Source: Leucobacter massiliensis (GTDB lineage: Bacteria; Actinomycetota; Actinomycetes; Actinomycetales; Microbacteriaceae). Taken from it: a DNA stretch of 64,000 nt. Numbering within the stretch: the stretch's first letter is position 1; every line of letters starts with the position of its first letter. The notes under the pieces were generated by a model. The model was given only the letters and a program-made list of their open reading frames with translations, was not told the origin of the DNA and did no database searches. The translations under genes were made by a program, and so were the position numbers. The DNA is taken from contig NZ_MWZD01000017.1 in assembly GCF_002982315.1 (NCBI RefSeq), positions 372,001 through 436,000 on the forward strand. The letters run 5' to 3'. Below, one piece after another: positions 1 through 64,000 of this stretch.

Positions 1-2514
1 GAGGGCCGCCTGCAGCAGCGTCGGCAGCGCCGTGATCAGGCCCTGCACCAGCGCCATCAGGAGCTGGATCCCGCCCTCGATGATCATCGGGAGCGCGGAG
101 ACGATCGCCGTCAGCAGCCCGGACATCAGCTGCAGCGCGCCCTCGATGATCATCGGCAGGTTCGTGACGATCGCGCTGATCAGCCCCTGGAGGAGTGCGA
201 CCCCGCCCTCGATGAGCACAGGGATCGCGGCCACCAGACCCTGCACGAGCGCCGTCACGATCGACGTCGCCGCCTGCAGGAACGCGGGCAGCTGCGCGAG
301 GATCGACTCCACCAGCTGCGGCACGAACGCCGCGACCTGAGAGACGATCCCGGGGAGCGCGGCGACGACCTGGTTGAGGATTCCCGTGATGCTGGACACC
401 AGCCCGGACAGGTCACCGCCCGAGAGTGCGAACCCGGCGAACGCCGCGGCCACGATCCCAAGCGGGGATGCCAGCGCCGCGAGCGCCCCGCCGAAACCAG
501 GAAGCAGCGCCCCCAGCGGCCCGAGCCGCGCCAGGACCGAGGCGAGCCCGCCGGCGCCGAGCGCGGTCATCGCTCCCGCGAGGGGACCGATGATGCCGGA
601 TAGCCCCTCAAGAGCGGTCCCCGCGATCCCGCCGCCCTCGCTCAGCTTGGTGAGGAAGTCGGTGACCCGCTGGATGCCGGGGCCCACGACGGCGTCGAGC
701 TTCTCCCCGAACGCGGCGGCCCGCTCCTCGAGCGGAGCCATCGCGGCGGTAATCGCTTGCAGGAGGGGAGCGATCCGGGCGAACAGCCCGTACATCTCGC
801 CCGTGTCCTTGTTGATGCCGCCGAAAATCCCGGCGCCCGAACGTCCGAGGGACGCGAGCATGTTCTTCCACGCGCCGGGGACGGTCTTGCCGATCTCGTC
901 CGCGACGGTGCCGGCGGCAGCCTCCGCGGCGGCCGAGAAGGTCTCGAAGTCGACCTTGCCCTCGGAGGCCATCTTGAAGACCTCGCCCGCGGTGACGCCC
1001 ATCTGGTCGGCGAGCGCCTGGTAGATCGGGATGCCGCGGTCGGCGAGCTGCGAGATGACGTCGTTCTGGACGCCGTTCGCCTGCGTGGCGGCACGGTTGA
1101 AGATGCCGCCCATCTCCTCCATGGACATGCCTGCCGCGGAGGCGTTGTTCGCGATCCGCTTCAGGTGCCCTTGCAGGGCCTCGCCGGGTCCGATGCCGGC
1201 AGCCACCGCTGACGCGGCCACGGTCGCGGCTTCGCCGAGGCCGAACGCCGTGCCCTTCACCGACGCAGTCGCGTCGTTCATGATCGAGGCGACGGCCTGA
1301 CCGTCATGGCCGAGACCCGTGAGCTTCGCGCGCGCCGTGTCGATCGAGGTCAGACGCGAGAGGCCCGCGCCGAGAGAGACACCGATCGCCGCGCCTGCGG
1401 CCGCGACTCCCGCGGTCGCTGCGTTCTGGATGCCGGAGGCGAGCGCCTGGCCGGCAGCGGAGCCCGCGCGCGACGCGGCGGAGACGACCGACTGGAAGGC
1501 GCTGGCCGTCGCAGAGCCGAGCCGGCCGAGGCCGGTGGCGAACGTCGACCCGAGGCGGCCCGCTGCCGCTGCGCCGGCGGTGCCGAGCTTCGAGAACAGG
1601 GCCCCGACTTGCGTCGACACCGGGGACAGCCACGTCGAGACGCGCTGGCCGAGGCGCACAAACGGCGACGCGAGCAGGGTGCCCGCGGCAGCGACGTACT
1701 GCGCCATCGGAGCGAACGCGCTGCCGACGTAGGAGCCCAGCGAGGACAGCTGCGTGCGGACGGAGGTCAGGCTCCTCGCGAGCCCGCCCCCGACCATCGA
1801 CGCGAGCGAGCCGAACGACTTCGACACGGCCTGCGCCTGCAGCGACGCCCAGTTCCCGAGCTTCGTGTTCCGGGCGAGGACCGTCATCTCTTTCGCGACC
1901 CCGCCGATGGATCCCGCGATCCCGGTGAACGCGGACTTGCCGGCGCGCGCGTCGGCGTAGCCGGCGCGGAGGTTCGTGAAGAACCCGGCGAGGCCGTTGC
2001 TGCCGCGGTCGGCGGCGACGGCGGTCGCGGCCGATGCCGCAGCGAGCGCGGCCTGTGCGCCCTGCAGACGCGAGGAGGCGGCGGCGACGCCCTCGGTCGC
2101 GGCCGCGTGGTTGCGGCGCGCTGCCGCGAGGCGCTCCTCCGCGGCGACAGCCTGAGAGGACCCGGCGCCGGAGCGGGCGATCGCTTCCTGCAGCTTCACC
2201 TCGGCGACGCGCACACGCCCCGCCTCGTCCTGCTGCTTCAGCCGAGCCCGCGAGAGCGCGGCCGAGGCCGCCGAGACCTGCCGGTTCAGGCCCTTCACCT
2301 CGGCCGCGCCGAGGCCCTTCGCTGCCGACGACATCGACGCCTTCAGGTCGCGGCCGATCTGTCGGCCGGCCTTCGCGCCGGCGCCCTTGAAACCGCCCTC
2401 GAACGACTTCGCGCCGGCGGCGCCCGCGTCCTTCGTGCCCTTCGTGACCCGGGACTTGAAGCCCGTCATCACCGGGAAGATGCTGATGTGGGCGGAGCCG
2501 ACCTCGGACGACAT
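1..2514 (-). CDS. phage tail tape measure protein (3' end cut by window edge)
   Basis: It sets tail length and fills the tail tube of siphophages. The frame is open from an ATG at 2514 through base 1, at least 838 codons, so the C-terminus is missing. The N-terminal third is rich in Ala, Ser, Lys and Arg with heptad-like helices (SAASAALSRARLKQ region). Glycine/alanine-rich hydrophobic segments follow, and then repeated units of the form LPMIIEGxxxL close to the window edge (about residues 790-838), typical of tape measure proteins. A GGGGGT stretch lies just upstream of the ATG. It follows the tail assembly chaperone genes, the standard order. The sequence is close to family expectation, but the exact relative is unknown. 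Confidence 0.93.
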   Translation of the reverse strand, partial: MSSEVGSAHISIFPVMTGFKSRVTKGTKDAGAAGAKSFEGGFKGAGAKAGRQIGRDLKASMSSAAKGLGAAEVKGLNRQVSAASAALSRARLKQQDEAGRVRVAEVKLQEAIARSGAGSSQAVAAEERLAAARRNHAAATEGVAAASSRLQGAQAALAAASAATAVAADRGSNGLAGFFTNLRAGYADARAGKSAFTGIAGSIGGVAKEMTVLARNTKLGNWASLQAQAVSKSFGSLASMVGGGLARSLTSVRTQLSSLGSYVGSAFAPMAQYVAAAGTLLASPFVRLGQRVSTWLSPVSTQVGALFSKLGTAGAAAAGRLGSTFATGLGRLGSATASAFQSVVSAASRAGSAAGQALASGIQNAATAGVAAAGAAIGVSLGAGLSRLTSIDTARAKLTGLGHDGQAVASIMNDATASVKGTAFGLGEAATVAASAVAAGIGPGEALQGHLKRIANNASAAGMSMEEMGGIFNRAATQANGVQNDVISQLADRGIPIYQALADQMGVTAGEVFKMASEGKVDFETFSAAAEAAAGTVADEIGKTVPGAWKNMLASLGRSGAGIFGGINKDTGEMYGLFARIAPLLQAITAAMAPLEERAAAFGEKLDAVVGPGIQRVTDFLTKLSEGGGIAGTALEGLSGIIGPLAGAMTALGAGGLASVLARLGPLGALLPGFGGALAALASPLGIVAAAFAGFALSGGDLSGLVSSITGILNQVVAALPGIVSQVAAFVPQLVESILAQLPAFLQAATSIVTALVQGLVAAIPVLIEGGVALLQGLISAIVTNLPMIIEGALQLMSGLLTAIVSALPMIIEGGIQLLMALVQGLITALPTLLQAAL

Positions 2515-2529
2515 GGCACCCCCTTCAGG

Positions 2530-2823
2530 TCAGGACGAGAACACGATCCCGCTCTCGAGTGCTGCTGTCGCCTCGGCGATCTCTTCCGCCGATGCGTCCG
2601 ACTTCTTCCGGCGCGGGGTCTCGAGCGCCCACGGCATGAGCCGCTTCGACGCCTTCGGATCCCCGACCTGCGCGATCAGCGACAGGAGCTCGAGAGTGGA
2701 TGCCGAGTAGGCCCAGCCGGCGAGCTCCGCGCCGAGCGCGGTCGAAGGGTCGGATGCTGCGGCCTCGATGAGGTCGCGGGCCTCGCCCCACGTGACGGCG
2801 CCGCCCAGGTCCGAGAGCCCCAC
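2530..2823 (-). CDS. tail assembly chaperone, downstream half (gpT-like), probably made by -1 frameshift
   Basis: This encodes 97 aa if started at the GTG at 2823, but the same frame is open upstream through the whole end of the previous gene. The protein-like sequence begins before the GTG (RFIRERRAVVARTLRERFG, then VGLSDLGG), and no Shine-Dalgarno sequence precedes the GTG. In long-tailed phages the two chaperone reading frames between the major tail protein and tape measure are normally joined by a programmed frameshift. A -1 shift here gives a 249-aa fusion from 3278 to 2530. The stop at 2530 is 15 bases before the tape measure ATG. Function in tail assembly is inferred from position. Confidence 0.8.
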   Translation of the reverse strand: MGLSDLGGAVTWGEARDLIEAAASDPSTALGAELAGWAYSASTLELLSLIAQVGDPKASKRLMPWALETPRRKKSDASAEEIAEATAALESGIVFSS

Positions 2824-2888
2824 GCCGAACCGCTCGCGCAGGGTGCGCGCGACGACGGCGCGGCGCTCTCGGATGAACCGGACGACGC

Positions 2889-3278
2889 TCAGGATTCCGG
2901 GACGGAGGCCCCGGCGATGCGGGCGAACACCTTGAAGAATCGCTCCGCCATGGCGATCGTCTCGGTCATGTTGTGACGGGTGAACTCGCGCACGGCGTCC
3001 TTCCCGCCGATCTGCTCGAGCAGCACCTTCACCTGATCGACCGGGTTGCCGGTCTTCTCGGTGAGCTCGTCGATCTCGTCGAGGGTGATCGACAGCGGGA
3101 GCTTCACGATCGTGCCGTCCTCGAAACGGCCGATGAAGTCCTTCCCGACGATGATGTGCTGGACGACGGGGGCGAGGCTGGCGATCGCCTTCTCCTCAGC
3201 CTCCTCCGACCAGCTGTCGAAGTCGTACTCGACGACGTCGGCGGCCGTATCGGCCTTCTTGCTCTTGGTTGCGGCCAC
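2889..3278 (-). CDS. tail assembly chaperone, upstream half (gpG-like)
   Basis: The product is 129 aa (MAATKSKKADTAADVVEYD...), acidic and helical, with no transmembrane segment. I chose the GTG at 3278 because a GGAGG lies about 7 bases upstream; a longer in-frame ATG at 3341 has no such signal and would add an Arg-rich extension. Proteins of this kind bind the tape measure protein during tail assembly and are not part of the virion. It lies between the major tail protein and the tape measure gene. Its last codons (GTC CCG GAA TCC TGA) contain a run of C that could allow a -1 slip into the next frame. Confidence 0.85.
   Translation of the reverse strand: MAATKSKKADTAADVVEYDFDSWSEEAEEKAIASLAPVVQHIIVGKDFIGRFEDGTIVKLPLSITLDEIDELTEKTGNPVDQVKVLLEQIGGKDAVREFTRHNMTETIAMAERFFKVFARIAGASVPES
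2897..2901 (-). other. candidate -1 ribosomal frameshift site in tail chaperone gene
   Basis: On the coding strand the sequence reads GTC CCG GAA TCC TGA. A Pro-tRNA on CCG could slip one base back onto CCC, after which reading continues GGA ATC CTG AGC in the downstream chaperone frame. The shifted product is exactly 250 codons including the stop. The site is not a classical X XXY YYZ heptamer, so the exact slip point is uncertain, while the frame relation (-1) is read directly. Confidence 0.45.
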
Positions 3279-3362
3279 GGTGGCCCTCCTTCGGGATTCT
3301 CGGGTTCGGGTGTGAGGCCGGCCGGGGCGACCCGATAACACCCCGGCCAGCCGTCTCGGGGG

Positions 3363-4136
3363 CTACGCGGCTTCGCCGGTCGCCCAGTCGGTGCCGTTCC
3401 AGTGCGCCTTCGGGCCGGAGCCGTACTCGACGTACTGGCCCGTGGCCCAGGCGGTCGTCTGGCCGAGCGATCCGAGCGCGCGCAGGTCGGCGATGCTCGA
3501 CGGCGGGGTGGCGCCCGCCGGCGAGAACGTGCCCGGCGTGCCGGCGGTGACGCCGGTCACGGTGACCGCGCCGCCGGGGACCGCGGGGCCCCACTGCCAG
3601 AACGGCGACCCGTCGAAGAGGTCGTGCTCCTGCCAGGTGAAGGTCACCGCGGCGCCCTTCACAGAGCCGCGCTCGGCCTGGTCGGGCTCGACGGCGGTGA
3701 TCGACGCGACGCCGACCTGGCGCTCCTCGAGGCCGCCGCGGTAGCGCAGCGACGAGAAGAGGATGAACCGGTTGTCGGGCAGCGTCGAGGACACCTTGTA
3801 GACGCCGTGCTCATCGGGCTCGACGCCCTCGATCAGGGCGACCACGGTCGGGTTGTTCTCCGCGAGTCCGATGGTGAGTCCGCGCGTGCCCTCGCCGGAG
3901 AGCTTGTAGCCGATCTGGAAGAACTCGATCGGGTCACCGGTCTCGCGGGTCGGCGTCGGGCCGCCATCCTGCTTGTACAGGCCGAGCTTCTTGAACGCGG
4001 CGGGGAGGACGAGCGGCGACGCGGCGAGCTCGGCCTCGGTGATCTTGTTCTCGGGGCTCAGCGGCGCGTACGCCGCCATGCCGGTAATCGGGACGGCGAC
4101 GGCCCCGAGGTCGTTTCCCTGCTCATCAGCAGCCAT
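3363..4136 (-). CDS. major tail tube protein with C-terminal glycine/threonine-rich domain
   Basis: The product is 257 aa. The start ATG at 4136 has AAGGAG 9 bases upstream. The first ~170 residues have the pattern of siphophage tube proteins (ITGMAAYAPL near the N-terminus, then IEFFQIGYKLSGEG and TFTWQEHDLFDGSPFWQW). Residues about 175-225 are a Gly/Thr/Pro-rich segment (VTVTGVTAGTPGTFSPAG) and the last 30 residues (YVEYGSGPKAHWNGTDW) look like a small carbohydrate-binding or Ig-like decoration on the tube surface, which is inference. Position directly upstream of the chaperones supports the call. A stable hairpin precedes the gene. Confidence 0.88.
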   Translation of the reverse strand: MAADEQGNDLGAVAVPITGMAAYAPLSPENKITEAELAASPLVLPAAFKKLGLYKQDGGPTPTRETGDPIEFFQIGYKLSGEGTRGLTIGLAENNPTVVALIEGVEPDEHGVYKVSSTLPDNRFILFSSLRYRGGLEERQVGVASITAVEPDQAERGSVKGAAVTFTWQEHDLFDGSPFWQWGPAVPGGAVTVTGVTAGTPGTFSPAGATPPSSIADLRALGSLGQTTAWATGQYVEYGSGPKAHWNGTDWATGEAA

Positions 4137-4159
4137 GGGTGTACTCCTTCGCAAATGCG

Positions 4160-4184
4160 GAAGCCCCGCGACCTGCGGGGCTTC
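4160..4184 (-). other. intercistronic hairpin before the major tail protein gene
   Basis: GAAGCCCCGC and GCGGGGCTTC form a 10-bp perfect stem with a 5-base loop. It lies after the tail terminator gene and 24 bases before the major tail protein start. No U-run follows on the minus strand, so it is more likely a processing or stability element that lets the abundant tube protein be made at a different level than a full terminator. Confidence 0.5.
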
Positions 4185-4202
4185 GGTGGTGGTGGGGGTG
4201 GC

Positions 4203-4622
4203 TCACCAGGAGCCGGCAACGACGTACTGCGCCGTCAGATAACGCCGCGCCACATCGAGGTTCTCGGGGACGGCATAGGGGCCGTTGCAGCCGCCCCACT
4301 CGACGGACGCGATCGGCGATCCGTGGACGAGGGGGAGCGCGTCGTCAAACATGAGGCCCGCGAGCCAGCGGGCGATGTCGTTCGCAGGCTTGTCGTTCGT
4401 GCGGGTGCCGGCGAGGACCGACGCGCCAAGCGAACGGTCAAACGTGGTCCAGTCGAGCCGGGTCCCGGAGTCGTCACGGATGACGATCAGCGGGCGGCGC
4501 AGCGGGAGCTCGAGGTCGGTGGGCTCCTTGTTGCCGACCTCGACAGGGATCCGCGCGGCCGCCGCCTCCCGGCGGACGTAGCCCGTCATCCAAAGCTCGA
4601 GGTCCGGGGGCGTGACCCTCAT
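4203..4622 (-). CDS. tail terminator / tail completion protein
   Basis: The product is 139 aa, beginning MRVTPPDLELWMTGYVRREA. The size, the internal pattern (LPLRRPLIVIRDDSG; TRTNDKPANDIARWLAGL) and the place directly before the major tail protein fit the family that caps the finished tail tube and joins it to the head. Its ATG overlaps the stop of the preceding HK97 gp10-like gene (ATGA at 4619-4622), indicating translational coupling. No catalytic motif is expected. Confidence 0.78.
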   Translation of the reverse strand: MRVTPPDLELWMTGYVRREAAAARIPVEVGNKEPTDLELPLRRPLIVIRDDSGTRLDWTTFDRSLGASVLAGTRTNDKPANDIARWLAGLMFDDALPLVHGSPIASVEWGGCNGPYAVPENLDVARRYLTAQYVVAGSW

Positions 4623-4909
4623 TGCTTCGCGCCCTTCACGCTCCGCGCCAGGTTCCCGGTCTTCGACTCCACGAGCAGCGCCTTCGGGTCATCGGAGACG
4701 ACGCGCGTCGTGCGCCGGTACCGGGACTCGTGGTGCTCGATGTGCAAGCTGTCGCGATAGGCGCCGGTGTCGACCGGCGCGCCAGCCTTCGCCTTCGCGA
4801 GCGCGCGCTGCCCGGCGGCGTCGGTGACACGCTGCACCTTCGGCTGCCGCATCGCGGTCTCGAAGAATCGCGGGTTGAACTCGATCTCGGTGTCGCCGCT
4901 GCGTGCCAT
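4619..4909 (-). CDS. HK97 gp10-like head-tail joining protein
   Basis: The product is 96 aa. The motif KAGAPVDTGAYRDSLHI (residues about 40-56) is the hallmark of gp10-like neck proteins (APVDTG...L). The C-terminal half carries SDDPKALLVESKTGNLARS. These are structural joining or minor tail proteins. It ends with a 4-base overlap with the tail terminator gene. At 96 aa it is shorter than many relatives, which reach about 120-150 aa, but appears complete. Confidence 0.82.
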   Translation of the reverse strand: MARSGDTEIEFNPRFFETAMRQPKVQRVTDAAGQRALAKAKAGAPVDTGAYRDSLHIEHHESRYRRTTRVVSDDPKALLVESKTGNLARSVKGAKQ

Positions 4910-4926
4910 GATGCGGTCCTCTCCGG

Positions 4927-5337
4927 TCAGCCGACCGCGCGGGTCAGCGGGATCTCACGGGGCGGCGTCCACCCCGTGAACGGGTTCGTGTCCGCGGCAG
5001 GCGGGATCCCGTCGATCGAATAGACCTCGCCGAGCAGCTCCGTGCCGGCCGGGATACTCCGCACGCCCTCGGGCAGTGGCGGGTCGAAGGTGCCGGTGAA
5101 CACCCGGTCGCCCTTCTGGACGTCGAACTCGCCCTCGCAGTAGAGCGACTTCGCCTCGAGCGCCTGCTCGCGGGTCGCGTCGGCGAGCATCGACGTCGAG
5201 GTCTGCGCGACGAACGCGCCCGGGATCGTGAGGACGTCGGCGCGATCCCAGTCACCGGCCACCTGGCCGCCGGAGTATTCGTCGTCGACGAGGCCGGCGC
5301 GGAGGCGGTAGACGGTGCTGCCGTACGGGAACTCCAT
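4927..5337 (-). CDS. head closure / head-tail connector protein
   Basis: The product is 136 aa, starting MEFPYGSTVYRLRAGLVDD. The pattern ADVLTIPGAFVAQTSTSML and GDRVFTGTFDPPLPEGVRS resembles actinophage head-tail stopper proteins of the SPP1 gp16 type. It sits two bases downstream of the adaptor gene (stop at 5340) and before the gp10-like gene, the conserved connector order. Assignment is by position and small-protein pattern; no enzyme motif is expected. Confidence 0.7.
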   Translation of the reverse strand: MEFPYGSTVYRLRAGLVDDEYSGGQVAGDWDRADVLTIPGAFVAQTSTSMLADATREQALEAKSLYCEGEFDVQKGDRVFTGTFDPPLPEGVRSIPAGTELLGEVYSIDGIPPAADTNPFTGWTPPREIPLTRAVG

Positions 5338-5339
5338 GC

Positions 5340-5696
5340 TCAGTACCTCTCCGGCCAGATCCGCGACACCGGCCGCTCCTTCGGGAAGCTGCCGACCGAC
5401 AGCCCTTGGCCGTTCGAGCTCGAGCAGAGCGCGCGCAGCGCGCGGGTCGGGTCGCCGTCGAAGGCGGACGTGATCGCGCCGTAGTCGACGGCTGACGATC
5501 CGATCCGCTGCGACTTCACGAACCGCAGCCCGCGCGCGGTGATGTCCTTGTAGACGCGGCGCAGGATCGCGAGCGCGTCCTTCTGCTCCTCGCTGCCGTC
5601 AGCGAACGAGGAGATGCAGGGGGCGATGCCGCGAGCGACGATGAGCACCTCGCGTGCGAGGTCTTCTTCGGTGCCGACCATGTCGTGCGTGATCAC
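5340..5696 (-). CDS. head-tail adaptor protein (gp6-like connector)
   Basis: The product is 118 aa (MITHDMVGTEEDLAREVLIVARGIAP...). It is mostly helical at the N-terminus, as for connector proteins that bind under the portal ring (HK97 gp6 / SPP1 gp15 group). It follows the small Ala/Glu/Lys-rich protein and precedes head closure, matching coat-connector-stopper order. No motif proves the family, so the call rests on size and position. Confidence 0.65.
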   Translation of the reverse strand: MITHDMVGTEEDLAREVLIVARGIAPCISSFADGSEEQKDALAILRRVYKDITARGLRFVKSQRIGSSAVDYGAITSAFDGDPTRALRALCSSSNGQGLSVGSFPKERPVSRIWPERY

Positions 5697-5716
5697 GTCA
5701 ACGCCCCCTGTATCTC

Positions 5717-6034
5717 TTACTTCTTCGGCTTGCCGACGAGGCCGACAGCCTGGGCGTGCTTGACGCCCTCCTTGGTGAACTCGTCGCCGACGGGAGTCCC
5801 GCGGTAGACGTACCGCTCCCCACCAGCGGCGAGCGGGAGGACCGCGACCGGGGCGGTCACGACAAGGGCCGGCGCCTTCGGAGTGGTGGGCTTCGCCTGC
5901 GAGGGCTTCGCCGCGGCCTTGTCGGCCTCCGCCTTCTCCTCGGCAGCCTTGGCCTCGGCAGCCTTGTCGGCCTCTGCCTTCTCGGCTGCCGCCTGCTCTT
6001 CGGCCGCCTTCTCGGCGGCGCTCTGGCCGGCCAT
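5717..6034 (-). CDS. small Ala/Glu/Lys-rich phage head protein of unknown role
   Basis: The product is 105 aa. Residues 1-48 are a low-complexity charged repeat (AEKAEADKAAEAKAAEEK and variants), probably a helix or coiled coil. Residues 50-105 form a compact Val/Pro/Gly domain (ERYVYRGTPVGDEFTKEGV). Its start codon overlaps the coat gene stop (6034), so the two are coupled. Genes here in related phages encode small head or connector proteins. I do not recognise a specific family and assign no mechanism. Confidence 0.6.
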   Translation of the reverse strand: MAGQSAAEKAAEEQAAAEKAEADKAAEAKAAEEKAEADKAAAKPSQAKPTTPKAPALVVTAPVAVLPLAAGGERYVYRGTPVGDEFTKEGVKHAQAVGLVGKPKK

Positions 6035-6948
6035 CAGAGGCCCGTCCCGACGAGCTGCGCGCCCGCGAGGGGCTCAGTCACGACCGGCACCGTGACGCGG
6101 CGCCCGCGGAGCTTGTAGCCCTCGGTGTCGTCGTCGCGGATGCTCTTGACCTCGACGCCGAAGTCACCGGCCGAGGCGTAGCCCGGGCTGTTGAGCTTCT
6201 CGTCGGCCATGCCGCCCAGCTGGTCCCGATCCACCAGGAGAGGGTTCGGGCCCTGGAAGTGCGGCGTGGTCGCCCAGGTGAGCCCGAGCGCGTCCACCGG
6301 GAGGTTGCCCTGCACCGCCGTCGCGCCGGACTCGCGGGGGAGCGCCTTGTCGTCGATCAGCATGCCGATGACCTTCGCGTACTGCGCCGGACGCAGCACG
6401 ACCGTGTCGAGCTCGAGCCCGAGGCCGAGCTCCTCACGCTGGGCCTGGAGCGTGATGAGGGACTCGACCGCGGCGCCCGCCGTGTCCCAGGCGCCCGCGT
6501 TGAAGGTGCTCGAGACGCGCGACGCGATCACGGCCATCGCGACGGAATCGACGTAGCGCACGATCGAGTTGCTGACTCGGAGGATGCCGCGGTCGACCGG
6601 GGTGCGTCCCTGACGGGCGATCTTCTCGTCGGAGACGATCGTGTCCAGGCCCCACTTGTCGGTCTTCGCCGAGACGACCTCGCCCTCGTCGAGCACGACG
6701 AGCGGGAATTCGCCGAGCGGCGCGATGGACTCGGGATCGGCGCCCGCGTCGACGGGCTCGCCGGTCTCGTAGAAGATGCCCCCGCCGGTGGCGTCGAAGC
6801 GCCCCTGGAGGAGGTAGTCGGCGATGAACCGCATCTTCGTGATGTCCGCGACGCGGCGCGCGATGAGGTTCGGCCGGGACAGGAACAGGTGCAGCTGCTC
6901 CGGGGTGAGCGTCCCCGAGGGGTGGCTCACGGGGTAGGTGTAGGCCAT
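6034..6948 (-). CDS. major capsid protein (HK97-type fold)
   Basis: The product is 304 aa, in the usual size range. Features include the N-terminal LTPEQLHLFLSRPNLIARRV, a central acidic region, the pair AVIASRVSSTFNAGAWD and LDTVVLRPAQYAKVIGMLID, and the late TPHFQGPNPLLVDRDQLGG, which together resemble actinophage coat proteins with the HK97 fold. It follows the protease/scaffold and the decoration-like protein. There is no obvious N-terminal delta domain; a separate scaffold segment is carried by the protease gene. Genes on both sides are within 1-12 bases. Confidence 0.88.
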   Translation of the reverse strand: MAYTYPVSHPSGTLTPEQLHLFLSRPNLIARRVADITKMRFIADYLLQGRFDATGGGIFYETGEPVDAGADPESIAPLGEFPLVVLDEGEVVSAKTDKWGLDTIVSDEKIARQGRTPVDRGILRVSNSIVRYVDSVAMAVIASRVSSTFNAGAWDTAGAAVESLITLQAQREELGLGLELDTVVLRPAQYAKVIGMLIDDKALPRESGATAVQGNLPVDALGLTWATTPHFQGPNPLLVDRDQLGGMADEKLNSPGYASAGDFGVEVKSIRDDDTEGYKLRGRRVTVPVVTEPLAGAQLVGTGL

Positions 6949-6959
6949 GTCATCTCCTC

Positions 6960-7325
6960 TCAGATGAACAGGACGTCGATGACGTCGTTGTCGGCGGCCG
7001 CGGCCTCGAGGGCGAGGCCGATGGGGTTCTCGGTGGTGCCGAGCGTCTGCGCCTTCCCGGCCGCAGCCGAGGAGACCTTGTCGCCGGCCGCGATGGGACC
7101 GCTCGCGGTGAGCTGCTGCACACCGCCGGCGCGCGTGAACACGGTCACCCGCTCGCCGGCCTTCGCGTCGAAGCCCGCGACGCCGACCACGCTCGCGGAG
7201 TCGGCGCCCGCCGGCCCGACCGAGCGGTTGCCGGTCACCTCGACGAGGCGCCCGCCGGTGACGTCGGCCGAGGCGGTGAAGGTCACCGACTGGCCGGGCT
7301 TGAACTTGGGCAGGTAGTCAGCCAT
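6960..7325 (-). CDS. DUF2190-like capsid decoration / head fiber protein
   Basis: The product is 121 aa, glycine- and alanine-rich with alternating valines (GQSVTFTASADVTGGRLVEVTG; SVVGVAGFDAKAGERVTVF). This repeating beta pattern is typical of DUF2190-type proteins encoded between the head protease and the coat protein, where they trimerise on the capsid surface. It begins one base after the protease gene stop and ends 11 bases before the coat start. The function is from family knowledge and gene order. Confidence 0.75.
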   Translation of the reverse strand: MADYLPKFKPGQSVTFTASADVTGGRLVEVTGNRSVGPAGADSASVVGVAGFDAKAGERVTVFTRAGGVQQLTASGPIAAGDKVSSAAAGKAQTLGTTENPIGLALEAAAADNDVIDVLFI

Positions 7326-7326
7326 C

Positions 7327-7797
7327 TCAGGCCCCCTTCTCGATCGAGCCGTACACGGCGCCGTACAGGGCGTCGTCGGCGCTGGTCAGGGTGTCGGAGT
7401 GACCGACCTCCAGCACCGGAACGGCGTTCTTGGGGAAGGACTCGAGCAGCGCCGCGATGCCCTCCTCGTCCTTGTCGAGCTGCGCGCGCCAGCTGTCGCG
7501 GGCCGACGCCGCGATGCGGCCGTCGCGGAGCGCCGCGGCGACGATAGCGTCGCGCCGGGCGGACTCCTGCTCGCGGCGAGCCTGCGCGCCGAGCGCGGCG
7601 TTCTGGCGCAGCTCCTCGAGGGTGGCGGCGTCCATCACGACGGCGCCCTCGGGGATGGCGGCGGACGGCGCCGCCGGGGTCTCGGCTCGCTCCTCGAGCG
7701 CCTCGTCGAGCGCCGCGAGCAGCGTCTCGTCGGAGGCGTCGGCATCGGTCACGCCGAGCCGCTCTCGAATGCCAGCCGTCAGATCGTCGTAAGCCAC
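7327..7797 (-). CDS. nested scaffold protein from internal GTG start
   Basis: Inside the protease gene the coding strand reads AAAGGAGAACGTCGTGGCT. A perfect AAAGGAG lies 6 bases before an in-frame GTG at 7797. Translation from it gives a 156-aa acidic helical protein (VAYDDLTAGIRERLG..., with ALDEALEERAETP and ALGAQARREQESARR). This mirrors lambda, where scaffold Nu3 is the C-terminal part of protease C made from an internal start. The start signal is seen directly; synthesis of the separate protein is inference. Confidence 0.6.
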   Translation of the reverse strand: MAYDDLTAGIRERLGVTDADASDETLLAALDEALEERAETPAAPSAAIPEGAVVMDAATLEELRQNAALGAQARREQESARRDAIVAAALRDGRIAASARDSWRAQLDKDEEGIAALLESFPKNAVPVLEVGHSDTLTSADDALYGAVYGSIEKGA

Positions 7798-8532
7798 GAC
7801 GTTCTCCTTTCGGTTGGGGTCACCCGGCTCGGACGAGCTCGGGGGCTTGGGGGCATCCGCGCGCGCGGCGGCGCGGCGGCCGTCCGATCGCGCGAACACC
7901 GACAGGTCGAACTTCGCCTTCGCGGCCTCGGCGTCACCGACGCCCTCGATCCGGTCGGCGAGCTTCTCCGCGACCGCCTGCTCGGCGGTGAGGAACCGGT
8001 CCTTGTCCATCTCGGCGAGCCAGTGCTCGACCGGGTCGCCCGACTTCGCCGAATAGATCGACGCGATGTTCCGGTCGAAGTGGTTCTCGAGCTCGTCGGC
8101 GACCGCCCGCAGATCCGCCGCATCGCCGATGACGACGCCCCACGCGTTGTGGATGTAGAGTTGCGTGTTCTGCATCATCACGAGCTCGTCGGCCGCCGCG
8201 GCGATGAACGACGCCGACGAAGCCGCGATGCCCTCGACGACCGCGACGACGCGCGCCGGGTGGGCGCGGAGCGCGTTCATGATCGCGATGCCCTCCATCA
8301 CCTCGCCGCCCGGGGAGTTGATCAGGAGCCGGATCTCGGTCGTCTCCGCCGGGAGCTCGTCGAGGACGCGCGCGAACTCCTTTGCGGAGACGCCCCACCA
8401 CTCGCCCCAGCTGTCGATGGGGTCGTAGAGGCGGAGCGTCGCGACGGTCCCGTCGGAGCGCGACGTCGGCGCCTCGGCGCGGATCGGGGTGCGCTGCACG
8501 TCTCCGCGGGCAGCGTGTCGGAAGGGGTTCAT
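7327..8532 (-). CDS. ClpP-like prohead protease fused to scaffold domain
   Basis: The product is 401 aa. Residues 1-190 are a ClpP/S49-type protease: RLLINSPGGEVMEG at 68-81, GIAASSASFI with the likely nucleophile Ser105, and LYIHNAWG with catalytic His128. Residues about 245-401 are a charged, helical scaffold-like region (KENVVAYDDLTAGIRERLG onward). The ATG at 8532 overlaps the portal stop (ATGA); upstream in-frame codons reach back into the portal gene and are not used. An internal ribosome binding site lies at the domain border, so a free scaffold is probably also made. It processes the prohead before DNA packaging. Confidence 0.92.
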   Translation of the reverse strand: MNPFRHAARGDVQRTPIRAEAPTSRSDGTVATLRLYDPIDSWGEWWGVSAKEFARVLDELPAETTEIRLLINSPGGEVMEGIAIMNALRAHPARVVAVVEGIAASSASFIAAAADELVMMQNTQLYIHNAWGVVIGDAADLRAVADELENHFDRNIASIYSAKSGDPVEHWLAEMDKDRFLTAEQAVAEKLADRIEGVGDAEAAKAKFDLSVFARSDGRRAAARADAPKPPSSSEPGDPNRKENVVAYDDLTAGIRERLGVTDADASDETLLAALDEALEERAETPAAPSAAIPEGAVVMDAATLEELRQNAALGAQARREQESARRDAIVAAALRDGRIAASARDSWRAQLDKDEEGIAALLESFPKNAVPVLEVGHSDTLTSADDALYGAVYGSIEKGA

Positions 8533-9971
8533 GCGGCCTCCTCGGGCTCGTTGTTCGGGATCCGACTCACGTCTGGACCGTCTCCTGTCAGGTCCGCGCC
8601 GGCGAGCCGGATGAGCTCGCGTGCTTCGTCCTGCCGCAGCGGGACCTTGTCGGTCGCGAGGTACACCTTCTGCGCGATCTCCGCCGCGGCGCGTGCTCGC
8701 GCGGCGGCATCGGCGTCCGAGTCCTTTTCGCGGCCGACGGCGGGCTCCGCCTTGACGGGGGCGCCGAAGCGTTCCCGGATCCACGCCTCGAGCGGCTCGT
8801 CGGCCTCGATCGCTCCGCAGTCGATGAGGGCCCGGATCGCTTCGGCCGTGACCGGCTGCTGCTCGCCGATCGCGGCGGGCACCAGGCGCGGCGCCGGCTC
8901 CGAGGTTCCCCAGTTCAGGTCGACGAGGTCCTCGATGACGTGCTGGTTGGTCACGTCCGCGATGTGCTGGGCGACGGCGTTCAGGGAGTCCGTGAAGAAG
9001 TTCGCGAACGTCGAACCCAGCGCCCAGGACCCGGTCTCGGTGCCGAGGTTCAGGAAGTGCGCGAGGACCGCGCGAGCTATCTGCTCGTCGTAGTACCGGA
9101 TCGGCTTGTCGAGGTCAGGGATCTTCCCGGTGACGCCGACGAACTGCAGCGTGGAGCCGTGCGCGAGAGATGCGCCGGCGGCGTCACCCGCGCGCGCGCC
9201 CTTCGCGATGTCCAGCCCGCGCGCGATCTCCTGATCCGCCCAGGCGACGATCTCCTCGTAGGAGGCGCCCTCGGGAGGAGCGGCCGCGGTGAACACCGGC
9301 AGGCCGAGTCCGTTCCGCTCCGCGGCGAGAGCCTGGATCCGCAGTACGCGGTCCTTGAGGATCCACATCTTGTACGCCGACCGCAGCAGCGACTCACCGA
9401 TCCAGTTCGCGCCCTCGCGCTCGTTGACGAACGCGACGAGACGATCGACCGGGATCTCGACCTCGGCACGCCCATCGCGGCCGTGCTGCTTGATCGCGAC
9501 GAGGCCGCCGTCCTTCGCCACCTCGACGTCGGCGATCGTCCGCGGCGGCCGCCACGCGAGCTTCCCGAGATGCGTCGCGCCCGAGCTCTGGTCGTACACC
9601 TGCTCGAAGAAGCTGTGTCCGTAGACCAGCTCGAGCAGCGCGAGCCGCAGGAACTCCTTGAATGAGAACCGGCCCTTCGTCCGCAGCGGAGCGACGAACG
9701 GCTCGCCCTTCACCGGAAGACCGAGGTCGCCAGCGACGTGGGCGACGACCTCAGGCCGGCAGCCCGTGCCGTCGATGACCCACTCTGTGCGCATGATCGG
9801 GAGCGTGACGGCGCGCAGCACCGACTTCACCTGCGGGTCCGCGCGGCGCATCCGGTCGAACACGTCGATGGAATGCGGCCACTGCAGGTCCGGGTTCTCC
9901 TCGTGCGTCTCCGCCGTGAGCTTCCCCCATCCGAGAACCCCGGCGTCCGCCTGGTATCCGATCTCAGCCAA
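8529..9971 (-). CDS. phage portal protein (DUF935 / Mu gp29-like)
   Basis: The product is 480 aa from a TTG at 9971, chosen because AGAGGGGGT lies 7 bases upstream and the start then follows the terminase stop at 9985. An ATG at 10016 in the same frame (adds 15 residues, overlaps terminase) is the alternative. The pattern of VFDRMRRADPQVKSVLRAV, RFSFKEFLRLALLELVYGHS and FLNLGTETGSWALGSTFANFF matches portals of the DUF935 group. It forms the dodecameric ring through which DNA enters and leaves the head. Its stop overlaps the protease start. Confidence 0.92.
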   Translation of the reverse strand: MAEIGYQADAGVLGWGKLTAETHEENPDLQWPHSIDVFDRMRRADPQVKSVLRAVTLPIMRTEWVIDGTGCRPEVVAHVAGDLGLPVKGEPFVAPLRTKGRFSFKEFLRLALLELVYGHSFFEQVYDQSSGATHLGKLAWRPPRTIADVEVAKDGGLVAIKQHGRDGRAEVEIPVDRLVAFVNEREGANWIGESLLRSAYKMWILKDRVLRIQALAAERNGLGLPVFTAAAPPEGASYEEIVAWADQEIARGLDIAKGARAGDAAGASLAHGSTLQFVGVTGKIPDLDKPIRYYDEQIARAVLAHFLNLGTETGSWALGSTFANFFTDSLNAVAQHIADVTNQHVIEDLVDLNWGTSEPAPRLVPAAIGEQQPVTAEAIRALIDCGAIEADEPLEAWIRERFGAPVKAEPAVGREKDSDADAAARARAAAEIAQKVYLATDKVPLRQDEARELIRLAGADLTGDGPDVSRIPNNEPEEAA

Positions 9972-9984
9972 GGCGGACCCCCTC

Positions 9985-11562
9985 TCAGAACCCCGCAGAT
10001 CGGAGGTCCACTTCATCTCGTGCGACGCTGTCGCGGGTCAGAACCGCGGCCTTCGGTGGCGGCGGCGTTCGCTTCTTCGGTGACGCCTCGGACTTGATGA
10101 CGCCCCACACGGCCCAGGTGACTGACTGAGCGTGCGAGATCGGCTTCGTCGGATCGGACGGCTCCCACGTGAACCCGGCGCGACCGATCGCACGGGTCGT
10201 CGCGAGCTCGAGCGACTTCGTGACCTCGGGCTGGTCACGGTGCAGCACGAGGCCGTCGTTCGACATCTCGATGAAGATCGAGTGCGCCGCGGCGATCTCG
10301 TCGAGATGCATCGCCAAGTACTTGATGCCGGCGCGGTCGAGATCCGCGAGGATCATCGCGGCGTTCTTCGGATCAACGACGACGAGCGCGTTCCCGAGCC
10401 CGGCCTTCAGGGCCTTCACCTCGTCGGCCACCCAGCGCACCTTGCGGTCCGTCTTGTGGTGCTCGACGGCAATGTGGTCGGAGTCGAGGCGGATAGCCTT
10501 CGAGATCGTCGCGTACCCGCCGCCCCGGCCGACCGCGATAGCGATGACACCGCCGTCGCCCTGCACCGGATAGTCGCCTGCGTGCCGCTTCCACATCTCG
10601 AGGTCGAGCTCCGAGAGCTTCTCGGCTACTTCCTCGGCGCGATTCGGCCAGACCGCGAAGCGCTCTTGCAAGAGCTCGTCCCGATCCGCAGCGCGGTCCA
10701 CCTGCTCGGCGACGGTGGTCGGGTGGATCCACGTCCCCATCGCAGGGATCGACTGCTTCCACACCTCTGGATCCTCGACGTCGATCAGCTTCGCGAGCTT
10801 CGGGTCCTCAGCACCCTCCGGCGACCACTCCTGCCAGATGACGCGCGAGGCGCCGCGACGACCTCGGTCGCGCACCCCTTCAAACACCTCACCGTCGTTC
10901 TCATCGGAAGGGACGGTGCCGACGTAAATCTCCTGCCGATTCGGAATCGTTGACTGGGTGTAGGTCAGCGCTTTGCGCGCCGACACTGGGAGTTCCTGCG
11001 CCTCGTCGTACACGACGTCAGTCGCCGCGAACCCTCGGCCGGACTTCTTCGACCGCGCGACGAATCGAACACGGTCCCCGAGCAGTTGCCCACGGCGCTT
11101 CTTCAGGACGATCGCCTCTTTGCCGTTCGCAGTGTAGACGTGGTCAACAAGCGACATCAGCCGGTCGTTCGCCTCGATGATCGACGCCAACTTCTCGAAT
11201 GTCTCGGTGGCCGTCTTCACCTCATGGGCCGTATGTAGCACCGTGCGCCGGCGCTTGTCCGGCAGAGGAAACAGGAACAGCCGCGCGAGATCGAATGCGA
11301 CGAGCGCTTCGCTCTTTCCGTTCTGCCGCGAGACCAACAGGCCGCACTCCGATGCCGCCCACTTCCCGGCGTCATCAATGTCGTGCCATGCCCACAGGAC
11401 GTACTCCTGCCAATCCTCGAGCTTCATCCCCGCAGCAGTCGCGAAGTCGACAGCGAGCTCACCCCAGGAACCGACTGATTCAGGACGACTTTCGAGGCGC
11501 GGGCGCTGGTCCCCGAGCAGCGTCTCCAAGGAAGGCAAACGGATCTCCCTCCCCGTCATCAC
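9985..11562 (-). CDS. terminase large subunit
   Basis: The product is 525 aa: an ATPase/nuclease that packages DNA into proheads. Walker A is SRQNGKS at 78-84 and Walker B is DVVYDEAQ near 182-189 with the catalytic Glu following Asp. The C-terminal nuclease domain has VVVDP with Asp397. The first nuclease strand reads VIAIAVGRGGGYATI (about 339-353), where an Asp would normally be expected, so that catalytic residue may be missing or displaced. The final strand ISHAQSVTWAVWG is also present. The gene overlaps the small terminase gene by 83 bases. Confidence 0.93.
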   Translation of the reverse strand: MMTGREIRLPSLETLLGDQRPRLESRPESVGSWGELAVDFATAAGMKLEDWQEYVLWAWHDIDDAGKWAASECGLLVSRQNGKSEALVAFDLARLFLFPLPDKRRRTVLHTAHEVKTATETFEKLASIIEANDRLMSLVDHVYTANGKEAIVLKKRRGQLLGDRVRFVARSKKSGRGFAATDVVYDEAQELPVSARKALTYTQSTIPNRQEIYVGTVPSDENDGEVFEGVRDRGRRGASRVIWQEWSPEGAEDPKLAKLIDVEDPEVWKQSIPAMGTWIHPTTVAEQVDRAADRDELLQERFAVWPNRAEEVAEKLSELDLEMWKRHAGDYPVQGDGGVIAIAVGRGGGYATISKAIRLDSDHIAVEHHKTDRKVRWVADEVKALKAGLGNALVVVDPKNAAMILADLDRAGIKYLAMHLDEIAAAHSIFIEMSNDGLVLHRDQPEVTKSLELATTRAIGRAGFTWEPSDPTKPISHAQSVTWAVWGVIKSEASPKKRTPPPPKAAVLTRDSVARDEVDLRSAGF

Positions 11563-11929
11563 CCGAGGCCGGCGCGGAGCCGCTCACCTTGACTAGCTCC
11601 TCAACGAGCTCGGAGTGTCGTTTCGACAGCTGCACGATCTTCAGCGGATCCGCCTCGGCGATCGCCTCCATCGCCCGCTTCACGAGCGCCATATTCGCGA
11701 GCAACTCGGCACGCGCATCCACGTCACCCTTCGGCTCCTCGGGGAACTCGACTGCGCCGCCAGGAAGCGCCACCACTGGCCGCGGATCCGCTTCGTCTGA
11801 TGCACGACCCGAACGTCTCCGAGAAGCGTCACGCATCGCCTTCATGCAGGCAGCGTCGACCGGCTCGCCCTTGCGCTTGTGCCGCTTGTAGGCCGACTCA
11901 GTACCGCACGGAGCAGGAGGACGAGGCAC
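11480..11929 (-). CDS. terminase small subunit
   Basis: The product is 149 aa from a GTG with AGGAGGT 4-5 bases upstream. The N-terminus (PCGTESAYKRHKRKGEPVDA, then ACMKA) is a Cys-containing module common in actinophage small terminases. The middle is helical (ELLANMALVKRAMEAIAEAD) and the C-terminus is Pro/Ala-rich. It recognises phage DNA and recruits the large subunit. The long 83-base overlap with terL implies coupled translation. It is the first gene of the late block read leftward. Confidence 0.82.
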   Translation of the reverse strand: MPRPPAPCGTESAYKRHKRKGEPVDAACMKAMRDASRRRSGRASDEADPRPVVALPGGAVEFPEEPKGDVDARAELLANMALVKRAMEAIAEADPLKIVQLSKRHSELVEELVKVSGSAPASGDDGEGDPFAFLGDAARGPAPAPRKSS

Positions 11930-12095
11930 TTCGACCTCCTATCCGATTACGAACCCAATGCGAATGCGAAAAGCGCCGAAATATCCGGGAGAGAGACGCG
12001 CCAAGGCCGCGCGGGAAGCTGGCAGGGGGAGGGCGAGCCTGGATTTTATTCGGGGGTCATGGCTGGGGTGGTCGGGGACCGTGTACGGTCTGGCT
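11930..12095. other. divergent intergenic region between small terminase and GNAT gene
   Basis: This 166-base stretch separates the leftward late genes from the lone rightward GNAT gene. It holds the small terminase Shine-Dalgarno site and an AT-richer patch around 11940-11990. The GNAT -10 candidate TACGGT is at 12084-12089. A late promoter is expected here, but no convincing -35/-10 pair was found. No gene is apparent. Confidence 0.4.
12084..12089 (+). promoter_or_regulatory. -10 hexamer of GNAT gene (leaderless start)
   Basis: TACGGT fits the actinobacterial TANNNT -10 consensus and ends 6 bases before the ATG at 12096, which would place transcription start at or next to the start codon. 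No clear -35 hexamer is seen 16-18 bases upstream. Confidence 0.5.
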
Positions 12096-12554
12096 ATGGA
12101 AAGTTCTCCGCTGTCGCTCGTTGAGCTTCGTCCGCGTAAGAAGCGCGTGTATTGGTATGTGTTTGAGGCATCTAGTGAGTTCGAGAAGCCTTGGTGGCAA
12201 CGGGAGGACTTTGTCTCGGAGGCAGACCACTGGGTATCGGTCCAGCGCGATGGCTCGGAAGTGGGGCGCTGTAAGTTCACCCTCAATGAAGGATTCATGT
12301 CCCATCCGCTGCTGGGTGATATGCCCCATGGGCAGCTTGACATCCTTGCGCTTGAGGTGGCGCTGTCGGTGCGCGGGAGAGGTGTGGGGAGCGCCATAGT
12401 CGCGATGATCCGTGAGGTATATCCGCTGCCCAGATTGACGGCGCTGAATGACAGTGAAGAATCCAGAGGGTTCTGGGACAGTCTGGGATGGGTGCGCCAC
12501 GAGCATCCGAATCCTCTTTTTCGCACCGAGAGGGTTACATACTCGGAGCACTAA
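12096..12554 (+). CDS. GNAT-type N-acetyltransferase, prophage cargo gene
   Basis: The product is 152 aa (MESSPLSLVELRPRKKRVYW...). The acetyl-CoA pyrophosphate loop is seen as VRGRGVGSAIV, preceded by the strand LDILALEVALS, and the C-terminal FWDSLGWVRHEHPN is typical of GNAT family members. It is the only plus-strand gene between leftward phage operons. The ATG at 12096 has no Shine-Dalgarno site but TACGGT lies 6 bases upstream, suggesting a leaderless transcript. Its base composition is less GC-rich than its neighbours. The substrate is unknown; a lysogen trait or antiphage-related role is inference. Confidence 0.75.
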   Translation: MESSPLSLVELRPRKKRVYWYVFEASSEFEKPWWQREDFVSEADHWVSVQRDGSEVGRCKFTLNEGFMSHPLLGDMPHGQLDILALEVALSVRGRGVGSAIVAMIREVYPLPRLTALNDSEESRGFWDSLGWVRHEHPNPLFRTERVTYSEH

Positions 12555-12581
12555 CCGTGCAAGGAGGCGTTGCTAAGTACG

Positions 12582-12881
12582 TCACGTGGCCTCCCATATC
12601 TCGACCTGGGCGGCGTCGCCCTTCATCGTGTTGCAGCGTCGGTGGAACGGGTGAAGGTCCTGCCGGACGAGGTGGCCGCCGTTCCCGAGCGCGGTCGGGT
12701 GGTCCGCGGTGAACGACATCGGGTCGGTATGGGGGAGCGTCGTGTCGATGGGGTCGCCGCAGCCGTAGTCGCTGCCCCATCCGCAGGGTAGGCCCTCTCG
12801 GGCGGTGCGTCGCTTGAGGGCGGCCTGCTTGCGGCGGTACGCGCGGTGGCCGGCGCCGTTGCGGATATGCTGCGTGCCCAC
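12582..12881 (-). CDS. HNH endonuclease
   Basis: The product is 99 aa. The HNH fold shows as FTADHPTALGNGGH, then HPFHRRCNTMKGD at the C-terminus; Asp-His in ADHP and the final His/Asn/Lys are the usual active residues. Cys residues near CGWGSDYGCGD may bind zinc. HNH enzymes next to terminase genes commonly assist DNA cleavage during packaging. The gene is followed on the minus strand by the convergent GNAT gene end (12554) and preceded by a hairpin at 12906-12933. Confidence 0.85.
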   Translation of the reverse strand: MGTQHIRNGAGHRAYRRKQAALKRRTAREGLPCGWGSDYGCGDPIDTTLPHTDPMSFTADHPTALGNGGHLVRQDLHPFHRRCNTMKGDAAQVEIWEAT

Positions 12882-12905
12882 CGTCTCTCCTCCCGGGAAC
12901 GACGA

Positions 12906-12933
12906 AGCCCCGGAGCTGTTGGGCTCCGGGGCT
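12906..12933 (-). terminator. hairpin terminator between lipoprotein and HNH genes
   Basis: AGCCCCGGAGC and GCTCCGGGGCT form an 11-bp perfect stem with a 6-base loop. It lies downstream of the leftward lipoprotein gene (stop at 12958). The U-run is weak, so a termination or processing role is possible. Confidence 0.6.
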
Positions 12934-12957
12934 CTGCAGGTGCGGGTCGTGGGGCGG

Positions 12958-13410
12958 CTACTGCTTCTCGAGTTCGACGGTGACGGTGGTGCCCATCGCC
13001 GTGACCTCGTAGCTGATGACGCCGTCGGCGTAGGTGAAATCCTTGGTGTCGTCGGTGGATGCCATCATAGCGGTGTCAGTCGCGGCCGCGTCGCGGGTAG
13101 ATGTCCAGGTCCATGTGTCGCCGGCTTCAGTAGGGGCGGTGTAGGTGCCGACCCAGTAGATCGAGGTGCTGTCGTTCTCCTCGTTCACCCAGTCGATCGA
13201 GATCGTTTCCGCGGTGATGGTCGCCTGCTGGTAGTTCGTCGGCGAGTTGGAGTTGGTTTGCTTCCAGGAGCCGGTGAGGTCGGCGGGGGTCGCTGGTTCC
13301 TCGGCGGTGGTCTCCTCGGCGGCGGGTGCGGCGTCGGTGCCGGTGTCAGAGGAGGAGCAGCCGGTGAAGGCGAGGAGGGTGATTGCGGCGATCGGGAGGA
13401 GCTTCTTCAT
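12958..13410 (-). CDS. prophage lipoprotein of unknown function
   Basis: The product is 150 aa. A signal peptide ends in a lipobox LLAFTGC with Cys18, then Ser/Asp/Thr/Glu-rich linker. The mature part starts near DLTGSWKQTNSNSPTNYQQA and is beta-rich with several Trp residues (WVGTYTAPTEAGDTWTW), ending TTVTVELEKQ. The ATG at 13410 is preceded by TATGGT 6 bases upstream, so transcription may be leaderless and separate from the operon upstream, which ends at a hairpin. Surface lipoproteins on prophages often block superinfection, but this is inference. Earlier in-frame starts overlap that hairpin region. Confidence 0.72.
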   Translation of the reverse strand: MKKLLPIAAITLLAFTGCSSSDTGTDAAPAAEETTAEEPATPADLTGSWKQTNSNSPTNYQQATITAETISIDWVNEENDSTSIYWVGTYTAPTEAGDTWTWTSTRDAAATDTAMMASTDDTKDFTYADGVISYEVTAMGTTVTVELEKQ

Positions 13411-13493
13411 GCTCTCACCATAGCCGAGGGTGTGCGCGGGCTGTGGGCGCCCTTGCCCGACGCACACCGTCGACGTTCGGCAGGAATGAGAAA

Positions 13494-13526
13494 GGGCCGG
13501 GGGCGCATGTTCTGCGTTCCCGGCCC
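13494..13526 (-). terminator. Rho-independent terminator after replication/accessory operon
   Basis: GGGCCGGG and CCCGGCCC pair, with an inner CGCA/TGCG pairing. On the minus strand the stem is followed by TTTCTCATT. It is placed 43 bases after the stop of the small HTH gene (13569) and before the lipoprotein gene, so it separates the two units. Confidence 0.72.
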
Positions 13527-13568
13527 ACTTGCTCAACACTCAAGGTAGGGGGTGACACTAGGGGGCGG

Positions 13569-13802
13569 TCAAGCTCTGGTGTCTGTCGGCGTGTCGCGCA
13601 TGATTCTGCGCATCTTGGCCTGGTGTGCTGGCCACGATTGGAGGTTCTTCCGGTACCAGGCGTACAGGACGACCTCGTGGACGATCTTGCGGCCGCGGTC
13701 GTCGATTCGCATTGGCATGCCGCGGCGGCGCCACCGCTGCAGCGCCCGCCTGGAGCGGCCGACCTTCGCGGCGGCTTCGCGATAGGTCAGCCACTCGCTC
13801 AC
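13569..13802 (-). CDS. small helix-turn-helix DNA-binding protein
   Basis: The product is 77 aa from a GTG at 13802 that overlaps the previous stop (GTGA). The sequence VSEWLTYREAAAKVGRS followed by RRALQRWRRRGMP is a helix-turn-helix of the excisionase/MerR-like type, with a basic wing (RIDDRGRKIVHEVVLYAW). It is last in the operon and just before a terminator. It might be an excisionase or a late-gene regulator; position far from the integrase favours a regulator. Function is inferred from the fold only. Confidence 0.68.
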   Translation of the reverse strand: MSEWLTYREAAAKVGRSRRALQRWRRRGMPMRIDDRGRKIVHEVVLYAWYRKNLQSWPAHQAKMRRIMRDTPTDTRA

Positions 13803-14410
13803 GGGAACATCTCCTCGAAGGCCCAACGGTCGCGGCATTCCTCGCAGCGCACGATCAGGTGGTCACCGGCGACGGCGAGGTGCAGTCCGCGCTCCCCGCA
13901 GGTCGGGCACGGGCGGTTCAGGTAGCGGCGCGCCGGAGGTGGGGTGTTCGGGTAGCGGTTGCGCATCTTGCGGACGAGGGCGGCGGTCTGGTCGGGGGCG
14001 TCGTTGAAGGCGCCGTCGTGGGCGATCTGGTGCGCGCAGGCCTTGAGATAGCGGGCGACGTCCTGCCCTGCGGTGAACGCCTCCCTGGGTGTGCAGGACG
14101 GCAGCGCCCAGGGTCCGAGCCTTCCCGAGCGTACGAACTCGCGTACGGGCCGGGGAGCGGGGTTCTGGGTGCGCTCCTCGACCTCGCGGGCGAACTCGAC
14201 CAGGGCCGACCAGAGCTCGTCCGCGTCGTCGGCGGCGTCTACGCGGTAGGGGAGCGTCGCGCGCTCCTTCGAGCCGGTGATCCTCCCGGTGCGCATGTCC
14301 TGCGCGCCCAGTACGGACTCGGCGTCCTCGCGCATGCGCCTGAGCAAGGAAGGTACCTCGTCGAAGGTGAGCTCTAGCCAGGTCGCACGGGACTGCTCAG
14401 CGATAGTCAT
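13799..14410 (-). CDS. phage protein with C-terminal zinc ribbon, unknown function
   Basis: The product is 203 aa. The ATG at 14410 has GGAGG 5 bases upstream, a clear start; in-frame sequence before it is antisense to the divergent lipoprotein gene and is rejected. The C-terminus has RPCPTCGERGLHLAV...IVRCEECRDRW, a CxxC...CxxC zinc ribbon at about 166-191. The N-terminal two thirds are helical (ELWSALVEFAREVEERTQN). Similar actinophage proteins sit in early regions with no known role. It could bind DNA or RNA. Confidence 0.7.
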   Translation of the reverse strand: MTIAEQSRATWLELTFDEVPSLLRRMREDAESVLGAQDMRTGRITGSKERATLPYRVDAADDADELWSALVEFAREVEERTQNPAPRPVREFVRSGRLGPWALPSCTPREAFTAGQDVARYLKACAHQIAHDGAFNDAPDQTAALVRKMRNRYPNTPPPARRYLNRPCPTCGERGLHLAVAGDHLIVRCEECRDRWAFEEMFP

Positions 14411-14423
14411 CTTTGCCTCCAGG

Positions 14424-14429
14424 TAGAGT
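14424..14429 (+). promoter_or_regulatory. -10 hexamer of plus-strand lipoprotein (leaderless start)
   Basis: TAGAGT matches TANNNT and ends 6 bases before the ATG at 14436. It lies in the 25-base gap to the divergent gene, overlapping that gene's ribosome binding region. No -35 consensus is seen. Confidence 0.45.
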
Positions 14430-14435
14430 TCGATC

Positions 14436-14930
14436 ATGAGTTCGAAGAATCGCATCGCCCTGACTTTTGTCTTGTTCGGGATGACTTCTCTCGCAGCATG
14501 TGCTCCATCCGGTCCCGTGGCGATAAGCAAGCCTGCTGTTGTCGTCAGCGAGGCTTGCGCGAGCGCATTCGACACCGCGAGCGAGGCGATCAACTACCTC
14601 TACACGCACCACCCCTTCTACGGACCCGAGTACGACATGCTGTACTCCGACGGTGAGGTTACGAGCGAGGAGCAAGCCACGCTTGATGCGATGCAATTGG
14701 ATGAGATCGCCCAATACGAGGCCGCGGTTGATCCCACCTACGATGCCTGCCACGGAGTAGAGGAGTTCTACCTGGCGGCGTACCAACACCGAGATGACGC
14801 TGATTGGTCCCTCAAGGAATCGGAGCACCTTCAGATAGAAGATCAGAAGAAGTGGTTCCTCTCGTCTTACTGCAGAGGGAAGGAAGCTCGTCCGGCGTGT
14901 TCCGACTTCGTCGCTGATGACTGGGAATGA
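14436..14930 (+). CDS. prophage lipoprotein, plus-strand cargo gene
   Basis: The product is 164 aa. The signal peptide ends in lipobox SLAAC with Cys22. The mature protein has four further Cys residues (SEACASAF, YDACHG, SYCRG, PACSDF), possibly in disulfides, and is acidic (ADDWE end). Only 25 bases separate it from the divergent leftward gene. TAGAGT lies 6 bases before the ATG and no Shine-Dalgarno site is seen, so the mRNA may be leaderless. It has lower GC than neighbours. It is probably expressed in the lysogen and displayed on the cell surface; a superinfection exclusion role is a guess. Confidence 0.7.
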   Translation: MSSKNRIALTFVLFGMTSLAACAPSGPVAISKPAVVVSEACASAFDTASEAINYLYTHHPFYGPEYDMLYSDGEVTSEEQATLDAMQLDEIAQYEAAVDPTYDACHGVEEFYLAAYQHRDDADWSLKESEHLQIEDQKKWFLSSYCRGKEARPACSDFVADDWE

Positions 14931-14938
14931 AACCTGTC

Positions 14939-15409
14939 TCATCGCTCCTCAACTCCTACCGGTAGCGCAGCGCGCCACCTTCGTTTCGTCTCGGTCGGGG
15001 CTACGACTTCACGAGGCCGCCCCGTGCGCCCCCACTCCCCGCCGCCGGCGAGTCCGTCGTCGTGCCACCCGGCTGCGCGGAGCGACCCACCCGGCTCGGT
15101 GGCGAGTGTGTAGGTGATGATCTTGTGCGGCTCGTAGCCGAGCGCGATCCCGGCCCTGCGGAGCGCGCCGTAGATCATGCTGCATGCGTTCCGGGTGCCG
15201 TCTGTGCAGACCCGAACGACCTCAAGGTGCTGGTCCTGATCGAGCACCCGAGACACTGGCCGCCCCGCGATCCCGACCCCGCGGATCCGTCCCGCCTCGT
15301 CGACGACGCGCACGCTGAACTTGTGCCCGCGGCTCGCCTTGTGGTGGCGGTGATGCTGCTCGACGTACGCGTTCGCTGCCTTCAGCGTGATCGGTTCAAT
15401 CTTCAGCAT
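14939..15409 (-). CDS. XF1762-like phage protein
   Basis: The product is 156 aa. Its sequence matches what I recall of the XF1762 group: AANAYVEQHHRHHKASRGHK near the N-terminus, then GVGIAGRPVSRVLD, then RVCTDGTRNACSMIYGALRR and IITYTLATEPGGSLRAAGW. The shape resembles GNAT acetyltransferases and the conserved His cluster may be functional, but the biochemical role is unknown. The ATG at 15409 overlaps the previous small reading frame. It ends 8 bases from the convergent lipoprotein stop. Confidence 0.78.
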   Translation of the reverse strand: MLKIEPITLKAANAYVEQHHRHHKASRGHKFSVRVVDEAGRIRGVGIAGRPVSRVLDQDQHLEVVRVCTDGTRNACSMIYGALRRAGIALGYEPHKIITYTLATEPGGSLRAAGWHDDGLAGGGEWGRTGRPREVVAPTETKRRWRAALPVGVEER

Positions 15410-15603
15410 CGGCTCCTCCTTCCGGTCTGGGTGATGGTGATGCGCGCCGCGAGGACTCGGTACACGCTGTGATTCGTGCGATGGTCAGCATCAGCACAGA
15501 GATGCGCCGACCAGCCCGTGACGGTCTGACGCGGATGCTGAACGCGAGGCTTCGGTAGGAGCTGAGCGCCGGACGCTGCCTCGACCGCTATCGGGGCGCT
15601 CAC
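15403..15603 (-). CDS. small hypothetical protein, doubtful
   Basis: This 66-aa frame (MSAPIAVEAASGAQLLPKPR...) overlaps the next gene by 7 bases and lies between that gene and the divergent membrane gene. It has a Cys/His-containing middle (SAHLCADADHRTNH) but no recognised motif and no strong Shine-Dalgarno site. It may be real because the downstream ATG overlaps its stop, or it may be untranslated leader. Confidence 0.35.
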   Translation of the reverse strand: MSAPIAVEAASGAQLLPKPRVQHPRQTVTGWSAHLCADADHRTNHSVYRVLAARITITQTGRRSRC

Positions 15604-15643
15604 ATCGCACCGCCATCGATCATCGGCTTGCCGACCGCCGGGG

Positions 15644-15649
15644 TACGCT
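15644..15649 (+). promoter_or_regulatory. -10 hexamer of plus-strand membrane protein gene
   Basis: TACGCT fits TANNNT, with 8 bases to the ATG at 15658. It is the third lone plus-strand gene in the prophage with this arrangement. No -35 consensus is evident. Confidence 0.4.
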
Positions 15650-15657
15650 TCTCTCTC

Positions 15658-16191
15658 ATGGACTGCGACACGAACGGCATCGCCTGCGCTATCGACCAGT
15701 TGTCCGCCCGCATGAACGAACCGTCGGCGATCGAGTGGCTCGCGCTCGTGGTATCGGCATGTGCCGCGATCGGGACGCTCTGGATCGCATGGCTCAACCT
15801 GCGGCTGCTACGCAGGCAGAACGACTTCGAGGCAGAAATCATCGAGGAGAAGTACCGAGCACTGCGACGCCGATATGCTTCGATACTTCGCGTCCACGTC
15901 GCCAATGTTCTGTACGACAGTAACGCTCTTCGGTCATTCGATAGCGAAGAAGAGTCCGTTGTTTTCGAGCAGTTGGAAGAGCTACGCGATGAACTCGGTC
16001 CGAGAGGGCTCCCACTCCCACGCGCCTGGGCAGTGCTCGAAGCTTCCACCGTCGACGCAACTGAGTATGCAGATGTGGAGAAAACGATTGAGCGGGTGCG
16101 GGAGATTCTGAATCGTTGGGTAAACGATCCGAAGAGCGTTGCCGCCGAAATCACGGTCCCACCCGACTCGGGCGTTGAACCGCGAGACTGA
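15658..16191 (+). CDS. membrane protein with cytoplasmic coiled coil, plus-strand cargo gene
   Basis: The product is 177 aa. One transmembrane helix lies at about 24-44 (SAIEWLALVVSACAAIGTL). A helical charged region follows (LRLLRRQNDFEAEIIEEKYR; EESVVFEQLEELRDEL) and then a Trp-containing C-terminus. TACGCT precedes the ATG by 8 bases and no Shine-Dalgarno site is seen, suggesting leaderless expression. It lies alone on the plus strand among leftward phage genes. Its base composition is lower in GC in the second half. Single-span proteins like this can act in exclusion or defence, but nothing here proves it. Confidence 0.65.
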   Translation: MDCDTNGIACAIDQLSARMNEPSAIEWLALVVSACAAIGTLWIAWLNLRLLRRQNDFEAEIIEEKYRALRRRYASILRVHVANVLYDSNALRSFDSEEESVVFEQLEELRDELGPRGLPLPRAWAVLEASTVDATEYADVEKTIERVREILNRWVNDPKSVAAEITVPPDSGVEPRD

Positions 16192-16264
16192 ACGTTCACT
16201 TCACAACTCTTTCGTCCGCGCGGAACGCAACCCAGAAGTTCCCGCAGTCGGCTCGATGACGTGG

Positions 16265-16909
16265 TCACAGCAAACCCGCCTCTCGCAACTTCGCCTCAGC
16301 GAGCGAGACCCGCTGGAACAGCTCCGTGTCGCCGCCGAGATCAGGATGCGACTTGCGCTGACCCAGGCGCAGGAGTCCGCGCGCCTGCTCATGGTCACCC
16401 GCGCGGTACTCGTACCCGTAGGTGTCTGCCAGCCACTCATGTGCAGCACTCCACGAGGAGAAGCTCGCCGGTACCGCGGTTGCCTCGAGTTCGAGGAACC
16501 CGCGGTACTGCTCGCCGTGCCGGGTCACTCCGTATCGGTCGACTTTCCGCAGCGCCTCGAGCGCGAGTGCGATTGCGCGTAGGTTGTCCTGCCACGTCGT
16601 GAACGTGTCGCACGGGTAGGAGAGGTGCCCGTGCCGGGAGTCGAGCGAGAAGATCACGCCCGGGTGCTCGGCGCGCGCATTCGCGTACGGCTTCCCGTCG
16701 CGGCGGAATGCCCCGGCCGGGATCGCGATCAGGAGCTCGGCAGAGTCCTGCTGCGCGCGGGTATCGACGAGGTTGTAGATCTCGCGGTCGAGGATGCGCA
16801 GGGTATCGGTGAGCCCGGCACTGAACGGCGCGGGGCGCCGCTGCGTGCTCAGGGTGCCCGGCCATTCGCGGAGGGGTCCGGTGCGAAGGGTGTCCGGCCA
16901 GGCGCTCAC
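16265..16909 (-). CDS. J-domain (DnaJ-like) phage protein
   Basis: The product is 214 aa from a GTG at 16909 overlapping the previous stop (GTGA). The last ~45 residues are a J-domain-like helical pair with the key HPD triad at 188-190 (RKSHPDLGGDTELFQRV). Residues 1-150 form an unknown domain (DTLRILDREIYNLVDTRAQQ; IIFSLDSR-type strands; CDTFTTWQDNLRAIALALEA). HPD stimulates Hsp70 ATPase, so the protein may recruit host DnaK to phage replication, as lambda P/DnaJ interplay suggests. It lies directly after SSB and helicase genes, in line with that idea. Confidence 0.75.
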   Translation of the reverse strand: MSAWPDTLRTGPLREWPGTLSTQRRPAPFSAGLTDTLRILDREIYNLVDTRAQQDSAELLIAIPAGAFRRDGKPYANARAEHPGVIFSLDSRHGHLSYPCDTFTTWQDNLRAIALALEALRKVDRYGVTRHGEQYRGFLELEATAVPASFSSWSAAHEWLADTYGYEYRAGDHEQARGLLRLGQRKSHPDLGGDTELFQRVSLAEAKLREAGLL

Positions 16910-17151
16910 AGCACGACCTCCCCAGCCTCGGTGCGGATCTGGTACTCGCTGAGGCGGGCGTGCCGCTCGTGCATGTCCTCGTCGATCGCCGCCTCCGCGG
17001 CGTCGGCCTGCTCGCGGAGCTCGGCCGCCAGGGCGCGCGCCTGCGCGGGGGAGTAGTCCTGCCGCTTCCGGCGCTGCCGGAGCTCGACGCGGTACTCGTC
17101 GGTGAACCCGACGGTCGCGAGCTCGACGGTGCGGCTCTCCTGGATGCTCAT
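16906..17151 (-). CDS. small charged phage protein, unknown function
   Basis: The product is 81 aa (MSIQESRTVELATVGFTDEY...). It has a beta start and a long helix (SPAQARALAAELREQADAAE) followed by LSEYQIRTEAGEVVL. The next gene starts on its stop codon (GTGA), and it begins 12 bases after the SSB stop, so it belongs to the replication operon. I do not recognise a family. Confidence 0.6.
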   Translation of the reverse strand: MSIQESRTVELATVGFTDEYRVELRQRRKRQDYSPAQARALAAELREQADAAEAAIDEDMHERHARLSEYQIRTEAGEVVL

Positions 17152-17163
17152 GGTGTCCGCCTC

Positions 17164-17682
17164 CTAGAACGTCTGCTCGTCGTCGAAGCCGCCCGCGGCG
17201 GGCGTACCCCACGCCGGCTGACCCTGCGGGGCGCCGAAGCCGCCGCCCTCGGTGCTCCCGTAGGTCGGCTGCTGGCCGACGCCGGACGGCGCGTACCCTC
17301 CGCCAGCGGGGCCCCCGGACCCGGCGCGCGCGACCGACGCCGTCGCAAAGCGCAGCGAAGGGCCGACCTCCTCGACCTCGAGATCGAGGGACGTGCGCTG
17401 CTGGCCCTGGTTGTCGGTGTAGGAGCGCTGCGAGAGTAGCCCCTGCACGATGACGCGCATGCCCTTCGTTAGCGACGAGGCGATGTTCTCGGCGTAGTCG
17501 CCGTACGCGCGGCACCCGACCCAGAGGGCCTCGCCGTCGACCCAGTCGCCGGACTGGCGGTCCTTCACGCGGGGCGTGGAAGCGATGCGGAATGTCACCC
17601 AGGGCTTCCCTGCCTGGCTGACACGCTGCTCGGGGTCCGCGACGACGTTCCCGATGATGGTGATGAGCGGCTCTCCGGCCAT
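17164..17682 (-). CDS. ssb: single-stranded DNA-binding protein
   Basis: The product is 172 aa. An OB-fold fills residues 1-110 (PLITIIGNVVADPEQRVSQA; WVTFRIASTPRVKDRQSGDW; GMRVIVQGLLSQRSY). A Gly/Pro/Gln-rich linker follows and the acidic tip is DDEQTF, close to the canonical DDDIPF that binds partner proteins. It protects single-stranded DNA during phage replication and recombination. It starts 3 bases after the helicase stop. It is distinct from a host ssb because of its place in the phage operon. Confidence 0.93.
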   Translation of the reverse strand: MAGEPLITIIGNVVADPEQRVSQAGKPWVTFRIASTPRVKDRQSGDWVDGEALWVGCRAYGDYAENIASSLTKGMRVIVQGLLSQRSYTDNQGQQRTSLDLEVEEVGPSLRFATASVARAGSGGPAGGGYAPSGVGQQPTYGSTEGGGFGAPQGQPAWGTPAAGGFDDEQTF

Positions 17683-17685
17683 GAT

Positions 17686-19002
17686 CTATACCTCTCCCGG
17701 CTCGAGGAGAGCCGTGGTCTCGTGTTCCTTCTGGACGATGCGTGCGAACTGGCCCTCGAAGCGGAGCGTTCGCGTCCCGGTGTCTCCCTGCCGGTTCTTC
17801 GCGGTGATGAAGTCGACGTCGGACGTCTTGACGACGCGGCCGCCGACCTTCTTCTCGCCGCGGTGCATGAGCACGACGGCGTCGGATGCGTGTTCAAGGC
17901 CCGCCGAGCCGCGCAGGTCCGAGAGGATCGGGCGCGGGTTGGGCCGGTTGGTCATGTTGCGGTTGAGCTGCTCGAGGATGAGGACAGAGCAGCCGAGCTC
18001 CTTGGCGAGCTGCTTCCCGCCGTTCGCCCAGTCCTCGAGATCCTGCTGCCGGGACGCTGACGACGGCGGCGACTTCACGAGGCCCAGGTAGTCGATCACC
18101 AGGAGCCCGAGGTCGCCCTTCCGGTGCAGGGCGCGGGCGAAGCCGACGATGTCCTCCCAGCGGGCGCCGGGCCGGTCGTACACCTCGAGGGGGAGGGCCT
18201 GCACCGCGGCCTCCGCCTCCCGCACCGACGCCCAGCCCTGCTCGGTGAGCTGATGATTCTGCAGGGCGGACTGGTGGATGCCGCGCATCATCGAGATCAG
18301 CCGCTTCAAGAGGTCCTTCTCGGTCATCTCGAGCGACACGTAGCCGACCCGCTTCCCGAGCTCGGCGATGTGAAGCGCGAGCTGCAGACCGAAGATCGAC
18401 TTCCCGCCGCCCGAGCGCGCCGCGACCGTGTAGAGGCTGCCCGGCCGGATCCCGCCGATCATCGCGTTCAGCGACGGCCACGGCGTCGGGGTGAACGGCG
18501 CCCGCGTGCGCATCTCCTCGACGAGCTCGTCGAACACCGACCCGATGGGGCGGGACTGTCGGAGAGTCCCGCCCCGCAGCTCGTCGATGATGCCGGCCGC
18601 GCGCTCGACGATGTCACCGTCGTTGTCACCGGCCGCTGCGAGCTGCTGTACCGCGAGCGCGGCCTCGGCGAGCTTGCGGCGCTCGCCGTGCCGGCGCACG
18701 ATCTCCGCGTACTGCGGCGCCTGGATGCCGTACGCGCCGAGCCCGTTCAGTTCGTGCGGGTAGCTGGGCGGGATCTCGTGCGTGCGGCCCGCCGCTATGA
18801 CGCGGTCGTTCACGGTGATCGGGGACACGATGCCCCCGCGGTCCGCGACGTCGCACATCACCTCGTAGACGGCCGCGTTCCGCGGGACCGCGAAGTCGGT
18901 CGCGCGGACCACCTGCCGCACCTGCCAGATCCGCGACGGCTCCGCGAAGATCGCGCAGAGGAGGAAGCCCTCCGTGGCGGGGTCGTACTGGATCTCGGTC
19001 AC
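17686..19002 (-). CDS. replicative DNA helicase, DnaB-like
   Basis: The product is 438 aa from a GTG at 19002 overlapping the previous stop (GTGA). The N-terminal domain (about 1-110) has AIFAEPSRIWQVRQVVRATD. The RecA-type motor follows: Walker A ARSGGGKSIFG near 207-217, a Walker B-like LLVIDYLGLV and QLNRNMTNRPNPRP (motif H4-like). Loop sequence SDLRGSAGLEHASDAVVLMH is typical of DnaB. It unwinds phage origins; a loader is likely the upstream winged-helix protein or a host factor. Length is similar to bacterial DnaB. Confidence 0.92.
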   Translation of the reverse strand: MTEIQYDPATEGFLLCAIFAEPSRIWQVRQVVRATDFAVPRNAAVYEVMCDVADRGGIVSPITVNDRVIAAGRTHEIPPSYPHELNGLGAYGIQAPQYAEIVRRHGERRKLAEAALAVQQLAAAGDNDGDIVERAAGIIDELRGGTLRQSRPIGSVFDELVEEMRTRAPFTPTPWPSLNAMIGGIRPGSLYTVAARSGGGKSIFGLQLALHIAELGKRVGYVSLEMTEKDLLKRLISMMRGIHQSALQNHQLTEQGWASVREAEAAVQALPLEVYDRPGARWEDIVGFARALHRKGDLGLLVIDYLGLVKSPPSSASRQQDLEDWANGGKQLAKELGCSVLILEQLNRNMTNRPNPRPILSDLRGSAGLEHASDAVVLMHRGEKKVGGRVVKTSDVDFITAKNRQGDTGTRTLRFEGQFARIVQKEHETTALLEPGEV

Positions 19003-19337
19003 GCGAGCTCTCCGTCCTCGAGGATCTGCACGATGTCGCCCGGAGTGATCCACCGGTGCCGGTTCGGGCCGAGGAAGTACGCCGACACCGCGGCGCGCGC
19101 GTCTTCCATCGCGATCCGGTACGGGCCGAGCGCGTCAAGCCATGCTTGCGCCTCGTGCTCGCCGCGCTCGCGATTGTCGAGAGCCGCGACGTACGCGAGC
19201 AGGTTGAACGCGTCGATCCGAGTCGCGATCCGTGGACGGCGATCTGCGGCCTCAGAATCGGCAAGGACGACCGACTGGCCGACGCGCTCCTGATCGCCCG
19301 CGGTGCGCCCCATTGCGGCGCGCTCCGCCTGGGTCAT
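18999..19337 (-). CDS. small phage replication-region protein
   Basis: The product is 112 aa from an ATG at 19337 with GGAG 9 bases upstream. A GTG 27 bases earlier is a possible alternative. It is helical (ATRIDAFNLLAYVAALDNRE; AMEDARAAVSAYFLGPNRHR) and ends WITPGDIVQILEDGELA. Proteins of this kind with the motif ITPGDI lie before DnaB-like helicases in actinophages and may be helicase loaders, which is inference. It overlaps the helicase start by 4 bases. Confidence 0.65.
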   Translation of the reverse strand: MTQAERAAMGRTAGDQERVGQSVVLADSEAADRRPRIATRIDAFNLLAYVAALDNRERGEHEAQAWLDALGPYRIAMEDARAAVSAYFLGPNRHRWITPGDIVQILEDGELA

Positions 19338-19341
19338 GCCC

Positions 19342-20094
19342 TCACGCTCCGAGCGCACGATGCACCTCCCCGGCCTGCATCGCTCGAGCACGCTCGGCCA
19401 TGCGCTCCACCGCGGTCCCGCCTCCGGCACCCGAGCGCTGCGGCAGCGGCCCGTTCTCCCACGCCTCAGCGTTCAGCCATGACGCGGGGTACTTCGTGAA
19501 CGCCTGAACCCGGTTCGGATCATCGCGGTAGGCGATCGCCGCAGCAGCGAGCACCTCGGCCGTCGTCTTCTTCAGAGCGGCCTTGTAGGCGGTCCGGGCC
19601 CGGCCCTTGTCCTTCTTCAGGGGATAGAGTTGCCACCACTCGTCGAAGGAGTGCGCACTCTGCGCATGCGCAGATGCGCATGTATCTACCTCAGAACTAT
19701 CTACCTCTATAGAGAGGTACGAATGCTCGCTGGTGCCGGTTGCCCTGTCGTGAGGTGCCGGTTGCCCAGCACCCCTACCGGCACCTGATGCCGGAAGCTC
19801 TTCGTCGGTGCGCAGCGGCCGATCCATCAGGCGATACCCGTCCGGGAGGCGTCCGTTTCCTGCGCCTCCTCGCCGCACGCGTTCGACGACGCCGAGCGCT
19901 TCGAGCTCGGCGAGCGCATCCCGCACCTTCCGCTCCGAACACCGGGCCTCATCGGCCAGCGTGGCCTGTGACGGGTAGTTCCCTCGGAGACCTGCCCGCG
20001 TGGCCAGGGCGCCGAACACCATCACGGCGTACAGCGACACTCGCTCGTGCTCGCGGAACATCCACGTGGGGATCGCGGCGAATCCTTCAGCCAT
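19342..20094 (-). CDS. winged-helix replication initiator-like protein
   Basis: The product is 250 aa from an ATG at 20094. The N-terminal ~95 residues are a winged helix (YPSQATLADEARCSERKVRD; ALAELEALGVVERVRRGGAG), like phage replisome organisers. The C-terminal domain has FDEWWQLYPLKKDKGRARTA and FTKYPASWLNAEAWEN, a pattern found in phage replication proteins next to DnaB helicases. The middle (residues about 100-150) is low complexity. It probably binds the phage origin and brings in helicase. It is 5 bases downstream of an HNH gene stop. Confidence 0.8.
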   Translation of the reverse strand: MAEGFAAIPTWMFREHERVSLYAVMVFGALATRAGLRGNYPSQATLADEARCSERKVRDALAELEALGVVERVRRGGAGNGRLPDGYRLMDRPLRTDEELPASGAGRGAGQPAPHDRATGTSEHSYLSIEVDSSEVDTCASAHAQSAHSFDEWWQLYPLKKDKGRARTAYKAALKKTTAEVLAAAAIAYRDDPNRVQAFTKYPASWLNAEAWENGPLPQRSGAGGGTAVERMAERARAMQAGEVHRALGA

Positions 20095-20099
20095 CTCTC

Positions 20100-20459
20100 T
20101 CAACTCCTTCCTGTTACTGCTGGACGGACGTGCTTGCCGCCTTCGTCGTCGAGCCACCACGACCGGCCACCGAGATCCACGAACGGGACCTCGGACTCGT
20201 GCCGGCGCTCGTGCCGGGAGATCGCCCACCCGTCCGGCGGGTTCCCCTGGTGTGCCTTCCCGTGGCAGCCGGTGTGGTTCCCCGACCCGCAGAGCGCGAG
20301 CAGGTTCGCGAGGTTGTGGCGCCCGCCTCGGCCGAGGAATCGCCGGTGGTGGATGTTCGTCGCCGGCCGCCCGCACCCGGCCTCGCACATGCCGCCGGAG
20401 CGGTCCTCGAGCTTCTCGACCGTGGCCGCCGGCATAGGCCCGCTCTTCCGATTGCTCAT
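20100..20459 (-). CDS. HNH endonuclease, second copy in prophage
   Basis: The product is 119 aa. Zinc-binding Cys residues appear in GGMCEAGCGRPATNIHHRRF with the HH pair as core, then NLANLLALCGSGNHTGCHGK; His and Asn fit an HNH/McrA-type fold. It lies in the replication operon, not near terminase, so it could be a homing or DNA-processing enzyme. It is not closely similar to the HNH near 12.7 kb. Both ends overlap neighbours by 4 bases or are within 6 bases. Confidence 0.85.
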   Translation of the reverse strand: MSNRKSGPMPAATVEKLEDRSGGMCEAGCGRPATNIHHRRFLGRGGRHNLANLLALCGSGNHTGCHGKAHQGNPPDGWAISRHERRHESEVPFVDLGGRSWWLDDEGGKHVRPAVTGRS

Positions 20460-20641
20460 CCGTACACGCTCGACTTCTGCACACGGAACTCGTGGACCCC
20501 GGACCAGACCACGCGTGGGTAAGCGTGGAGCGACTCGAGGACGAGCATCCCCGTCTTCGCGTTCCGCTCCTCCACCCGGTACGCCTTCGGCTCGCCGTCC
20601 ACGCGGACGATGTCGCCGACATGGATCTCCTGCAGCGTCAC
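20456..20641 (-). CDS. small SH3-like phage protein
   Basis: The product is 61 aa (MTLQEIHVGDIVRVDGEPKA...). It is all-beta (IVRVDGEPKAYRVEERNAKT; VLESLHAYPRVVWSGVHEFR), an SH3-like barrel pattern. It overlaps both the gene before (4 bases at 20638-20641) and after (20456-20459). The function is unknown. Confidence 0.6.
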   Translation of the reverse strand: MTLQEIHVGDIVRVDGEPKAYRVEERNAKTGMLVLESLHAYPRVVWSGVHEFRVQKSSVYG

Positions 20642-21024
20642 AGCGTCACCCCGAACTTCTCGGCTGCGAGTTCCGCGATTCCATCGCCGGCCAGCTCGAA
20701 CCGCTCCCGGCCGAGCCGCACGACCTCGAGCAGCACGCCCTTGATGAGGTGCTGCCTCGTCTCGTCGAGCTCCCGCTCCTTCTCCTCGAGCCGGCGCCCG
20801 AGGTCCGCGGCCTCGGCCCGAGCTTCGTCACGTTCGGCGACGAGGCCCGCGTGCCGCGAGACGTCCGACCAGTCGGGCTCCTCGCCGAGGTCTGCGAACG
20901 CTTCCTCGCAGTGGCGGGTGAGGGCGTTCGTCACGTCCATGGCGCCGCGCGCGTACCCCGTGGCGAACTGATGCAGCCGCTCGGCGCCCGCCCGCATCTT
21001 CTCGTTGTCGTTCATGTCTGTCAT
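20638..21024 (-). CDS. coiled-coil phage protein, unknown function
   Basis: The product is 128 aa. Residues 55-95 are a clear coiled coil (AGLVAERDEARAEAADLGRR; LEEKERELDETRQHLIKG). The N-terminus is helical and acidic. It overlaps neighbours by 4 bases at each end. No family is recognised. Confidence 0.6.
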   Translation of the reverse strand: MTDMNDNEKMRAGAERLHQFATGYARGAMDVTNALTRHCEEAFADLGEEPDWSDVSRHAGLVAERDEARAEAADLGRRLEEKERELDETRQHLIKGVLLEVVRLGRERFELAGDGIAELAAEKFGVTL

Positions 21025-21470
21025 GCCCTCCTCGGGTTCGATGCGAGCTGGTAGGTGGCGAGCACGAGCTTCGACTGCGTCTGCAAGCTCGACTTCCGCG
21101 AGTCGACGAGGTCAGCGAGGCCCTTCGCGTACCGGTAGGCGATCTGCGCGGCCGCCTCCTCCGCCCGCTCCTGCTCGGTGGCGAGGTCCACGGCGGCCGC
21201 ACGCTCCGCGGCGTTCTTGCCCTCCGCGGCGACCTGCGCCTTGGACCGGGCGCGCAGCAGCACCTCGGCCGCGTCGGCGCGCACCTTGTCGGCCTCCTTC
21301 ACGATCCACAGCGCCTTGTTCGCGACCGACTCGACGAGCTCGAGCTGGTTCGCGATCTCGTCGGGGGTGCGGACCTCGCCCGGGGCGGGCGGCTCGATCG
21401 CGATCTCCTTCCGCATCTTCGCCACCCACCCCTCGACCTCGGCGGCGGTGTGCGGGGTCGGCGCGTTCAT
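21021..21470 (-). CDS. helical phage protein near RecT, unknown function
   Basis: The product is 149 aa from an ATG at 21470 that overlaps the RecT stop (ATGA). It is almost entirely helical (EVEGWVAKMRKEIAIEPP; ANQLELVESVANKALWIVKE; VDLATEQERAEEAAAQIAYR). Genes of this form directly downstream of RecT are frequent in actinophages and may assist recombination, but there is no motif. An upstream extension in the same frame is antisense-like and rejected. Confidence 0.6.
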   Translation of the reverse strand: MNAPTPHTAAEVEGWVAKMRKEIAIEPPAPGEVRTPDEIANQLELVESVANKALWIVKEADKVRADAAEVLLRARSKAQVAAEGKNAAERAAAVDLATEQERAEEAAAQIAYRYAKGLADLVDSRKSSLQTQSKLVLATYQLASNPRRA

Positions 21471-22336
21471 GCCCGCTCCTGCAGGCGCGCCTTGCGGCGC
21501 TGGATCATCGCACTCAGCGGCGTCCCGATCGCGTCCACCGGCTCCGAGAGCACCTGCTCCCGCTGCGCGTCCTCCCAGACCGAGCGCAGCTCGTCCACAC
21601 TGGCGGCATCCGCGATCCGAGAGGCCCAGGCCTCGACATCGAACGACGGCGCCGGGTTCTCCCCGACGAGCTCGCCCTCGACCGTCTCCGGCTCGGGCTC
21701 CGGGGCGGGCTGCGGCGGAACGCTCTGAGCGCGCGGGCCGTTGTCGGCCTGCGCCATTTCGTCCGCCGTGTACAGGCCCGAGAAGTCCTGCGGGTACGCC
21801 TTCCTGAGCGCGAGCGCCTCGGCGACCTTCGACGTCATCAGCGCCGGCATCTTGCCCCACTGACCGGTCGGGCGGCCGTCCTTCAGAGGGACGTACTCGT
21901 CGTACCGCGCGACGGCGGTGACGGGCTTCACGAAACCCTCGAGGTAGAGCGTGATGCGGGCGGCGGCCGGCGGCTCGTTCTCGAGCCATACGTCCCGCCA
22001 GACGCCGTCCTTCCCGCACCAGTGCTCCTCCATCCCGCGGAAGGTGTTCTTGCGATCCCGGATCACCCGGAACCCGTCGATCGACGTCTGGATCGTGTAC
22101 TTCGTCACCCACTGCCCGTTTACCTTGCTCCGGCGGGCGATCATGTAGATCTGCCGAGCGAACGGGTCCAGGCCCGACCGCTTCGCCTGGTGGAAGAACG
22201 CCTCGATGTCACCCCGAGGCGCATCCCCGAGGCCCATCTGCACGAGGGCCGCCTGCTGCGCATCGTTGAAGAACGTCTGCTCCGACGCGATGACGAGGTT
22301 CGTGCTCGTCTCGCGTTCTGTGACTGCTGCACTCAT
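21467..22336 (-). CDS. RecT/Bet family single-strand annealing protein
   Basis: The product is 289 aa. Family features are FFHQAKRSGLDPFARQIYMI at about 46-65, YTIQTSIDGFRVIRDRKNTF, GVWRDVWLENEPPAAARITL, GQWGKMPALMTSKVAEALAL and RKAYPQDFSGLYTADEM. It anneals single-stranded DNA after the YqaJ exonuclease resects ends. AAGGAG lies before the ATG. The C-terminus has an acidic Pro/Glu linker and a helical tail. Confidence 0.93.
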   Translation of the reverse strand: MSAAVTERETSTNLVIASEQTFFNDAQQAALVQMGLGDAPRGDIEAFFHQAKRSGLDPFARQIYMIARRSKVNGQWVTKYTIQTSIDGFRVIRDRKNTFRGMEEHWCGKDGVWRDVWLENEPPAAARITLYLEGFVKPVTAVARYDEYVPLKDGRPTGQWGKMPALMTSKVAEALALRKAYPQDFSGLYTADEMAQADNGPRAQSVPPQPAPEPEPETVEGELVGENPAPSFDVEAWASRIADAASVDELRSVWEDAQREQVLSEPVDAIGTPLSAMIQRRKARLQERA

Positions 22337-22875
22337 TACTTTTGCTCCTTGACGCCGTGTCGAATAGATGCCGCGTGACGTGCTCGCTCGGAACGCACGG
22401 CTGGGTCGAGGTGTGCATACGCACCTGCCCCTGTTGGACGGACCTTGTCGAGCTGCTCGCGGCGAGCTGCTCGACCCGGTTCCGTGAGTTCGGTTGTTCC
22501 GCCCGCATTACGCCAAGCCCGTGCTCCGGCCCGCAGGCTCCCCTCACGTGATGCGAACTGGTTCTTGCCGCGACGGACGTTGCGCTCCCGGTATTCGGGT
22601 GACGTGATGCTGTCGAGCTGCTTCATCCCAGCGATTTCGCGGAGTTCCTTCGCCGAGATGCCGTGGGTACGTGGAACGTGATTGCCGAGGCTCTGAAACG
22701 GCCCACTGCCGCATATCGGGCAGATGCCCCGCTCGATTGCCTCCCGGATTGCCTTCTGGCTTTCGAGAGGAAGTACCGCGCCGTGCACACCAGCCGCGAC
22801 CGTATGTGCACGCTTAGCGCGGAGGACCGTCTCTGACTCACCCCTGATGCTTGCCTCGACGCTCCTGCCACTCAT
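22336..22875 (-). CDS. zinc-finger phage protein, MucR-like N-terminus
   Basis: The product is 179 aa from an ATG at 22875 that overlaps the exonuclease stop (TAATG). ERGICPICGSGPFQSLGNHV then PRTHGISAKELREIAGM (about 53-88) is a C2H2-type finger like actinophage MucR/Ros-related proteins. The C-terminal half has Arg-rich repeats (RERNVRRGKNQFASREG; ARREQLDKVR; VRSERARHAASIRHG) similar to modules seen in some DNA-binding and homing-type proteins. It probably binds DNA. GC is slightly lower than neighbours. It overlaps RecT by one base at 22336. Confidence 0.6.
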   Translation of the reverse strand: MSGRSVEASIRGESETVLRAKRAHTVAAGVHGAVLPLESQKAIREAIERGICPICGSGPFQSLGNHVPRTHGISAKELREIAGMKQLDSITSPEYRERNVRRGKNQFASREGSLRAGARAWRNAGGTTELTEPGRAARREQLDKVRPTGAGAYAHLDPAVRSERARHAASIRHGVKEQK

Positions 22876-23933
22876 TACTTCGTTCCCTTCCCGGCGGTCA
22901 CGGTCGCCCGCGCCGCCTTGCCCTTCTTCACGGTCGGAACCGTCTTCGTGTGTTGGTTCGCGAGCTCGTCCCAGGCGGCCTGCAGCTTCTCCACGCGGGC
23001 CTTCGCCCGGGCGAGCTGCTGCGCCTCCTTCGGGTGCGCGGCCTCCGCCGCCTCGAGGTCGACCTCTTCCAGCTCGAGCACCTCGTCCGGCGTGCCGGGC
23101 GTGATCGTCACGCGAGCGAGCGGGGACTTCTGCGAGATCCCCAGATCGATCAGTGCGGCGTATGAGTGCTTCTTGAGTGCCGCCCACGCCTTCTCCTCGG
23201 CGATCGCGCGGAGGTAGTTCACGGCGTGCGTGTCCACTTCCTCGTCGATCGCCGGGGCGCCCTCCTCGCGCTGCCGATCGAGCTCGGCGAGGAACTCGTC
23301 CGCTACGGCCACGAGCTCGGCGATGAGGGCGTCATCCCGCTCGATCCAGTGCCGGTGCTCGGGGCCCGGGAAGAACGACCCGTCGGGGTCCTCGTGGCGT
23401 TCCTCGACAACGAACCGGCAGCGCGCCGCCCCGATCACGTACATCACCCACTGCACCTGGAACAGGTAGCCCTTCGCGTCGAACCGCTCCGAGCCCGGCG
23501 GCAGGTCATAGCCGGCCGTCTTGATCTCGGACACGTGCAGCTCGTCGTCGAACGTGACCGCGATCCCGTCCGGCGAGGCGAGGTACCGGGAGTTGTCGGG
23601 GTGGTGGAACACGCGCGACTCGGGGGCGAAGCCCTCGCCGGTGAGGCGCGCCGCGATGATCGGCTCCCGCTCCTTCCCCCAGCCGATGACGGGCACGTGG
23701 GACAGGTCGGCCACCTCGTCGATGCGGCCGAGCTTGCGTGCGATGAGGTCGGCCTGCGAGACGTAGGAGGAGCGTCCGAGCCGACGCAGGTAGAGGTCGC
23801 GGATCTCGGTTGCGGTGATGCCCTGGCGCCGTTCAGCGAGCCACGCCTCGCGGTTCTGGTCAGATGCGCCGGCGCGCGCCTCGAGATCCGCGAGCGCGGG
23901 CGCCGTGTCGAGGTCTGAGATGGTGAGGCTCAC
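22875..23933 (-). CDS. YqaJ-like viral recombinase / exonuclease
   Basis: The product is 352 aa. Nuclease motifs are QGITATEI (Glu43), VIGWGKEREPIIAARL (Glu90), YLASPDGIAVTF (Asp122) and LHVSEIKTAGYD (Glu136, Lys138), then YLFQVQWVMYVIGAARCRFV. This is the PD-(D/E)XK lambda-exonuclease fold that resects DNA for RecT. The C-terminal ~90 residues are helical and end in a Lys-rich tail (KGKAARATVTAGKGTK). It overlaps genes on both sides, so it is part of one recombination operon. Confidence 0.92.
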   Translation of the reverse strand: MSLTISDLDTAPALADLEARAGASDQNREAWLAERRQGITATEIRDLYLRRLGRSSYVSQADLIARKLGRIDEVADLSHVPVIGWGKEREPIIAARLTGEGFAPESRVFHHPDNSRYLASPDGIAVTFDDELHVSEIKTAGYDLPPGSERFDAKGYLFQVQWVMYVIGAARCRFVVEERHEDPDGSFFPGPEHRHWIERDDALIAELVAVADEFLAELDRQREEGAPAIDEEVDTHAVNYLRAIAEEKAWAALKKHSYAALIDLGISQKSPLARVTITPGTPDEVLELEEVDLEAAEAAHPKEAQQLARAKARVEKLQAAWDELANQHTKTVPTVKKGKAARATVTAGKGTK

Positions 23934-24265
23934 GCGTCGTCACCGCCCCACGGGATCGAGGGCAGCTCGTCGGCGTCCTCGGCGATGTCCTCGAGCGGCA
24001 GGGGCGCGTTCCCCGTGCGCTGCTCGTACCGTTCAGCGAGGAGCGTGCGCACCGTCTGCGCGTCAGCCCCGGAGACGGGCTCGATCTGCTTGATCCGCAC
24101 CGTCGCCGTCCGGGCGCCGTCGGCCAGGCTCTCGACGATGCTGTGACCGCTGACGACCACGACCGCGAGCACGTCGCTCGGCTGGGGCCCCTTGAAGTGG
24201 TCCTCGAGGCTCTGGATGCCGTCGAGTTCCTCGTCGGGACGCTTGCTCGTGTACTTGAGCACCAT
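23930..24265 (-). CDS. small acidic phage protein, unknown function
   Basis: The product is 111 aa from an ATG at 24265 with GGAAGGAAA upstream. It has a beta core (DVLAVVVVSGHSIVESLADG; ARTATVRIKQIEPVSGADAQ) and an acidic C-terminus (DIAEDADELPSIPWGGDDA). Proteins of this size with VRIKQIEPVSG lie upstream of YqaJ exonucleases in actinophages. The role is unknown. It overlaps the exonuclease start by 4 bases. Confidence 0.6.
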   Translation of the reverse strand: MVLKYTSKRPDEELDGIQSLEDHFKGPQPSDVLAVVVVSGHSIVESLADGARTATVRIKQIEPVSGADAQTVRTLLAERYEQRTGNAPLPLEDIAEDADELPSIPWGGDDA

Positions 24266-24296
24266 GATGGGTTTCCTTCCGTTGGCCCCTGCCTGG

Positions 24297-24674
24297 TCAG
24301 GCGGGGGAGTCTTTCTCGTAGATCCGCACTTCCGTGCGGGCTTCATCGCCGGCGCCGTAGAAGCGCTCGACGGTGGCTTTCTGGATCTGCTCGTCATCGA
24401 GGTAGGCGACCTTGTTGAGGGCATCGAGCGGGAGCTTCGCGAGGTTGTCCCAGTCGCATCCGCGTCGTGTGCGGCGGAAGAACTTCAGATCGACGAGCAG
24501 CCGGCCAGCGAGCGGTTCCGCCTCGGGGTACGCCGCGCGGAATGCGGCAAGTACCCGCTGCTCCGCGTCCCGGGTCCGTTTCGGGGTGAACGCCCGCTGA
24601 CCTGTCGCCCGGGGACGTTCCTTCGGGAGGGGATCGCCTCCGATGCGGAATGCGAACCGGGGCACCCAGGTCAC
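24297..24674 (-). CDS. RusA-type Holliday junction resolvase
   Basis: The product is 125 aa from a GTG at 24674. The family pattern is GGDPLPKERPRATGQRAFTP near the N-terminus and the catalytic Asp cluster in CDWDNLAKLPLDALNKVAYL then DDEQIQKATVERFYG. It resolves branched recombination intermediates in the phage RecT/YqaJ pathway. GTG at 24665 is a possible shorter start. It begins within the end of the preceding membrane gene region. Confidence 0.9.
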   Translation of the reverse strand: MTWVPRFAFRIGGDPLPKERPRATGQRAFTPKRTRDAEQRVLAAFRAAYPEAEPLAGRLLVDLKFFRRTRRGCDWDNLAKLPLDALNKVAYLDDEQIQKATVERFYGAGDEARTEVRIYEKDSPA

Positions 24675-24678
24675 GGGT

Positions 24679-24918
24679 TCAGCTCCCCGAATGCTCGCTC
24701 GGTGTCCCGCCACTGCTCCCGCAGCCATCGCCCCAATCGGCGCAGAACGCCACCACGACGAGCAGCAACACGAGCAGACCGGGCGCTACGGCGAGGGCCT
24801 GCCACAGGGGCGAGAGCGTCCAGAGAAGGCCGCTCGCCGCGGCGAGCCCCGACATGACGGTGAGCAGGCACAGGAGCCGCCAGGCGGCAGTCGTCCATCC
24901 AGTCCGGACCCGACGCAT
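24679..24918 (-). CDS. small membrane protein, phage early region
   Basis: The product is 79 aa with two hydrophobic segments (LLCLLTVMSGLAAASGLLW and LAVAPGLLVLLLVVVAFCAD). The ATG at 24918 directly follows the stop of the preceding gene. A second frame in the same place (GTG 24922 to stop at 24671) gives an 83-aa Arg-rich protein that overlaps the RusA start by 4 bases. I favour the hydrophobic ATG frame because its composition is protein-like. Confidence 0.5.
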   Translation of the reverse strand: MRRVRTGWTTAAWRLLCLLTVMSGLAAASGLLWTLSPLWQALAVAPGLLVLLLVVVAFCADWGDGCGSSGGTPSEHSGS

Positions 24919-25215
24919 TCACTTCTCGCCCCGCTGCTGCTCGGCGTGCGCGATGCGCCGCGACTCTTCACAGTTCGGGCACTCGCACCCCATGCGGATC
25001 CGCTCGAGGATCGCCCGCCCCTCGGGCGAGTCCACCGGGATTGCGGTGAGGGGGGCGCGTCGGATCTCGTTCTCGATCGCGTCGTTCGCGAGCTTGAGCA
25101 TCTTCACGAGCGCACGCTCACTCCGACGCCGCCTCCGCTCGACCCGGAGCGTGTGCACGAGGTAGGTGCCGCAGACCGCGACGAGCGCGATCCCGACGAT
25201 GAACAAGGGGTCCAT
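24919..25215 (-). CDS. small single-span membrane protein, phage early region
   Basis: The product is 98 aa. Residues 3-21 are a transmembrane helix (PLFIVGIALVAVCGTYLVH), followed by an Arg-rich cytoplasmic stretch and a helical part with a CECPNC motif near the end (MGCECPNCEESRR), possibly a zinc site. CGGAAGGAAACC precedes the ATG, matching the leader of the gene at 23930-24265. The function is unknown. Confidence 0.62.
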   Translation of the reverse strand: MDPLFIVGIALVAVCGTYLVHTLRVERRRRRSERALVKMLKLANDAIENEIRRAPLTAIPVDSPEGRAILERIRMGCECPNCEESRRIAHAEQQRGEK

Positions 25216-25251
25216 GATGGTTTCCTTCCGAAAATGGGTGCAGTGATGGGA

Positions 25252-25269
25252 GCCCTCCCCAGAGAGGGC
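25252..25269 (-). other. small hairpin in early-operon gap
   Basis: GCCCTC and GAGGGC form a 6-bp stem with 6-base loop in the 84-base gap between the excisionase-like gene and the small membrane gene. There is no U-run, so it is probably only partial attenuation or RNA processing. Confidence 0.25.
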
Positions 25270-25299
25270 GCAAGATTTGGGCTGGGAGAAGAGCGGGCG

Positions 25300-25545
25300 T
25301 CAGTCGGAGTCGCGCGTCGAAACCGCGGAGGCCTCGACCCATGCGTCGACATCGCCCTGCTCGTAGATCACAGTCTTCGGAGTCGGCTTGTGGTACCTGG
25401 GCCCGCGCCCCTTCGCGCGGAGCTCCTCAAGGTTGCGTACAGTCAGCCCTGGCACCCGCTCGCACACCTTGTCGGGGGAGAGCCAGACCGGCTCGCGCTT
25501 CGGAGTCGACCTGCTTGTGGGCAATGCCGAGACAACGGCGCTCAT
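25300..25545 (-). CDS. small HTH/excisionase-like DNA-binding protein
   Basis: The product is 81 aa. WLSPDKVCERVPGLTVRNLE, followed by ELRAKGRGPRYHKPTPKTVI, is the pattern of MerR-like helix-turn-helix proteins of the AlpA/excisionase type, ending with the dimer-like YEQGDVDAWVEAS. Its ATG overlaps the antirepressor stop (25542-25545). It is early in the leftward operon, which suits an excisionase. A gap of 84 bases follows with a small hairpin (25252-25269). Confidence 0.72.
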   Translation of the reverse strand: MSAVVSALPTSRSTPKREPVWLSPDKVCERVPGLTVRNLEELRAKGRGPRYHKPTPKTVIYEQGDVDAWVEASAVSTRDSD

Positions 25546-26309
25546 GCTGCCGCTCGACCCAGGTCGAGCTGGTTACGAGGCGTGTACTTCTCGATGAAGT
25601 ACTGCTGCCCCTTCCCGGTGACCTTCGGCGTCTTCGTGAGCAGCACGTGCCCGTCGGGGTGCTGCCGCGTCGATTCCTTGATCTCGAACAGGCCCAATTC
25701 CATAGACTTCTGCGTCGGCATGTTCCAATCGGAGCCGCGACGCCGGATCAGGTACCCGTCAGCGCGGAGCTTCTCGAACAGGCGGTTCGCGCCGAACGGG
25801 GCACCGTTCGCGCGGAGGATCTTCGCGAGATCTCCCACGAGGATCGTGGACGGCGACGCCGCCACCGCCTCCGCGAAATGCACCTTGGGCGCGTCTGCGG
25901 TGATCTTCGCCTCGAGCTGCTCGACTCGGCGCGCGGTGATCGCGAGCGCCTGGTGCACGATCTCATCTTCCGAGAGCGCGGCCTGGGTGCCGTAGGCGCC
26001 GGTGCGGCGGATCTGCGGGAGTACCTCCTCGAACAGCCACTTCTCGAAACGCTCGGCGGCGGGGAGCTTCGAGGAAACGATGAGGCGGAAGACATCGGGC
26101 TCCGCGATGATCCTGGCCTGTTGGGTCCCACCCTCCGTCTGAAGGGGGGTGTGATTCGCACCCCCCTTGCAGTGCTGCCGGATCGCGCGCCCCGGCTCGG
26201 AGTATCCGAGCACCCGGGCGACGTCGCGGGCCACGAACCAGGGCTCGCCGTCGAGCACGACGTGGCGGACCTGCTGGCCCTCGAACTGGAAGAGATTGAT
26301 CGTGGTCAT
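25542..26309 (-). CDS. phage antirepressor (BRO-N domain plus C-terminal ANT/KilAC-like domain)
   Basis: The product is 255 aa. BRO-N occupies about 1-105 (VVLDGEPWFVARDVARVLGY; RIIAEPDVFRLIVSSKLPAA; WLFEEVLPQIRRTGAYG). The C-terminal domain spans about 145-245 (TILVGDLAKILRANGAPFGA; LFEKLRADGYLIRRRGSDWN). Such proteins bind phage repressors or DNA and favour lytic growth. It starts within the stop of the Cro-like gene (26306-26309), so it is transcribed from the same leftward promoter. Confidence 0.87.
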   Translation of the reverse strand: MTTINLFQFEGQQVRHVVLDGEPWFVARDVARVLGYSEPGRAIRQHCKGGANHTPLQTEGGTQQARIIAEPDVFRLIVSSKLPAAERFEKWLFEEVLPQIRRTGAYGTQAALSEDEIVHQALAITARRVEQLEAKITADAPKVHFAEAVAASPSTILVGDLAKILRANGAPFGANRLFEKLRADGYLIRRRGSDWNMPTQKSMELGLFEIKESTRQHPDGHVLLTKTPKVTGKGQQYFIEKYTPRNQLDLGRAAA

Positions 26310-26575
26310 CGCGCACGCTCCTTCGGGAAGAACTCCGATGCCTCGACGTCGAGGAAGGCAGCGAGGCCGAGAAGCTCGTCGACGGTGAACGCGCTCTCCG
26401 CCCGAAGCTTCCGAGAGAGTGCCGACTGGCTGATGCCGATCGCATCCTCAACTGCGGCTCGGCTGTTCCCACTTCGGGCGATACATGCTCTGACCTCGTC
26501 GGCTACCCGCTTCCGACGGGGATCGATGCCTGAGAGGCGCTGACGAGGCCTTTTCTGAATGGTTGCGTTCTTCAT
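26306..26575 (-). CDS. Cro-like XRE family regulator
   Basis: The product is 89 aa from an ATG at 26575. A helix-turn-helix of the XRE type lies at about 25-75 (VADEVRACIARSGNSRAAVE; ISQSALSRKLRAESAFTVDE; LLGLAAFLDVEASEFFP). The start is placed here because an in-frame ATG at 26602 lies inside the promoter spacer. It is first in the leftward early operon, opposite the repressor, and its -10 and start region resemble those of the repressor gene as an inverted repeat. It probably acts as the lytic switch regulator. Confidence 0.85.
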   Translation of the reverse strand: MKNATIQKRPRQRLSGIDPRRKRVADEVRACIARSGNSRAAVEDAIGISQSALSRKLRAESAFTVDELLGLAAFLDVEASEFFPKERAR

Positions 26576-26582
26576 GTGCAGA

Positions 26583-26612
26583 ACGCTAGATCGCACCTGC
26601 ATACATTGTCAA
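26583..26612 (-). promoter_or_regulatory. leftward early promoter (PL/PR-like)
   Basis: On the minus strand TTGACA (26607-26612, perfect -35) is followed by an 18-base spacer and TAGCGT (26583-26588) as -10. The ATG of the Cro-like gene is 7 bases further, so the transcript is probably leaderless. This is the best sigma-70 promoter in the prophage and should drive antirepressor, recombination and replication genes. Confidence 0.85.
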
Positions 26613-26642
26613 CATTCAGTACCCAAATATGCGAAATTGATC

Positions 26643-26648
26643 TAGGAT
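26643..26648 (+). promoter_or_regulatory. -10 hexamer of the repressor gene (leaderless start)
   Basis: TAGGAT lies 7 bases before the repressor ATG at 26656. The -35 position (about 26620-26625, TACCCA) is poor, as expected for a maintenance promoter that is weak or needs activation by its own product. Confidence 0.6.
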
Positions 26649-26655
26649 TCCTCAC

Positions 26656-27213
26656 ATGCATAACGGTAAGGGCTCCAATGCCCGCAAAATCGGGCCTATG
26701 ACCGAAGCGGTTGCGCAGGAGCTTAGGGCGGAACTTGCTCGGCAGCGACGTAGCGCAAAGAGCCTCGCCGAGTCGGCAGGCCTGAACCGGTCGACGCTGC
26801 ACAAAACGCTGAACGCTCAGAGGGCGATCGACGTTGATGATCTGTTCCACCTGGCGGATCTCTTGGACGTGAGCCCAAGCGAGATGTTTGCCAAGGCCGA
26901 AGCCCTGGCGCGAGCGGAACTCGATGACGGGCTTCTGCCCGGTGAGCGAGAGGGCATGCCCGCTGGGTACGAGTCGGGCGACATCAACTCGGATACTGAT
27001 CAGGATGTCGATGACGCATCTAATGTCGGTGGTTCCGGGCAAGATGCCACCGTGCACGATCTCAATGCACGACGCCAGGCAGCTGACCCCGACAGTGCGC
27101 TTGGCGCGGACCTTTCCGCGGACGAAGCGGCGGAACTCCTTAGAACCCATCGATACGCAGCAGACGAGCGGGACGGCCGCGACGAAGAAGCCGAAGCCGA
27201 TCCGCGCCCCTAG
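26656..27213 (+). CDS. phage repressor (XRE family)
   Basis: The product is 185 aa. The HTH lies at about 15-72 (MTEAVAQELRAELARQRRSA; KSLAESAGLNRSTLHKTLNA; VDDLFHLADLLDVSPSEMF). The rest is acidic and disordered-like (GDINSDTDQDVDDASNVGGS) with no LexA-type Ser-Lys protease domain. An ImmA-like protease gene follows 11 bases later, so inactivation by ImmA cleavage is likely. It is divergent from the Cro-like gene. Base composition is less GC-rich than structural genes. Confidence 0.87.
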   Translation: MHNGKGSNARKIGPMTEAVAQELRAELARQRRSAKSLAESAGLNRSTLHKTLNAQRAIDVDDLFHLADLLDVSPSEMFAKAEALARAELDDGLLPGEREGMPAGYESGDINSDTDQDVDDASNVGGSGQDATVHDLNARRQAADPDSALGADLSADEAAELLRTHRYAADERDGRDEEAEADPRP

Positions 27214-27224
27214 AACGGAGAGAC

Positions 27225-27623
27225 ATGGACCAACATCCGATCGCGCGGCGTCTCCATGCCGAAGCCGCTCGACGCGGCATCACCATCCACCGCGCACCCC
27301 TCGAACCGCCACTGCGCGGAGCCAGCCTCCCGGACCTGAACCTCATCATCGTGGATAAGGCTCTGGTCCTCCCGCAGTATCTCGAGACCTGCAGCCATGA
27401 GCTCGCCCACAGCATCCTCGGGCACGGGTGCTCCAACCCAGCCACGGAAGCGCAGGCGTGGAGATGGGCGAGTGGATTTCTCGTGGACGTGGACGAGTAC
27501 GCGCGATCTGAGCGCATTAATCCGCACCCCGCATCGATCGCGCTCGACCTCGACCTCACTACCAACATCATCATCGAGTGGCAGAAACACCATAGCCACC
27601 GCTACGAAAGGACCGCAGCATGA
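27225..27623 (+). CDS. ImmA/IrrE-type metallopeptidase
   Basis: The product is 132 aa with the zinc motif HELAH at 58-62 in CSHELAHSILGH, and a later Glu-rich helix (ATEAQAWRWASGFLVDVDEY) that supplies the third ligand. ImmA-type enzymes cut their partner repressor after DNA damage, releasing the prophage. It lies just after the repressor gene and before a SHOCT protein. ACGGAGAG precedes the ATG. Confidence 0.9.
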   Translation: MDQHPIARRLHAEAARRGITIHRAPLEPPLRGASLPDLNLIIVDKALVLPQYLETCSHELAHSILGHGCSNPATEAQAWRWASGFLVDVDEYARSERINPHPASIALDLDLTTNIIIEWQKHHSHRYERTAA

Positions 27624-28147
27624 CCGGCATGCAGCCGATCTACGAAATTACGAGCCACATTGCGGGCAAGAACGCGCAAGTACGCATCTGGCCAGACCGC
27701 CTGGAGTGGTCGCGCAAGGGACTGATGTCCACGGGGGCGAAGGCGGGCGTCGCTGTCGCAACGGCCGGGCTCTCTTATCTCGCGACGGGCATTCGCGGTA
27801 AGAGAGAGGGGGAGACCATCCCTATCCGTTCCATCTCCCATGTGCAGCGCGGCAACTCGCGACTCCAAGACAAGGTGATCGTCAAGTCGTCTGCGGGTGA
27901 CGTTGAGATGCGCGTGTCTCGATCCGAGGCAGATCAGCTGATCTCAATTCTGAACGCTCTGATCAACGGCACTCACCCTTCCGTGCAGACGGCACAAACT
28001 CAGGCTCCGGCCTCGGCTCAGCAGTCACAGCCGACGATGCCAGACGTCTCTGCGCAGCTGCAGCAGCTCGCGGGACTTCGAGACGCAGGTATTCTCACCG
28101 AGGCCGAGTTCGAGGCGAAGAAGGCTGAGATTCTGGCACGCATGTAG
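27620..28147 (+). CDS. SHOCT-domain protein
   Basis: The product is 175 aa. The last ~30 residues form a SHOCT helix pair (LQQLAGLRDAGILTEAEFEA, then KKAEILARM). The N-terminal half (YEITSHIAGKNAQVRIWPDR; GETIPIRSISHVQRG) is a beta domain like PH-type folds seen with SHOCT. A Gln/Ala/Pro linker separates them. It overlaps the ImmA stop by 4 bases (ATGA), so the three plus-strand genes are one operon. Role unknown; SHOCT parts mediate oligomerisation. Confidence 0.82.
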   Translation: MTGMQPIYEITSHIAGKNAQVRIWPDRLEWSRKGLMSTGAKAGVAVATAGLSYLATGIRGKREGETIPIRSISHVQRGNSRLQDKVIVKSSAGDVEMRVSRSEADQLISILNALINGTHPSVQTAQTQAPASAQQSQPTMPDVSAQLQQLAGLRDAGILTEAEFEAKKAEILARM

Positions 28148-28165
28148 TCGCGAAGAAACATAAAG

Positions 28166-28215
28166 GGCCCCCGCGGCACGCTCCGTCACCAAACAGAATG
28201 CGTGCCACGAGGGCC
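28166..28215 (+). terminator. hairpin after repressor operon
   Basis: GGCACGC (28175-28181) pairs with GCGTGCC (28200-28206), with outer GGCCC/GGGCC pairing. It follows the SHOCT stop by 18 bases and precedes the integrase, so it can limit read-through into the integrase. The U-run is not obvious. Confidence 0.55.
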
Positions 28216-28244
28216 AGAAACCGATCCACCAGGAAGGTGAACCA

Positions 28245-28286
28245 TTGAACACGATAGTCGAGCGCGCCCGAATCGCGGTGACCTGA
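28245..28286 (+). CDS. 13-codon leader peptide coupled to integrase
   Basis: A TTG start at 28245 follows AGGAAGG at 8 bases distance and encodes MNTIVERARIAVT, ending TGA at 28284-28286. The last A of TGA is the first base of the integrase ATG (TGATG). The integrase itself has only a partial Shine-Dalgarno sequence, so the leader may control its translation. The reading is direct; function is inference. Confidence 0.45.
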   Translation: MNTIVERARIAVT

Positions 28287-29419
28287 TGGCCACGATTAAG
28301 CCATACGAGACTGCGTCGGGGAAGCGGTACCGAGTGCGGTATCGGAAGCCGGACGGTTCTCAGACCGATAAGCGCGGCTTCAAGACGAAGAAGGAAGCCG
28401 AACTCTTCCTCGCGTCGACGACGGTCTCGAAGGCAACCGGCGACTACGTCGACCCGAAGCTCGGAAGAATCACGATCGGGCACCTCGGCCCCGAATGGCT
28501 CGCCGGCAAGAAGACCGTCGTGAAGCCGTCGCAGTACGCCTCGCTCGACTCCTCCTGGCGCACCCACGTCGACCCCAAGTGGGGGTCGCGCGAGATCTCA
28601 GGCATCAAACAGTCGGAAGTACAAACCTGGGTCGCCGCTCTGCGAGGGAAGCGCTCAGCGACCGTCGTGCTCCGCGCTCACGGCATCCTCGCGGGGATAC
28701 TCGACGCCGCGGTACAGGATCGGCGCCTATCTCGAAACCCTGCTCGTGGCGTCCAGCTTCCACGCAAGGGCAAGTCGTCGAAGACCTACCTCTCACACGC
28801 GCAGGTCGCCGCCCTCGCCACAGAAACGAAGCAGCATGCAACTCTCATCTACGTGCTCGCCTACACGGGCCTCCGATGGGGCGAAGCTACGGGTCTGAGG
28901 GTCAAGCACGTCAACCAGCTTGCCCGCCGTCTGAGCGTCGAGGAGAATGCCGTCTGGGTGGGGAACAAGGTCCACGTCGGCACGCCCAAGACTCACGAGC
29001 GCCGCAGCGTCCCCTACCCGAAGTTCCTCGTCTCCGGGATCGCCGATCTGATGGACGGGAAGCCCGCTGACGCACTGCTTTTCGGTACCGGCACGGACGG
29101 GTATCTGCGGCCACCACACCCGTCGCACTCGTGGCTCGCCAAGGCCTGCCGGGATATCTGCGCCCGCCATCAGAAGCAGATTGAAGACGGGGCGAAGGAC
29201 GTCATCCTCATGCCGGCGGTGACGCCGCACGAGCTCCGGCACACTGCAGCATCGCTCGCCATCTCTTCCGGCGCCAACGTGAAGGCGGTTCAGCGCATGC
29301 TCGGGCACGCGTCCGCGGCGATGACGCTAGACACCTACGCTGACCTCTTCGATGACGACTTGGACGGGGTTGCGAAGCGGCTCGATAAGGCGGCGCGGAA
29401 GGCGCGAAAGGCCTCGTAG
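28286..29419 (+). CDS. int: tyrosine integrase
   Basis: The product is 377 aa. An AP2-like arm-binding domain lies at 1-55, an SAM-like core-binding domain at about 60-155, and the catalytic domain has Arg197 (TGLRWGE), Lys235 (TPKT), His315 and Arg318 (HELRHTAAS), His341 (LGH) and the nucleophile Tyr351 (TLDTYADLF). It integrates and excises the prophage at a tRNA 3' end just downstream. Full length and no missing residue. A 13-codon leader overlaps its start. Confidence 0.95.
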   Translation: MATIKPYETASGKRYRVRYRKPDGSQTDKRGFKTKKEAELFLASTTVSKATGDYVDPKLGRITIGHLGPEWLAGKKTVVKPSQYASLDSSWRTHVDPKWGSREISGIKQSEVQTWVAALRGKRSATVVLRAHGILAGILDAAVQDRRLSRNPARGVQLPRKGKSSKTYLSHAQVAALATETKQHATLIYVLAYTGLRWGEATGLRVKHVNQLARRLSVEENAVWVGNKVHVGTPKTHERRSVPYPKFLVSGIADLMDGKPADALLFGTGTDGYLRPPHPSHSWLAKACRDICARHQKQIEDGAKDVILMPAVTPHELRHTAASLAISSGANVKAVQRMLGHASAAMTLDTYADLFDDDLDGVAKRLDKAARKARKAS

Positions 29420-29420
29420 G

Positions 29421-29443
29421 TTTGCCCACATTTTGCCCACATT
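29421..29443 (+). repeat. tandem 11-base repeats, candidate integrase arm sites
   Basis: TTTGCCCACAT is repeated in tandem at 29421 and 29432, directly after the integrase stop. The period of 11 bases is one DNA turn. A third related unit CCCACATTCGCCCC (29436-29449) recurs inverted at 29480-29493. The set lies between the integrase and attR, where arm sites are expected. Confidence 0.55.
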
Positions 29444-29537
29444 CGCCCCGTTCCAACCCGTTTTCATGCGGGGTGACGTGGGGCGAAATGTGGCGGAACC
29501 ATGCGGAAGTTGAGTCAGCGCCTGAGCGTGAGGCGGT

Positions 29538-29560
29538 TTCAAATCCCCCCGTCTCCGCCA
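29538..29560 (+). other. attR: tRNA 3'-end fragment (serine-type acceptor)
   Basis: TTCAAATCCCCC reads as the T loop and 3' T-stem, CGTCTCC as acceptor 3' strand, then G and CCA at 29558-29560. The bases upstream (29533-29537) do not pair properly with CCCCC, so the 5' part is phage DNA and only the tRNA end is present. This is the standard att site in a tRNA gene. An acceptor ending CGTCTCC suggests tRNA-Ser. The intact tRNA should lie at attL outside the window. Confidence 0.75.
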
Positions 29561-29572
29561 GACGAACGACAC

Positions 29573-29604
29573 GAAACCCCCGAGGGCCGGCCCTCGGGGG
29601 TTTC
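29573..29604. terminator. strong bidirectional terminator after attR
   Basis: A perfect 32-base palindrome: AAACCCCCGAGGGCC followed by GGCCCTCGGGGGTTT with outer G/C. Its place 12 bases after the tRNA CCA end fits the native tRNA terminator. It also separates the prophage from the leftward SDR gene. Confidence 0.85.
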
Positions 29605-29699
29605 TCGTTGCTGCGCTGCGACGCGCGGAGACGGAGCCAGGAGCGTGGCACCCGGAACGAGGAGCCGGGGCCGGGACCCGAAGCGCCGGACCCGGGACC
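29605..29699. other. host spacer without gene
   Basis: Between the terminator and the stop of the SDR gene there are 95 GC-rich bases with no reading frame, promoter or repeat that I can support. Confidence 0.5.
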
Positions 29700-30395
29700 C
29701 TAGATCCGCGCGATCTCCTGCCGGGGGCGGACGGCCAGGTCGGTGATGTGCGCATCGGCGGGGGCGTCCACGACGAAGCGCACCGCGGCCGCGACGGACT
29801 CGGGACGGATGTACCGCTCCGGGGCGTACTGCTCCGCGGGGACCATCGCGCGCAGCATCGCCGTGTCGGTCTGGCCGGGCGCGACGGTCGCGACGCGCAG
29901 CCGGTGCGGCTCCTCGTCGATCCGCAGCACGTCCGCCACGGCGCGCAGCGCGTGCTTGGTGGCCGCGTAGACGGCGCTGCCGGGCACCGGACGCGTGCTC
30001 GCGCCCGAGCCGATGAACACCACCGTGCCCTGTGCCGCACGCAGCAGGGGCAGTGCGAGGCGCGTGAGCTCGGCCGGGGCCGTCACGTTGACCGCGAAGT
30101 GCTCCGCCCAGTCGGCCGCCCGGGCTGCCGCGACGCCGAGCGTGCGCGCGATCGCCGCCGCGTGCACGAGCACGTCGAGACGGTCGAGGCCCGCGACGTG
30201 CTCGGCGAGTCCCTCGGCGTCGCTCACGTCGAGCCGCCAGGTCTCGGCGCCGGTGTCTGCGGCGACCGCCTCGAGGCGGGCGGCGTCGCGGCCCACGGCG
30301 ACGATGCGGTGCGTGCGGGAGAGCTCACGGGCGATCTCCCGCCCCATGCCGCCTGAGGCGCCGGTGACGAGGGCTACGGGGCGGGGATCTGACAC
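29700..30395 (-). CDS. short-chain dehydrogenase/reductase (SDR)
   Basis: The product is 231 aa from a GTG at 30395 with AGAGAGGA upstream. Classical SDR features: VALVTGASGGMGREIAREL (cofactor loop, about 7-24), DVLVHAAA, Ser in VVFIGSGAS, and YAATKHA with the Tyr-Lys pair. It overlaps the end of the FAD/NAD(P) gene by 22 bases, so both are one transcript. The substrate is unknown. The pair lies divergent to a peptide-type ABC importer with AhpD-like domains, suggesting a shared oxidative pathway (inference). Confidence 0.88.
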   Translation of the reverse strand: MSDPRPVALVTGASGGMGREIARELSRTHRIVAVGRDAARLEAVAADTGAETWRLDVSDAEGLAEHVAGLDRLDVLVHAAAIARTLGVAAARAADWAEHFAVNVTAPAELTRLALPLLRAAQGTVVFIGSGASTRPVPGSAVYAATKHALRAVADVLRIDEEPHRLRVATVAPGQTDTAMLRAMVPAEQYAPERYIRPESVAAAVRFVVDAPADAHITDLAVRPRQEIARI

Positions 30396-32488
30396 GGGGC
30401 GTCCTCTCTTCGGTGCGCGGTGCCGGCGGTGCGGTGCGCCGCCCCGGCGATGCCCAGCGCGGTGCGGGCGACGCGATCTGTCTCGCGCAGCATGGGCGGG
30501 TCGGTGCCCGGCATGGGGCTGATGATGGTGCCGTGGACGGCCTCGTCGACGGGGATCCCGGCGATCAGGATCGCCGGATCCGGTGTGCCGTCGGCGCGGA
30601 TCAGCCTGCCGCTCGCCGCGTCGAGGTCGAAGGCTCCGGTGGTCCGTCCGGCTCCGCTGCGGTCCGCGACGGCGAAGGGCCGCGCCCGCCCGGCGGCGAG
30701 CAGGCTCGCGGCGAGCGGGTCCGCGGTTTCGCTGAGGCGGTGGAAGTGCATCCACGCGTCGATGAGCGCGGGGGCGACGAGCTCCGATCCCGCGACGGCC
30801 TCCGAGCGGGCCGCGAAGCCGCGCTCGTCGACGTCGAGCCGCGCGTCCGGGCCGATGAAGCGCACCAGGCCCTGCTCGGCGAGCGCCAGCAGCTGCCGGT
30901 TGCGGAAGGCGGGCGGGCCGGACCCCACCATGCCGCCGATGGCGGTCAGCAGCGCGTAGCCCGACTCGCGAGACTCGGCGTCGAAGCCGCCGAGCGTGCC
31001 GAGCACCCCCGCCGTGCCGCGGGCCTGGCTGATCGACCACAGCCCCGCCTTCACGGCGCTGTCGTGCCCGAGCTCCGCCTCGCGCAGGTCCGCGAGCACC
31101 CGCTGCCGCACCCAGGCGTCGAACTCGTCCGGGCTCGCGAAGTCCCGCTGCACGGGGAGCATCTCGGAGGCCAGATCGAAGCGCAGCGCGGGATCGGGCA
31201 CGAAGGGGGCGACGGCCTCGCCGATGCGGGCGGGCGCCTCGAAGAGCTCGCCGGCTGCTGCGGGATCCGCCAGCAGCGCGTCCACCGCCGCCTGGATCGC
31301 GCGCAGCAGCTCGGGCTCCTCGGCGGTGACGGAGCCGGGGCGCGCACGCCGCAGCGTCGCCGCGTGGTCGAAGTAGGCGTCGGCGACGATGCGCGGCCAC
31401 ACCACCCGGTTGAAGTCGATGGGGCGCGCGACGGCGGCCCAGTCGACGCCGCGGGCGAAGCGCTGCTCGGGGCTCGGCGGCAGCGACCCGTAGAGCGTCT
31501 TCGCGCGGAACGGCACGCCCCGGCGCGAGGTGACGTGCAGGATCGGCTCGCGGCCCGATGCCTCGTAGCGGAGCCCGGCGGGCGCCGCGGGATCCTCGAC
31601 GAAACGGCCGCCGCGTCCGATGGTGAGGAGCGCCATCGTGTCGAAGAAGCCCATGCCGAGCCCCCGCACGATCGCGGGCTCACCCGCCCGCACGGGCGAG
31701 AGATCCTGTTCGGCGGGGCTGCCGGGCCGTACCCAGCTCAGCCCGGGCCGTCCGGCGATCGCACGGGCGAGCTCCCGCTCGGCGGGGGTCGGGCTGCGCG
31801 GCATCCAGCCGGTGGCGAGCACGACGGCGTCCGCCGCGATCCGTTCCCCGCTGGCGAGACGCACGGATTCGCGTGCCGAGCCTTCGGCGCGCTCGACGCC
31901 CACGGCCCGGCTGCGGTGGCGGATGACGCGCACGCCCTCGGGCAGGCCCGCGACGGCGCGGTCGTAGCACCAGCTCAGGTACTCGCCGTAGAGGGCCCGG
32001 CTGGGGTGCGATTCGGGTCGCATCCGCGCGAGCTCATCCCGGTAGTCGGCGGCGAGCCCGGCGCGCACGGGGAACGAGGCGAAGGCGCGCTCGTGCGCGG
32101 ACGGGATCGCGGCGAGCGCGGCCGCGAACTCGGGATCGGTGCCGCCCCCGGGTGCGGAACTCTCGCCCGCCTCCCCCTCGCCTCGCACGAGCAGGCACCA
32201 CTCGTAGAGCGTGGGTCCCGGCCGCACGGGGCCGGCGACGGTGCTGCCCGGCTCCGTGAAGAGGGTCACGGCGTGCGCGAGCGTGTTCATGCAGAGCTCG
32301 CGGTGCTGATCGCTGCGCCAGATGCGGCCCGCGCCGGACGGGGCGTCATCGATGACGTGGAGCTCGAGTTCGAATCCGGCCTCCGCCTCCTCCGAGGACA
32401 GCTGCGCGCCGATCCGCTCGATGATGGAGGTGCCGCGCGGCCCAGCGCCGACGAGGGCGATCGAGGCGCGGTTCGGATCGGGGGTCAC
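30374..32488 (-). CDS. FAD/NAD(P)-binding oxidoreductase (COG4529-like)
   Basis: The product is 704 aa from a GTG at 32488. The dinucleotide fold is SIALVGAGPRGTSIIERI (about 8-25), typical of the NAD_binding_9 group, with DAVVLATGWMPRSPTPAE near 240 as second FAD contact. The C-terminal domain has LDAASGRLIRADGTPDPAIL and IISPMPGTDPPMLRETD. TATAAC lies 6 bases before the GTG, so the start may be leaderless; GGAGG is too close to serve well. The gene is divergent to the ABC operon (247-base gap). The substrate is unknown. Confidence 0.82.
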   Translation of the reverse strand: MTPDPNRASIALVGAGPRGTSIIERIGAQLSSEEAEAGFELELHVIDDAPSGAGRIWRSDQHRELCMNTLAHAVTLFTEPGSTVAGPVRPGPTLYEWCLLVRGEGEAGESSAPGGGTDPEFAAALAAIPSAHERAFASFPVRAGLAADYRDELARMRPESHPSRALYGEYLSWCYDRAVAGLPEGVRVIRHRSRAVGVERAEGSARESVRLASGERIAADAVVLATGWMPRSPTPAERELARAIAGRPGLSWVRPGSPAEQDLSPVRAGEPAIVRGLGMGFFDTMALLTIGRGGRFVEDPAAPAGLRYEASGREPILHVTSRRGVPFRAKTLYGSLPPSPEQRFARGVDWAAVARPIDFNRVVWPRIVADAYFDHAATLRRARPGSVTAEEPELLRAIQAAVDALLADPAAAGELFEAPARIGEAVAPFVPDPALRFDLASEMLPVQRDFASPDEFDAWVRQRVLADLREAELGHDSAVKAGLWSISQARGTAGVLGTLGGFDAESRESGYALLTAIGGMVGSGPPAFRNRQLLALAEQGLVRFIGPDARLDVDERGFAARSEAVAGSELVAPALIDAWMHFHRLSETADPLAASLLAAGRARPFAVADRSGAGRTTGAFDLDAASGRLIRADGTPDPAILIAGIPVDEAVHGTIISPMPGTDPPMLRETDRVARTALGIAGAAHRTAGTAHRREDAPCQIPAP

Positions 32489-32735
32489 CCCTCCGTTATA
32501 GGCCCTCGGGCTCGCAGCGCTGGCCGTGGATGACGGAGTGTGACGGCGGGGCGGCCGCGCGGGCCGGATGGGGGTGAACATGAAGCTCTGTGACGCTCCC
32601 GGTTTCTCATTTGCTTATGACACGTATAAGAATAGCCATCGTGCGCTTTCTTCGCGCACCGGCCGCCCGCGCGGCGGCCGCGCCCCGACGGCGGCTTTCC
32701 GGCCGGCCGTGACGAACACCCGAGGAGCCCCCCAC
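32489..32735. promoter_or_regulatory. divergent control region with palindrome CTTAT-N7-ATAAG
   Basis: The 247-base gap between the FAD/NAD(P) gene and the binding protein gene has an AT-rich island at 32600-32640. CTTAT at 32614-32618 and ATAAG at 32626-32630 form an inverted repeat, a possible repressor operator. A TATAAG motif (32625-32630) could serve as -10 with TTTCTC upstream at about 16 bases, but this is weak. The binding protein has GAGGAG near its ATG at 32736. Confidence 0.45.
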
Positions 32736-34370
32736 ATGAACAAGCGCCGTATCGCCTGGATCGGAGCACTCGCCGCCGTCGCCATCGCGATGACGGGCTG
32801 CGCCGCGAGCGGGGACGACGGGGGATCCGGCGACGCGGGCGGGACCCTCACCTACCTCGAACCGCAGACCTGGAACACGCTCTACCCGCCGGCCGGCGGC
32901 TTCTACCCCAACGGCGGCGTCCTCAACCAGGTCACGGATCGCCTGCTCTGGCAGGATCCCGAAACCCTGGAACTGGAGCCGTGGATCGCGACCGAGCTGC
33001 CCGAGGTGAACGCCGACGCGACCGAGTACACCTTCACGCTGCGCGAGGGCGTCACCTACTCCGACGGCACGCCCCTCGACGCGGAGAACGTCGTCAAGAA
33101 CTTCGATCTCTACGGCAAGGGCGACCCGGACCGGGCGCTCTCGGTCTCCGAGGCGATCAACAATTACGACCACGGTGAGGTCGTCGACGAGCACACGGTC
33201 AAGTTCTTCTTCACCGAGCCCTCGCCCGGCTTCGCGCAGGCCGTCTCCACCATCAACTCGGGTCTCGTCTCCAACGCCACCCTCGACCGCACGAGCGAGG
33301 AGTTCGGCCCCGGCAACGCGACCGAGATCATCGGCTCCGGCCCCTTCGTGATCTCCGACGAGCAACTCGGCAGCGAGCTGAAGCTCACCGCCCGCGAGGA
33401 CTACGACTGGGCCCCGCCCGCTCGCGAGCACCAGGGTCCCGCGCGGATCGACGGCATCGACATCGTCGTCGCGGGCGAGGACAGCGTCCGCGTCGGCACG
33501 GTGGTCGCCGGGCAGGCCGACATCGCCCGCACGATCCCCGCGCCCGATGAGCCGCAGTTCGCCGCCGACGGCCTCGAACTCGTGGCCGCGCCCACGAACG
33601 GCGTCAACAACAGCCTGAGCTTCCGCCCGACGAGCCCGCAGCTCAGCGACATCAGGGTGCGTCAGGCGATCATCGCGGGAGTCGACCGCCAGGCGATCGT
33701 CGACACGCTCTTCACCGACAGCTACCCGCTGGCCACGGGCATCCTCGCGAAGACGGCCCTCGGCTACGTCGACACCTCCGACGCCTACGTCCACGACCCC
33801 GACCGCGCGAAGCAGCTGCTCGACGAGGCCGGGTGGAAGCCGGGCTCGGACGGGGTGCGCGAGAAGGACGGGGAGCGGCTCTCCATCACCTTCAACGAGG
33901 CGCTGCCGCAGCCGCGCTCGAAGGAGGTCGTCACCCTCATCCAGGAGCAGCTGGCCCCCCTCGGCATCGAGGTGAAGCTCTTCCCCGGCGACCAGGCCGC
34001 CCAGGACGCCGCCCGCCTCGACGTCGGCACGATCCAGGTCTACCACTCCATGGTCGGCCGCGCCGACTTCGACGTGCTGAAGTCGCAGCTGTACTCCACG
34101 AACCGCAACGCGCTGCTCAACCTCGATCCGGCGACCGGGAAGGTCTTCGACCAGGAACTCGACGAGCTGCTCGCCCGCATCGCCTCGGTGCCCACCACCG
34201 AGGAGCGGCAGGCCGCCTCGGCCGCGGCGCAGGAGCGCCTGGTGGAGCAGGCCTACGTGCTGCCCCTCTTCGAGGAGCCGCAGGTGTTCGGCCTCACCTC
34301 GAAGGTCAGCGGCTTCGAGACCGAGTCGATCGGCCGCCCCTCCTTCTACGAAGTGCAGCTCGAACGGTGA
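32736..34370 (+). CDS. ABC transporter substrate-binding lipoprotein (family 5 / TIGR04028-like)
   Basis: The product is 544 aa. Signal peptide with lipobox AMTGC, Cys22. The mature start TLTYLEPQTWNTLYPPAGGF, FYPNGGVLNQVTDRLLWQDP and VTYSDGTPLDAENVVKNFDL are the pattern of family 5 binding proteins; the first phrase fits what I recall of the KPN_01854 family (TIGR04028). It captures a peptide-like or related ligand outside the membrane. GGAG lies 9 bases before the ATG. It is the first gene of a five-gene plus-strand unit. Confidence 0.88.
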   Translation: MNKRRIAWIGALAAVAIAMTGCAASGDDGGSGDAGGTLTYLEPQTWNTLYPPAGGFYPNGGVLNQVTDRLLWQDPETLELEPWIATELPEVNADATEYTFTLREGVTYSDGTPLDAENVVKNFDLYGKGDPDRALSVSEAINNYDHGEVVDEHTVKFFFTEPSPGFAQAVSTINSGLVSNATLDRTSEEFGPGNATEIIGSGPFVISDEQLGSELKLTAREDYDWAPPAREHQGPARIDGIDIVVAGEDSVRVGTVVAGQADIARTIPAPDEPQFAADGLELVAAPTNGVNNSLSFRPTSPQLSDIRVRQAIIAGVDRQAIVDTLFTDSYPLATGILAKTALGYVDTSDAYVHDPDRAKQLLDEAGWKPGSDGVREKDGERLSITFNEALPQPRSKEVVTLIQEQLAPLGIEVKLFPGDQAAQDAARLDVGTIQVYHSMVGRADFDVLKSQLYSTNRNALLNLDPATGKVFDQELDELLARIASVPTTEERQAASAAAQERLVEQAYVLPLFEEPQVFGLTSKVSGFETESIGRPSFYEVQLER

Positions 34371-35353
34371 CGCTCGGCCTGCTGGCGCGCCGCGTGGGCC
34401 AGGCCTTCCTGGTCCTCGCGCTCGCCTACACCGCGGCCTACGTGCTGCTCGCGGCCCTGCCCGGCGACGCCGTGCTCGCGCGCTACGGCAACCCGGAGCT
34501 CGGGCTGAGCCCCGAGCAGCTGGCCGAGATCCGCGCCACCTACGGCGTCGACCGGCCGTTCATCGCCCGCTACCTCGACTCGATCGGGGCCTTCCTGCGC
34601 GGTGACTTCGGCTACTCCGTCTACAGCGGGGCGAAGGTCTCCGACATGATCGCCGAGGCGCTCCCCTCCACGCTCACCCTGGCGGGCATCGCGCTCGTCG
34701 GGGCGGTCTTCCTCGCGGTGGTCATCGCCTTCACCGCGAGCTTCGGCCCGGGGCGGTGGCTGCGCGGCCTGTTCCGCAATCTGCCGCCGCTGTTCGTCTC
34801 GCTGCCGGTGTTCTGGATCGGGATCGTGCTCATCCAGGTCTTCTCCTTCAAGCTCGGCCTGGTGCCGGTGATCGGCGCGAGTCCGGCGCAGGCCCTGATC
34901 CTGCCCGCCATCACGCTGATGATCCCCATTGCGGCGCCGCTCGCGCAGGTGTTCCTGCGGAGCATCGACGAGGTGCGCGAGCAGCCCTTCGTGGCCGTCG
35001 TGCGCGCCCGCGGCGCCAGCACCTCATGGCTGCTGTGGCGCAACGTCGCCCCGAACGCGCTGCTGCCGGCACTGACCATGGCCGGCCTCCTCTTCGGCGA
35101 GCTGGTGGGCGGCGCGATCGTCACGGAGGCCGTGTTCGGGCGGGTGGGGATCGGCAGCCTCACCGCCCAGGCCGTCGCGCAGCGCGACACCCCCGTGCTG
35201 CTCGCGGTCGTCGTGATCGCCACCGTCGTCTTCGTCACGATCAACCTCGTGGTCGATCTGCTCTACCCGGTCCTCGACGCGCGGCTGCGCCGCAGCGGCA
35301 CGGCGACCCGCACCCCCACCCGATCCGCCACCTCGGCAGGAGGAACCCGATGA
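34367..35353 (+). CDS. ABC transporter permease (DppB-like)
   Basis: The product is 328 aa from a GTG overlapping the binding protein stop (GTGA). About six transmembrane helices are visible (VLALAYTAAYVLLAALPG; LTLAGIALVGAVFLAVVIAF; AIVTEAVFGRVG region; VVVIATVVFVTINLVVDLLY). The EAA loop reads FVAVVRARGASTSWLLWRNV. The family signature GDFGYSVYSG and ATYGVDRPF are also present. Pairs with the next permease to form the channel. Confidence 0.9.
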   Translation: MTLGLLARRVGQAFLVLALAYTAAYVLLAALPGDAVLARYGNPELGLSPEQLAEIRATYGVDRPFIARYLDSIGAFLRGDFGYSVYSGAKVSDMIAEALPSTLTLAGIALVGAVFLAVVIAFTASFGPGRWLRGLFRNLPPLFVSLPVFWIGIVLIQVFSFKLGLVPVIGASPAQALILPAITLMIPIAAPLAQVFLRSIDEVREQPFVAVVRARGASTSWLLWRNVAPNALLPALTMAGLLFGELVGGAIVTEAVFGRVGIGSLTAQAVAQRDTPVLLAVVVIATVVFVTINLVVDLLYPVLDARLRRSGTATRTPTRSATSAGGTR

Positions 35354-36264
35354 CCGCGATCACGACGGCCGCAGAGGCGACCCCGGGATCCGGCGCCGGC
35401 CTCGGCGGCCCCGGGGAGGGCGCAGGCGGACCGGCCGCGAGCGGCGTGCGCGGGCCTGGCTCGTGGCGCGCCCTGCTGCGCCCCTCGTTCATCCTTCCCG
35501 CCATCATCCTGCTGTTCGCGCTCGCGTGGGCGGTGGCACCGGGCGTCTTCGCCTCGGGCAGCCCGACGGCGCAGGCCGGCGCGGCGCTCCAGGCGCCGAG
35601 CGCCGAGCACTGGTTCGGCACGGACGCCACCGGCCGCGACCTCTACACGCGGGTGGTGTACGGCGCCTCCCAGTCGCTCAGCGCGGCGCTCATCGCCGTG
35701 CTCGTCGGCCTCGTCTTCGGCTCCCTCATCGGGGTGAGCGCCGGCGCGGTCGGCGGCCGCGTCGACGGCGTGCTCATGCGCCTCGTCGACGTGCTCCTCG
35801 CGATCCCCACGCTGCTGCTCTCACTGAGCATCGTGATCCTGCTCGGCTTCGGCACCGCGAACGCGGCGATCGCAGTGGGCGTCACCTCCGTGGCGGTGTT
35901 CGCCCGGCTCTCGCGCTCGCAGGTGGTGAGCGTGCGGGCGAGCGAGTTCGTGGAGGCCGCCTATGGTTCGGGCGGCACCTTCGCGAGCGTGCTGTGGCGG
36001 CATGTGCTGCCCAACTCGCTGACCCCGGTGATCGCGCTCGCGGCGCTGCAGCTCGGCTCCGCGATCCTGCAGATCTCCACTCTCGGCTTCCTCGGCTACG
36101 GGGCGCCGCCGCCCACACCCGAGTGGGGGCTGCTCATCTCCGAGGGCCGCGACTACGTCGCGACGGCCTGGTGGCTGACCACCTTCCCCGGCCTCGTCGT
36201 GGCCATCGTCGTGATCGCCACGAACCGCCTGAGCCGGGCGATCGGCGGGGGAGGGGAGCGATGA
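35350..36264 (+). CDS. ABC transporter permease (DppC-like)
   Basis: The product is 304 aa; the ATG overlaps the previous stop. Residues 1-35 are a Gly/Ala/Pro-rich tail of low complexity, then the DppC N-terminal helix (FILPAIILLFALAWAVAPGV), HWFGTDATGRDLYTRVVYGA and the EAA loop VVSVRASEFVEAAYGSGGTF with VLPNSLTPVI. It is the second membrane subunit. Typical full length apart from the added N-terminal tail. Confidence 0.9.
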   Translation: MTAITTAAEATPGSGAGLGGPGEGAGGPAASGVRGPGSWRALLRPSFILPAIILLFALAWAVAPGVFASGSPTAQAGAALQAPSAEHWFGTDATGRDLYTRVVYGASQSLSAALIAVLVGLVFGSLIGVSAGAVGGRVDGVLMRLVDVLLAIPTLLLSLSIVILLGFGTANAAIAVGVTSVAVFARLSRSQVVSVRASEFVEAAYGSGGTFASVLWRHVLPNSLTPVIALAALQLGSAILQISTLGFLGYGAPPPTPEWGLLISEGRDYVATAWWLTTFPGLVVAIVVIATNRLSRAIGGGGER

Positions 36265-38033
36265 GCGCGCCGCTGCTGAGCATCCGCGATCTCGCGGTCG
36301 AGTACCGCACCGGCCGCGGCACCGTCGAGGCGGTGCGCGGTGTCGGCTTCGATGTCGAGCCCGGGCGGGTGACCGCCGTCGTGGGCGAGTCCGGGTCGGG
36401 CAAGAGCACCGTCGCCCAGTCCGTCATCGGGCTGCTGCCCCCGAACGGGCGGATCGTGCGGGGCGAGATCACGCTGAACGAGCGGCGCCTGGGCGAGACG
36501 CAGCTGGTGGGGCTGTCCGAGCGCCGCTGGCGCGATCTGCGGGGGCGCTGCATCGGCCTCATCCCGCAGGATCCGGGCAACTCGCTCAACCCGGTGCAGC
36601 CCATCGGCAAGAGCATCAGCGAGTCGCTGCGCATCCACGGACGGCCCAGCCGCGAGGAAGTGCGGGATCGGGTCCACGCCCTCCTCGAACAGGTCGGCAT
36701 CGACGACCCGATCCGCCGCGCGAAGCAGTATCCGCACGAGTTCTCTGGCGGGATGCGGCAGCGGGTGCTCATCGCGGCCGCGATCGCGGGCAACCCGGAA
36801 CTCATCATCGCCGACGAGCCGACGAGCGCCCTCGACGTCACCGTGCAGCGCACCGTGCTCGATCTCATCGACCGCCTGCGCGAGGAGACTGGCACCGGGG
36901 TGCTGTTCATCACGCACGACCTGGCGGTGGCGGCCGACCGCGCCGACACCGTCGTGGTGATGCGCGGCGGCGAGGTGCAGGAGTCGGGGCCGAGCGCGCG
37001 GGTGCTCGCCCGGCCGGAGTCGGCCTACACGCGGCAGCTGATGGCCGACGCGCCCTCCTTCGGGAGGCTCGTGACCCGTGAGCCCATCACGGTGCGGGCT
37101 CGCGCGGAGACGGCGATTCCCGGCACGGGTGCGGGGCAGGGAAGCGCCGCCGCCGCGGAGCAGGTGCTGGAGGTGCGCGGCCTGCAGCAGCGCTTCGGCC
37201 GCGGCGCCGACGCCTTCGTCGCCGTCGACGACGTGTCCTTCACGGTGACGCGGGGCACGACCCACGCGCTCGTCGGCGAGTCGGGCTCGGGGAAGACGAC
37301 GACCGGCCGCGCCATCGCCGGCTTCGCGCGGCCGAGCGCCGGCAGCGTGCGGGTCTTCGCGGCCGCGGAGGCCGCCGGCGGTGAGGGGCCGGGATCCGGA
37401 TCCGGATCACGCCGGGGACCGGGCCCTGCCGGCGGCGTGCAGCCGGGGATCGAGGTGACGGAGCTCCGCGGCCGCGCGCTGCGCGAGTTCCGCAAGACCA
37501 CGCAGATGGTCTACCAGAACCCCTACGGCTCGCTCGATCCGCGGCTCTCCGTCGGCCAGACGCTCGCCGAGCCGCTGCGCAACTTCGGCATCGGCGCGCG
37601 GCGGGAGCACGAGGCGCGCGTCGGGCAGGCGCTCGAGCTCGTCGCGCTGCCCCGCGACTTCACGCATCGCCGGCCGCGCGAGCTCTCGGGCGGCCAGCGG
37701 CAGCGCGTGGCCATCGCACGGGCGCTGATCCTCGAACCCGAGCTCGTGGTGCTCGACGAGGCCGTCTCGGCGCTCGACGTCACCGTCCAGGCGCAGATCC
37801 TGCGGCTGCTCGCGCAGCTGCAGCAGGAGCTCGGCCTCAGCTACGTGTTCATCTCGCACGACCTGGCCGTGGTGCGGCAGATCGCCGACACCGTATCCGT
37901 GCTGCAGCGCGGCCGGCAGGTCGAGCACGGCCGCACGGAGCAGGTCTTCGCGCAGCCGCAGCACCCCTACACGCAGCGCCTCATCGACGCCATCCCCGGG
38001 GCCTCCCTCGCCTCGGGACACTGGCAGATCTGA
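36261..38033 (+). CDS. fused double ABC ATPase (DppD-DppF-like)
   Basis: The product is 590 aa with two nucleotide-binding domains. Domain 1 has Walker A GESGSGKST at 42-50, signature FSGGMRQRV and Walker B LIIADEPTSALD. Domain 2 has Walker A GESGSGKTT near 338, signature LSGGQRQRV and Walker B LVVLDEAVSALD. Between them is an Ala/Gly linker; an extra Gly/Ser/Arg-rich insert lies after FARPSAGSVRVFAAAEAAGG. Such a fused pair powers oligopeptide-type importers. The ATG overlaps the permease stop. Confidence 0.93.
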   Translation: MSAPLLSIRDLAVEYRTGRGTVEAVRGVGFDVEPGRVTAVVGESGSGKSTVAQSVIGLLPPNGRIVRGEITLNERRLGETQLVGLSERRWRDLRGRCIGLIPQDPGNSLNPVQPIGKSISESLRIHGRPSREEVRDRVHALLEQVGIDDPIRRAKQYPHEFSGGMRQRVLIAAAIAGNPELIIADEPTSALDVTVQRTVLDLIDRLREETGTGVLFITHDLAVAADRADTVVVMRGGEVQESGPSARVLARPESAYTRQLMADAPSFGRLVTREPITVRARAETAIPGTGAGQGSAAAAEQVLEVRGLQQRFGRGADAFVAVDDVSFTVTRGTTHALVGESGSGKTTTGRAIAGFARPSAGSVRVFAAAEAAGGEGPGSGSGSRRGPGPAGGVQPGIEVTELRGRALREFRKTTQMVYQNPYGSLDPRLSVGQTLAEPLRNFGIGARREHEARVGQALELVALPRDFTHRRPRELSGGQRQRVAIARALILEPELVVLDEAVSALDVTVQAQILRLLAQLQQELGLSYVFISHDLAVVRQIADTVSVLQRGRQVEHGRTEQVFAQPQHPYTQRLIDAIPGASLASGHWQI

Positions 38034-38097
38034 GCCGTTCCCGTCCCGCCCGTCCCGCCCGTCCCTGAGACGCTTCGCGAGCCCCGAGAGGAAACCC

Positions 38098-39429
38098 ATG
38101 ACCGCACCGACCGCATCGCGATCCGACATCCCCGACATCATCGACGCGCTCACCGCGATCGCGCCGGGCGATCCGCTCGACGCCGCCCGGAGACGCCGCC
38201 CCGAAGCCCGCGAGCACGCGCAGGGCAGCTTCGCGGCGCTGTTCGTGCCGGACGACGAGAGCCATGTCTCGCTGCCCGAGCGGGCCGCGGTCGCGCTCTT
38301 CGTGGCGCGCCTGCACGGGCAGCCCGCAGCGGTCGCCTTCACGGGAGCGCTGCTGCGCGAGACCGGCGGCGGGGCGGGCCTCGAACCGCTGATCGTCGCG
38401 GAGGCCGAGCGGGCTGCGGGATCCGGCCCCTACGGCGCCTTCCGCGCCGAGAACGCGCCCGAGAGCACGGCCGGACCGGTCTACGAGGTCAGCACCGTCG
38501 AGGCCGCCTACGCCCTCGGCGACCGGCTGGCCGCCGCGCTGGAGCACGCGCACCTGCTCGTGCTGCACCCGCGCGATGCGAGCCGCGAGCACCTCCAGCG
38601 CCTGCTCGACGCGGGGTGGAGCAGCACCGGCGTGGTCACGCTCTCGCAGCTCATCGCCTTCCTCAGCTTCCAGTTCCGCGTGGTGCAGGGACTCGGCGCA
38701 GTGCGCGCCGCCGACGGCGGAGCCGAGGCGGCGGACGCCGATCTCGAAGCCCTCGCCGCCGGGGTGGCGCGGGCCGCCCGGGCTCGGTTGGACGGCGCCG
38801 CTTCCGGTTCCGGCGCGGCTTCCGGCTCCGGCGCGACCGAGCAGCTGCCGCCGCCTCCGCGCGTCACCGAGCCGCCCCGCTTCACGCAGGACGCCCTCGG
38901 CTGGAAGCCGTGGCTCGAACCGCTCCCCGTCGCGGACTTCACCGACCGCCACTACGAGGCGCTCGTGGAGCGCGAGCGGGTGCACATGCCCTACTTCCGC
39001 GTGCTCGCCCGCGACCCCGAGGCGCTGCGCGAGCGCACCCTCACCGACCTCGACATCTTCCACAACGCCGATGCGGGGCTGCCGCGGGCCGAGCGGGAGC
39101 TCGCCGCGGCCGCGGCCTCGCGCTTCAACGGCTGCGTGTTCTGCGCCTCGGTGCACTCGCGCTTCGCCACCGAGCAGGGGGCGGATCGCGCGGAGGTGCA
39201 GCGGCTGCTCGACGAGGGCGTGGGCGCCCGCTTCGGCACCCGCTGGGACGGGCTGATCGATGCGACCGTGGCCCTCACCCGCACGCCGTCCGCCTTCGGT
39301 GCCGCCGAGGTGGCCGCGCTGCGCGGGGCGGGCTTCGACGAGCTGGAACTGCTCGACGCGATCCAGGCCGGAGCCTTCTTCAACTGGGCGAACCGCCTGA
39401 TGCTCTCCCTCGGCGAGCCGACGGTCTGA
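38098..39429 (+). CDS. fused CMD/alkylhydroperoxidase (AhpD-like) protein
   Basis: The product is 443 aa. Residues 1-228 resemble the CMD family recalled as Avi_7170 (DIIDALTAIAPGDPLDAAR; PERAAVALFVARLHGQPAAV). A linker of Ala/Ser/Gly/Pro (about 230-262) follows. Residues 263-443 resemble Avi_7169 alkylhydroperoxidase domains (FTQDALGWKPWLEPLPVADF; TLTDLDIFHNADAGLPRAER) with the active CxxC in FNGCVFCASVH (Cys346, Cys349, His353). In related loci these are two proteins, so this is a fusion. It follows the ABC genes by 64 bases. Probably a peroxide- or disulfide-linked reaction on the imported compound (inference). Confidence 0.85.
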   Translation: MTAPTASRSDIPDIIDALTAIAPGDPLDAARRRRPEAREHAQGSFAALFVPDDESHVSLPERAAVALFVARLHGQPAAVAFTGALLRETGGGAGLEPLIVAEAERAAGSGPYGAFRAENAPESTAGPVYEVSTVEAAYALGDRLAAALEHAHLLVLHPRDASREHLQRLLDAGWSSTGVVTLSQLIAFLSFQFRVVQGLGAVRAADGGAEAADADLEALAAGVARAARARLDGAASGSGAASGSGATEQLPPPPRVTEPPRFTQDALGWKPWLEPLPVADFTDRHYEALVERERVHMPYFRVLARDPEALRERTLTDLDIFHNADAGLPRAERELAAAAASRFNGCVFCASVHSRFATEQGADRAEVQRLLDEGVGARFGTRWDGLIDATVALTRTPSAFGAAEVAALRGAGFDELELLDAIQAGAFFNWANRLMLSLGEPTV

Positions 39430-39457
39430 GCGCGAGTCGGGGGCGGGTGGGGCGGGG

Positions 39458-40063
39458 CTAGTCGCTCCGCCCCGCCGCCTGCTCCGCATCCGGCCCCGTC
39501 TCCGGTTCCTCGGCGGCGGTGCGGCGGAGGTGCAGCCGCTCACCGACCGTGTTGAAGATGCTGACCACCTCGGCGGCCCGGGTGCCGGCGGCCCGCATGC
39601 GGTGGGGGGTGGTGGTGTCGAACTCGGCCGCCTCGCCGCGGCCGAGCAGGTGCTGGCGCTCCCCGAGGTCGAGCTGCAGCCGGCCCGAGAGCACGTAGAG
39701 CCACTCGTGGCCCTCGTGTGCCTGCAGCTCCCGCTCCGGCGCGCCCGGGTGGTAGGTGATCTTGTAGGCGCGGACCTCCGAGGCCTCTCGGGTGAGCGGG
39801 GCGATCGTCATGCCGTCGCGGGTGACGGGGCGGCGCCGCACGCGCGGGTCCCGCTCGGGGGAGTCGAGCAGATCGTCGACGCGGATCCCGAGCTGCCGGG
39901 TGAGCGGGAGCAGCAGTTCGAGGCTCGCCTGCCGCTTGCCGGATTCGAGCCGGGAGAGGGTGCTCACCGACATGCCGGCTCGGCCGGCGAGCTCGTCGAG
40001 CGTCCAGCCGCGCTCCTGGCGTGCGGCACGCAGGCGGGGGCCGGGGCTGCGCAGTTCTTCCAT
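39458..40063 (-). CDS. XRE-cupin transcriptional regulator
   Basis: The product is 201 aa from an ATG at 40063 with GGAGTA upstream. The HTH is at about 9-65 (LRAARQERGWTLDELAGRAG; MSVSTLSRLESGKRQASLEL), followed by a cupin (ITYHPGAPERELQAHEGHEW; LYVLSGRLQLDLGERQHLLG; HRMRAAGTRAAEVVSIF). It probably controls the divergent flavoprotein gene and itself. GCAA-N6-TTGC at 40087-40100 is a candidate operator. Ligand unknown. Confidence 0.9.
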   Translation of the reverse strand: MEELRSPGPRLRAARQERGWTLDELAGRAGMSVSTLSRLESGKRQASLELLLPLTRQLGIRVDDLLDSPERDPRVRRRPVTRDGMTIAPLTREASEVRAYKITYHPGAPERELQAHEGHEWLYVLSGRLQLDLGERQHLLGRGEAAEFDTTTPHRMRAAGTRAAEVVSIFNTVGERLHLRRTAAEEPETGPDAEQAAGRSD

Positions 40064-40086
40064 GGCGGATACTCCTTGCCGGTTCT

Positions 40087-40100
40087 GCAAATGTGATTGC
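40087..40100. promoter_or_regulatory. candidate operator GCAA-N6-TTGC between divergent genes
   Basis: GCAAATGTGATTGC has inverted ends GCAA/TTGC and lies in the 70-base gap between the XRE-cupin regulator and the flavoprotein gene, close to both starts. It is the only clear dyad in the gap. Confidence 0.4.
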
Positions 40101-40133
40101 CAGTATCGCATGTGTCCGGGCAGCATGGTCGGC

Positions 40134-41198
40134 ATGGACCACACACCTCGCACCCCCGCACCCGCCACGCCTCACCCCGCCGATCAGGCGGCCCCCTGGG
40201 ACGCCGTCGTGATCGGCGGCAGCGCCGCGGGCCTCAGCGCCGCGCAGGCCCTCGGCCGAGCCCTCCGGCGCACGCTCGTCATCGACTCGGGCAGTCCCCG
40301 CAACCGCTTCGCAGCGCAGATGCACAACGTGCTCGGCCACGACGGCACCCCGCCCGGCGAACTCGCGGCGCGCGGCCGCCAGGAGGCGGCCCGCTACGGG
40401 GTGGTCTTCCGTGAGGCCGCGGTGCGTACGGTACGCGACGGAGACGGCGTGACGGGCCCCGCGGGCGACGGCGCGGGATCCCCGCCGTCCGTCCACATCG
40501 AGCTGGACGGCGGTGAGACCGTCGCGGCACGCGCCATCATCGTCGCCACGGGCGTGCGCGACGAACTGCCGGCGATCCCGGGCCTCGCCGAGCACTGGGG
40601 CAGCGGTGTGCTGCACTGCCCCTACTGCCACGGCTGGGAGGAGCGCGGGGGACGTCTCGCGGTGATCACCACGTCGCCCCTCGGACTGCACCAGGCAAAG
40701 CTGCTGCGGCAGTGGAGCGACGAGCTCACGGTCTTCACCGCGGGGCTCGGTGCGCTCGACGCCGAGACCGAGGCGCTGCTGCTCGCGCGCGGCGTCCGGC
40801 TCGTGGCTGAGCCGGTGGCCGAGGTGCGGGGCGACGGATCCCGGGTCTCCGCCGTGCGCACCGCCACCGGGGAGGAGTACGCCGTCGATGCGATCTTCAC
40901 CGCGAGCGCGACGGTGCCGCGCGACGGCTTCCTCGACGAGCTCGGACTGCGCCGGACGGAGACACCCGGCGGTGCGCCCGTGCTCGCGGTCGACGCGATG
41001 GGCCGCACGAGCCACCCGCGCATCTGGGCGGCGGGCAACGTCGTCACCCCCTTCGCCTCGGTGCCGATGGTGATGGGCGCCGGCACCTTCGCGGGCGCGG
41101 CCGTGAACGCGGCGCTCGTGGAGGAGGACTTCGCGCGCGCTGCGGCCCTCGTGGCGGCGCAGCGCTCTCCCGCCGGAGCGGAGGTGCGGGATGCGTGA
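40134..41198 (+). CDS. thioredoxin reductase-like FAD oxidoreductase (CPYC motif)
   Basis: The product is 354 aa. FAD site AVVIGGSAAGLSAAQAL at about 25-41 (GGSAAG), then IIVATGVRDELPAIPG and active-site Cys162/Cys165 in LHCPYCHGWE. The C-terminal FAD contact is RIWAAGNVVTPFASVPMVMG. The CPYC pair differs from the CATC of classical TrxB, as in related actinobacterial flavoproteins. It may reduce a small disulfide carrier. Next gene overlaps by 8 bases. Confidence 0.88.
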   Translation: MDHTPRTPAPATPHPADQAAPWDAVVIGGSAAGLSAAQALGRALRRTLVIDSGSPRNRFAAQMHNVLGHDGTPPGELAARGRQEAARYGVVFREAAVRTVRDGDGVTGPAGDGAGSPPSVHIELDGGETVAARAIIVATGVRDELPAIPGLAEHWGSGVLHCPYCHGWEERGGRLAVITTSPLGLHQAKLLRQWSDELTVFTAGLGALDAETEALLLARGVRLVAEPVAEVRGDGSRVSAVRTATGEEYAVDAIFTASATVPRDGFLDELGLRRTETPGGAPVLAVDAMGRTSHPRIWAAGNVVTPFASVPMVMGAGTFAGAAVNAALVEEDFARAAALVAAQRSPAGAEVRDA

Positions 41199-41892
41199 CG
41201 CGGCGGCGCACGACGGGCGCCACACGGCTCAGGGTCACCGGGGGCGCGGGCACGGGGAGCACGACCCGCACGAGGATCCCACGCGGTTCTGGGAGCGGCT
41301 CTACGGGGAGAGCGCCGTGTGGTCTGGGCGGGTCAACGCGAGCCTCGCGGCCGTGGCCGAGGCGTGGGAGCCGGGCCGCTCGCTCGACCTCGGCTGCGGC
41401 GAGGGCGGGGACGTGCTGTGGCTCGCCGAGCGCGGCTGGCGGGCGAGCGGCGTCGACCTCTCGGAGACCGCGGTCGCCCGTGCCCGAGCGGCCGCGGCGG
41501 AGCGCGGCCTCACCGCCCGCTTCATCGCCGCCGATCTCGGGGAGTGGATCGCGCACCCCGAGCAGCATGACGCGGCCGGATCCTTCGACCTCGTCACCGC
41601 CAGCTTCCTGCAGTCGCCGGTGGAGCTGCCGCGGGAGCGGATCCTGCGCGCCGCCGCGGGGCTCGTCGCGCCCCGCGGCCGGCTCGTGGTGATCTCGCAC
41701 GCCGCCCCGCCTGCGTGGGCCTCGGATCATCCCGGCCCCTTCCCCTCTCCGCAGAGCGAGCGCGAGCTGCTGGCACTCGACCCCGAGCGCTGGGAGCTCG
41801 CCGCCGAGCTGCGCAGCCGCGAGGCGACCGCCCCCGACGGCACGCCCGCGAGCCTCACGGACACCGTTCTCGTCGCCCGCCGCCGCGGGTGA
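41191..41892 (+). CDS. class I SAM-dependent methyltransferase
   Basis: The product is 233 aa. Motif I LDLGCGEGGDVLWLAERGW (about 65-83), motif II GVDLSETAVARA, and later FDLVTASFLQSPVELPRER. The His-rich N-terminus (GHRGRGHGEHDPHEDP) is unusual. The gene overlaps the flavoprotein stop by 8 bases, so co-transcription is likely. The fold resembles TehB/UbiE-type enzymes, but the substrate is unknown. Confidence 0.85.
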   Translation: MRDAAAHDGRHTAQGHRGRGHGEHDPHEDPTRFWERLYGESAVWSGRVNASLAAVAEAWEPGRSLDLGCGEGGDVLWLAERGWRASGVDLSETAVARARAAAAERGLTARFIAADLGEWIAHPEQHDAAGSFDLVTASFLQSPVELPRERILRAAAGLVAPRGRLVVISHAAPPAWASDHPGPFPSPQSERELLALDPERWELAAELRSREATAPDGTPASLTDTVLVARRRG

Positions 41893-41975
41893 GCGCGGGG
41901 CGCGCCCTGGCGCGCAATCGCGGCCCGCACCGTGGCCCGAGGGCGCTGTCCGCACGGTGCCCCGAGCTGTGGTTC

Positions 41976-43907
41976 CTACACCTCGGGCGTGGCCCCCGGA
42001 CAGCCGCCCCCCGCAGCGGCCGTGATCGTGCAGAGGGGGCCGACGGCTCCCCGGCCCAGGTACAGGCGGACCGGATTCGGCGCCGCCTCCAGCAGGGAGA
42101 TGCGCAGCGCGGCGACCTCGAGCGGTCCCTCACGCGGATCCGAGGCCCACTCCGGCGGGCCGGCCCCGCCCTCGGCGGGCACGTTCTGCGCGTTGACCGT
42201 GATCGACGCGATCCCCGCGCTCGACAGCCCCGTGAAGACGGAGCTCAGCGCAGCGCCGAGCGGACCCCCCAGGGCCGTGAGCGCGTCACCCGGAAGCCGC
42301 GCCAGCGGCAGCGCCTCCTGGGTGAGGGGCCCCTGCAGGATCCCGCCGACGAGCGGGCCGAGCACCGTGCCGAGCACGCCCGTCACCGCGCCCACCAGCC
42401 CCGTGAGGAGGTTGCCGATGAGTCCCAGGTTCAGGGCGCTCGTGTCCACCGCCACGGTGGCCGTGCCACCCGTCAGCTGGGCGAGGGTCCCGCTCACGGT
42501 CGCCCGGAGCTGCCCCGCGTTCTGCCAGGTGCCGACGCAGGCGCCGAGCACGCCCAGCAGGCTGCACCGCTGGAAGGGGATCGACACGTCGATCGTGATG
42601 GTGGCGAGCTCGAGGGCGGAGGCGAGCAGGCCGTCGACCGACGAGATCCACTCCGTGAGCGCACTGCCGAGCGCCGCCGTGAGCGCCTCGACGAGCGCCG
42701 GGTCCGAGAGCAGCTCGGTGTTCGGCGGCAGCCCGTTGAGCGTGGTGCGGCCGGCCTCGCCGGTCGCCGCACCGAGCAGCGCGGCGGTGTCGATCGACAC
42801 GGTGCCGCCCGCCAGGTCGATGCTCAGAATGCCTCCGGCGTCCTCGATCGGCTGGGCGAGGAAGGCGTTGAGCGGGGCCAGCCTCAGATCGATCGCCGCG
42901 AGCGTGACCGTCGTCCCGCTCGGCGCGACCCGCAGCCCGGCGAGGCCGGTCACCAGGCCGAGCGCGTTCGTGACCGCGGTGACGAGCGAGGTGGTGACCC
43001 CGGAGAGGAGCCCCGTGCGTCCGGCGATCCCGTTCACCGCGTTCTGCACGTTCAGCACGGAGGCGTCGACGGCACCGGTGAGGCCGCCGACGGTGGGTGA
43101 GGTCACATCGGCGTCGAGGCCTGCCGCGAGGTAGTCGCGCTGCACCGCTGCCGCCGGCTCGCCATCCCACAGCGCTTCGCAGCCCTCGGCGAGCGCCGCC
43201 CGGCCCGCGACCGCCCCGACGTCGAGGGAGACGTCGCTCACGTCCTGGGTCACGGAGGAGAGATCGGTCCCGAGCGAGTCGAGCAGATCGGAGAGCCGGA
43301 GCGTGGCGATATCCGGGTAGCCGCCCTCCTCACCGTCCAGATTGATGCCGCCCGAACCGGTCACGTACCCGCTCGCGCCGACGGCGTCGCCGCCGTCCGC
43401 AGCGCGTGCGTACTGTCCCAGCAGACCCGTCGAGGTGCCGAGCGGGATCTGCAGGAGGCCCGTGAGACCGAGGTTGACGGCGTTGATCGCGGTGACGTCG
43501 AGGGGGTCAGCGTAGGCGTCGACGACCGTGTTGGCGGGTGCGGCGGTCGGCGGGTCGGGGATTGCGGCGGTGCCGTCGTGGGTGACGCGCACCCCCGACA
43601 CGCGCGCCGTCTCATCGAGATCGGGGCCGAGCAGCGAGCCGCTGAGCACGCGGCCCTCACCGCTGGTCACGAAACGGCCCTCGGGATCGCTGCAATCGGC
43701 CGTGCCGAGGGCCGCGTGCGTCCACTCGGAATCCGTCCACTGCGCGTCGCTCGTCATCCCGTCCTGCGCCACGAGCGCGACCGCGAGCACGGCCCCGGCG
43801 GCGGTCACGGTGCCGCGGCGGGTGAGCACCCGAGCTCGGCTCCTGCCCGTCACCCCTCCCGCTCCGCCCCGAGGCCCCGGCCGAGCGCCCTCGCGCCGCC
43901 CTCTCAC
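41976..43907 (-). CDS. choice-of-anchor G family surface protein (SipW-type exported)
   Basis: The product is 643 aa from a GTG overlapping the previous stop (GTGA); a GTG at 43853 is an alternative. After an N-terminal hydrophobic segment (TVTAAGAVLAVALVAQDGM) comes AQWTDSEW at 55-62, the same phrase as in the TasA-like protein of this operon. The rest is long Leu/Gly/Thr/Val-rich repeats (INAVNLGLTGLLQIPLGTST; LNAFLAQPIEDAGGILSID; GLVGAVTGVLGTVLGPLVGG), typical of choice-of-anchor G proteins. It has no LPxTG. Probably exported and part of a surface layer or fibre. Confidence 0.82.
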   Translation of the reverse strand: MRGRREGARPGPRGGAGGVTGRSRARVLTRRGTVTAAGAVLAVALVAQDGMTSDAQWTDSEWTHAALGTADCSDPEGRFVTSGEGRVLSGSLLGPDLDETARVSGVRVTHDGTAAIPDPPTAAPANTVVDAYADPLDVTAINAVNLGLTGLLQIPLGTSTGLLGQYARAADGGDAVGASGYVTGSGGINLDGEEGGYPDIATLRLSDLLDSLGTDLSSVTQDVSDVSLDVGAVAGRAALAEGCEALWDGEPAAAVQRDYLAAGLDADVTSPTVGGLTGAVDASVLNVQNAVNGIAGRTGLLSGVTTSLVTAVTNALGLVTGLAGLRVAPSGTTVTLAAIDLRLAPLNAFLAQPIEDAGGILSIDLAGGTVSIDTAALLGAATGEAGRTTLNGLPPNTELLSDPALVEALTAALGSALTEWISSVDGLLASALELATITIDVSIPFQRCSLLGVLGACVGTWQNAGQLRATVSGTLAQLTGGTATVAVDTSALNLGLIGNLLTGLVGAVTGVLGTVLGPLVGGILQGPLTQEALPLARLPGDALTALGGPLGAALSSVFTGLSSAGIASITVNAQNVPAEGGAGPPEWASDPREGPLEVAALRISLLEAAPNPVRLYLGRGAVGPLCTITAAAGGGCPGATPEV

Positions 43908-44704
43908 GATCGCCCCTGTCCCGTCCCGACGCCGCGACCCGTGCGCCGCCCGCGCCGCAGCGCCGCGCCCGCGCCGACGCCGACGAGTCCGGCGCCGAGC
44001 AGCCCGAGGGCCAGCAGGTCCGCGCCCGTGACCGGCAGACGCCCGGCGCTCTCGGGGCCGGGGCCCTTCCCGGGTCCGGGCTCCGCTCCCGGCCCGCCGC
44101 CCTCATCACCGGAGGCGTGCACCCCGAGGCCGAGCCGCGCCGTGAGCCGGGAGACGGCCTCGGCGTCGGCCTCGGCCGGCAGTGTCACCGCCAGGAGCAG
44201 CTGACGCGGCTCGTCGCTCCGCAGCTCTCCGAGCTGAAGGGGTTCCCCGCCGCCCAGCAGCTCCTCGAACGGGGTCTGCGGGAGCACGACGGCCCGCTCG
44301 CCCGAGCAGGGGATCGCGTCCGCGTCGAAGTCCCGCCGCGGCTGGGGGTCGGCGTCGGCGGGCAGCGCGAAGCTGCCCGCGCAGCTGTCGAGCCGGGCCC
44401 GCAGCCCGCCCTCCCGGATCAGCGGTCCTGAGCCGTTGAGGCTCGCCGCGAGCGCCCCGCGCTCGGCGTCCCACATCGACGCCTCGATCACCCAGATCAT
44501 GGTGTCGCCGGGCCGCAGGGTCGCATGCAGCGGGGTGGCGACGTGCGCGCCGAGCCGCAGCAGGCCCGGCTCGCCGGTCTCCGAGAGCTCCTCGAACACC
44601 GCAGCCGCCCGCGCACCCGCGAGACCGAGGCCGAGCACGGCGAGCGCGAGGCCCGCGCCGAGCAGCAGGCGCGCGGCGGCGGGGGCGCGCCGGCGCGCGC
44701 TCAC
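43904..44704 (-). CDS. LPVTG-anchored cell wall protein
   Basis: The product is 266 aa from a GTG overlapping the signal peptidase stop (GTGA). An N-terminal signal (LLLGAGLALAVLGLGLAGAR) and a sorting signal LPVTG at 223-227 followed by a hydrophobic helix and Arg-rich end are clear. The Gly/Pro/Glu linker before it spans about 205-222. The body has MIWVIEASMWDAERGALAAS and three Cys residues. It is the third gene of the SipW-type operon. The function is unknown; sortase should link it to peptidoglycan. Confidence 0.83.
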   Translation of the reverse strand: MSARRRAPAAARLLLGAGLALAVLGLGLAGARAAAVFEELSETGEPGLLRLGAHVATPLHATLRPGDTMIWVIEASMWDAERGALAASLNGSGPLIREGGLRARLDSCAGSFALPADADPQPRRDFDADAIPCSGERAVVLPQTPFEELLGGGEPLQLGELRSDEPRQLLLAVTLPAEADAEAVSRLTARLGLGVHASGDEGGGPGAEPGPGKGPGPESAGRLPVTGADLLALGLLGAGLVGVGAGAALRRGRRTGRGVGTGQGRS

Positions 44705-45345
44705 GGGACCGGCTCCGCGTGCCGTGGGGTGTTCTCGGCCCGGCCGGTTCCCGGCGGGCGTGCTCCGTCGTCCGCGCACGCGTCGGCGTCGGCTTCGGGG
44801 CGCGCCGGCCAGAAGGCCCACGTGACCAGCGCCCCGACGCCGAGGATCAGCAGTCCAGCGCCGATCGGGGTCTGTAGCAGCATGAGCGCCGTGCCGAGGT
44901 GGGGGAGCGCGACGACGGTGCGCCGCGCCTCCGTCACCACGTAGGGCAACCGGTCCGGGGTGTCGTTGTCGTCGCCCTGCATCACGAGCTCGCGCGCGGC
45001 GGGATCGCCGGGATCCGGCGGGGCTTCTCCCGGCAGGGCGGCGCGCAGTTCCGGTCCGTTCGGCACCCGGGCCGCGACGTCCCGCACCTCGATCACCCGG
45101 TGGGTGACGGGCAGGGGCGCACCGGCTCGCTGCACCGTGAGCACGTCGCCCGCGCGCACCTCAGCCGCCCGCACCGGCAGCGTGACCGCGACCGTGCCCT
45201 GGGGCATGGTCGGGCTCATCGAGCCGGTGCGGAGCACGACGAGCGCCGCCCCGGTCGTGGCCGAGTAGGCGAACCAGCCGGCCAGCGCGAGAGCCGCCGC
45301 GACCACGATCGAGGTCACGACCGTGCCGAAGATCCTGCGGAACAT
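44701..45345 (-). CDS. SipW-type signal peptidase I (S26B)
   Basis: The product is 214 aa. An N-terminal helix (VVTSIVVAAALALAGWFAYS), catalytic Ser42 in RTGSMSPTMPQG and His82 in VTHRVIEV; in S26B peptidases His replaces the Lys of classical LepB. A late helix (TPIGAGLLILGVGALVTWAF) and acidic tail follow. It should cleave the two proteins with WTDSEW near their signal peptides. It starts 19 bases after the TasA-like gene and shares four bases with the LPVTG gene. Confidence 0.9.
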   Translation of the reverse strand: MFRRIFGTVVTSIVVAAALALAGWFAYSATTGAALVVLRTGSMSPTMPQGTVAVTLPVRAAEVRAGDVLTVQRAGAPLPVTHRVIEVRDVAARVPNGPELRAALPGEAPPDPGDPAARELVMQGDDNDTPDRLPYVVTEARRTVVALPHLGTALMLLQTPIGAGLLILGVGALVTWAFWPARPEADADACADDGARPPGTGRAENTPRHAEPVP

Positions 45346-45364
45346 GGCGCATCCCGGTGGCGGG

Positions 45365-46060
45365 TCAGCCGGAGACGGCCGCGAACTCCCAGGCGGGTGC
45401 GATCGTGCGTCCCATGAGGTCGACCCCTGCGGCCTCCGCGACGGACTGGGCGTCCGCGGGCAGCGAGATGACGAAGCAGTAGTGCTGCGGTGCTCCCGGT
45501 GCCGCATCGGTGGCGGCCGCCAGAGCCTGCGCGGCGCTCGCACCGGTGCCCAGCGATGCCGAGTCGATGCCGTCCACTGCCGTCCAGTCGGCGGCGTCGA
45601 ATGTGCCGGCGGCGCAGGCCGGCGCGCTCGTCTCGGCCGAGGTGTGCACGGTCAGCTCGACGGCGTTCCAGAGGGCCTGGCCGGCGTCGGAGACGGTGAT
45701 GCCCTGTGCCGCGACCGCGCCGCTCAGGGTGACCTCGCCGCCGAGCGACCCCGTCTTCGTGCGCAGCGAGACGGGTGCGTAGACGGTGTCACCGGGGGCG
45801 AGCGCGAGTGCGGCGGTCGTGAAGTCGAGCGCGCCGCCGGGGTTCGTCTCGTCGTCGCGCCAGCTGCCCTCGGTGAATTGCTCGACCTCGAAGGTGCCCG
45901 TGCCGATGCCCGGCTCGTCGCCGGCGGCTCCGCCCCACACCCACTCCGAGTCGGTCCAGGAGGCGAGCGTGTAGGCGGCTCCGAGGCCGACGGCGAGTGC
46001 GCCGGCTGCGACGGCGGCGATCTTGCGGTTTCTGCGCGACGACGAACGTGTGGTGTGCAT
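45365..46060 (-). CDS. TasA-like SipW-dependent secreted protein
   Basis: The product is 231 aa from an ATG at 46060 with AGAGGAT upstream. The N-terminus (RKIAAVAAGALAVGLGAAYT) then LASWTDSEW at 32-40 is a SipW-type signal. The mature part is beta-rich (ALALAPGDTVYAPVSLRTKT; GGEVTLSGAVAAQGITVSDA) with four Cys. It resembles biofilm-matrix TasA/camelysin proteins. It is first in the operon, under a good promoter at 46187-46215. Confidence 0.85.
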   Translation of the reverse strand: MHTTRSSSRRNRKIAAVAAGALAVGLGAAYTLASWTDSEWVWGGAAGDEPGIGTGTFEVEQFTEGSWRDDETNPGGALDFTTAALALAPGDTVYAPVSLRTKTGSLGGEVTLSGAVAAQGITVSDAGQALWNAVELTVHTSAETSAPACAAGTFDAADWTAVDGIDSASLGTGASAAQALAAATDAAPGAPQHYCFVISLPADAQSVAEAAGVDLMGRTIAPAWEFAAVSG

Positions 46061-46186
46061 TGCGGATCCTCTCTGCGTCTTGCGTCGAGAGGTTCCGGGT
46101 GGCCGGGGCCCGAGCGCCCCCGCGCGTCCCCCCGAACGCACCGGAGCGAAAAGCAAGTCGAGCTTCCCAGTTTCTCCGTTCCCGCG

Positions 46187-46215
46187 AGGCTAACACCCTC
46201 GGACGCGCCGGGCAA
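46187..46215 (-). promoter_or_regulatory. promoter of the SipW-type operon
   Basis: On the minus strand TTGCCC (46210-46215) and TAGCCT (46187-46192) are separated by exactly 17 bases. The start codon is at 46060, giving a leader of about 120 bases. No terminator or riboswitch fold was recognised in the leader. Confidence 0.7.
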
Positions 46216-46265
46216 TCCCCGCCCCATTCCGCGCGCCCGCAGTTGCCGGCAGCGGGGAGCCGGAG

Positions 46266-47609
46266 TCAGGGGAGGAGGCGGTTGGGGCCCCGGAAGAGGT
46301 ACGTGACCTCGCGGATCGAGGACTGCTGCAGCATGAGCATGAGCACACGGTTCAGTCCCATGCCGAAGCCGCCGTGCGGAGGCACGCCGTAGCGGAAGAA
46401 GTCCAGGTAGAACGACAGCTCCGCCGGATCCATGCCCTTCTCCACGGCCTGCGCCTCGAGCACCTCGATGCGGTGCTCGCGCTGCGCGCCGGTCGAGATC
46501 TCGGTGCCGCGGTAGATCAGGTCGTAGCTGTTGGTCAGCGAGGGATCGTCGGCGTGCCGCATGTGGTAGAACGGCCGGATCGACCACGCGTAATCCGTGA
46601 GGAAGACGAAGTCGTGCCCGTACTGCTCCTTGACGTAGGCGGCGATCCGGCGCTCGCCCTCCGGGTCCATGTCGGCGTCGGCGCGGGGCACCTCGTAGCC
46701 GCGCTCCTTCACGATCTCCTTCGCCTCGGCGAGCGGGATCCGCGGGAACGGCCGGGAGGGGACCTCGAGCTCGATGCCGAAGAGCTTCTGCAGCTCCTCG
46801 CCGTGCCGCTCCTTCACGGCGCTGAGCCCGGCGACGATGAGCTCCTCGTGCAGCTCCATGACGTCCTCGTGCGAGTCGATCCAGCTCAGCTCGGTGTCGA
46901 TCGAGGTGAACTCGGTGGCGTGACGCGAGGTGAAGGAGGGGTCGGCGCGGAAGGCGGGCCCGACCTCGAAGATGCCGCCGAAGCCCGCGGCCTGGGCCAT
47001 CTGCTTGAAGAACTGGGGGCTCTGCGCGAGGAACGCCTTGCCGTCGAAGTACTCGACCTCGAACAGCTCGGCGCGGGACTCCGAGGCCGACGCCATGAGC
47101 TTGGGGGTCTGGATCTCGATGAAGCCGCGCTCCACCCACACCTGGCGCAGGGCGTGCAGGAAGGTGGTCTGCACGCGGAAGACGAGGTTCTGCTCGGGGC
47201 GGCGCAGATCGAGGAAGCGCCAGTCGAGACGCACGTCGATGCCGCTGTCGGCCGCGATCGGGTTGTCGGGCAGCGCGCGGGTCACGACCTCGATCTCCTC
47301 GATCTGGATCTCGACGCCACCGAGCTTCACGCGCTCGTTGTGCTGCAGCTCGCCGGTGACGGTGACGAAGGTGCCGTGCGTGAGTTCGCTGATGGTGCGG
47401 GTACGGGGCACGAGGATGTCGGATCGCGGGTTCTCGGGGTCCGGTTCGCGCAGCACGCCGCCGTTGACGAGCTGCACCGCCCCGCTCTCGTCGCGCAGCA
47501 CGACGAACTGCACGTAACGCTGGTCGCGCACCTTCTCGACCCAGCCGGAAACACGCACGGGGCCGTCTTCGCGGGCGGCCAGGTCCTTGATCAACACACG
47601 CTCAGTCAC
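46266..47609 (-). CDS. aspS: aspartate--tRNA ligase, archaeal/non-discriminating type
   Basis: The product is 447 aa from a GTG at 47609. The OB-fold at 1-105 (VRVSGWVEKVRDQRYVQFVV), motif 2 region GPAFRADPSFTSRHATEFTS, and motif 3 GFGMGLNRVLMLML show class II AspRS. It lacks the GAD insertion of bacterial AspRS (about 590 aa), so it is the short archaeal type that often also charges tRNA-Asn. TAGGAT is 6 bases upstream of the GTG, indicating a leaderless mRNA. Confidence 0.93.
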   Translation of the reverse strand: MTERVLIKDLAAREDGPVRVSGWVEKVRDQRYVQFVVLRDESGAVQLVNGGVLREPDPENPRSDILVPRTRTISELTHGTFVTVTGELQHNERVKLGGVEIQIEEIEVVTRALPDNPIAADSGIDVRLDWRFLDLRRPEQNLVFRVQTTFLHALRQVWVERGFIEIQTPKLMASASESRAELFEVEYFDGKAFLAQSPQFFKQMAQAAGFGGIFEVGPAFRADPSFTSRHATEFTSIDTELSWIDSHEDVMELHEELIVAGLSAVKERHGEELQKLFGIELEVPSRPFPRIPLAEAKEIVKERGYEVPRADADMDPEGERRIAAYVKEQYGHDFVFLTDYAWSIRPFYHMRHADDPSLTNSYDLIYRGTEISTGAQREHRIEVLEAQAVEKGMDPAELSFYLDFFRYGVPPHGGFGMGLNRVLMLMLQQSSIREVTYLFRGPNRLLP

Positions 47610-47704
47610 CCGCCCATCCTACCGGCACCCCGTGGCGGCGCCACGCGGCCCGGCGGGCGCGGCACGTGGCCTCGGGCGAGTGGAAGAATGGGCGGGTGAG
47701 TGAG
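47601..47704. promoter_or_regulatory. divergent aspS/rRNA-methyltransferase promoters with inverted repeat
   Basis: The minus copy (47621-47601) reads TAGGATGGGCGG then GTGACTGAG and the plus copy (47684-47704) reads AAGAATGGGCGG then GTGAGTGAG. They match at 18 of 21 positions. Each holds the -10 and the GTG start of one gene, with 6 bases between. Confidence 0.6.
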
Positions 47705-48427
47705 GTCCCGGATCCCGAGCAGCAGACCATGCCCGACGTCACTGCGGCAGAGCACCCCGCAGCCCGGCCGAGCGCCGAGGCCGTGCACCCGGAGCGCAGC
47801 ACGGCCGGGGCGGGACCGTGGCCGGGCGGCCGGGAGGCCTGGCCGAGCGAGGATCACTACGATCCGGAGCTCCTCGAGCACGGCGACTCCCGCAACGTCG
47901 TCGACCGCTATCGCTACTGGCGCATGGAGGCGATCGTCGCCGATCTCGACCGGCACCGGCACCCCTTTCACGTCGCCATCGAGAACTGGCAGCACGACAT
48001 GAACATCGGCTCGATCGTGCGCAGTGCGAACGCCTTCGCCGCCGACACCGTGCACATCGTCGGCCGGCGGCGCTGGAACAAGCGCGGCGCCATGGTGACC
48101 GATCGCTACCAGCACGTCGAGCACCGCGAGAGCATCGCGGCCCTGGTGGCGTGGGCGAAGGACGAGGGGATCCCGATCGTCGCGATCGACAATGTGCCGG
48201 GCTGCGTGCCGATGGAGACCTTCGCCTGGCCGGAGCGCTGCGTGATGCTCTTCGGCCAGGAGGGGCCGGGACTGACGGCCGAGGCGATCGCCTCCGCCGA
48301 GGCGGTCGTGGAGATCACCCAGTACGGCTCCACCCGGTCGATCAACGCGAGCGCGGCTGCCGCCGTCGCCATGTACAGCTGGGTGCAGCAGCACTCGCCG
48401 CTGCGCCCCGGGGCCGCCCCGCGCTGA
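47696..48427 (+). CDS. TrmH/SpoU family RNA methyltransferase
   Basis: The product is 243 aa from a GTG at 47696. After a variable N-terminus (about 1-70), the SPOUT fold has HDMNIGSIVRSANAFAADTV (motif 1), CVMLFGQEGPGLTAEAIASA (motif 2) and EITQYGSTRSINASAAAAVA (motif 3). It methylates a 2'-O ribose in tRNA or rRNA. It is divergent to aspS and shares the duplicated -10/start sequence. Exact target unknown. Confidence 0.9.
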   Translation: MSEVPDPEQQTMPDVTAAEHPAARPSAEAVHPERSTAGAGPWPGGREAWPSEDHYDPELLEHGDSRNVVDRYRYWRMEAIVADLDRHRHPFHVAIENWQHDMNIGSIVRSANAFAADTVHIVGRRRWNKRGAMVTDRYQHVEHRESIAALVAWAKDEGIPIVAIDNVPGCVPMETFAWPERCVMLFGQEGPGLTAEAIASAEAVVEITQYGSTRSINASAAAAVAMYSWVQQHSPLRPGAAPR

Positions 48428-48436
48428 GCGCCGCCC

Positions 48437-50203
48437 CTACTCGCCGTCGACGACGCTGAGCAGCAGGTGCCCGTTGGGGACCGTCTGGCCGAGGGGTGCG
48501 TCGATCGCGGTCACGACCCCGTCGCGGTGCGCGTAGATCGACTGCTCCATTTTCATGGCCTCGAGCACCACCACGAGGTCGCCCTTCGCGACCCGCTGGC
48601 CCTCCTCGACGGCGAGCTTCACGACCGTGGCCTGCATGGGCGCGGCGACCGCGTCGCCGGTGGCCGTCGCCACGCCGGCGCCCTTTGCGCGCTTGGGCGC
48701 GGGGCCGCGCGTGACGTCCTGGTCGACGAGCGGCAGCAGGGTGGCCGGCATGGTGACCTCGACCCTGCGGCCCTCGACCTCGACGACGACGGTGCGGCGC
48801 TTCGGATCCTGCGCGATCGCGGACAGCTCGCCCTCCCAGGGGTCGATGTCGTTCTCGAACTCGCTCTCGATCCAGAGCGTGTAGACGCCGAAGCGGCCGT
48901 CGGGCGCCGTGAAGGCGGGATCGCGCACGATCTTGCGGTGGAAGGGCAGCACGGTGGGCAGCCCGTGGATCTCGAACTCGTCGAGCGCGCGGCGGGAGCG
49001 CTCGAGCGCCTCCTCGCGGGTGGCGCCGGTGACGATGAGCTTCCCGAGCATGGAGTCGAAGGCGCCCGAGACCACGTCGCCGGTGGCGACGCCCGTGTCG
49101 ACCCGCACGCCGGGACCGGCCGCCGGCTTGAAGAGGGTGACGGGCCCGGGGGCGGGGAGGAAGCCGTTTCCGGGGTCCTCGCCGTTGAGGCGGAACTCGA
49201 AGGAGTGGCCGTGCGGCACCGGGTCGGCGTAGTCGATGACGCCGCCCTCGGCGATGCGGAACTGCTCGCGCACGAGGTCGATGCCGGTGACCTCCTCCGA
49301 GACGGGGTGCTCCACCTGCAGGCGCGTGTTGACCTCCAGGAACGACACGGTGCCGTCCTTCGCGACGAGGAACTCGCAGGTGCCCGCACCGACGTAGCCG
49401 ACCTCCTTCAGGATGGCCTTCGACGCGGCGGTGAGCTTCTCGTTCTGCTCCGCGCTGAGGAAGGGCGCGGGGGCCTCCTCCACGAGCTTCTGGTGGCGGC
49501 GCTGCAGCGAGCAGTCGCGGGTGGAGACGACGACGACGTTGCCGTGCTGGTCGGCGAGGCACTGGGTCTCGACGTGGCGGGGCTTCTCCAGGTACTTCTC
49601 GACGAAGCACTCGCCGCGGCCGAAGGCGGCCACCGCCTCGCGGGTCGCCGATTCGAAGAGCTCGGCGACCTCCTCGCGCTCGTAGGCGACCTTGAGGCCC
49701 CGGCCGCCGCCGCCGAAGGCGGCCTTGATGGCGATCGGCAGCCCGACCTCGTCGGCGAAGGCGAGCACCTCCTCGGCGTTCTGCACCGGGTCGCTCGTGC
49801 CGGCCGCGAGCGGGGCGCCCACCTTCTCGGCGACGTGCCGGGCCGACACCTTGTCGCCGAGGCGCTCGATTGCCTCGGGGCCGGGGCCGATCCAGGTGAG
49901 GCCCGCGGCGATCACGGCGCGCGCGAACTCGGCGTTCTCGGCGAGGAAGCCGTAGCCGGGGTGCACCGCGTCGGCGCCGGAGCGGCGCGCGACCGCGAGG
50001 ATCTTGTCGATGACGAGGTAGGTCTCGGCGCTGGTGGTGCCGTTCAGCGCGTAGGCCTCGTCGGCGAGCTGCGCGTGCATGGCGTCACGGTCCTGGTCGG
50101 CGTAGACGGCGACGGAGGCGATGCCGCTGTCTGCGGCGGCGCGGATGATGCGGACGGCGATCTCGCCGCGGTTGGCGATGAGCACTTTACGAATGCGCGA
50201 CAT
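48437..50203 (-). CDS. acetyl/propionyl-CoA carboxylase alpha subunit (biotin carboxylase + BCCP)
   Basis: The product is 588 aa. Biotin carboxylase fills 1-450 ([69 protein letters not shown]). BCCP at the C-terminus has EAMKMEQ with the biotinylated Lys551. It makes malonyl- or methylmalonyl-CoA with a separate beta subunit not in this window. TAGGCT lies 7 bases before the ATG at 50203 with no Shine-Dalgarno site, suggesting a leaderless mRNA. Confidence 0.93.
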
Positions 50204-50330
50204 GGATGACAGCCTATTGGAGCCGCGGGGCCGAGCCTTGGATATGAGCCACAAACCTTCCCCCGATTCATTGCCGATGCGCATGAGCGCGCGCCGGGCC
50301 GGCAGGATGCACGAACGGTAGACTGGCCCG

Positions 50331-50792
50331 GTGGTGAATCCAGAGATCCAGGGTCGCGTGTATCCGCCGACCGCCCCGTACCTCGTCGGCCGCGAGAAGG
50401 TGCGCGAGTTCGCTCGCGCCGTGCTCAGCGCCTCGCCGCTGCACCTCGATCCGGCCGCCGCCAGGGAGGCGGGCTTCGCCGACGTCGTCGCTCCGCCGAC
50501 CTTCGCGGTGGTGGTGCAGGAGGCGACGCTGGCGCAGCTGCTCGCGGACCCCGAGGCGGGCGTCGATTTCTCGCGCGTGGTGCACGGCGATCAGCGCTTC
50601 ACCTACACGCGCCCCATCGTCGCCGGCGACGAGCTGACCGCCACCCTCACGATCGCGGCGGTGAAGCAGCTCGGCGGGCACTCGATGGTGACCGCTTCGA
50701 GCGAGATCGTCGACGCGGGCGGCGAGCACGTCGTCACCGCGGTCTCCACGCTCGTGGTGCGCGCGGCCGAGCACGAGGCAGGAGAGGCCTGA
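50331..50792 (+). CDS. MaoC-like dehydratase, N-terminal type (HadA-like)
   Basis: The product is 153 aa from a GTG; TAGACT is 6 bases upstream and there is no Shine-Dalgarno site. [20 protein letters not shown] and [19 protein letters not shown] are typical of the FAS1-type N-terminal hot dog domain, with [20 protein letters not shown]. It likely pairs with the next gene to form a (3R)-hydroxyacyl dehydratase. Four bases separate them. The pair precedes murB, a conserved actinobacterial order. Confidence 0.88.
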
Positions 50793-50796
50793 ACCC

Positions 50797-51222
50797 ATGA
50801 GCATCCCCGTCTTCGCAGAACTCGCACCGGGCCAGCTCGTCGCCGAGCGCGAGCTCCACCTCACCCGCGACCGCCTCGTGCGCTACGCCGGAGCCTCCGG
50901 CGACTTCAACCCGATCCACTACCGGGACGACGTGGCCGCCGAGGTCGGCCTGCCGGGGGTGCTCGCCCACGGCATGCTGACCATGGGCGCGGCCGGCTCG
51001 GTCGCGACCGACTGGCTCGGCGCCGCGGCACGGGTGCTCGACTTCCAATCGCGCTTCACGCGACCCGTTCCCGTCGACGCGGCGGCGGGCGCCACGGTGA
51101 CGGTGACCGTCACGGTGGGCGCGCTCGACGAGGAGCGCCGCACCGCGCGCCTCGACCTGAAGGTCGTCTTCGACGGCGCGACCGTGCTCGGCAAGGCGCA
51201 GCTGGTGGCGGCGTTCCGGTGA
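50797..51222 (+). CDS. MaoC-like dehydratase, catalytic type (HadB-like)
   Basis: The product is 141 aa. The hydratase motif is YAGASGDFNPIHYRDDVAAE (Asp and His of the active site, about 33-41), then GVLAHGMLTMGAAGSVATDW. The hot dog fold uses this pair to hydrate or dehydrate acyl-thioesters with the partner subunit. Its stop overlaps murB (GTGA). Confidence 0.9.
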   Translation: MSIPVFAELAPGQLVAERELHLTRDRLVRYAGASGDFNPIHYRDDVAAEVGLPGVLAHGMLTMGAAGSVATDWLGAAARVLDFQSRFTRPVPVDAAAGATVTVTVTVGALDEERRTARLDLKVVFDGATVLGKAQLVAAFR

Positions 51223-52487
51223 TCCTCCCCGACATCGTTCCCGAGCCCGTTGGCGACGGCACGCGGCTCTCCGAGCTGACGACGATGCGCGTCGGCGGTC
51301 CGGCCGAGCGGATCCTGCTCGCACGCAGTGCCGAGGATCTCGCGGGCTTCGCGACGGAGCTGCACGATGCCGGCGAGCCGTGGTTGCTGCTCGGGGGCGG
51401 ATCCAACACCGTCGTCTCCGACGAGGGCTTTCCGGGGCCGGTGCTGCTCGTGCGCAGCACCGGAATCTCGGTGGTCGAGGACGCGGAGGCCGCAGCCGCC
51501 GGGCGGGTGCGGGTGCGCGCGCAGGCGGGCCACGACTGGGATCATCTGGTCGCGAGCTGCGTGGCGCGGGGCTGGGCGGGCATCGAGGCGCTCTCGGGGA
51601 TTCCGGGACTCGCCGGAGCCGCGCCCGTGCAGAACATCGGCGCCTACGGCCAGGAGCTCGCGGAGGTACTGCACTCGGTCGAGTTCCTGGATCTGGCTGC
51701 GGGGGAGGTGCGCCGTCTCTCGGCGGCGGAGCTCGAGCTCGGCTACCGCGACTCGGCGATCAAGCGCGGGCTGGAGGGCGTCGTGCTCTCGATCGACCTG
51801 CTGCTGGAGGACGCCGGAGCGGCGCTCGCCGGCGCCGGAGCCGACGTCGACGCCGGTGACCCTGCGGCGCCGGGCAGGCACGCCGCCCCAGGGTCCGGGC
51901 CGGAGGCAGGGACGGACGCGGGGCCGGCGCTCTCCGCCCCGGTCCGCTACGCCCAGCTCGCCTCGGCGCTCGGCGTGGAGCTCGGCACCCGGGTGCCGCT
52001 GCGGGTGCTGCGTGACGCGGTGCTGCGGCTGCGGGCGGCGAAGGGCATGGTGCTCGACGAGGAGGATCACGACAGCTGGAGCGCGGGATCCTTCTTCACG
52101 AACCCGATCGTCTCGGAGCGCTTCGCGCGGAGCCTGCCGGCGGATGCCCCCCGGTTCCCGATCGGCGAGACGGAGTCCGCACCGGCCGTGACGAGCTTCG
52201 AGGAGCTCGCCGCCGGCGTCCCGTTGCGCGTGCCGCAGCCCGCCGCGGAGCGGAGCGTGAAGCTCTCCGCTGCGTGGCTCATCGAGCACTCGGGGCTCTC
52301 ACGCGGCTTCCGCCTGCCCGGATCCGGTGCGGCCATCTCCTCGAAGCACACCCTCGCGATCACGAACGGCGGTGCGGCGACGGCGGGCGAGGTGGCGGAG
52401 CTCGCCCGCCTCGTGGTCCAGCGGGTGCAGCAGGAGTTCGGCCTGATCCTCGCGCCCGAGCCCAATCTCTACGGCCTGGAGCTGTAG
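51219..52487 (+). CDS. murB: UDP-N-acetylmuramate dehydrogenase
   Basis: The product is 422 aa from a GTG overlapping the MaoC stop. FAD-binding TTMRVGGPAERILL and LLLGGGSNTVVSDEGFPGPV, then GIEALSGIPGLAGAAPVQNI, AYGQEL and SAGSFFTNPIVS (catalytic Ser) and SSKHTLAITNGGAATAGEV. It reduces UDP-GlcNAc-enolpyruvate to UDP-MurNAc. An insert of about 45 low-complexity residues (Ala/Gly/Asp/Pro; about 195-240) makes it longer than the usual ~350 aa. Confidence 0.94.
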   Translation: MILPDIVPEPVGDGTRLSELTTMRVGGPAERILLARSAEDLAGFATELHDAGEPWLLLGGGSNTVVSDEGFPGPVLLVRSTGISVVEDAEAAAAGRVRVRAQAGHDWDHLVASCVARGWAGIEALSGIPGLAGAAPVQNIGAYGQELAEVLHSVEFLDLAAGEVRRLSAAELELGYRDSAIKRGLEGVVLSIDLLLEDAGAALAGAGADVDAGDPAAPGRHAAPGSGPEAGTDAGPALSAPVRYAQLASALGVELGTRVPLRVLRDAVLRLRAAKGMVLDEEDHDSWSAGSFFTNPIVSERFARSLPADAPRFPIGETESAPAVTSFEELAAGVPLRVPQPAAERSVKLSAAWLIEHSGLSRGFRLPGSGAAISSKHTLAITNGGAATAGEVAELARLVVQRVQQEFGLILAPEPNLYGLEL

Positions 52488-52492
52488 GGCTC

Positions 52493-53227
52493 ATGCGCGT
52501 GCAGATCGTCGGCCGTGGCCGCATGGGCGCCGCCCTCGCCGCCGGGCTGGGCGAGGCCGGGATCGGGCTGCTGCCTTCTGGCGGCCGCGGGGCGACGGGG
52601 GAGGGCGCCGATGTGGTGCTGCTCGCGGTGCCGGACGGCCAGATCGCTGCTGCGGCGTCCGCAATCGAGCCGGGGCCGCTGGTGGGTCACCTCTCCGGGG
52701 CGACCGGGCTCGCCCCGCTCGCCCCGCACGAGGGCTTCAGCCTGCACCCGCTGCTGACGGTCACGGGATCCGAGCGCTCGCTGGCGGGCGCCTTCGCCGC
52801 GATCGACGGATCGAGCGAGCGTGCGCTGGGGGTCGCGCGCGAGCTCGCGGCGACGCTGGGGCTCACGGCGTTCCGGGTCGCCGACGCCGACCGGGCCGCC
52901 TATCACGCGGCGGCCTCCGTCGCCGCGAACTATCTCGTCGCGCTCGAGGGCTTCGCCGAGCGCCTCGCCGCGACCGCCGGGGTGCCGAGAGCGGCGCTCG
53001 CCCCGCTCGCCGAGGCCGCGCTGCGCAACTGGGCCGAACGGGGCGCTGCTCTGGCGCTGACCGGCCCCATCGCGCGCGGCGACGAGGCGACGGTCGCGGC
53101 GCAGCGCGAGGCGGTGGCCGAGCGGGTCCCCGAGGGGGTCGCGCTCTTCGACGCGCTCGCGGCCGCGACGCGTGAGCTCGCTGCGGTCCGGGACCGCGAC
53201 GGGGGCCGAGGGGAGGCGCGGGCATGA
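52493..53227 (+). CDS. Rossmann/DUF2520 protein, candidate ketopantoate reductase
   Basis: The product is 244 aa from an ATG at 52493. MRVQIVGRGRMGAALAAGL is a dinucleotide-binding start, followed by VVLLAVPDGQIAAAASAIEP, HLSGATGLAPLAPHEGFSLH and PLLTVTG. The C-terminal helical domain (AAYHAAASVAANYLVALEGF; LTGPIARGDEATVAAQREAV) is the DUF2520 type. It lies directly before panC and panB, and no classical panE is seen here. Ketopantoate reduction is a reasonable guess (alternative PanG-type enzymes exist), but unproven. Confidence 0.8.
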   Translation: MRVQIVGRGRMGAALAAGLGEAGIGLLPSGGRGATGEGADVVLLAVPDGQIAAAASAIEPGPLVGHLSGATGLAPLAPHEGFSLHPLLTVTGSERSLAGAFAAIDGSSERALGVARELAATLGLTAFRVADADRAAYHAAASVAANYLVALEGFAERLAATAGVPRAALAPLAEAALRNWAERGAALALTGPIARGDEATVAAQREAVAERVPEGVALFDALAAATRELAAVRDRDGGRGEARA

Positions 53228-54222
53228 GGATCGTGCGCACCGTGCGCGAGCTGCGCGCCGCGCTCGCCGAGGCCCGCGCGGCGCACTCCGGCGCCGTGCG
53301 GGGCGGGGTGCACCGGGTCGGCATGGTCCCCACGATGGGCGCGCTGCACGAGGGGCACCTCTCGCTCGTGCGCGCCGCCCGTGCCGAGAACGACACGGTC
53401 GTGCTGTCGATCTTCGTGAATCCGACCCAGTTCACGGAGGCGGCCGATCTCGCCGCCTACCCCCGGCAGGAGGAGCGCGACGCCGCGCTCGCCGCCGGGG
53501 CGGGAGTCGACGTGATCTTCGCTCCCGAGGCTGAGGAGATGTATCCGGCCGGCTTCGCGACCACGGTGCGCGTCGCCGGTCCGCTCACCGAGACGCTGGA
53601 GGGCGCGGCGCGCGGGGCGGCGCACTTCGACGGCGTAGCCACGGTGGTGTCGAAGCTGCTGCTCGCGGCGCTGCCCGATGCGGCCTACTTCGGGCAGAAG
53701 GACGCTCAGCAGCTGCTCGTGGTGCGGCGCATGGTCGCGGATCTGGGGATCCCGAGCCGCATCGTCGGCTGCCCCACCTCGCGCGACCCCGACGGTCTCG
53801 CCCGTTCGAGCCGGAATGTGCGATTGAGCGCCGAGGAGCGCGGGCGCGCGCTCGCCATCCCGCGCGCGCTCGAGGCGGCGGCCCGGGCGCTGCGAGGCGG
53901 CGCGCGCGATGCGGCGGCGGTGCGCGCCGCGGCGGAGGCCGAGCTGGCGGCCGCGGGGATCGCGGCCGAGTACGTGGCGGTCGTCCATCCGGAATCGCTG
54001 GAGCCGCTGGAGCGGCTCGACGGAACCGCACTGCTCGCGATCGCGGCGCGCGTTGGCGGCGTGCGGCTGATCGACAACGCGCTGCTGGGAGAACCGGCAG
54101 CGGCCGGCCCCGGTGCCGTCGGACAGGCGCATCCCGCAAGACCTGCCGGGCTGTCCGCCTCCGCCGCGCCCGCCGACCCTCCGGCCGCCGGAGCGAAGCC
54201 CACCCAGCGAACCGACCCCTGA
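53224..54222 (+). CDS. panC: pantothenate synthetase
   Basis: The product is 332 aa. Nucleotidyltransferase motifs VPTMGALHEGHLSLVR (His42 and His45), SIFVNPTQF, YFGQKDAQQLLVVRRMV and RSSRNVRLSAEER are intact. It joins pantoate and beta-alanine. The last ~45 residues are a low-complexity Ala/Pro tail (RPAGLSASAAPADPPAAG) absent from most relatives. It overlaps the previous gene by 4 bases and precedes panB by 21 bases. Confidence 0.95.
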   Translation: MRIVRTVRELRAALAEARAAHSGAVRGGVHRVGMVPTMGALHEGHLSLVRAARAENDTVVLSIFVNPTQFTEAADLAAYPRQEERDAALAAGAGVDVIFAPEAEEMYPAGFATTVRVAGPLTETLEGAARGAAHFDGVATVVSKLLLAALPDAAYFGQKDAQQLLVVRRMVADLGIPSRIVGCPTSRDPDGLARSSRNVRLSAEERGRALAIPRALEAAARALRGGARDAAAVRAAAEAELAAAGIAAEYVAVVHPESLEPLERLDGTALLAIAARVGGVRLIDNALLGEPAAAGPGAVGQAHPARPAGLSASAAPADPPAAGAKPTQRTDP

Positions 54223-54243
54223 CCCCGAAGACGAGGAGCGCTC

Positions 54244-55086
54244 ATGTCCCGAGTGACGATCCCGATGCTGCGTGAGAAGCGTGAGCGCGGCGAGCCCATC
54301 GTGATGGTGACCGCCTACGACTATCCGGGCGCGCGTGTGGCGGAGCAGGCCGGCGTCGACATGCTGCTCGTCGGTGATTCCGGCGCGCAGGTCGTGCTCG
54401 GGCACGAATCGACGGTGACGGTGACCCTCGACGAGATGCTGGTGCTCGCGAAGGCGGTGCGCCGCGGCGCCGATTCGGCGTTCGTGGTGTGCGATGTGCC
54501 CTTCGGCTCGACCGAGGTGTCGGACGCGCAGGCGGTGGAGACCGCGGTGCGCTTCGCGAAGGAGGCGGGGGCCGACGCGGTGAAGCTGGAGGGCGGCGGG
54601 CGGGATCGCCTCGACCGTATCCGCGCCATCGTCGCGGCCGGGGTGCCCGTCGTGGGGCATGTGGGTCTCACCCCGCAGACCGCGACGGCGCTGGGCGGGA
54701 TGCGGGCGCAGGGCCGCACGGTCGAGAGCGCGGTGCGGCTCGTGGAGGAGGCTGTGGGGGTGCAGGACGCGGGCGCGTTCTGCGTCGTCGTCGAGGCGGT
54801 GCCCGCGGAGGTGACGGAGGTGCTGCGCCGCGTGCTGCAGATCCCGATCATCGGCATCGGCGCCGGGCCGGCCGACGGGCAGGTGCTCGTGCTGCACGAT
54901 CTGCTCGGGATCACCGAGGGACGCACCGCGAAGTTCGTGAAGCGCTACGGCGAGCTCGGCGAGGCGATGGTGGCGGCGATCGGCGCATACGCCGCGGAGG
55001 TGCGCTCGGGCGCCTTCCCCGGGCCCGAGCACCGCTACACGGCCGCCCCCGAGGCCGTGGAAGCCGCTCGCGCGGCCCTCGGCTGA
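54244..55086 (+). CDS. panB: 3-methyl-2-oxobutanoate hydroxymethyltransferase
   Basis: The product is 280 aa. VMVTAYDYPGARVAEQAGVD, MLLVGDSGAQVVLGHESTVT (metal site), VVCDVPFGS, DAVKLEGGG, GHVGLTPQT and IPIIGIGAGPADGQVLVLHD are the family pattern. It makes ketopantoate with methylene-tetrahydrofolate. GACGAGGAGCG precedes the ATG. It is last in the pantothenate operon. Confidence 0.95.
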   Translation: MSRVTIPMLREKRERGEPIVMVTAYDYPGARVAEQAGVDMLLVGDSGAQVVLGHESTVTVTLDEMLVLAKAVRRGADSAFVVCDVPFGSTEVSDAQAVETAVRFAKEAGADAVKLEGGGRDRLDRIRAIVAAGVPVVGHVGLTPQTATALGGMRAQGRTVESAVRLVEEAVGVQDAGAFCVVVEAVPAEVTEVLRRVLQIPIIGIGAGPADGQVLVLHDLLGITEGRTAKFVKRYGELGEAMVAAIGAYAAEVRSGAFPGPEHRYTAAPEAVEAARAALG

Positions 55087-55111
55087 GCCCGCCCGCGCTG
55101 CGGCGAGCGGC

Positions 55112-56512
55112 TCAGAGCCGGTCGAGGGCGTGGCGCAGGTCGCGGATCAGGTCCTCGGCGGATTCGAGCCCCACGGAGAGGCGCAGCAGGCCGGGCGTGA
55201 TCCCGAGCCGCTCGTTCAGCTCGGGAGCGAAGGTCGAGTGCGTCGAGCTGAGCGGGTGGATCACCATCGAGCGGGTGTCGCCGATCCCGGTCATGCGCGA
55301 GAACACCCGCAGCCCGTTCACGAAGGCGCGCGCCCCCTCGATCCCGCCGCGCACCGTCACGCCGAACACGGAGCCGGTGCGTCCCCGTCCCTCGGCGTCC
55401 GCCCCGTAGTCGCGCACGGCGCGAGCGTGCAGCGGGTTCGAGGGCAGTCCGGCGTAGTCGACCGACTCCACCTCGGGCTGCTGCTCCAGCCAGGCCGCGA
55501 TGCGGATGGCCGACTCGACGTGCCGCTCCATGCGCAACGACAGGGTCTCCATGCCCTGGTGCAGCAGGAAGCCGTGCAGCGGCGAGAGCGTCGGCCCGAT
55601 GTCGTTGACGACCGACTCGCGCACCGCGCGCGCATAGGCGCCGCGGCCGAAGCGCTCGAGCATGGGGGCCACGCCCGCCCGGCTCGACTGCGTGATGAGC
55701 GGGAAGGAGCGGCCTGCCCGCTCGGCGGCCGCCCAGTCGAAGTTGCCGCCGTCGACGATCGCGCCGCCGACGGCCGCCCCGTGGCCCGTGAGGAACTTGG
55801 TCGTCGAGTGCACCACGACGTTCGCCCCGTGCTCGAAGGGGCGGATCAGCGCGGGTGTGCCGACGGTGTTGTCGACCACGAGCGGCAGGTGATGGCGGGC
55901 GGCGACCTCGGCGATGCGCCGCAGATCGGTCACGTCGTTGCAGGGGTTCGGCACGGTCTCGGTGAAGATGGCCTTCGTCTCGGGGCGGATCGCGCGCTCC
56001 CACTCGGCGTCGTCATCGGCGTCCCAGACGTAGTCGAAGCCGATGCCGAAGCGCGCGAAGCTACGGCCGAAGAGGATGCGGGTGCCCCCGTAGATGGAGG
56101 CGGTCGAGACGATGTGGTCGCCGTGCTGGGCGAGGGCGAGGAGCGCTGAGGTGATCGCCGCCTGGCCGCTCGACACCGCGACCGAGACGACCCCGCCCTC
56201 CAGCGAGGCGAGGCGCTCCTCGGCGACCCAGTTCGTCGGATTGCCCTGGCGGCTGTAGATGGGGGCGTGCTCACTGGGGGACGGGGCGGTCGCCCGGCCC
56301 GCGTGGTCTTCAGCCCGCCAGTGGATGCTCCCGTCGAAGCGGCTCACCTGGTCGTCGAAGTCGTCGAAGAGGTAGCCGGCGGACAGGGCGATCGGCGGCA
56401 CGCGCAGCCCGTGGTTCCGGTCGGGGTACTCGCCGGCGTGCACCTGGCGCGTCTCGAAGCCGAAGCCGTCCCAGTCGTAGACGGGAGGTTCGGGGCGTGG
56501 GGAGGAGCTCAT
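55112..56512 (-). CDS. metY: O-acetylhomoserine aminocarboxypropyltransferase (sulfhydrylase)
   Basis: The product is 466 aa from an ATG at 56512 with GAAGGCCCC-type leader. Cys/Met metabolism PLP fold: GNPTNWVAEERLASLEGGVV, SIYGGTRILFGRSFARFGIG, VDNTVGTPALIRPFEHGANV and the PLP Lys in VHSTTKFLTGHG. Late RLSVGLESAEDLIRDL. It makes homocysteine or methionine from O-acetylhomoserine. The PatB-like gene lies 62 bases upstream on the same strand. Confidence 0.92.
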   Translation of the reverse strand: MSSSPRPEPPVYDWDGFGFETRQVHAGEYPDRNHGLRVPPIALSAGYLFDDFDDQVSRFDGSIHWRAEDHAGRATAPSPSEHAPIYSRQGNPTNWVAEERLASLEGGVVSVAVSSGQAAITSALLALAQHGDHIVSTASIYGGTRILFGRSFARFGIGFDYVWDADDDAEWERAIRPETKAIFTETVPNPCNDVTDLRRIAEVAARHHLPLVVDNTVGTPALIRPFEHGANVVVHSTTKFLTGHGAAVGGAIVDGGNFDWAAAERAGRSFPLITQSSRAGVAPMLERFGRGAYARAVRESVVNDIGPTLSPLHGFLLHQGMETLSLRMERHVESAIRIAAWLEQQPEVESVDYAGLPSNPLHARAVRDYGADAEGRGRTGSVFGVTVRGGIEGARAFVNGLRVFSRMTGIGDTRSMVIHPLSSTHSTFAPELNERLGITPGLLRLSVGLESAEDLIRDLRHALDRL

Positions 56513-56574
56513 GGGGCCTTCTTCGCGGGTGGTGGGCGGGTGCTGTCCGGGCGGCGGAGCGCTGACCGGAGGGG

Positions 56575-57831
56575 TCATCGCTCGGGCAGCGCTGTGGCGA
56601 TGCGCCTGACGGCCTCGCGGATCGTGTCGGGCGCGCAGGCGAGGTTGATGCGGGCGTGCCCGGAGCCTCCGGCGCCGAAGGCGGGCCCGCTGTTCAGGGC
56701 GACGCGGGCCGCATCGCGCAGCCGCCGGGCGGGGTCCTCCCCGAGCCCGGCTGCGCGGAAGTCGAGCCAGTTGAGGTAGCCGGCGCGGGATCGGGTGCGG
56801 CGGACGCCGGGCAGGCGATCCCGCAGCAGCTCGCCGAAGAGCCGCTCGTTCGACTCGATCTGCGCGACGGCGCGTTCGAGCCAGTCGCGGCTCTCGGCGA
56901 AGGCGGCGATGCTCGCGTGCAGGCCGAGGATGCTGGTGCGGCAGGCCACCTCGGGCGGCAGACCGCGCAGCGTCGCGTTCGCGCGCTCGTCGGCGGCGAC
57001 GATCACCGAGCATTTCGTGCCGGCGATGTTCCAGCCCTTGCTCGCCGAGGTGACGGTCACGGCGAGCGCCCCGGCCGCTGCGGCCAGCGGGGCGAAGGGG
57101 GTGAAGGGCTCGCCCGCGTGCGTGAGCGGGGCGTGGATCTCGTCGGAGATCACGAAGACGCCGTAGCGGGCGGCGAGCTCGGCGAGCCGGCTCAGCTCCT
57201 CCGCCGAGTGGATGAGCCCGTGCGGATTGTGCGGGCTGCACAGCAGGAAGGCGTCGATGCCGGGCTCGCCCGCGAAGGCCCGCTCGATGGCGTCGAGGTC
57301 GAGACGGGGGGCGGGAACCGCGGCGGGATCCCCGTCCGGCTCCTCGGAATCGGCGGCCGCGGCGCCGGGCTCCCGCGCCAGCGGCACCTCGACCACCTCG
57401 AACGGCACCTCGTCGAGCATCTCGAAGAAGCTCGGATAGACCGGCGTGGGGAGCAGGAGCCGCCCGCCCCGCGGGAGGAAGCGCCGCAGCGATTCGACGA
57501 TTCCGGTGGCCACGTCGGTCGCGAGATGGATGCGGTCGTGCGGGATCTCCCAGCCCCAGCGATCCCGTGCGAAGCCGGCGAAGGCCGGGGCGAGCGGGCC
57601 TGGGCCGTCGAGGTAGCCGGTGTCGGAGGCGCGGATCCGCTCGATGAGGGTGCGCTGGATCGCGGGTGCGACGGCGAAGTCCATCTCGGCGACGAAGAGC
57701 GGCAGCACCCCGGCCGGGTAGCGCGTCCACTTCAGGCTCGTGCGCTCGCGGCGCAGCAGGGCGGGATCGAGTTCGGCGAAGGGCACACCGCCCGGATCGG
57801 TACAGTCCTCGTGGTCGCTCATGCCCTCCAT
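56575..57831 (-). CDS. PatB/MalY-type C-S lyase (PLP)
   Basis: The product is 418 aa. PatB features: FAELDPALLRRERTSLKWTR, LPLFVAEMDFAVAPAIQRTL, LLCSPHNPHGLIHSAEELSR, VISDEIHAPLTHAG and the PLP Lys in SASKGWNIAGTKCS. It cleaves cystathionine or similar to release thiols. A low-complexity Ala/Asp/Glu/Pro insert lies at about 155-175. MSDHED at 57822 is an alternative start. It forms one transcript with the sulfhydrylase. Confidence 0.88.
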   Translation of the reverse strand: MEGMSDHEDCTDPGGVPFAELDPALLRRERTSLKWTRYPAGVLPLFVAEMDFAVAPAIQRTLIERIRASDTGYLDGPGPLAPAFAGFARDRWGWEIPHDRIHLATDVATGIVESLRRFLPRGGRLLLPTPVYPSFFEMLDEVPFEVVEVPLAREPGAAAADSEEPDGDPAAVPAPRLDLDAIERAFAGEPGIDAFLLCSPHNPHGLIHSAEELSRLAELAARYGVFVISDEIHAPLTHAGEPFTPFAPLAAAAGALAVTVTSASKGWNIAGTKCSVIVAADERANATLRGLPPEVACRTSILGLHASIAAFAESRDWLERAVAQIESNERLFGELLRDRLPGVRRTRSRAGYLNWLDFRAAGLGEDPARRLRDAARVALNSGPAFGAGGSGHARINLACAPDTIREAVRRIATALPER

Positions 57832-57985
57832 GCTTCCTGCCGCGGAGGCGAGGCGCGAGCGGGGAGGTAAAGCGGCGTCATATGACGGCCCGTGGCACGG
57901 GCCCGCGTGCGCAGAAACGGGGAACGGGCCCCGACCGTGCGGTCGGGACCCGTTCCCCGTGAGGCCAAAGAGGCCGCGCGACTCC
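57832..57985. other. convergent-to-tandem spacer holding a terminator
   Basis: The 154-base stretch between the protease gene end and the PatB gene start holds the hairpin described at 57917-57960 and PatB promoter space. No gene or riboswitch was recognised. Confidence 0.4.
57917..57960 (-). terminator. Rho-independent terminator of the protease gene
   Basis: ACGGGGAACGGG pairs with CCCGTTCCCCGT and inner CCCGACC pairs with GGTCGGG around a GTGC loop. It lies 26 bases downstream of the protease stop (57986) on the minus strand. Confidence 0.8.
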
Positions 57986-60211
57986 TTAGAGCTGCGCTGC
58001 GCGCTGGCGGCGAGCCACCAGCAGCGTCACGCCGGTGCAGAGCAGCAGCGCCGCTCCGGCCGCGAGCCCGAAGGGCAGCAGCGAGGCGTCACCGGTGACG
58101 GGCAGGCTGCCCGCGGCGTTGTCGCCGCCGCCGGTGCCGTTGCCCGCGCCGCCGGTGCCGCTGCCGGCGCCGTCAGCGCCGCCGACCGCTCCCGCGCTTC
58201 CGCCCGGGTCACCCGGCGTCGCCGCCGCGTTCACGGCGAAGCTGACGGTGGTCGGAGCCGAGTCGATCTCGTTGATCGCCTGGGTCACGGTGACGGTGTA
58301 GCTGCCGGCGCTGAGCGCCTCGGGGAGGGCGACGGTCCACTCGCCGCCCTCGACGGTCGCGGCGACCAGCTGCGCGGCGAGGGCCGCGACGGCGGCCTCG
58401 GAGGCGGGGCCGTCGACGTTCACGGTGACGGTGGCGCCGTCGATGCCGGTGCCCGAGATCGTGGTGGGCGCGGCGTCGAGCTCGAAGACCTCACCGTCCG
58501 CGAAGGAGGTCACCTTCGGGGCGGCGGGGCTCACGGTGACGGTGCCGGTGCCGGTCTCGGAGACCTCTTCGTTCAGGATCTGGACCGCGGTGACCTCGTA
58601 GCTGCCGATGGGGAGGGGATCCTCGAGCGCGAGGCTCCAGGTGCCGTCCTCGGCCACGGTGGCGGTGCCGACGGGCTCGTCGGCGAGCTCCACCTCGACG
58701 GTGGCGCCCGGGGCGCCGGTGCCGGTGAGGGTGACGGTCGTGCCGTCAGCGCTGTTCGCGGGGATGTTCAGCTCGTCGATCGTCGGAGCGGCGAACTCGA
58801 CCTCGATGTCCAAGGTCGTGGACTCGGAGGTGCTGAAGCCGTTCTTCGCGGTGAGCGTGAAGCTCACCGCGCCCGGCGCCTGCGGGGCCTTGAGGGTGAC
58901 GGTGCCGCCCGAGACGGGGATGGTCTCGCCTGCGCTGCCGCGGCTGACCGAGAGCTCCTTGGCGTTGCCGGGCACGGAGACGACGATGTCGGATCCGGGC
59001 TTCACGGTTGCGCCGTTCGCGGGGCTGGTGACGGTGGGCGCGTCGATGTCGAGCGCGACCTCGTAGCCCGCGAAGTCGGAGAGCTCGAGGGCGTCCTGCA
59101 GGCGGGTGGCGAACATCCAGGAGCCGTCCTCGGGGCCGCCGCTGACGACGCCCACGGCGGTGCTGCCCTGGATGACCGCGCCACCGGAGTCGCCGGGTGC
59201 CGCGCCTGCGTCGTTGAGGAAGCCGTGCACCCAGCGTCCGTCAACGCGGATCCAGGTGTCGAGGAGGGTGTAGTCCTGGCCGTCGATGGTGACGGTGGTG
59301 TCGCCCTGCGTGTAGCCGGTGGTGCGGCCCGACTTGGCGACCGCGCCCTCGACCGGGTCGCCGACCGACTTGACGGGGATGGTGCTCTGCGAGAGATCGT
59401 CGCTGAGCGCGCTCTCCCAGTCGGTGACGGCGGGCAGCAGATCGAACTGCGAGCCGAGGTTCTCGATCACGGCGACGTCGGTCGACTCGGGGTCGTTCTC
59501 TTCACCGGGGTTGTTGACGCCGGGTCCGCCGAAGCGCCACGAGCCGAAGTCGCCGAGGGTGCCGGTGCCGTTGGGCTCGCCGGCCTCGGCGGAGTCCTGG
59601 CCGGTGACGGCGGGCTGCACCGAGGGGCGCACGAGCTCCGTGCTCTGCAGCTCGCCGTCCTTGACGCAGTGACCGGCGGTCAGCAGGGCCGGATCGCCGG
59701 TGGGGCTGAAGGCGGGGAAGCCGACCGAGCAGAAGTACGCGCCGTCGGCGAGGTAGCCCGCGCCGCCGACGACGTCGGTGTTCGCGTAGGCGATGATCGG
59801 CTGGGTGTAGAGCACCTTGTCGAAGGCGGTCTCGCCGGCATCGGTGGCCTCGGCGAAGTCCTCGACCTTCTCGTTCTTGGTCTCCTCGTTGGCGAGCAGC
59901 ACGAGCTCGCCGGCGGGCGTGCGGGCCGAGCCGACGGCCTCGCCGCCGGTCTTCGCCTCGAAGGCCTCGGCCGAGTCGATCGCCTGGCGGTCCGCGTCGC
60001 TGAGCGCCTCTGCCGGAGCGGCGCCGGTCGCGCCGGCTGCGGCGGGAGCCTCCTGCTGCGGCGCCTCCGCCACCTGCTCCGCGGCGGGTGCCTGATCCTG
60101 CTGCTCCGTCGCGGGTGCGGTGTCCTCCGCGAGGGCGGGCGTGGCGAAGAACAGGCTCCCCATGCCGATGGCCGCCGCGGCTCCGAGCGCGAGTGGTCTA
60201 CGGTGTTTCAC
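57986..60211 (-). CDS. secreted trypsin-like protease with Ig-like repeats and LPVTG anchor
   Basis: The product is 741 aa. Signal peptide 1-28 (GAAAAIGMGSLFFATPALA), low-complexity Ala/Gln/Glu propart to about 125, protease with His181 (LLTAGHC), Asp245 (ESTDVAVIE) and Ser342 (APGDSGGAV). Three Ig-like or adhesin repeats follow (about 385-655; e.g. VTLTGTGAPGATVEVELADE; TTISGTGIDGATVTVNVDGP). LPVTG at 703-707 plus membrane helix and Arg end give wall anchoring. A good promoter lies at 60287-60315. A paralog lies at 62227 onward. Confidence 0.9.
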   Translation of the reverse strand: MKHRRPLALGAAAAIGMGSLFFATPALAEDTAPATEQQDQAPAAEQVAEAPQQEAPAAAGATGAAPAEALSDADRQAIDSAEAFEAKTGGEAVGSARTPAGELVLLANEETKNEKVEDFAEATDAGETAFDKVLYTQPIIAYANTDVVGGAGYLADGAYFCSVGFPAFSPTGDPALLTAGHCVKDGELQSTELVRPSVQPAVTGQDSAEAGEPNGTGTLGDFGSWRFGGPGVNNPGEENDPESTDVAVIENLGSQFDLLPAVTDWESALSDDLSQSTIPVKSVGDPVEGAVAKSGRTTGYTQGDTTVTIDGQDYTLLDTWIRVDGRWVHGFLNDAGAAPGDSGGAVIQGSTAVGVVSGGPEDGSWMFATRLQDALELSDFAGYEVALDIDAPTVTSPANGATVKPGSDIVVSVPGNAKELSVSRGSAGETIPVSGGTVTLKAPQAPGAVSFTLTAKNGFSTSESTTLDIEVEFAAPTIDELNIPANSADGTTVTLTGTGAPGATVEVELADEPVGTATVAEDGTWSLALEDPLPIGSYEVTAVQILNEEVSETGTGTVTVSPAAPKVTSFADGEVFELDAAPTTISGTGIDGATVTVNVDGPASEAAVAALAAQLVAATVEGGEWTVALPEALSAGSYTVTVTQAINEIDSAPTTVSFAVNAAATPGDPGGSAGAVGGADGAGSGTGGAGNGTGGGDNAAGSLPVTGDASLLPFGLAAGAALLLCTGVTLLVARRQRAAQL

Positions 60212-60286
60212 TGGTTTCCCCCCTGGAAGCGTGAGCGATGGACGTGCGGACCCTCCTGGTCGCGCAAGCGCTCACAAACCTCAACC

Positions 60287-60315
60287 AAGCTAACCTGCAT
60301 GTTTGCTGGACGCAA
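60287..60315 (-). promoter_or_regulatory. promoter of the anchored protease
   Basis: TTGCGT (60310-60315) and TAGCTT (60287-60292) on the minus strand are 17 bases apart. The start codon is at 60211, leaving about 70 bases of leader. Confidence 0.65.
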
Positions 60316-60413
60316 GCCAAATTTCGATTTTTCTGCGGGATGACGCGCCGCAGCCGGCGGGCACGGCGCGATTCTCCCGCGCCGCGCACACCCGGGCGGG
60401 TTACCATGCTGCT

Positions 60414-60854
60414 ATGCATCAGGGGAGAGCGTGGAAGAGCGGCCGCACAGCGGCGCTGGCCGCCGTGGCGGCGGGCGTGCTGGCCCTCTCGCTCTCGGCG
60501 TGCGGCACGCCGGGCGGGGGAGCGGCACAGTCCGGAGAATCGGGAGAGGGGAACCGGGTGGACGTGGGTCAGGAGGTGCTGGGCAGCTGGAGCTCCGACG
60601 AGAAGGGCACGCCCCGGCTGGAGTTCTCCGAGGACGGCACGGTGCAGGGCACGGACGGCTGCAATGGGATCTCGACGAGCTATGAGGTGCAGGACGACCG
60701 TGTCGTGCTCAAGGAGTTCGCCTCGACGCTGAAGGCTTGCCTGGGCGTGGACGACTGGCTGCGCGGGGTGCACGAGGTGCGGCCCGAGGGGGACACGCTG
60801 CTCGTGAGCAACGCCGCCGGCGAGGAGATCGGCGAACTCCACCGCGACGCCTAA
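60414..60854 (+). CDS. META-domain lipoprotein (HslJ-like)
   Basis: The product is 146 aa. Lipobox LSLSAC with Cys30. The META domain shows as VLGSWSSDEKGTPRLEFSED; GTVQGTDGCNGISTSYEVQD; LKEFASTLKACLGVDDWLRG. TACCAT lies 6 bases upstream of the ATG with no Shine-Dalgarno site, so a leaderless transcript is likely. An earlier ATG at 60405 is in another frame. Such lipoproteins are linked to stress in other bacteria; the role here is unknown. It ends in a 4-base overlap with the convergent next gene. Confidence 0.85.
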   Translation: MHQGRAWKSGRTAALAAVAAGVLALSLSACGTPGGGAAQSGESGEGNRVDVGQEVLGSWSSDEKGTPRLEFSEDGTVQGTDGCNGISTSYEVQDDRVVLKEFASTLKACLGVDDWLRGVHEVRPEGDTLLVSNAAGEEIGELHRDA

Positions 60855-62113
60855 CGCCCGCGCCCCACCGCGAGCGCCACCGTGTCCGAGAGCAGTGCCT
60901 CGAGCGGGCCGCGGCGGCCCGTGAACGAGAGCACCGCGCCAATGGCGATCGCGACGGCGAGCTGCAGGGCGAAGGCGTCCGGACCGAAGGCCCACCAGGG
61001 CAGCGTGTCGCCGGTGAGCAGGCTCTGATCCCGCAGCACCGGCCCCAGCGACCACGCGGTGACCCAGATGTGCAGGGCGTAGATGGTGAGCGGGGCGGCG
61101 CCCGTGGACCGGAGCACGTCGAGCAGGCGGGGCACGCGCGCACCGCGCGGCGTCATGTCGCGGTCGCACAGGAGCACGAGCAGGCCGATCACCGCGAGCG
61201 CGATGCCGACGGTGCGGGCGATGTCGACCGGGGAGCCTGAGTGCGGGGTGGCGAGCAGCTGCGCCCACAGTTCCGTCGAGAGCGGTGCGCCGCTGCCCGA
61301 CTCGGCGAACGCCTCGGGGCCGATCGGGCCGGCCGGGTTGTAACCGTACGAGACGGGGTTGGCGCGCACCAGGTTCGAGCTGAGTTGGGCGGTGGCGGCG
61401 AGCACCGCACCCGCGACGGCCAGCCCCGTCGCGAGGCGCGTGAGCGTGCCGCTTCGGCCCGCCGCGACGAGCGCACGCCCCGCGAGCACGCCCGCGAGCA
61501 GATACACCGCCCAGGTGATCGCCGGGTAGATGCCGGTGAGCAGCAGCGCGCGGATCGCCTCGGTCCAGTCCGCTCCGAAGGTGGCGAAGCTCACCGCGCG
61601 CCCCTCGAAGCCGTCGATGTCGAGCGCGGCGCGGACGGCCGCGTTGAGCGGGCCACCCGCGAGGCCGAGTACCACCGCGATGGCGGCGATGAGCCAGCCA
61701 CGCGCGGCGATGAGCGGAGCGACGAGCAGCATCGCTGCGCCGTAGTAGGCGAGCACCACCACGAAGGGATCGTCGAGCATGCCGAGCCACAGCCCGAGCA
61801 GCAGGATCAGCGCGCCGCGCACCGCGACGGCGGTGATCGCGGGGCCGGCGTGCCGCTCCGGGTGCAGGCGGCGCGTCGCGAAGACCGCGCTGAGCCCGCC
61901 GAGCACCGCGAACAATGGCGCGGCGATTCCGTCGGTGAGGGTGTCGGTCACCGCGGCGACGGACAGGGCCGACTCCGGAGCGAAGGGATCCCACGTCACG
62001 ATGGTGATGAGGTGGGCGGCCATCATCCCGGCGATCGCGAGGAGGCGCGCGAGGTCGACGCCCACGAAGCGGGAGCGTTCGAGTGGCTGTTCGGCGGTCT
62101 CGGCGGATGTCAT
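60851..62113 (-). CDS. multi-pass membrane protein, DUF1624/heparan acetyltransferase-like
   Basis: The product is 420 aa with about ten transmembrane helices. The start RFVGVDLARLLAIAGMMAAH, IAAPLFAVLGGLSAVFATRR and the late APLTIYALHIWVTAWSLGPV match the heparan-alpha-glucosaminide acetyltransferase/DUF1624-DUF418 superfamily, with a conserved Asp and His. It may acetylate a surface polymer. It lies between the two protease paralogs and shares four bases with the lipoprotein gene end on the opposite strand. Confidence 0.85.
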   Translation of the reverse strand: MTSAETAEQPLERSRFVGVDLARLLAIAGMMAAHLITIVTWDPFAPESALSVAAVTDTLTDGIAAPLFAVLGGLSAVFATRRLHPERHAGPAITAVAVRGALILLLGLWLGMLDDPFVVVLAYYGAAMLLVAPLIAARGWLIAAIAVVLGLAGGPLNAAVRAALDIDGFEGRAVSFATFGADWTEAIRALLLTGIYPAITWAVYLLAGVLAGRALVAAGRSGTLTRLATGLAVAGAVLAATAQLSSNLVRANPVSYGYNPAGPIGPEAFAESGSGAPLSTELWAQLLATPHSGSPVDIARTVGIALAVIGLLVLLCDRDMTPRGARVPRLLDVLRSTGAAPLTIYALHIWVTAWSLGPVLRDQSLLTGDTLPWWAFGPDAFALQLAVAIAIGAVLSFTGRRGPLEALLSDTVALAVGRGR

Positions 62114-62156
62114 CGTGTGCTGCCGGGAGTCCGAGGGCGGGAGATCTCGGCGCCGA

Positions 62157-62208
62157 CTGCCGAAGAGGGGCCCGGCCGCACCGCGTGGCCGGAGCCCCTC
62201 TTCGGCAG
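62157..62208 (-). terminator. Rho-independent terminator of the second protease gene
   Basis: CTGCCGAAGAGGGGC pairs with GCCCCTCTTCGGCAG, with CCGGCC/GGCCGG inside. It is 18 bases after the stop of the partial protease (62227) and upstream of the membrane gene. Confidence 0.8.
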
Positions 62209-62226
62209 CGCGGTGCGCGCCGAGGG

Positions 62227-64000
62227 CTAGCGCTCGTCCGTTCGCAGCTGCCGCCGCGTGAGGAAGATAGCCGTCGCGCCGAGCAGCAGCATGACGACCG
62301 CCGCGACGCCGTAGGGGAGCAGCGAGGGCGCGCCCGTGGTGACGAGCCCTGTGCCCGGCGTCGTCACGGTGGTGGGTCCCTCAGCAGTGCTCGGGGGAGC
62401 GGTCGCTGCCGGATTACCCGGATCCGTGACCGGGGCTGCAACCGTGAAGCCGACGACGACGGCGTCCGAAGCGAGGCCGTTGACGGTCTGCGTCGCGCTC
62501 ACCGTGTATTGCCCCGCGATGAGCGGGCTATCGAGTGCAATCGTCCACGCGCCGTCGGTCACGGTGGCCGTGTAGGCCCGGCCGGCGACGGTGACCGTGA
62601 CGGTTGCGCCGTCGATGCCGGTGCCCGAGATGGTGCTCGGGGCGTCCGTGAGGGCGAAGCCGTCACCGTTGGCAAAGGAGGTGATGACGGGAGGGCCGGG
62701 CCGCACCGTGGCGCGCGCCGTGCCGACCGGTGAGACCTCGTCCTCCCAGCTCTGTGTCGCCGACACCGCGTGCTCGCCGATGGCGAGGGGGTCGGCGAGC
62801 GGGAGGGTCCAGCTGCCGTCGGACCCCACCGTGACGGCTCCGATCACCTGGCCGTCGATCGTGACCTCGACCGTCGCGCCGGGAACCCCAGTGCCGTTCA
62901 GGGTGACCGCGGCACCCGTCCCGTCGCTTGCGGTCACGTCCACGTTCTCGATCGTGGGCGCCATGAAATCGACCTCGAAGGTGACCGTCACGGGCTCGGA
63001 CTGGCTGCGGCCGTTCCGGGCGATGAAGGTGTAGGTGTAGGTTCCTGGAGTCAGCGGGGCCTGGATGGTGACCTCACCGCTCGTGGCGTCGAGCACATCC
63101 TCGGCGGGATCGGCGTCGGAGCTCGCCACCAGCTCGTCGGCATTGCCGGGGACGCTCACCACGATGTCGGACCCGGGATCGACGAGCGCACCGTCCGCCG
63201 GGCTCTCCACCACGGGAGCGTCGATGTCCAGCCGGATCTCGTAGCCGGAGAACTCATCGAGTTCGAGCGCGTCCTGCAGCCGGGTGGCCCAGGTCCAGGA
63301 GTTGTCATCCGGTCCGCCGCTCACCAGACCGACGGCGGTGTTCCCTTGGAGCACTGCGCCGCCCGAATCGCCGGGGCTGGACGCGGCGTCGTTGAGGAAG
63401 CCGTGGACCCAGCGGTCATCGACCTGCAGCCAGCCGTCGAGGAGCGTGATGTCGTCACCGTCGATGGTGACGGTGGTGTCGCCCTGCCGCAGTCCGCTCG
63501 TGCGGCCCGAGGCCGTCACCTGGCCCTCGACGGGATCGGCCACCGACTTCACCGGGATCGTGCTCTGGGCGAGGTCGTCGGCGCCACCGGCGCTCCAGTC
63601 CGTCACCTCGGGGAGCAGCGCGAACTGCGCGTCGATGTTCTCGATCACCGCGATGTCCGTGGACTCCGGGTCGTTTTCCGCCCCGCTGGAACCTGCGGGC
63701 AGGCCGCCGAAGCGCCAGGCCCCGAAGTCGCCGAGAATCCCCGTGCCGTTCGGAATGCCGCCGCTGCCTGGGACGTCGCCCGTTACGGCGGGCTCCTGGG
63801 AGGGGAGGGTGAGCCCCGTCAGCTGGGTGGCACCGTCGTCGGTGCAGTGGCCGGCGGTCAGCAGCGCGGGATCACCGTCTGCGTTCCAGGCGGTGAAGCC
63901 GATCGAGCAGACCGTCGAGCCGTCCGTCACGTAGCCCGCACCGCCGGTGACGTCGGTGTCGGCATACGCGATCGCCGGCGCGGTGAGTAGCATCTTGTGG
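62227..64000 (-). CDS. second secreted trypsin-like protease, 5' end outside window
   Basis: At least 591 codons lie in the window; the N-terminus with signal peptide is beyond base 64000. The frame runs through the edge, so the first ATG inside (63993) is internal. It is a paralog of the protease at 57986-60211: LLTAGHC, ESTDIAVIE, SPGDSGGAV triad, and repeats (VTLNGTGVPGATVEVTIDGQ; STISGTGIDGATVTVTVAGR). The C-terminus has GLVTTGAPSLLPYG in the place of SLPVTGDASLLPFG, then a helix and Arg-rich end. The LPxTG Pro is thus lost, so anchoring may fail or use another sortase. Confidence 0.88.
   Translation of the reverse strand, partial: HKMLLTAPAIAYADTDVTGGAGYVTDGSTVCSIGFTAWNADGDPALLTAGHCTDDGATQLTGLTLPSQEPAVTGDVPGSGGIPNGTGILGDFGAWRFGGLPAGSSGAENDPESTDIAVIENIDAQFALLPEVTDWSAGGADDLAQSTIPVKSVADPVEGQVTASGRTSGLRQGDTTVTIDGDDITLLDGWLQVDDRWVHGFLNDAASSPGDSGGAVLQGNTAVGLVSGGPDDNSWTWATRLQDALELDEFSGYEIRLDIDAPVVESPADGALVDPGSDIVVSVPGNADELVASSDADPAEDVLDATSGEVTIQAPLTPGTYTYTFIARNGRSQSEPVTVTFEVDFMAPTIENVDVTASDGTGAAVTLNGTGVPGATVEVTIDGQVIGAVTVGSDGSWTLPLADPLAIGEHAVSATQSWEDEVSPVGTARATVRPGPPVITSFANGDGFALTDAPSTISGTGIDGATVTVTVAGRAYTATVTDGAWTIALDSPLIAGQYTVSATQTVNGLASDAVVVGFTVAAPVTDPGNPAATAPPSTAEGPTTVTTPGTGLVTTGAPSLLPYGVAAVVMLLLGATAIFLTRRQLRTDER

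Follow-up and report, generated by a model that had tools for sequence, protein, structure and literature searches.

Gene content and organization of the locus

The window, the whole 64,000-nucleotide stretch of Leucobacter massiliensis DNA analysed here, is part of contig C9 of a 3.14-Mb genome (G000). It carries an ABC importer locus (Table 1) in which the genes for an SDR and for an FAD/NAD(P) flavoprotein (hereafter the FAD protein) are transcribed divergently, on the minus strand, from a plus-strand block spanning 32736–39429 that encodes the importer and a fused CMD-AhpD protein. The binding protein scores far above the TIGR04028 cut-off, which bears out its assignment to the KPN_01854 family in the first-pass annotation; after TIGR04028, the next-best families of the binding protein and of the permeases are nickel, oligopeptide, glutathione and opine types. 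Residues 13–200 of the fusion match TIGR04029 (190.4 bits; cut-off 100.75) and residues 259–441 match TIGR04030 (277.7 bits; cut-off 233.15). Coordinates, domain names and the Cys346/Cys349 numbering in that annotation were all correct, as was its remark that the expected luciferase-like monooxygenase (LLM) is missing from the locus: no TIGR04027 LLM was detected at E ≤ 1e-80 in the whole genome. A tRNA or tmRNA suspected by eye at a phage boundary was not found by ARAGORN within the window.

Table 1. Features of the locus and related genes in the window.
Feature	Position	Strand	Evidence and remarks
SDR family oxidoreductase, PRK08219 type	29700..30395	−	NF006073/PRK08219, 262.9 bits (cut-off 218); optional neighbour
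FAD/NAD(P) flavoprotein	30374..32488	−	Pfam: PF13454 only; distant full-length homologue of 8CP2
Palindrome CTTATGACACGTATAAG	32614..32630		Gap between FAD gene and importer; conserved in Leucobacter
KPN_01854-family solute-binding lipoprotein	32736..34370	+	TIGR04028, 871.6 bits (cut-off 468.5)
ABC permease 1, peptide/nickel class	34367..35353	+	Family matches
ABC permease 2, peptide/nickel class	35350..36264	+	Family matches
ABC ATPase, two fused nucleotide-binding domains	36261..38033	+	Family matches
Fused CMD-AhpD-like protein	38098..39429	+	TIGR04029 and TIGR04030; E334, C346-x-x-C349, H353
metY	55112..56455		447.5 bits (cut-off 703)
PatB-like C-S lyase	56575..57831		254.6 bits (cut-off 340)

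The importer family, the CMD and AhpD-like domains and the gene order are shared with the KPN_01854/KPN_01858/Avi_7169/Avi_7170 locus, of which the annotated Klebsiella example has a single 363-aa gene in the CMD-AhpD place. The window's locus differs from the KPN_01858 type in having no TIGR04027 LLM; instead it has the divergent PF13454 flavoprotein gene and then the SDR gene. TIGR04027, TIGR04028 and TIGR04029/TIGR04030 are "hypothetical equivalog" models with members in actinobacteria, enterobacteria and rhizobia, and the substrate of the TIGR04027–04030 families is, as far as could be found, not settled in the literature. A literature search by name returned no paper for KPN_01854; for KPN_01858 the sole match was a mention in the accessible portion of an iron-limitation proteomics paper.

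Survey of related loci

Of 150 genomes in the window's family, 16 (that of the window among them) encode a TIGR04028 protein above cut-off; the 150, drawn from a larger group, were also searched for the FAD, LLM and SDR genes. The set of loci compared (loci are designated L and genomes G) comprised the 15 other family loci and the best 80 named matches from a scan with the binding-protein alignment; the named loci number at least 80, and those used are the best matches listed, not a random sample. Locus genes were mapped by tblastn, L038 being represented by 3.5 kb only, and duplicates (L033, L036, L040, and L043) were removed before counting.

An LLM or an FAD protein at each locus

In loci without the FAD gene, a TIGR04027 LLM gene sits between the ATPase and CMD genes; two example products score 498.5 and 549.9 bits against a cut-off of 412.9. 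Omission of 12 of the 96 rows, whose flanks were short, left 84 rows and, after removal of duplicates, 80 loci including the window's. Among the matches listed, 43 of these 80 have the LLM only, 36 the FAD gene only, none has both and one (L093) has neither (45, 38, 0, and 1, respectively, in the 84 rows before removal of duplicates), and no classified locus among them matched the other of the two enzymes at E ≤ 1e-8. The 12 omitted rows showed the FAD gene in 6 and neither gene in 6 within the stretches covered. L056, in which the FAD gene lies in three pieces in different frames and the ATPase gene in two, was scored as FAD type. The first-pass annotation had correctly noted an FAD protein in place of the LLM and had missed that the two follow a one-or-other rule. 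That rule holds per locus and not per genome: G003 and G129 combine an LLM locus with a separate FAD gene, and G071 an FAD locus with a separate LLM. Neither the separate FAD gene of G003 (L137) nor the separate LLM of G071 (L139) has CMD, AhpD or an importer of the TIGR04028 or branched-chain type (see below) alongside.

In a phylogeny of 88 binding proteins, the LLM/FAD state changes five times, three of the changes being forced by well-supported branches, against a mean of about 29 changes for shuffled states. A single origin of the FAD state, with all FAD rows in one clade, was rejected (p-AU 3.2e-81). Rothia contains one species of each type (L094, FAD; L122, LLM). The FAD proteins themselves form one group, with L137 and L138, the two unlinked copies, within or next to it (support for placing these two outside the group is weak); therefore a single subfamily of flavoproteins seems to have joined importers of several backgrounds, where it would take the part played elsewhere by the LLM. 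Such a repeated swap of an LLM for a CreE-like protein in one type of locus predicts a shared substrate, which either enzyme could be used to find. Searches of the open literature, not aimed exactly at this exchange, returned no paper on it. Earlier work already describes both the locus families and sulfur regulation of the Corynebacterium glutamicum counterpart (see below); what replaces the missing LLM in this type of locus is new here.

The first-pass annotation held that its single-locus reading would fail if the FAD/SDR pair were mostly found in relatives without the importer. For the FAD gene the reverse was observed: it adjoins the importer in 7 of the 9 family genomes with a copy at E ≤ 1e-80, and the linkage is seen in Microbacteriaceae, Corynebacteriaceae and Micrococcaceae. 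For the SDR gene the same consideration counts against membership, its family lying mostly away from the importer: it is above cut-off in 38 of the 150 family genomes and beside the importer in 8 of those 38, on which ground the SDR was rejected as a core component. Among the matches listed, an SDR of at least 120 bits lies less than 600 bases from the locus in 22 of the 42 loci of FAD type and in 2 of the 43 of LLM type, and in Leucobacter the SDR may help from outside the core. Of the original one-locus claim, the part that stands is that importer, CMD-AhpD protein and FAD protein belong together; the SDR is a loose partner.

Relationship of the FAD protein to aspartate N-hydroxylases

The only PDB relatives found for the FAD protein are 8CP2 and 8CP5; 8CP2 was matched at E 6.8e-78 with the single sequence and at E 6.4e-119 with a 34-row profile. 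According to the accessible text of its report, 8CP2 is the L-aspartate N-hydroxylase of Streptomyces sp. V2 and is related to CreE and FzmM (PMC10404684). The residues named in that text were mapped by hand from the alignment, and columns were counted over 40 rows. Equivalents of Arg13, Trp51 and Asn62 are invariant (40/40); in 8CP2, as far as that text goes, Trp51 and Asn62 belong to the active site, Trp51 stacks on the flavin and Arg13 is an aspartate contact (PMC10404684). Arg412 is kept in 38 of the 40 rows, and the Arg266 position holds Lys in 38 and Arg in 2. None of the 40 rows keeps Arg276, Arg409, Asn413, Arg416 or Arg577, the last position being Met in 35. Four of the five aspartate contacts (Arg276, Asn413, Arg416, and Arg577) are therefore lost in the FAD protein and Arg13 is retained. 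Because the active-site residues Trp51 and Asn62 are invariant and four aspartate contacts are lost, the FAD protein probably uses its cofactors much as 8CP2 does and probably acts on a substrate other than aspartate. Judged from the alignment, it is a homologue, not a member, of the CreE/FzmM-type aspartate N-hydroxylases (8CP2, 8CP5): homology is near full length, whereas its genomic context is an importer and theirs a biosynthetic cluster.

The CMD-AhpD protein and its partners

The two domains, described by the first-pass annotation as usually separate, are indeed fused in the window, and such fusion is no peculiarity: by reading frame, 34 of the 74 non-duplicate loci having both domains among the matches listed are fused and 40 are split (35 and 42, respectively, of 77 rows with duplicates), so fusion was rejected as the key novelty of the locus. 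Annotated Pantoea and Klebsiella loci have a single gene of about 365 aa in this place, and annotated Rhizobium and Roseateles loci have CMD and AhpD as two genes. Fusion tracks the FAD type among the matches listed (33 of 35 fused rows are FAD, 40 of 42 split rows LLM); on the tree, with only three to five independent contrasts, the association is not significant. L124 was counted as split on account of one stop in the matched stretch, yet a 395-aa frame spans both domains and it is probably fused.

Cys346, Cys349, Glu334 and His353 are invariant in all 29 aligned fusions, and in all 29 rows the Glu, CXXC and His residues stand at the AhpD spacing, Glu-x11-Cys-x-x-Cys-x3-His, as in Mycobacterium tuberculosis AhpD. 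Unlike the AhpD alkylhydroperoxidase, with which it shares this spacing, the domain here is fused to a CMD domain that is Cys-free in 24 of 29 rows, and the genes identified in the window's locus do not include AhpC.

LLM, CMD and AhpD genes also occur with a branched-chain-type importer (L141–L144; Pfam analysis of the loci with this importer covered L138 and L142), and at L138 the FAD protein stands with CMD and AhpD beside an importer of that type, the CMD score (98.7) falling just below its cut-off of 100.75 and the AhpD score, taken from the match interval, below its own (208.2 against 233.15). Since the same choice of LLM or FAD protein recurs with this second importer, the monooxygenase and CMD/AhpD resemble a catalytic module able to combine with more than one importer. 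Its make-up varies: 8 of 79 monooxygenase loci among the matches listed lack a CMD half or both of them; L115 carries a pair of FAD genes but no CMD-AhpD, as does L117 within the stretch covered. A Pantoea locus adjoins a second LLM/amidohydrolase/GNAT set, taken here as a point for the sulfur reading given below, and amine-oxidase-like genes lie near L138, L052, L057 and L056.

Putative regulatory sequences and reported sulfur control in C. glutamicum

By annotation, the cg2678–cg2674 operon of C. glutamicum resembles the window's locus, encoding, as far as the available text describes it, a binding protein, a permease, a duplicated ATPase and a CMD/AhpD protein; the likeness is one of annotation only, and orthology and an FAD partner are inferred from the named Corynebacterium loci, all of which are of FAD type among the matches listed. 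In the accessible parts of the respective papers, cg2678-74 belong to those McbR-regulon genes whose transcription is lower when the sulfur regulator CysR is missing (PMC2580772), cg2674, cg2675, cg2677 and cg2678 are marked McbR* in a table whose annotations match this gene order (PMC2807442), and cg2678 is listed, with ssu genes and metY, as induced by total starvation (PMC6892785). The CysR effect on cg2678-74 is probably indirect, because, as far as the available text reports, the effect of CysR on the other McbR genes of C. glutamicum is gone when McbR and SsuR are inactive.

Upstream DNA was scanned over the 400 bases before the binding-protein match. The motif TAGAC-N6-GTCTA, presumably the McbR consensus, occurs there with at most one mismatch in 12 of the 18 Corynebacterium loci among the matches listed (7 perfect), against 0.5% of mononucleotide shuffles; the best site in the remaining six has two mismatches in three and three in three. 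Eleven of these 12 sites fall in the gap that separates the called FAD frame from the importer; that of L096 falls inside the longest possible FAD frame, beyond its matched part. Outside these stretches, 333 kb contain five sites with at most one mismatch, four of which are about 100 bases or less upstream of a metB-like match (L096, L106, L107, and L108), the metB-like gene of L108 encoding a cystathionine gamma-synthase (683.2 bits against 513).

No such site with up to two mismatches was found near the window's importer. The divergent gap of Leucobacter carries a palindrome other than that of Corynebacterium, [CG]TTATG-N5-YATAA[CG], in the FAD-importer region within 400 bases of the importer; among the matches listed, 11 of 20 Leucobacter and close rows have it exactly and 7 with one mismatch, L101 is without it and L095 without upstream DNA. 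One further site with at most one mismatch was present in the 1.79 Mb scanned. In the window's genome the exact palindrome has no second copy, and a regulon search with the Leucobacter palindrome recovered only the locus's own site. The palindrome probably serves both units as an operator and points to joint control of the FAD and importer genes by some regulator. A SAM riboswitch as common control was rejected: 7 loci yielded a single SAM-IV, located on the metY strand of L100, and none was found within 27000–64000 of the window.

Linkage to methionine genes

Among the matches listed, 77 loci have at least 8.5 kb on either side, and MetY/MetB-like genes (≥150 bits) lie within about 10 kb of 18 of them: 9 of 13 in Corynebacterium, 4 of 4 in Agrococcus, 2 of 2 in Nesterenkonia, 1 of 19 in Microbacterium, and also G049 and G121; the Leucobacter rows give 0 of 16. 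A chance control (117 PF01053 matches in 40 family genomes, or about 0.02 per 20 kb) predicts 1–2 of 77, with thresholds that differ between the searches and with Corynebacterium outside the control; the linked loci cluster by genus, and a fair number is about five lineages. In Agrococcus L099, L103 and L116 and also in L044 (G049), the importer is preceded by metY-metF-metE in head-to-tail order, and L104 has metY only. In L037 (G121), metE comes right after the ATPase gene and is followed by metF and metY; in L140, LLM-CMD-AhpD lie between metF-metE and metY, with three other ORFs intervening. The MetE proteins and cystathionine gamma-synthases score above at least one curated cut-off, and MetY and MetF are best matches below cut-offs. 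The window's own metY and PatB-like genes are about 16 kb off the locus, too far to count. Searches of the open literature, not aimed exactly at this point, returned no paper linking TIGR04027–04030 to methionine genes.

Proposed function and alternatives

The reading favored here, with moderate confidence, is that the locus imports an organosulfur compound and oxygenates it in a flavin-dependent reaction, the sulfur going to MetY/CysK. The TIGR04028 system, for which import is likely because of its family membership, would take up a small organosulfur compound, probably derived from an amino acid or peptide. The divergent FAD/NADPH flavoprotein would oxygenate this compound with O2, at or next to the sulfur or at an amine, whereupon the C-S bond would break; in other bacteria the structurally unrelated LLM (TIGR04027) would perform the same step, one or the other at each locus, as the families of the two enzymes and their exclusivity suggest. 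The invariant Glu-Cys-Cys-His set points to a CMD-AhpD protein that, via its CXXC pair, would reduce or capture a reactive oxidized product (hydroperoxide or sulfenate-like), and regulation and gene linkage in relatives argue that the freed sulfur would enter MetY/CysK. A sulfur role is supported in those relatives, from which we infer its transfer to Leucobacter. "Unusual sulfur" compounds had been one guess of the first-pass annotation; through the relatives this has become its best-supported branch, although the Leucobacter rows have no methionine-gene linkage. An importer and a flavin monooxygenase also serve sulfur salvage in the S-alkylcysteine/2-succinocysteine operons of Bacillus subtilis; unlike those operons, the window's locus has no acetyltransferase/deacetylase pair among its genes, and a literature search on 2-succinocysteine listed nothing useful. 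A tie of TIGR04027–04030 to sulfur and methionine supply gives a concrete assay.

A chemically more specific version is rather doubtful: that the two unrelated flavoenzyme folds that replace each other, the TIM barrel of the LLM and that of the CreE-like class B flavoprotein, both carry out one sulfur-salvage oxygenation, that in the latter amine oxygenation of an amino-thioether labilizes its beta C-S bond, and that CMD-AhpD takes the sulfur product. If true, an N-oxygenase scaffold would work as a C-S-cleaving enzyme.

Several observations count against the sulfur reading. The Leucobacter rows among the matches listed lack a methionine gene at the threshold within about 10 kb, the window's locus has no McbR-type site nearby and a palindrome with no second exact copy in its genome, and G005 has importer, FAD and SDR genes kept without any PF01053 enzyme at E ≤ 1e-50. 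The loci among the matches listed that lack CMD halves count against it also, as do the methionine-gene assignments below curated cut-offs, the probably indirect CysR effect and an exclusivity that does not extend to whole genomes.

The crystallized relative of the FAD protein acts as an N-hydroxylase rather than as an S-oxygenase, another point against the sulfur reading; as the sole PDB homologue found, it lends weight to a reading in which an amine or amino acid is taken up and N-oxygenated (as a nitrogen source, opine or metallophore-like compound) by an ordinary N-hydroxylase, corynebacterial sulfur control being secondary. The next-best importer families and the amine-oxidase-like genes near some loci agree with this; the loss of four of five aspartate contacts, an alternative enzyme that is an LLM, and the recurrence of sulfur regulation and methionine linkage in several lineages do not, and N-oxygenation is regarded as unlikely. 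Still less probable is a peptide importer coupled to a peroxide-defence protein, with the FAD protein or LLM in general redox defence during sulfur or thiol stress. The AhpD-type residues would fit, and, as far as the available text reports, upregulation of cg2674, together with sod and tpx and beside cys genes, was confined to a rel-deficient mutant, and deletion of cg2674 was accompanied by a raised NADH/NAD+ ratio; redox defence, however, leaves unexplained both the one-or-other choice of monooxygenase and the head-to-tail metY-metF-metE with importer genes.

That descent alone has kept the FAD and SDR genes next to the importer is very improbable; the usual location of the SDR family elsewhere in the genome speaks for it as regards the SDR only, and against it for the FAD gene stand linkage in 7 of 9 genomes, exclusivity with the LLM, the palindromes in the shared gap and occurrence in three families. 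Degradation of synthetic polycarboxylates was considered because a Klebsiella LLM close to this family, PCX02514, is reported to cleave poly(acrylic acid) (PMC11354265, accessible text), the one published activity found for such an LLM, and because, of the solved relatives of one LLM tested, its structure (8K74) scores highest (408.7 bits). According to the same text, however, kcat is 0.00214 per s, the enzyme is active with NADPH and not with reduced flavin, and no genetics are among the results available there (PMC11354265); the slow cleavage is probably not the natural role, and, a long polymer being an unlikely ligand for a peptide-type importer, this function is scarcely credible. The cavity of PCX02514 is described there as positively charged (PMC11354265), and because of this charge it would suit an anionic substrate.

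Relatives of the locus proteins also occur on plasmids. Among 72,556 plasmid records, 182 match the binding protein at E ≤ 1e-60, some of them outside TIGR04028, with Pantoea (64) and Rhizobium (61) among the hosts; relatives of the FAD protein (E ≤ 1e-20) appear only in Streptomyces (35), Arthrobacter (2) and Parageobacillus (2).

Flanks of the Locus

In the window, the locus is bordered on its left by a prophage, whose right end lies just left of the locus and in which all seven genes tried had PHROGs matches, and on its right by three genes, the third of which was assigned by eye. The XRE-cupin regulator gene and/or the thioredoxin-reductase-like gene again adjoins the locus in several Leucobacter genomes.

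Features in the window and in relatives' loci
Feature	Location	Remarks
Prophage	window 4927-29419	PHROGs matches: major head protein, portal, terminase, SSB, RecT, RecE-like exonuclease, integrase
XRE-cupin regulator, thioredoxin-reductase-like protein, probable methyltransferase	window 39458-41892	after locus
Distant FAD paralogue	G000:C16:92279-94243 (window's genome)	37-38% identity
Split FAD gene	L056:7766-9794 (Leucobacter coleopterorum)	three pieces, frames differ
Amine-oxidase-like (DAO) gene	L138:10690-11847	adjoins FAD-type module
SAM-IV riboswitch	L100:9722-9841 (Nesterenkonia)	upstream of metY, within metY-importer gap

Copies and Neighbors of the FAD Gene

The second FAD paralogue of the window's genome sits within a 1638-aa open frame. 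Two FAD paralogues flank the importer in two Corynebacterium loci (L115 and L117), and no CMD-AhpD gene was found within the locus DNA examined in either. In L. coleopterorum the ATPase gene is also broken, into two pieces; the damage to both genes reflects either decay or sequence error. The reduced genome G005 (1.4 Mb; L036/L062) retains importer, FAD and SDR genes; CMD-AhpD was not found at its locus, and no PF01053 enzyme was detected in the genome at E <= 1e-50.

The amine-oxidase-like gene of L138 matches TIGR01377 below the family cut-off, and similar genes lie close to three FAD-type loci (L052, L056, and L057). In Pantoea (L131), the locus adjoins a second cluster comprising two LLMs, an amidohydrolase, a GNAT protein, and amino-acid ABC genes; this cluster resembles S-alkylcysteine salvage genes.
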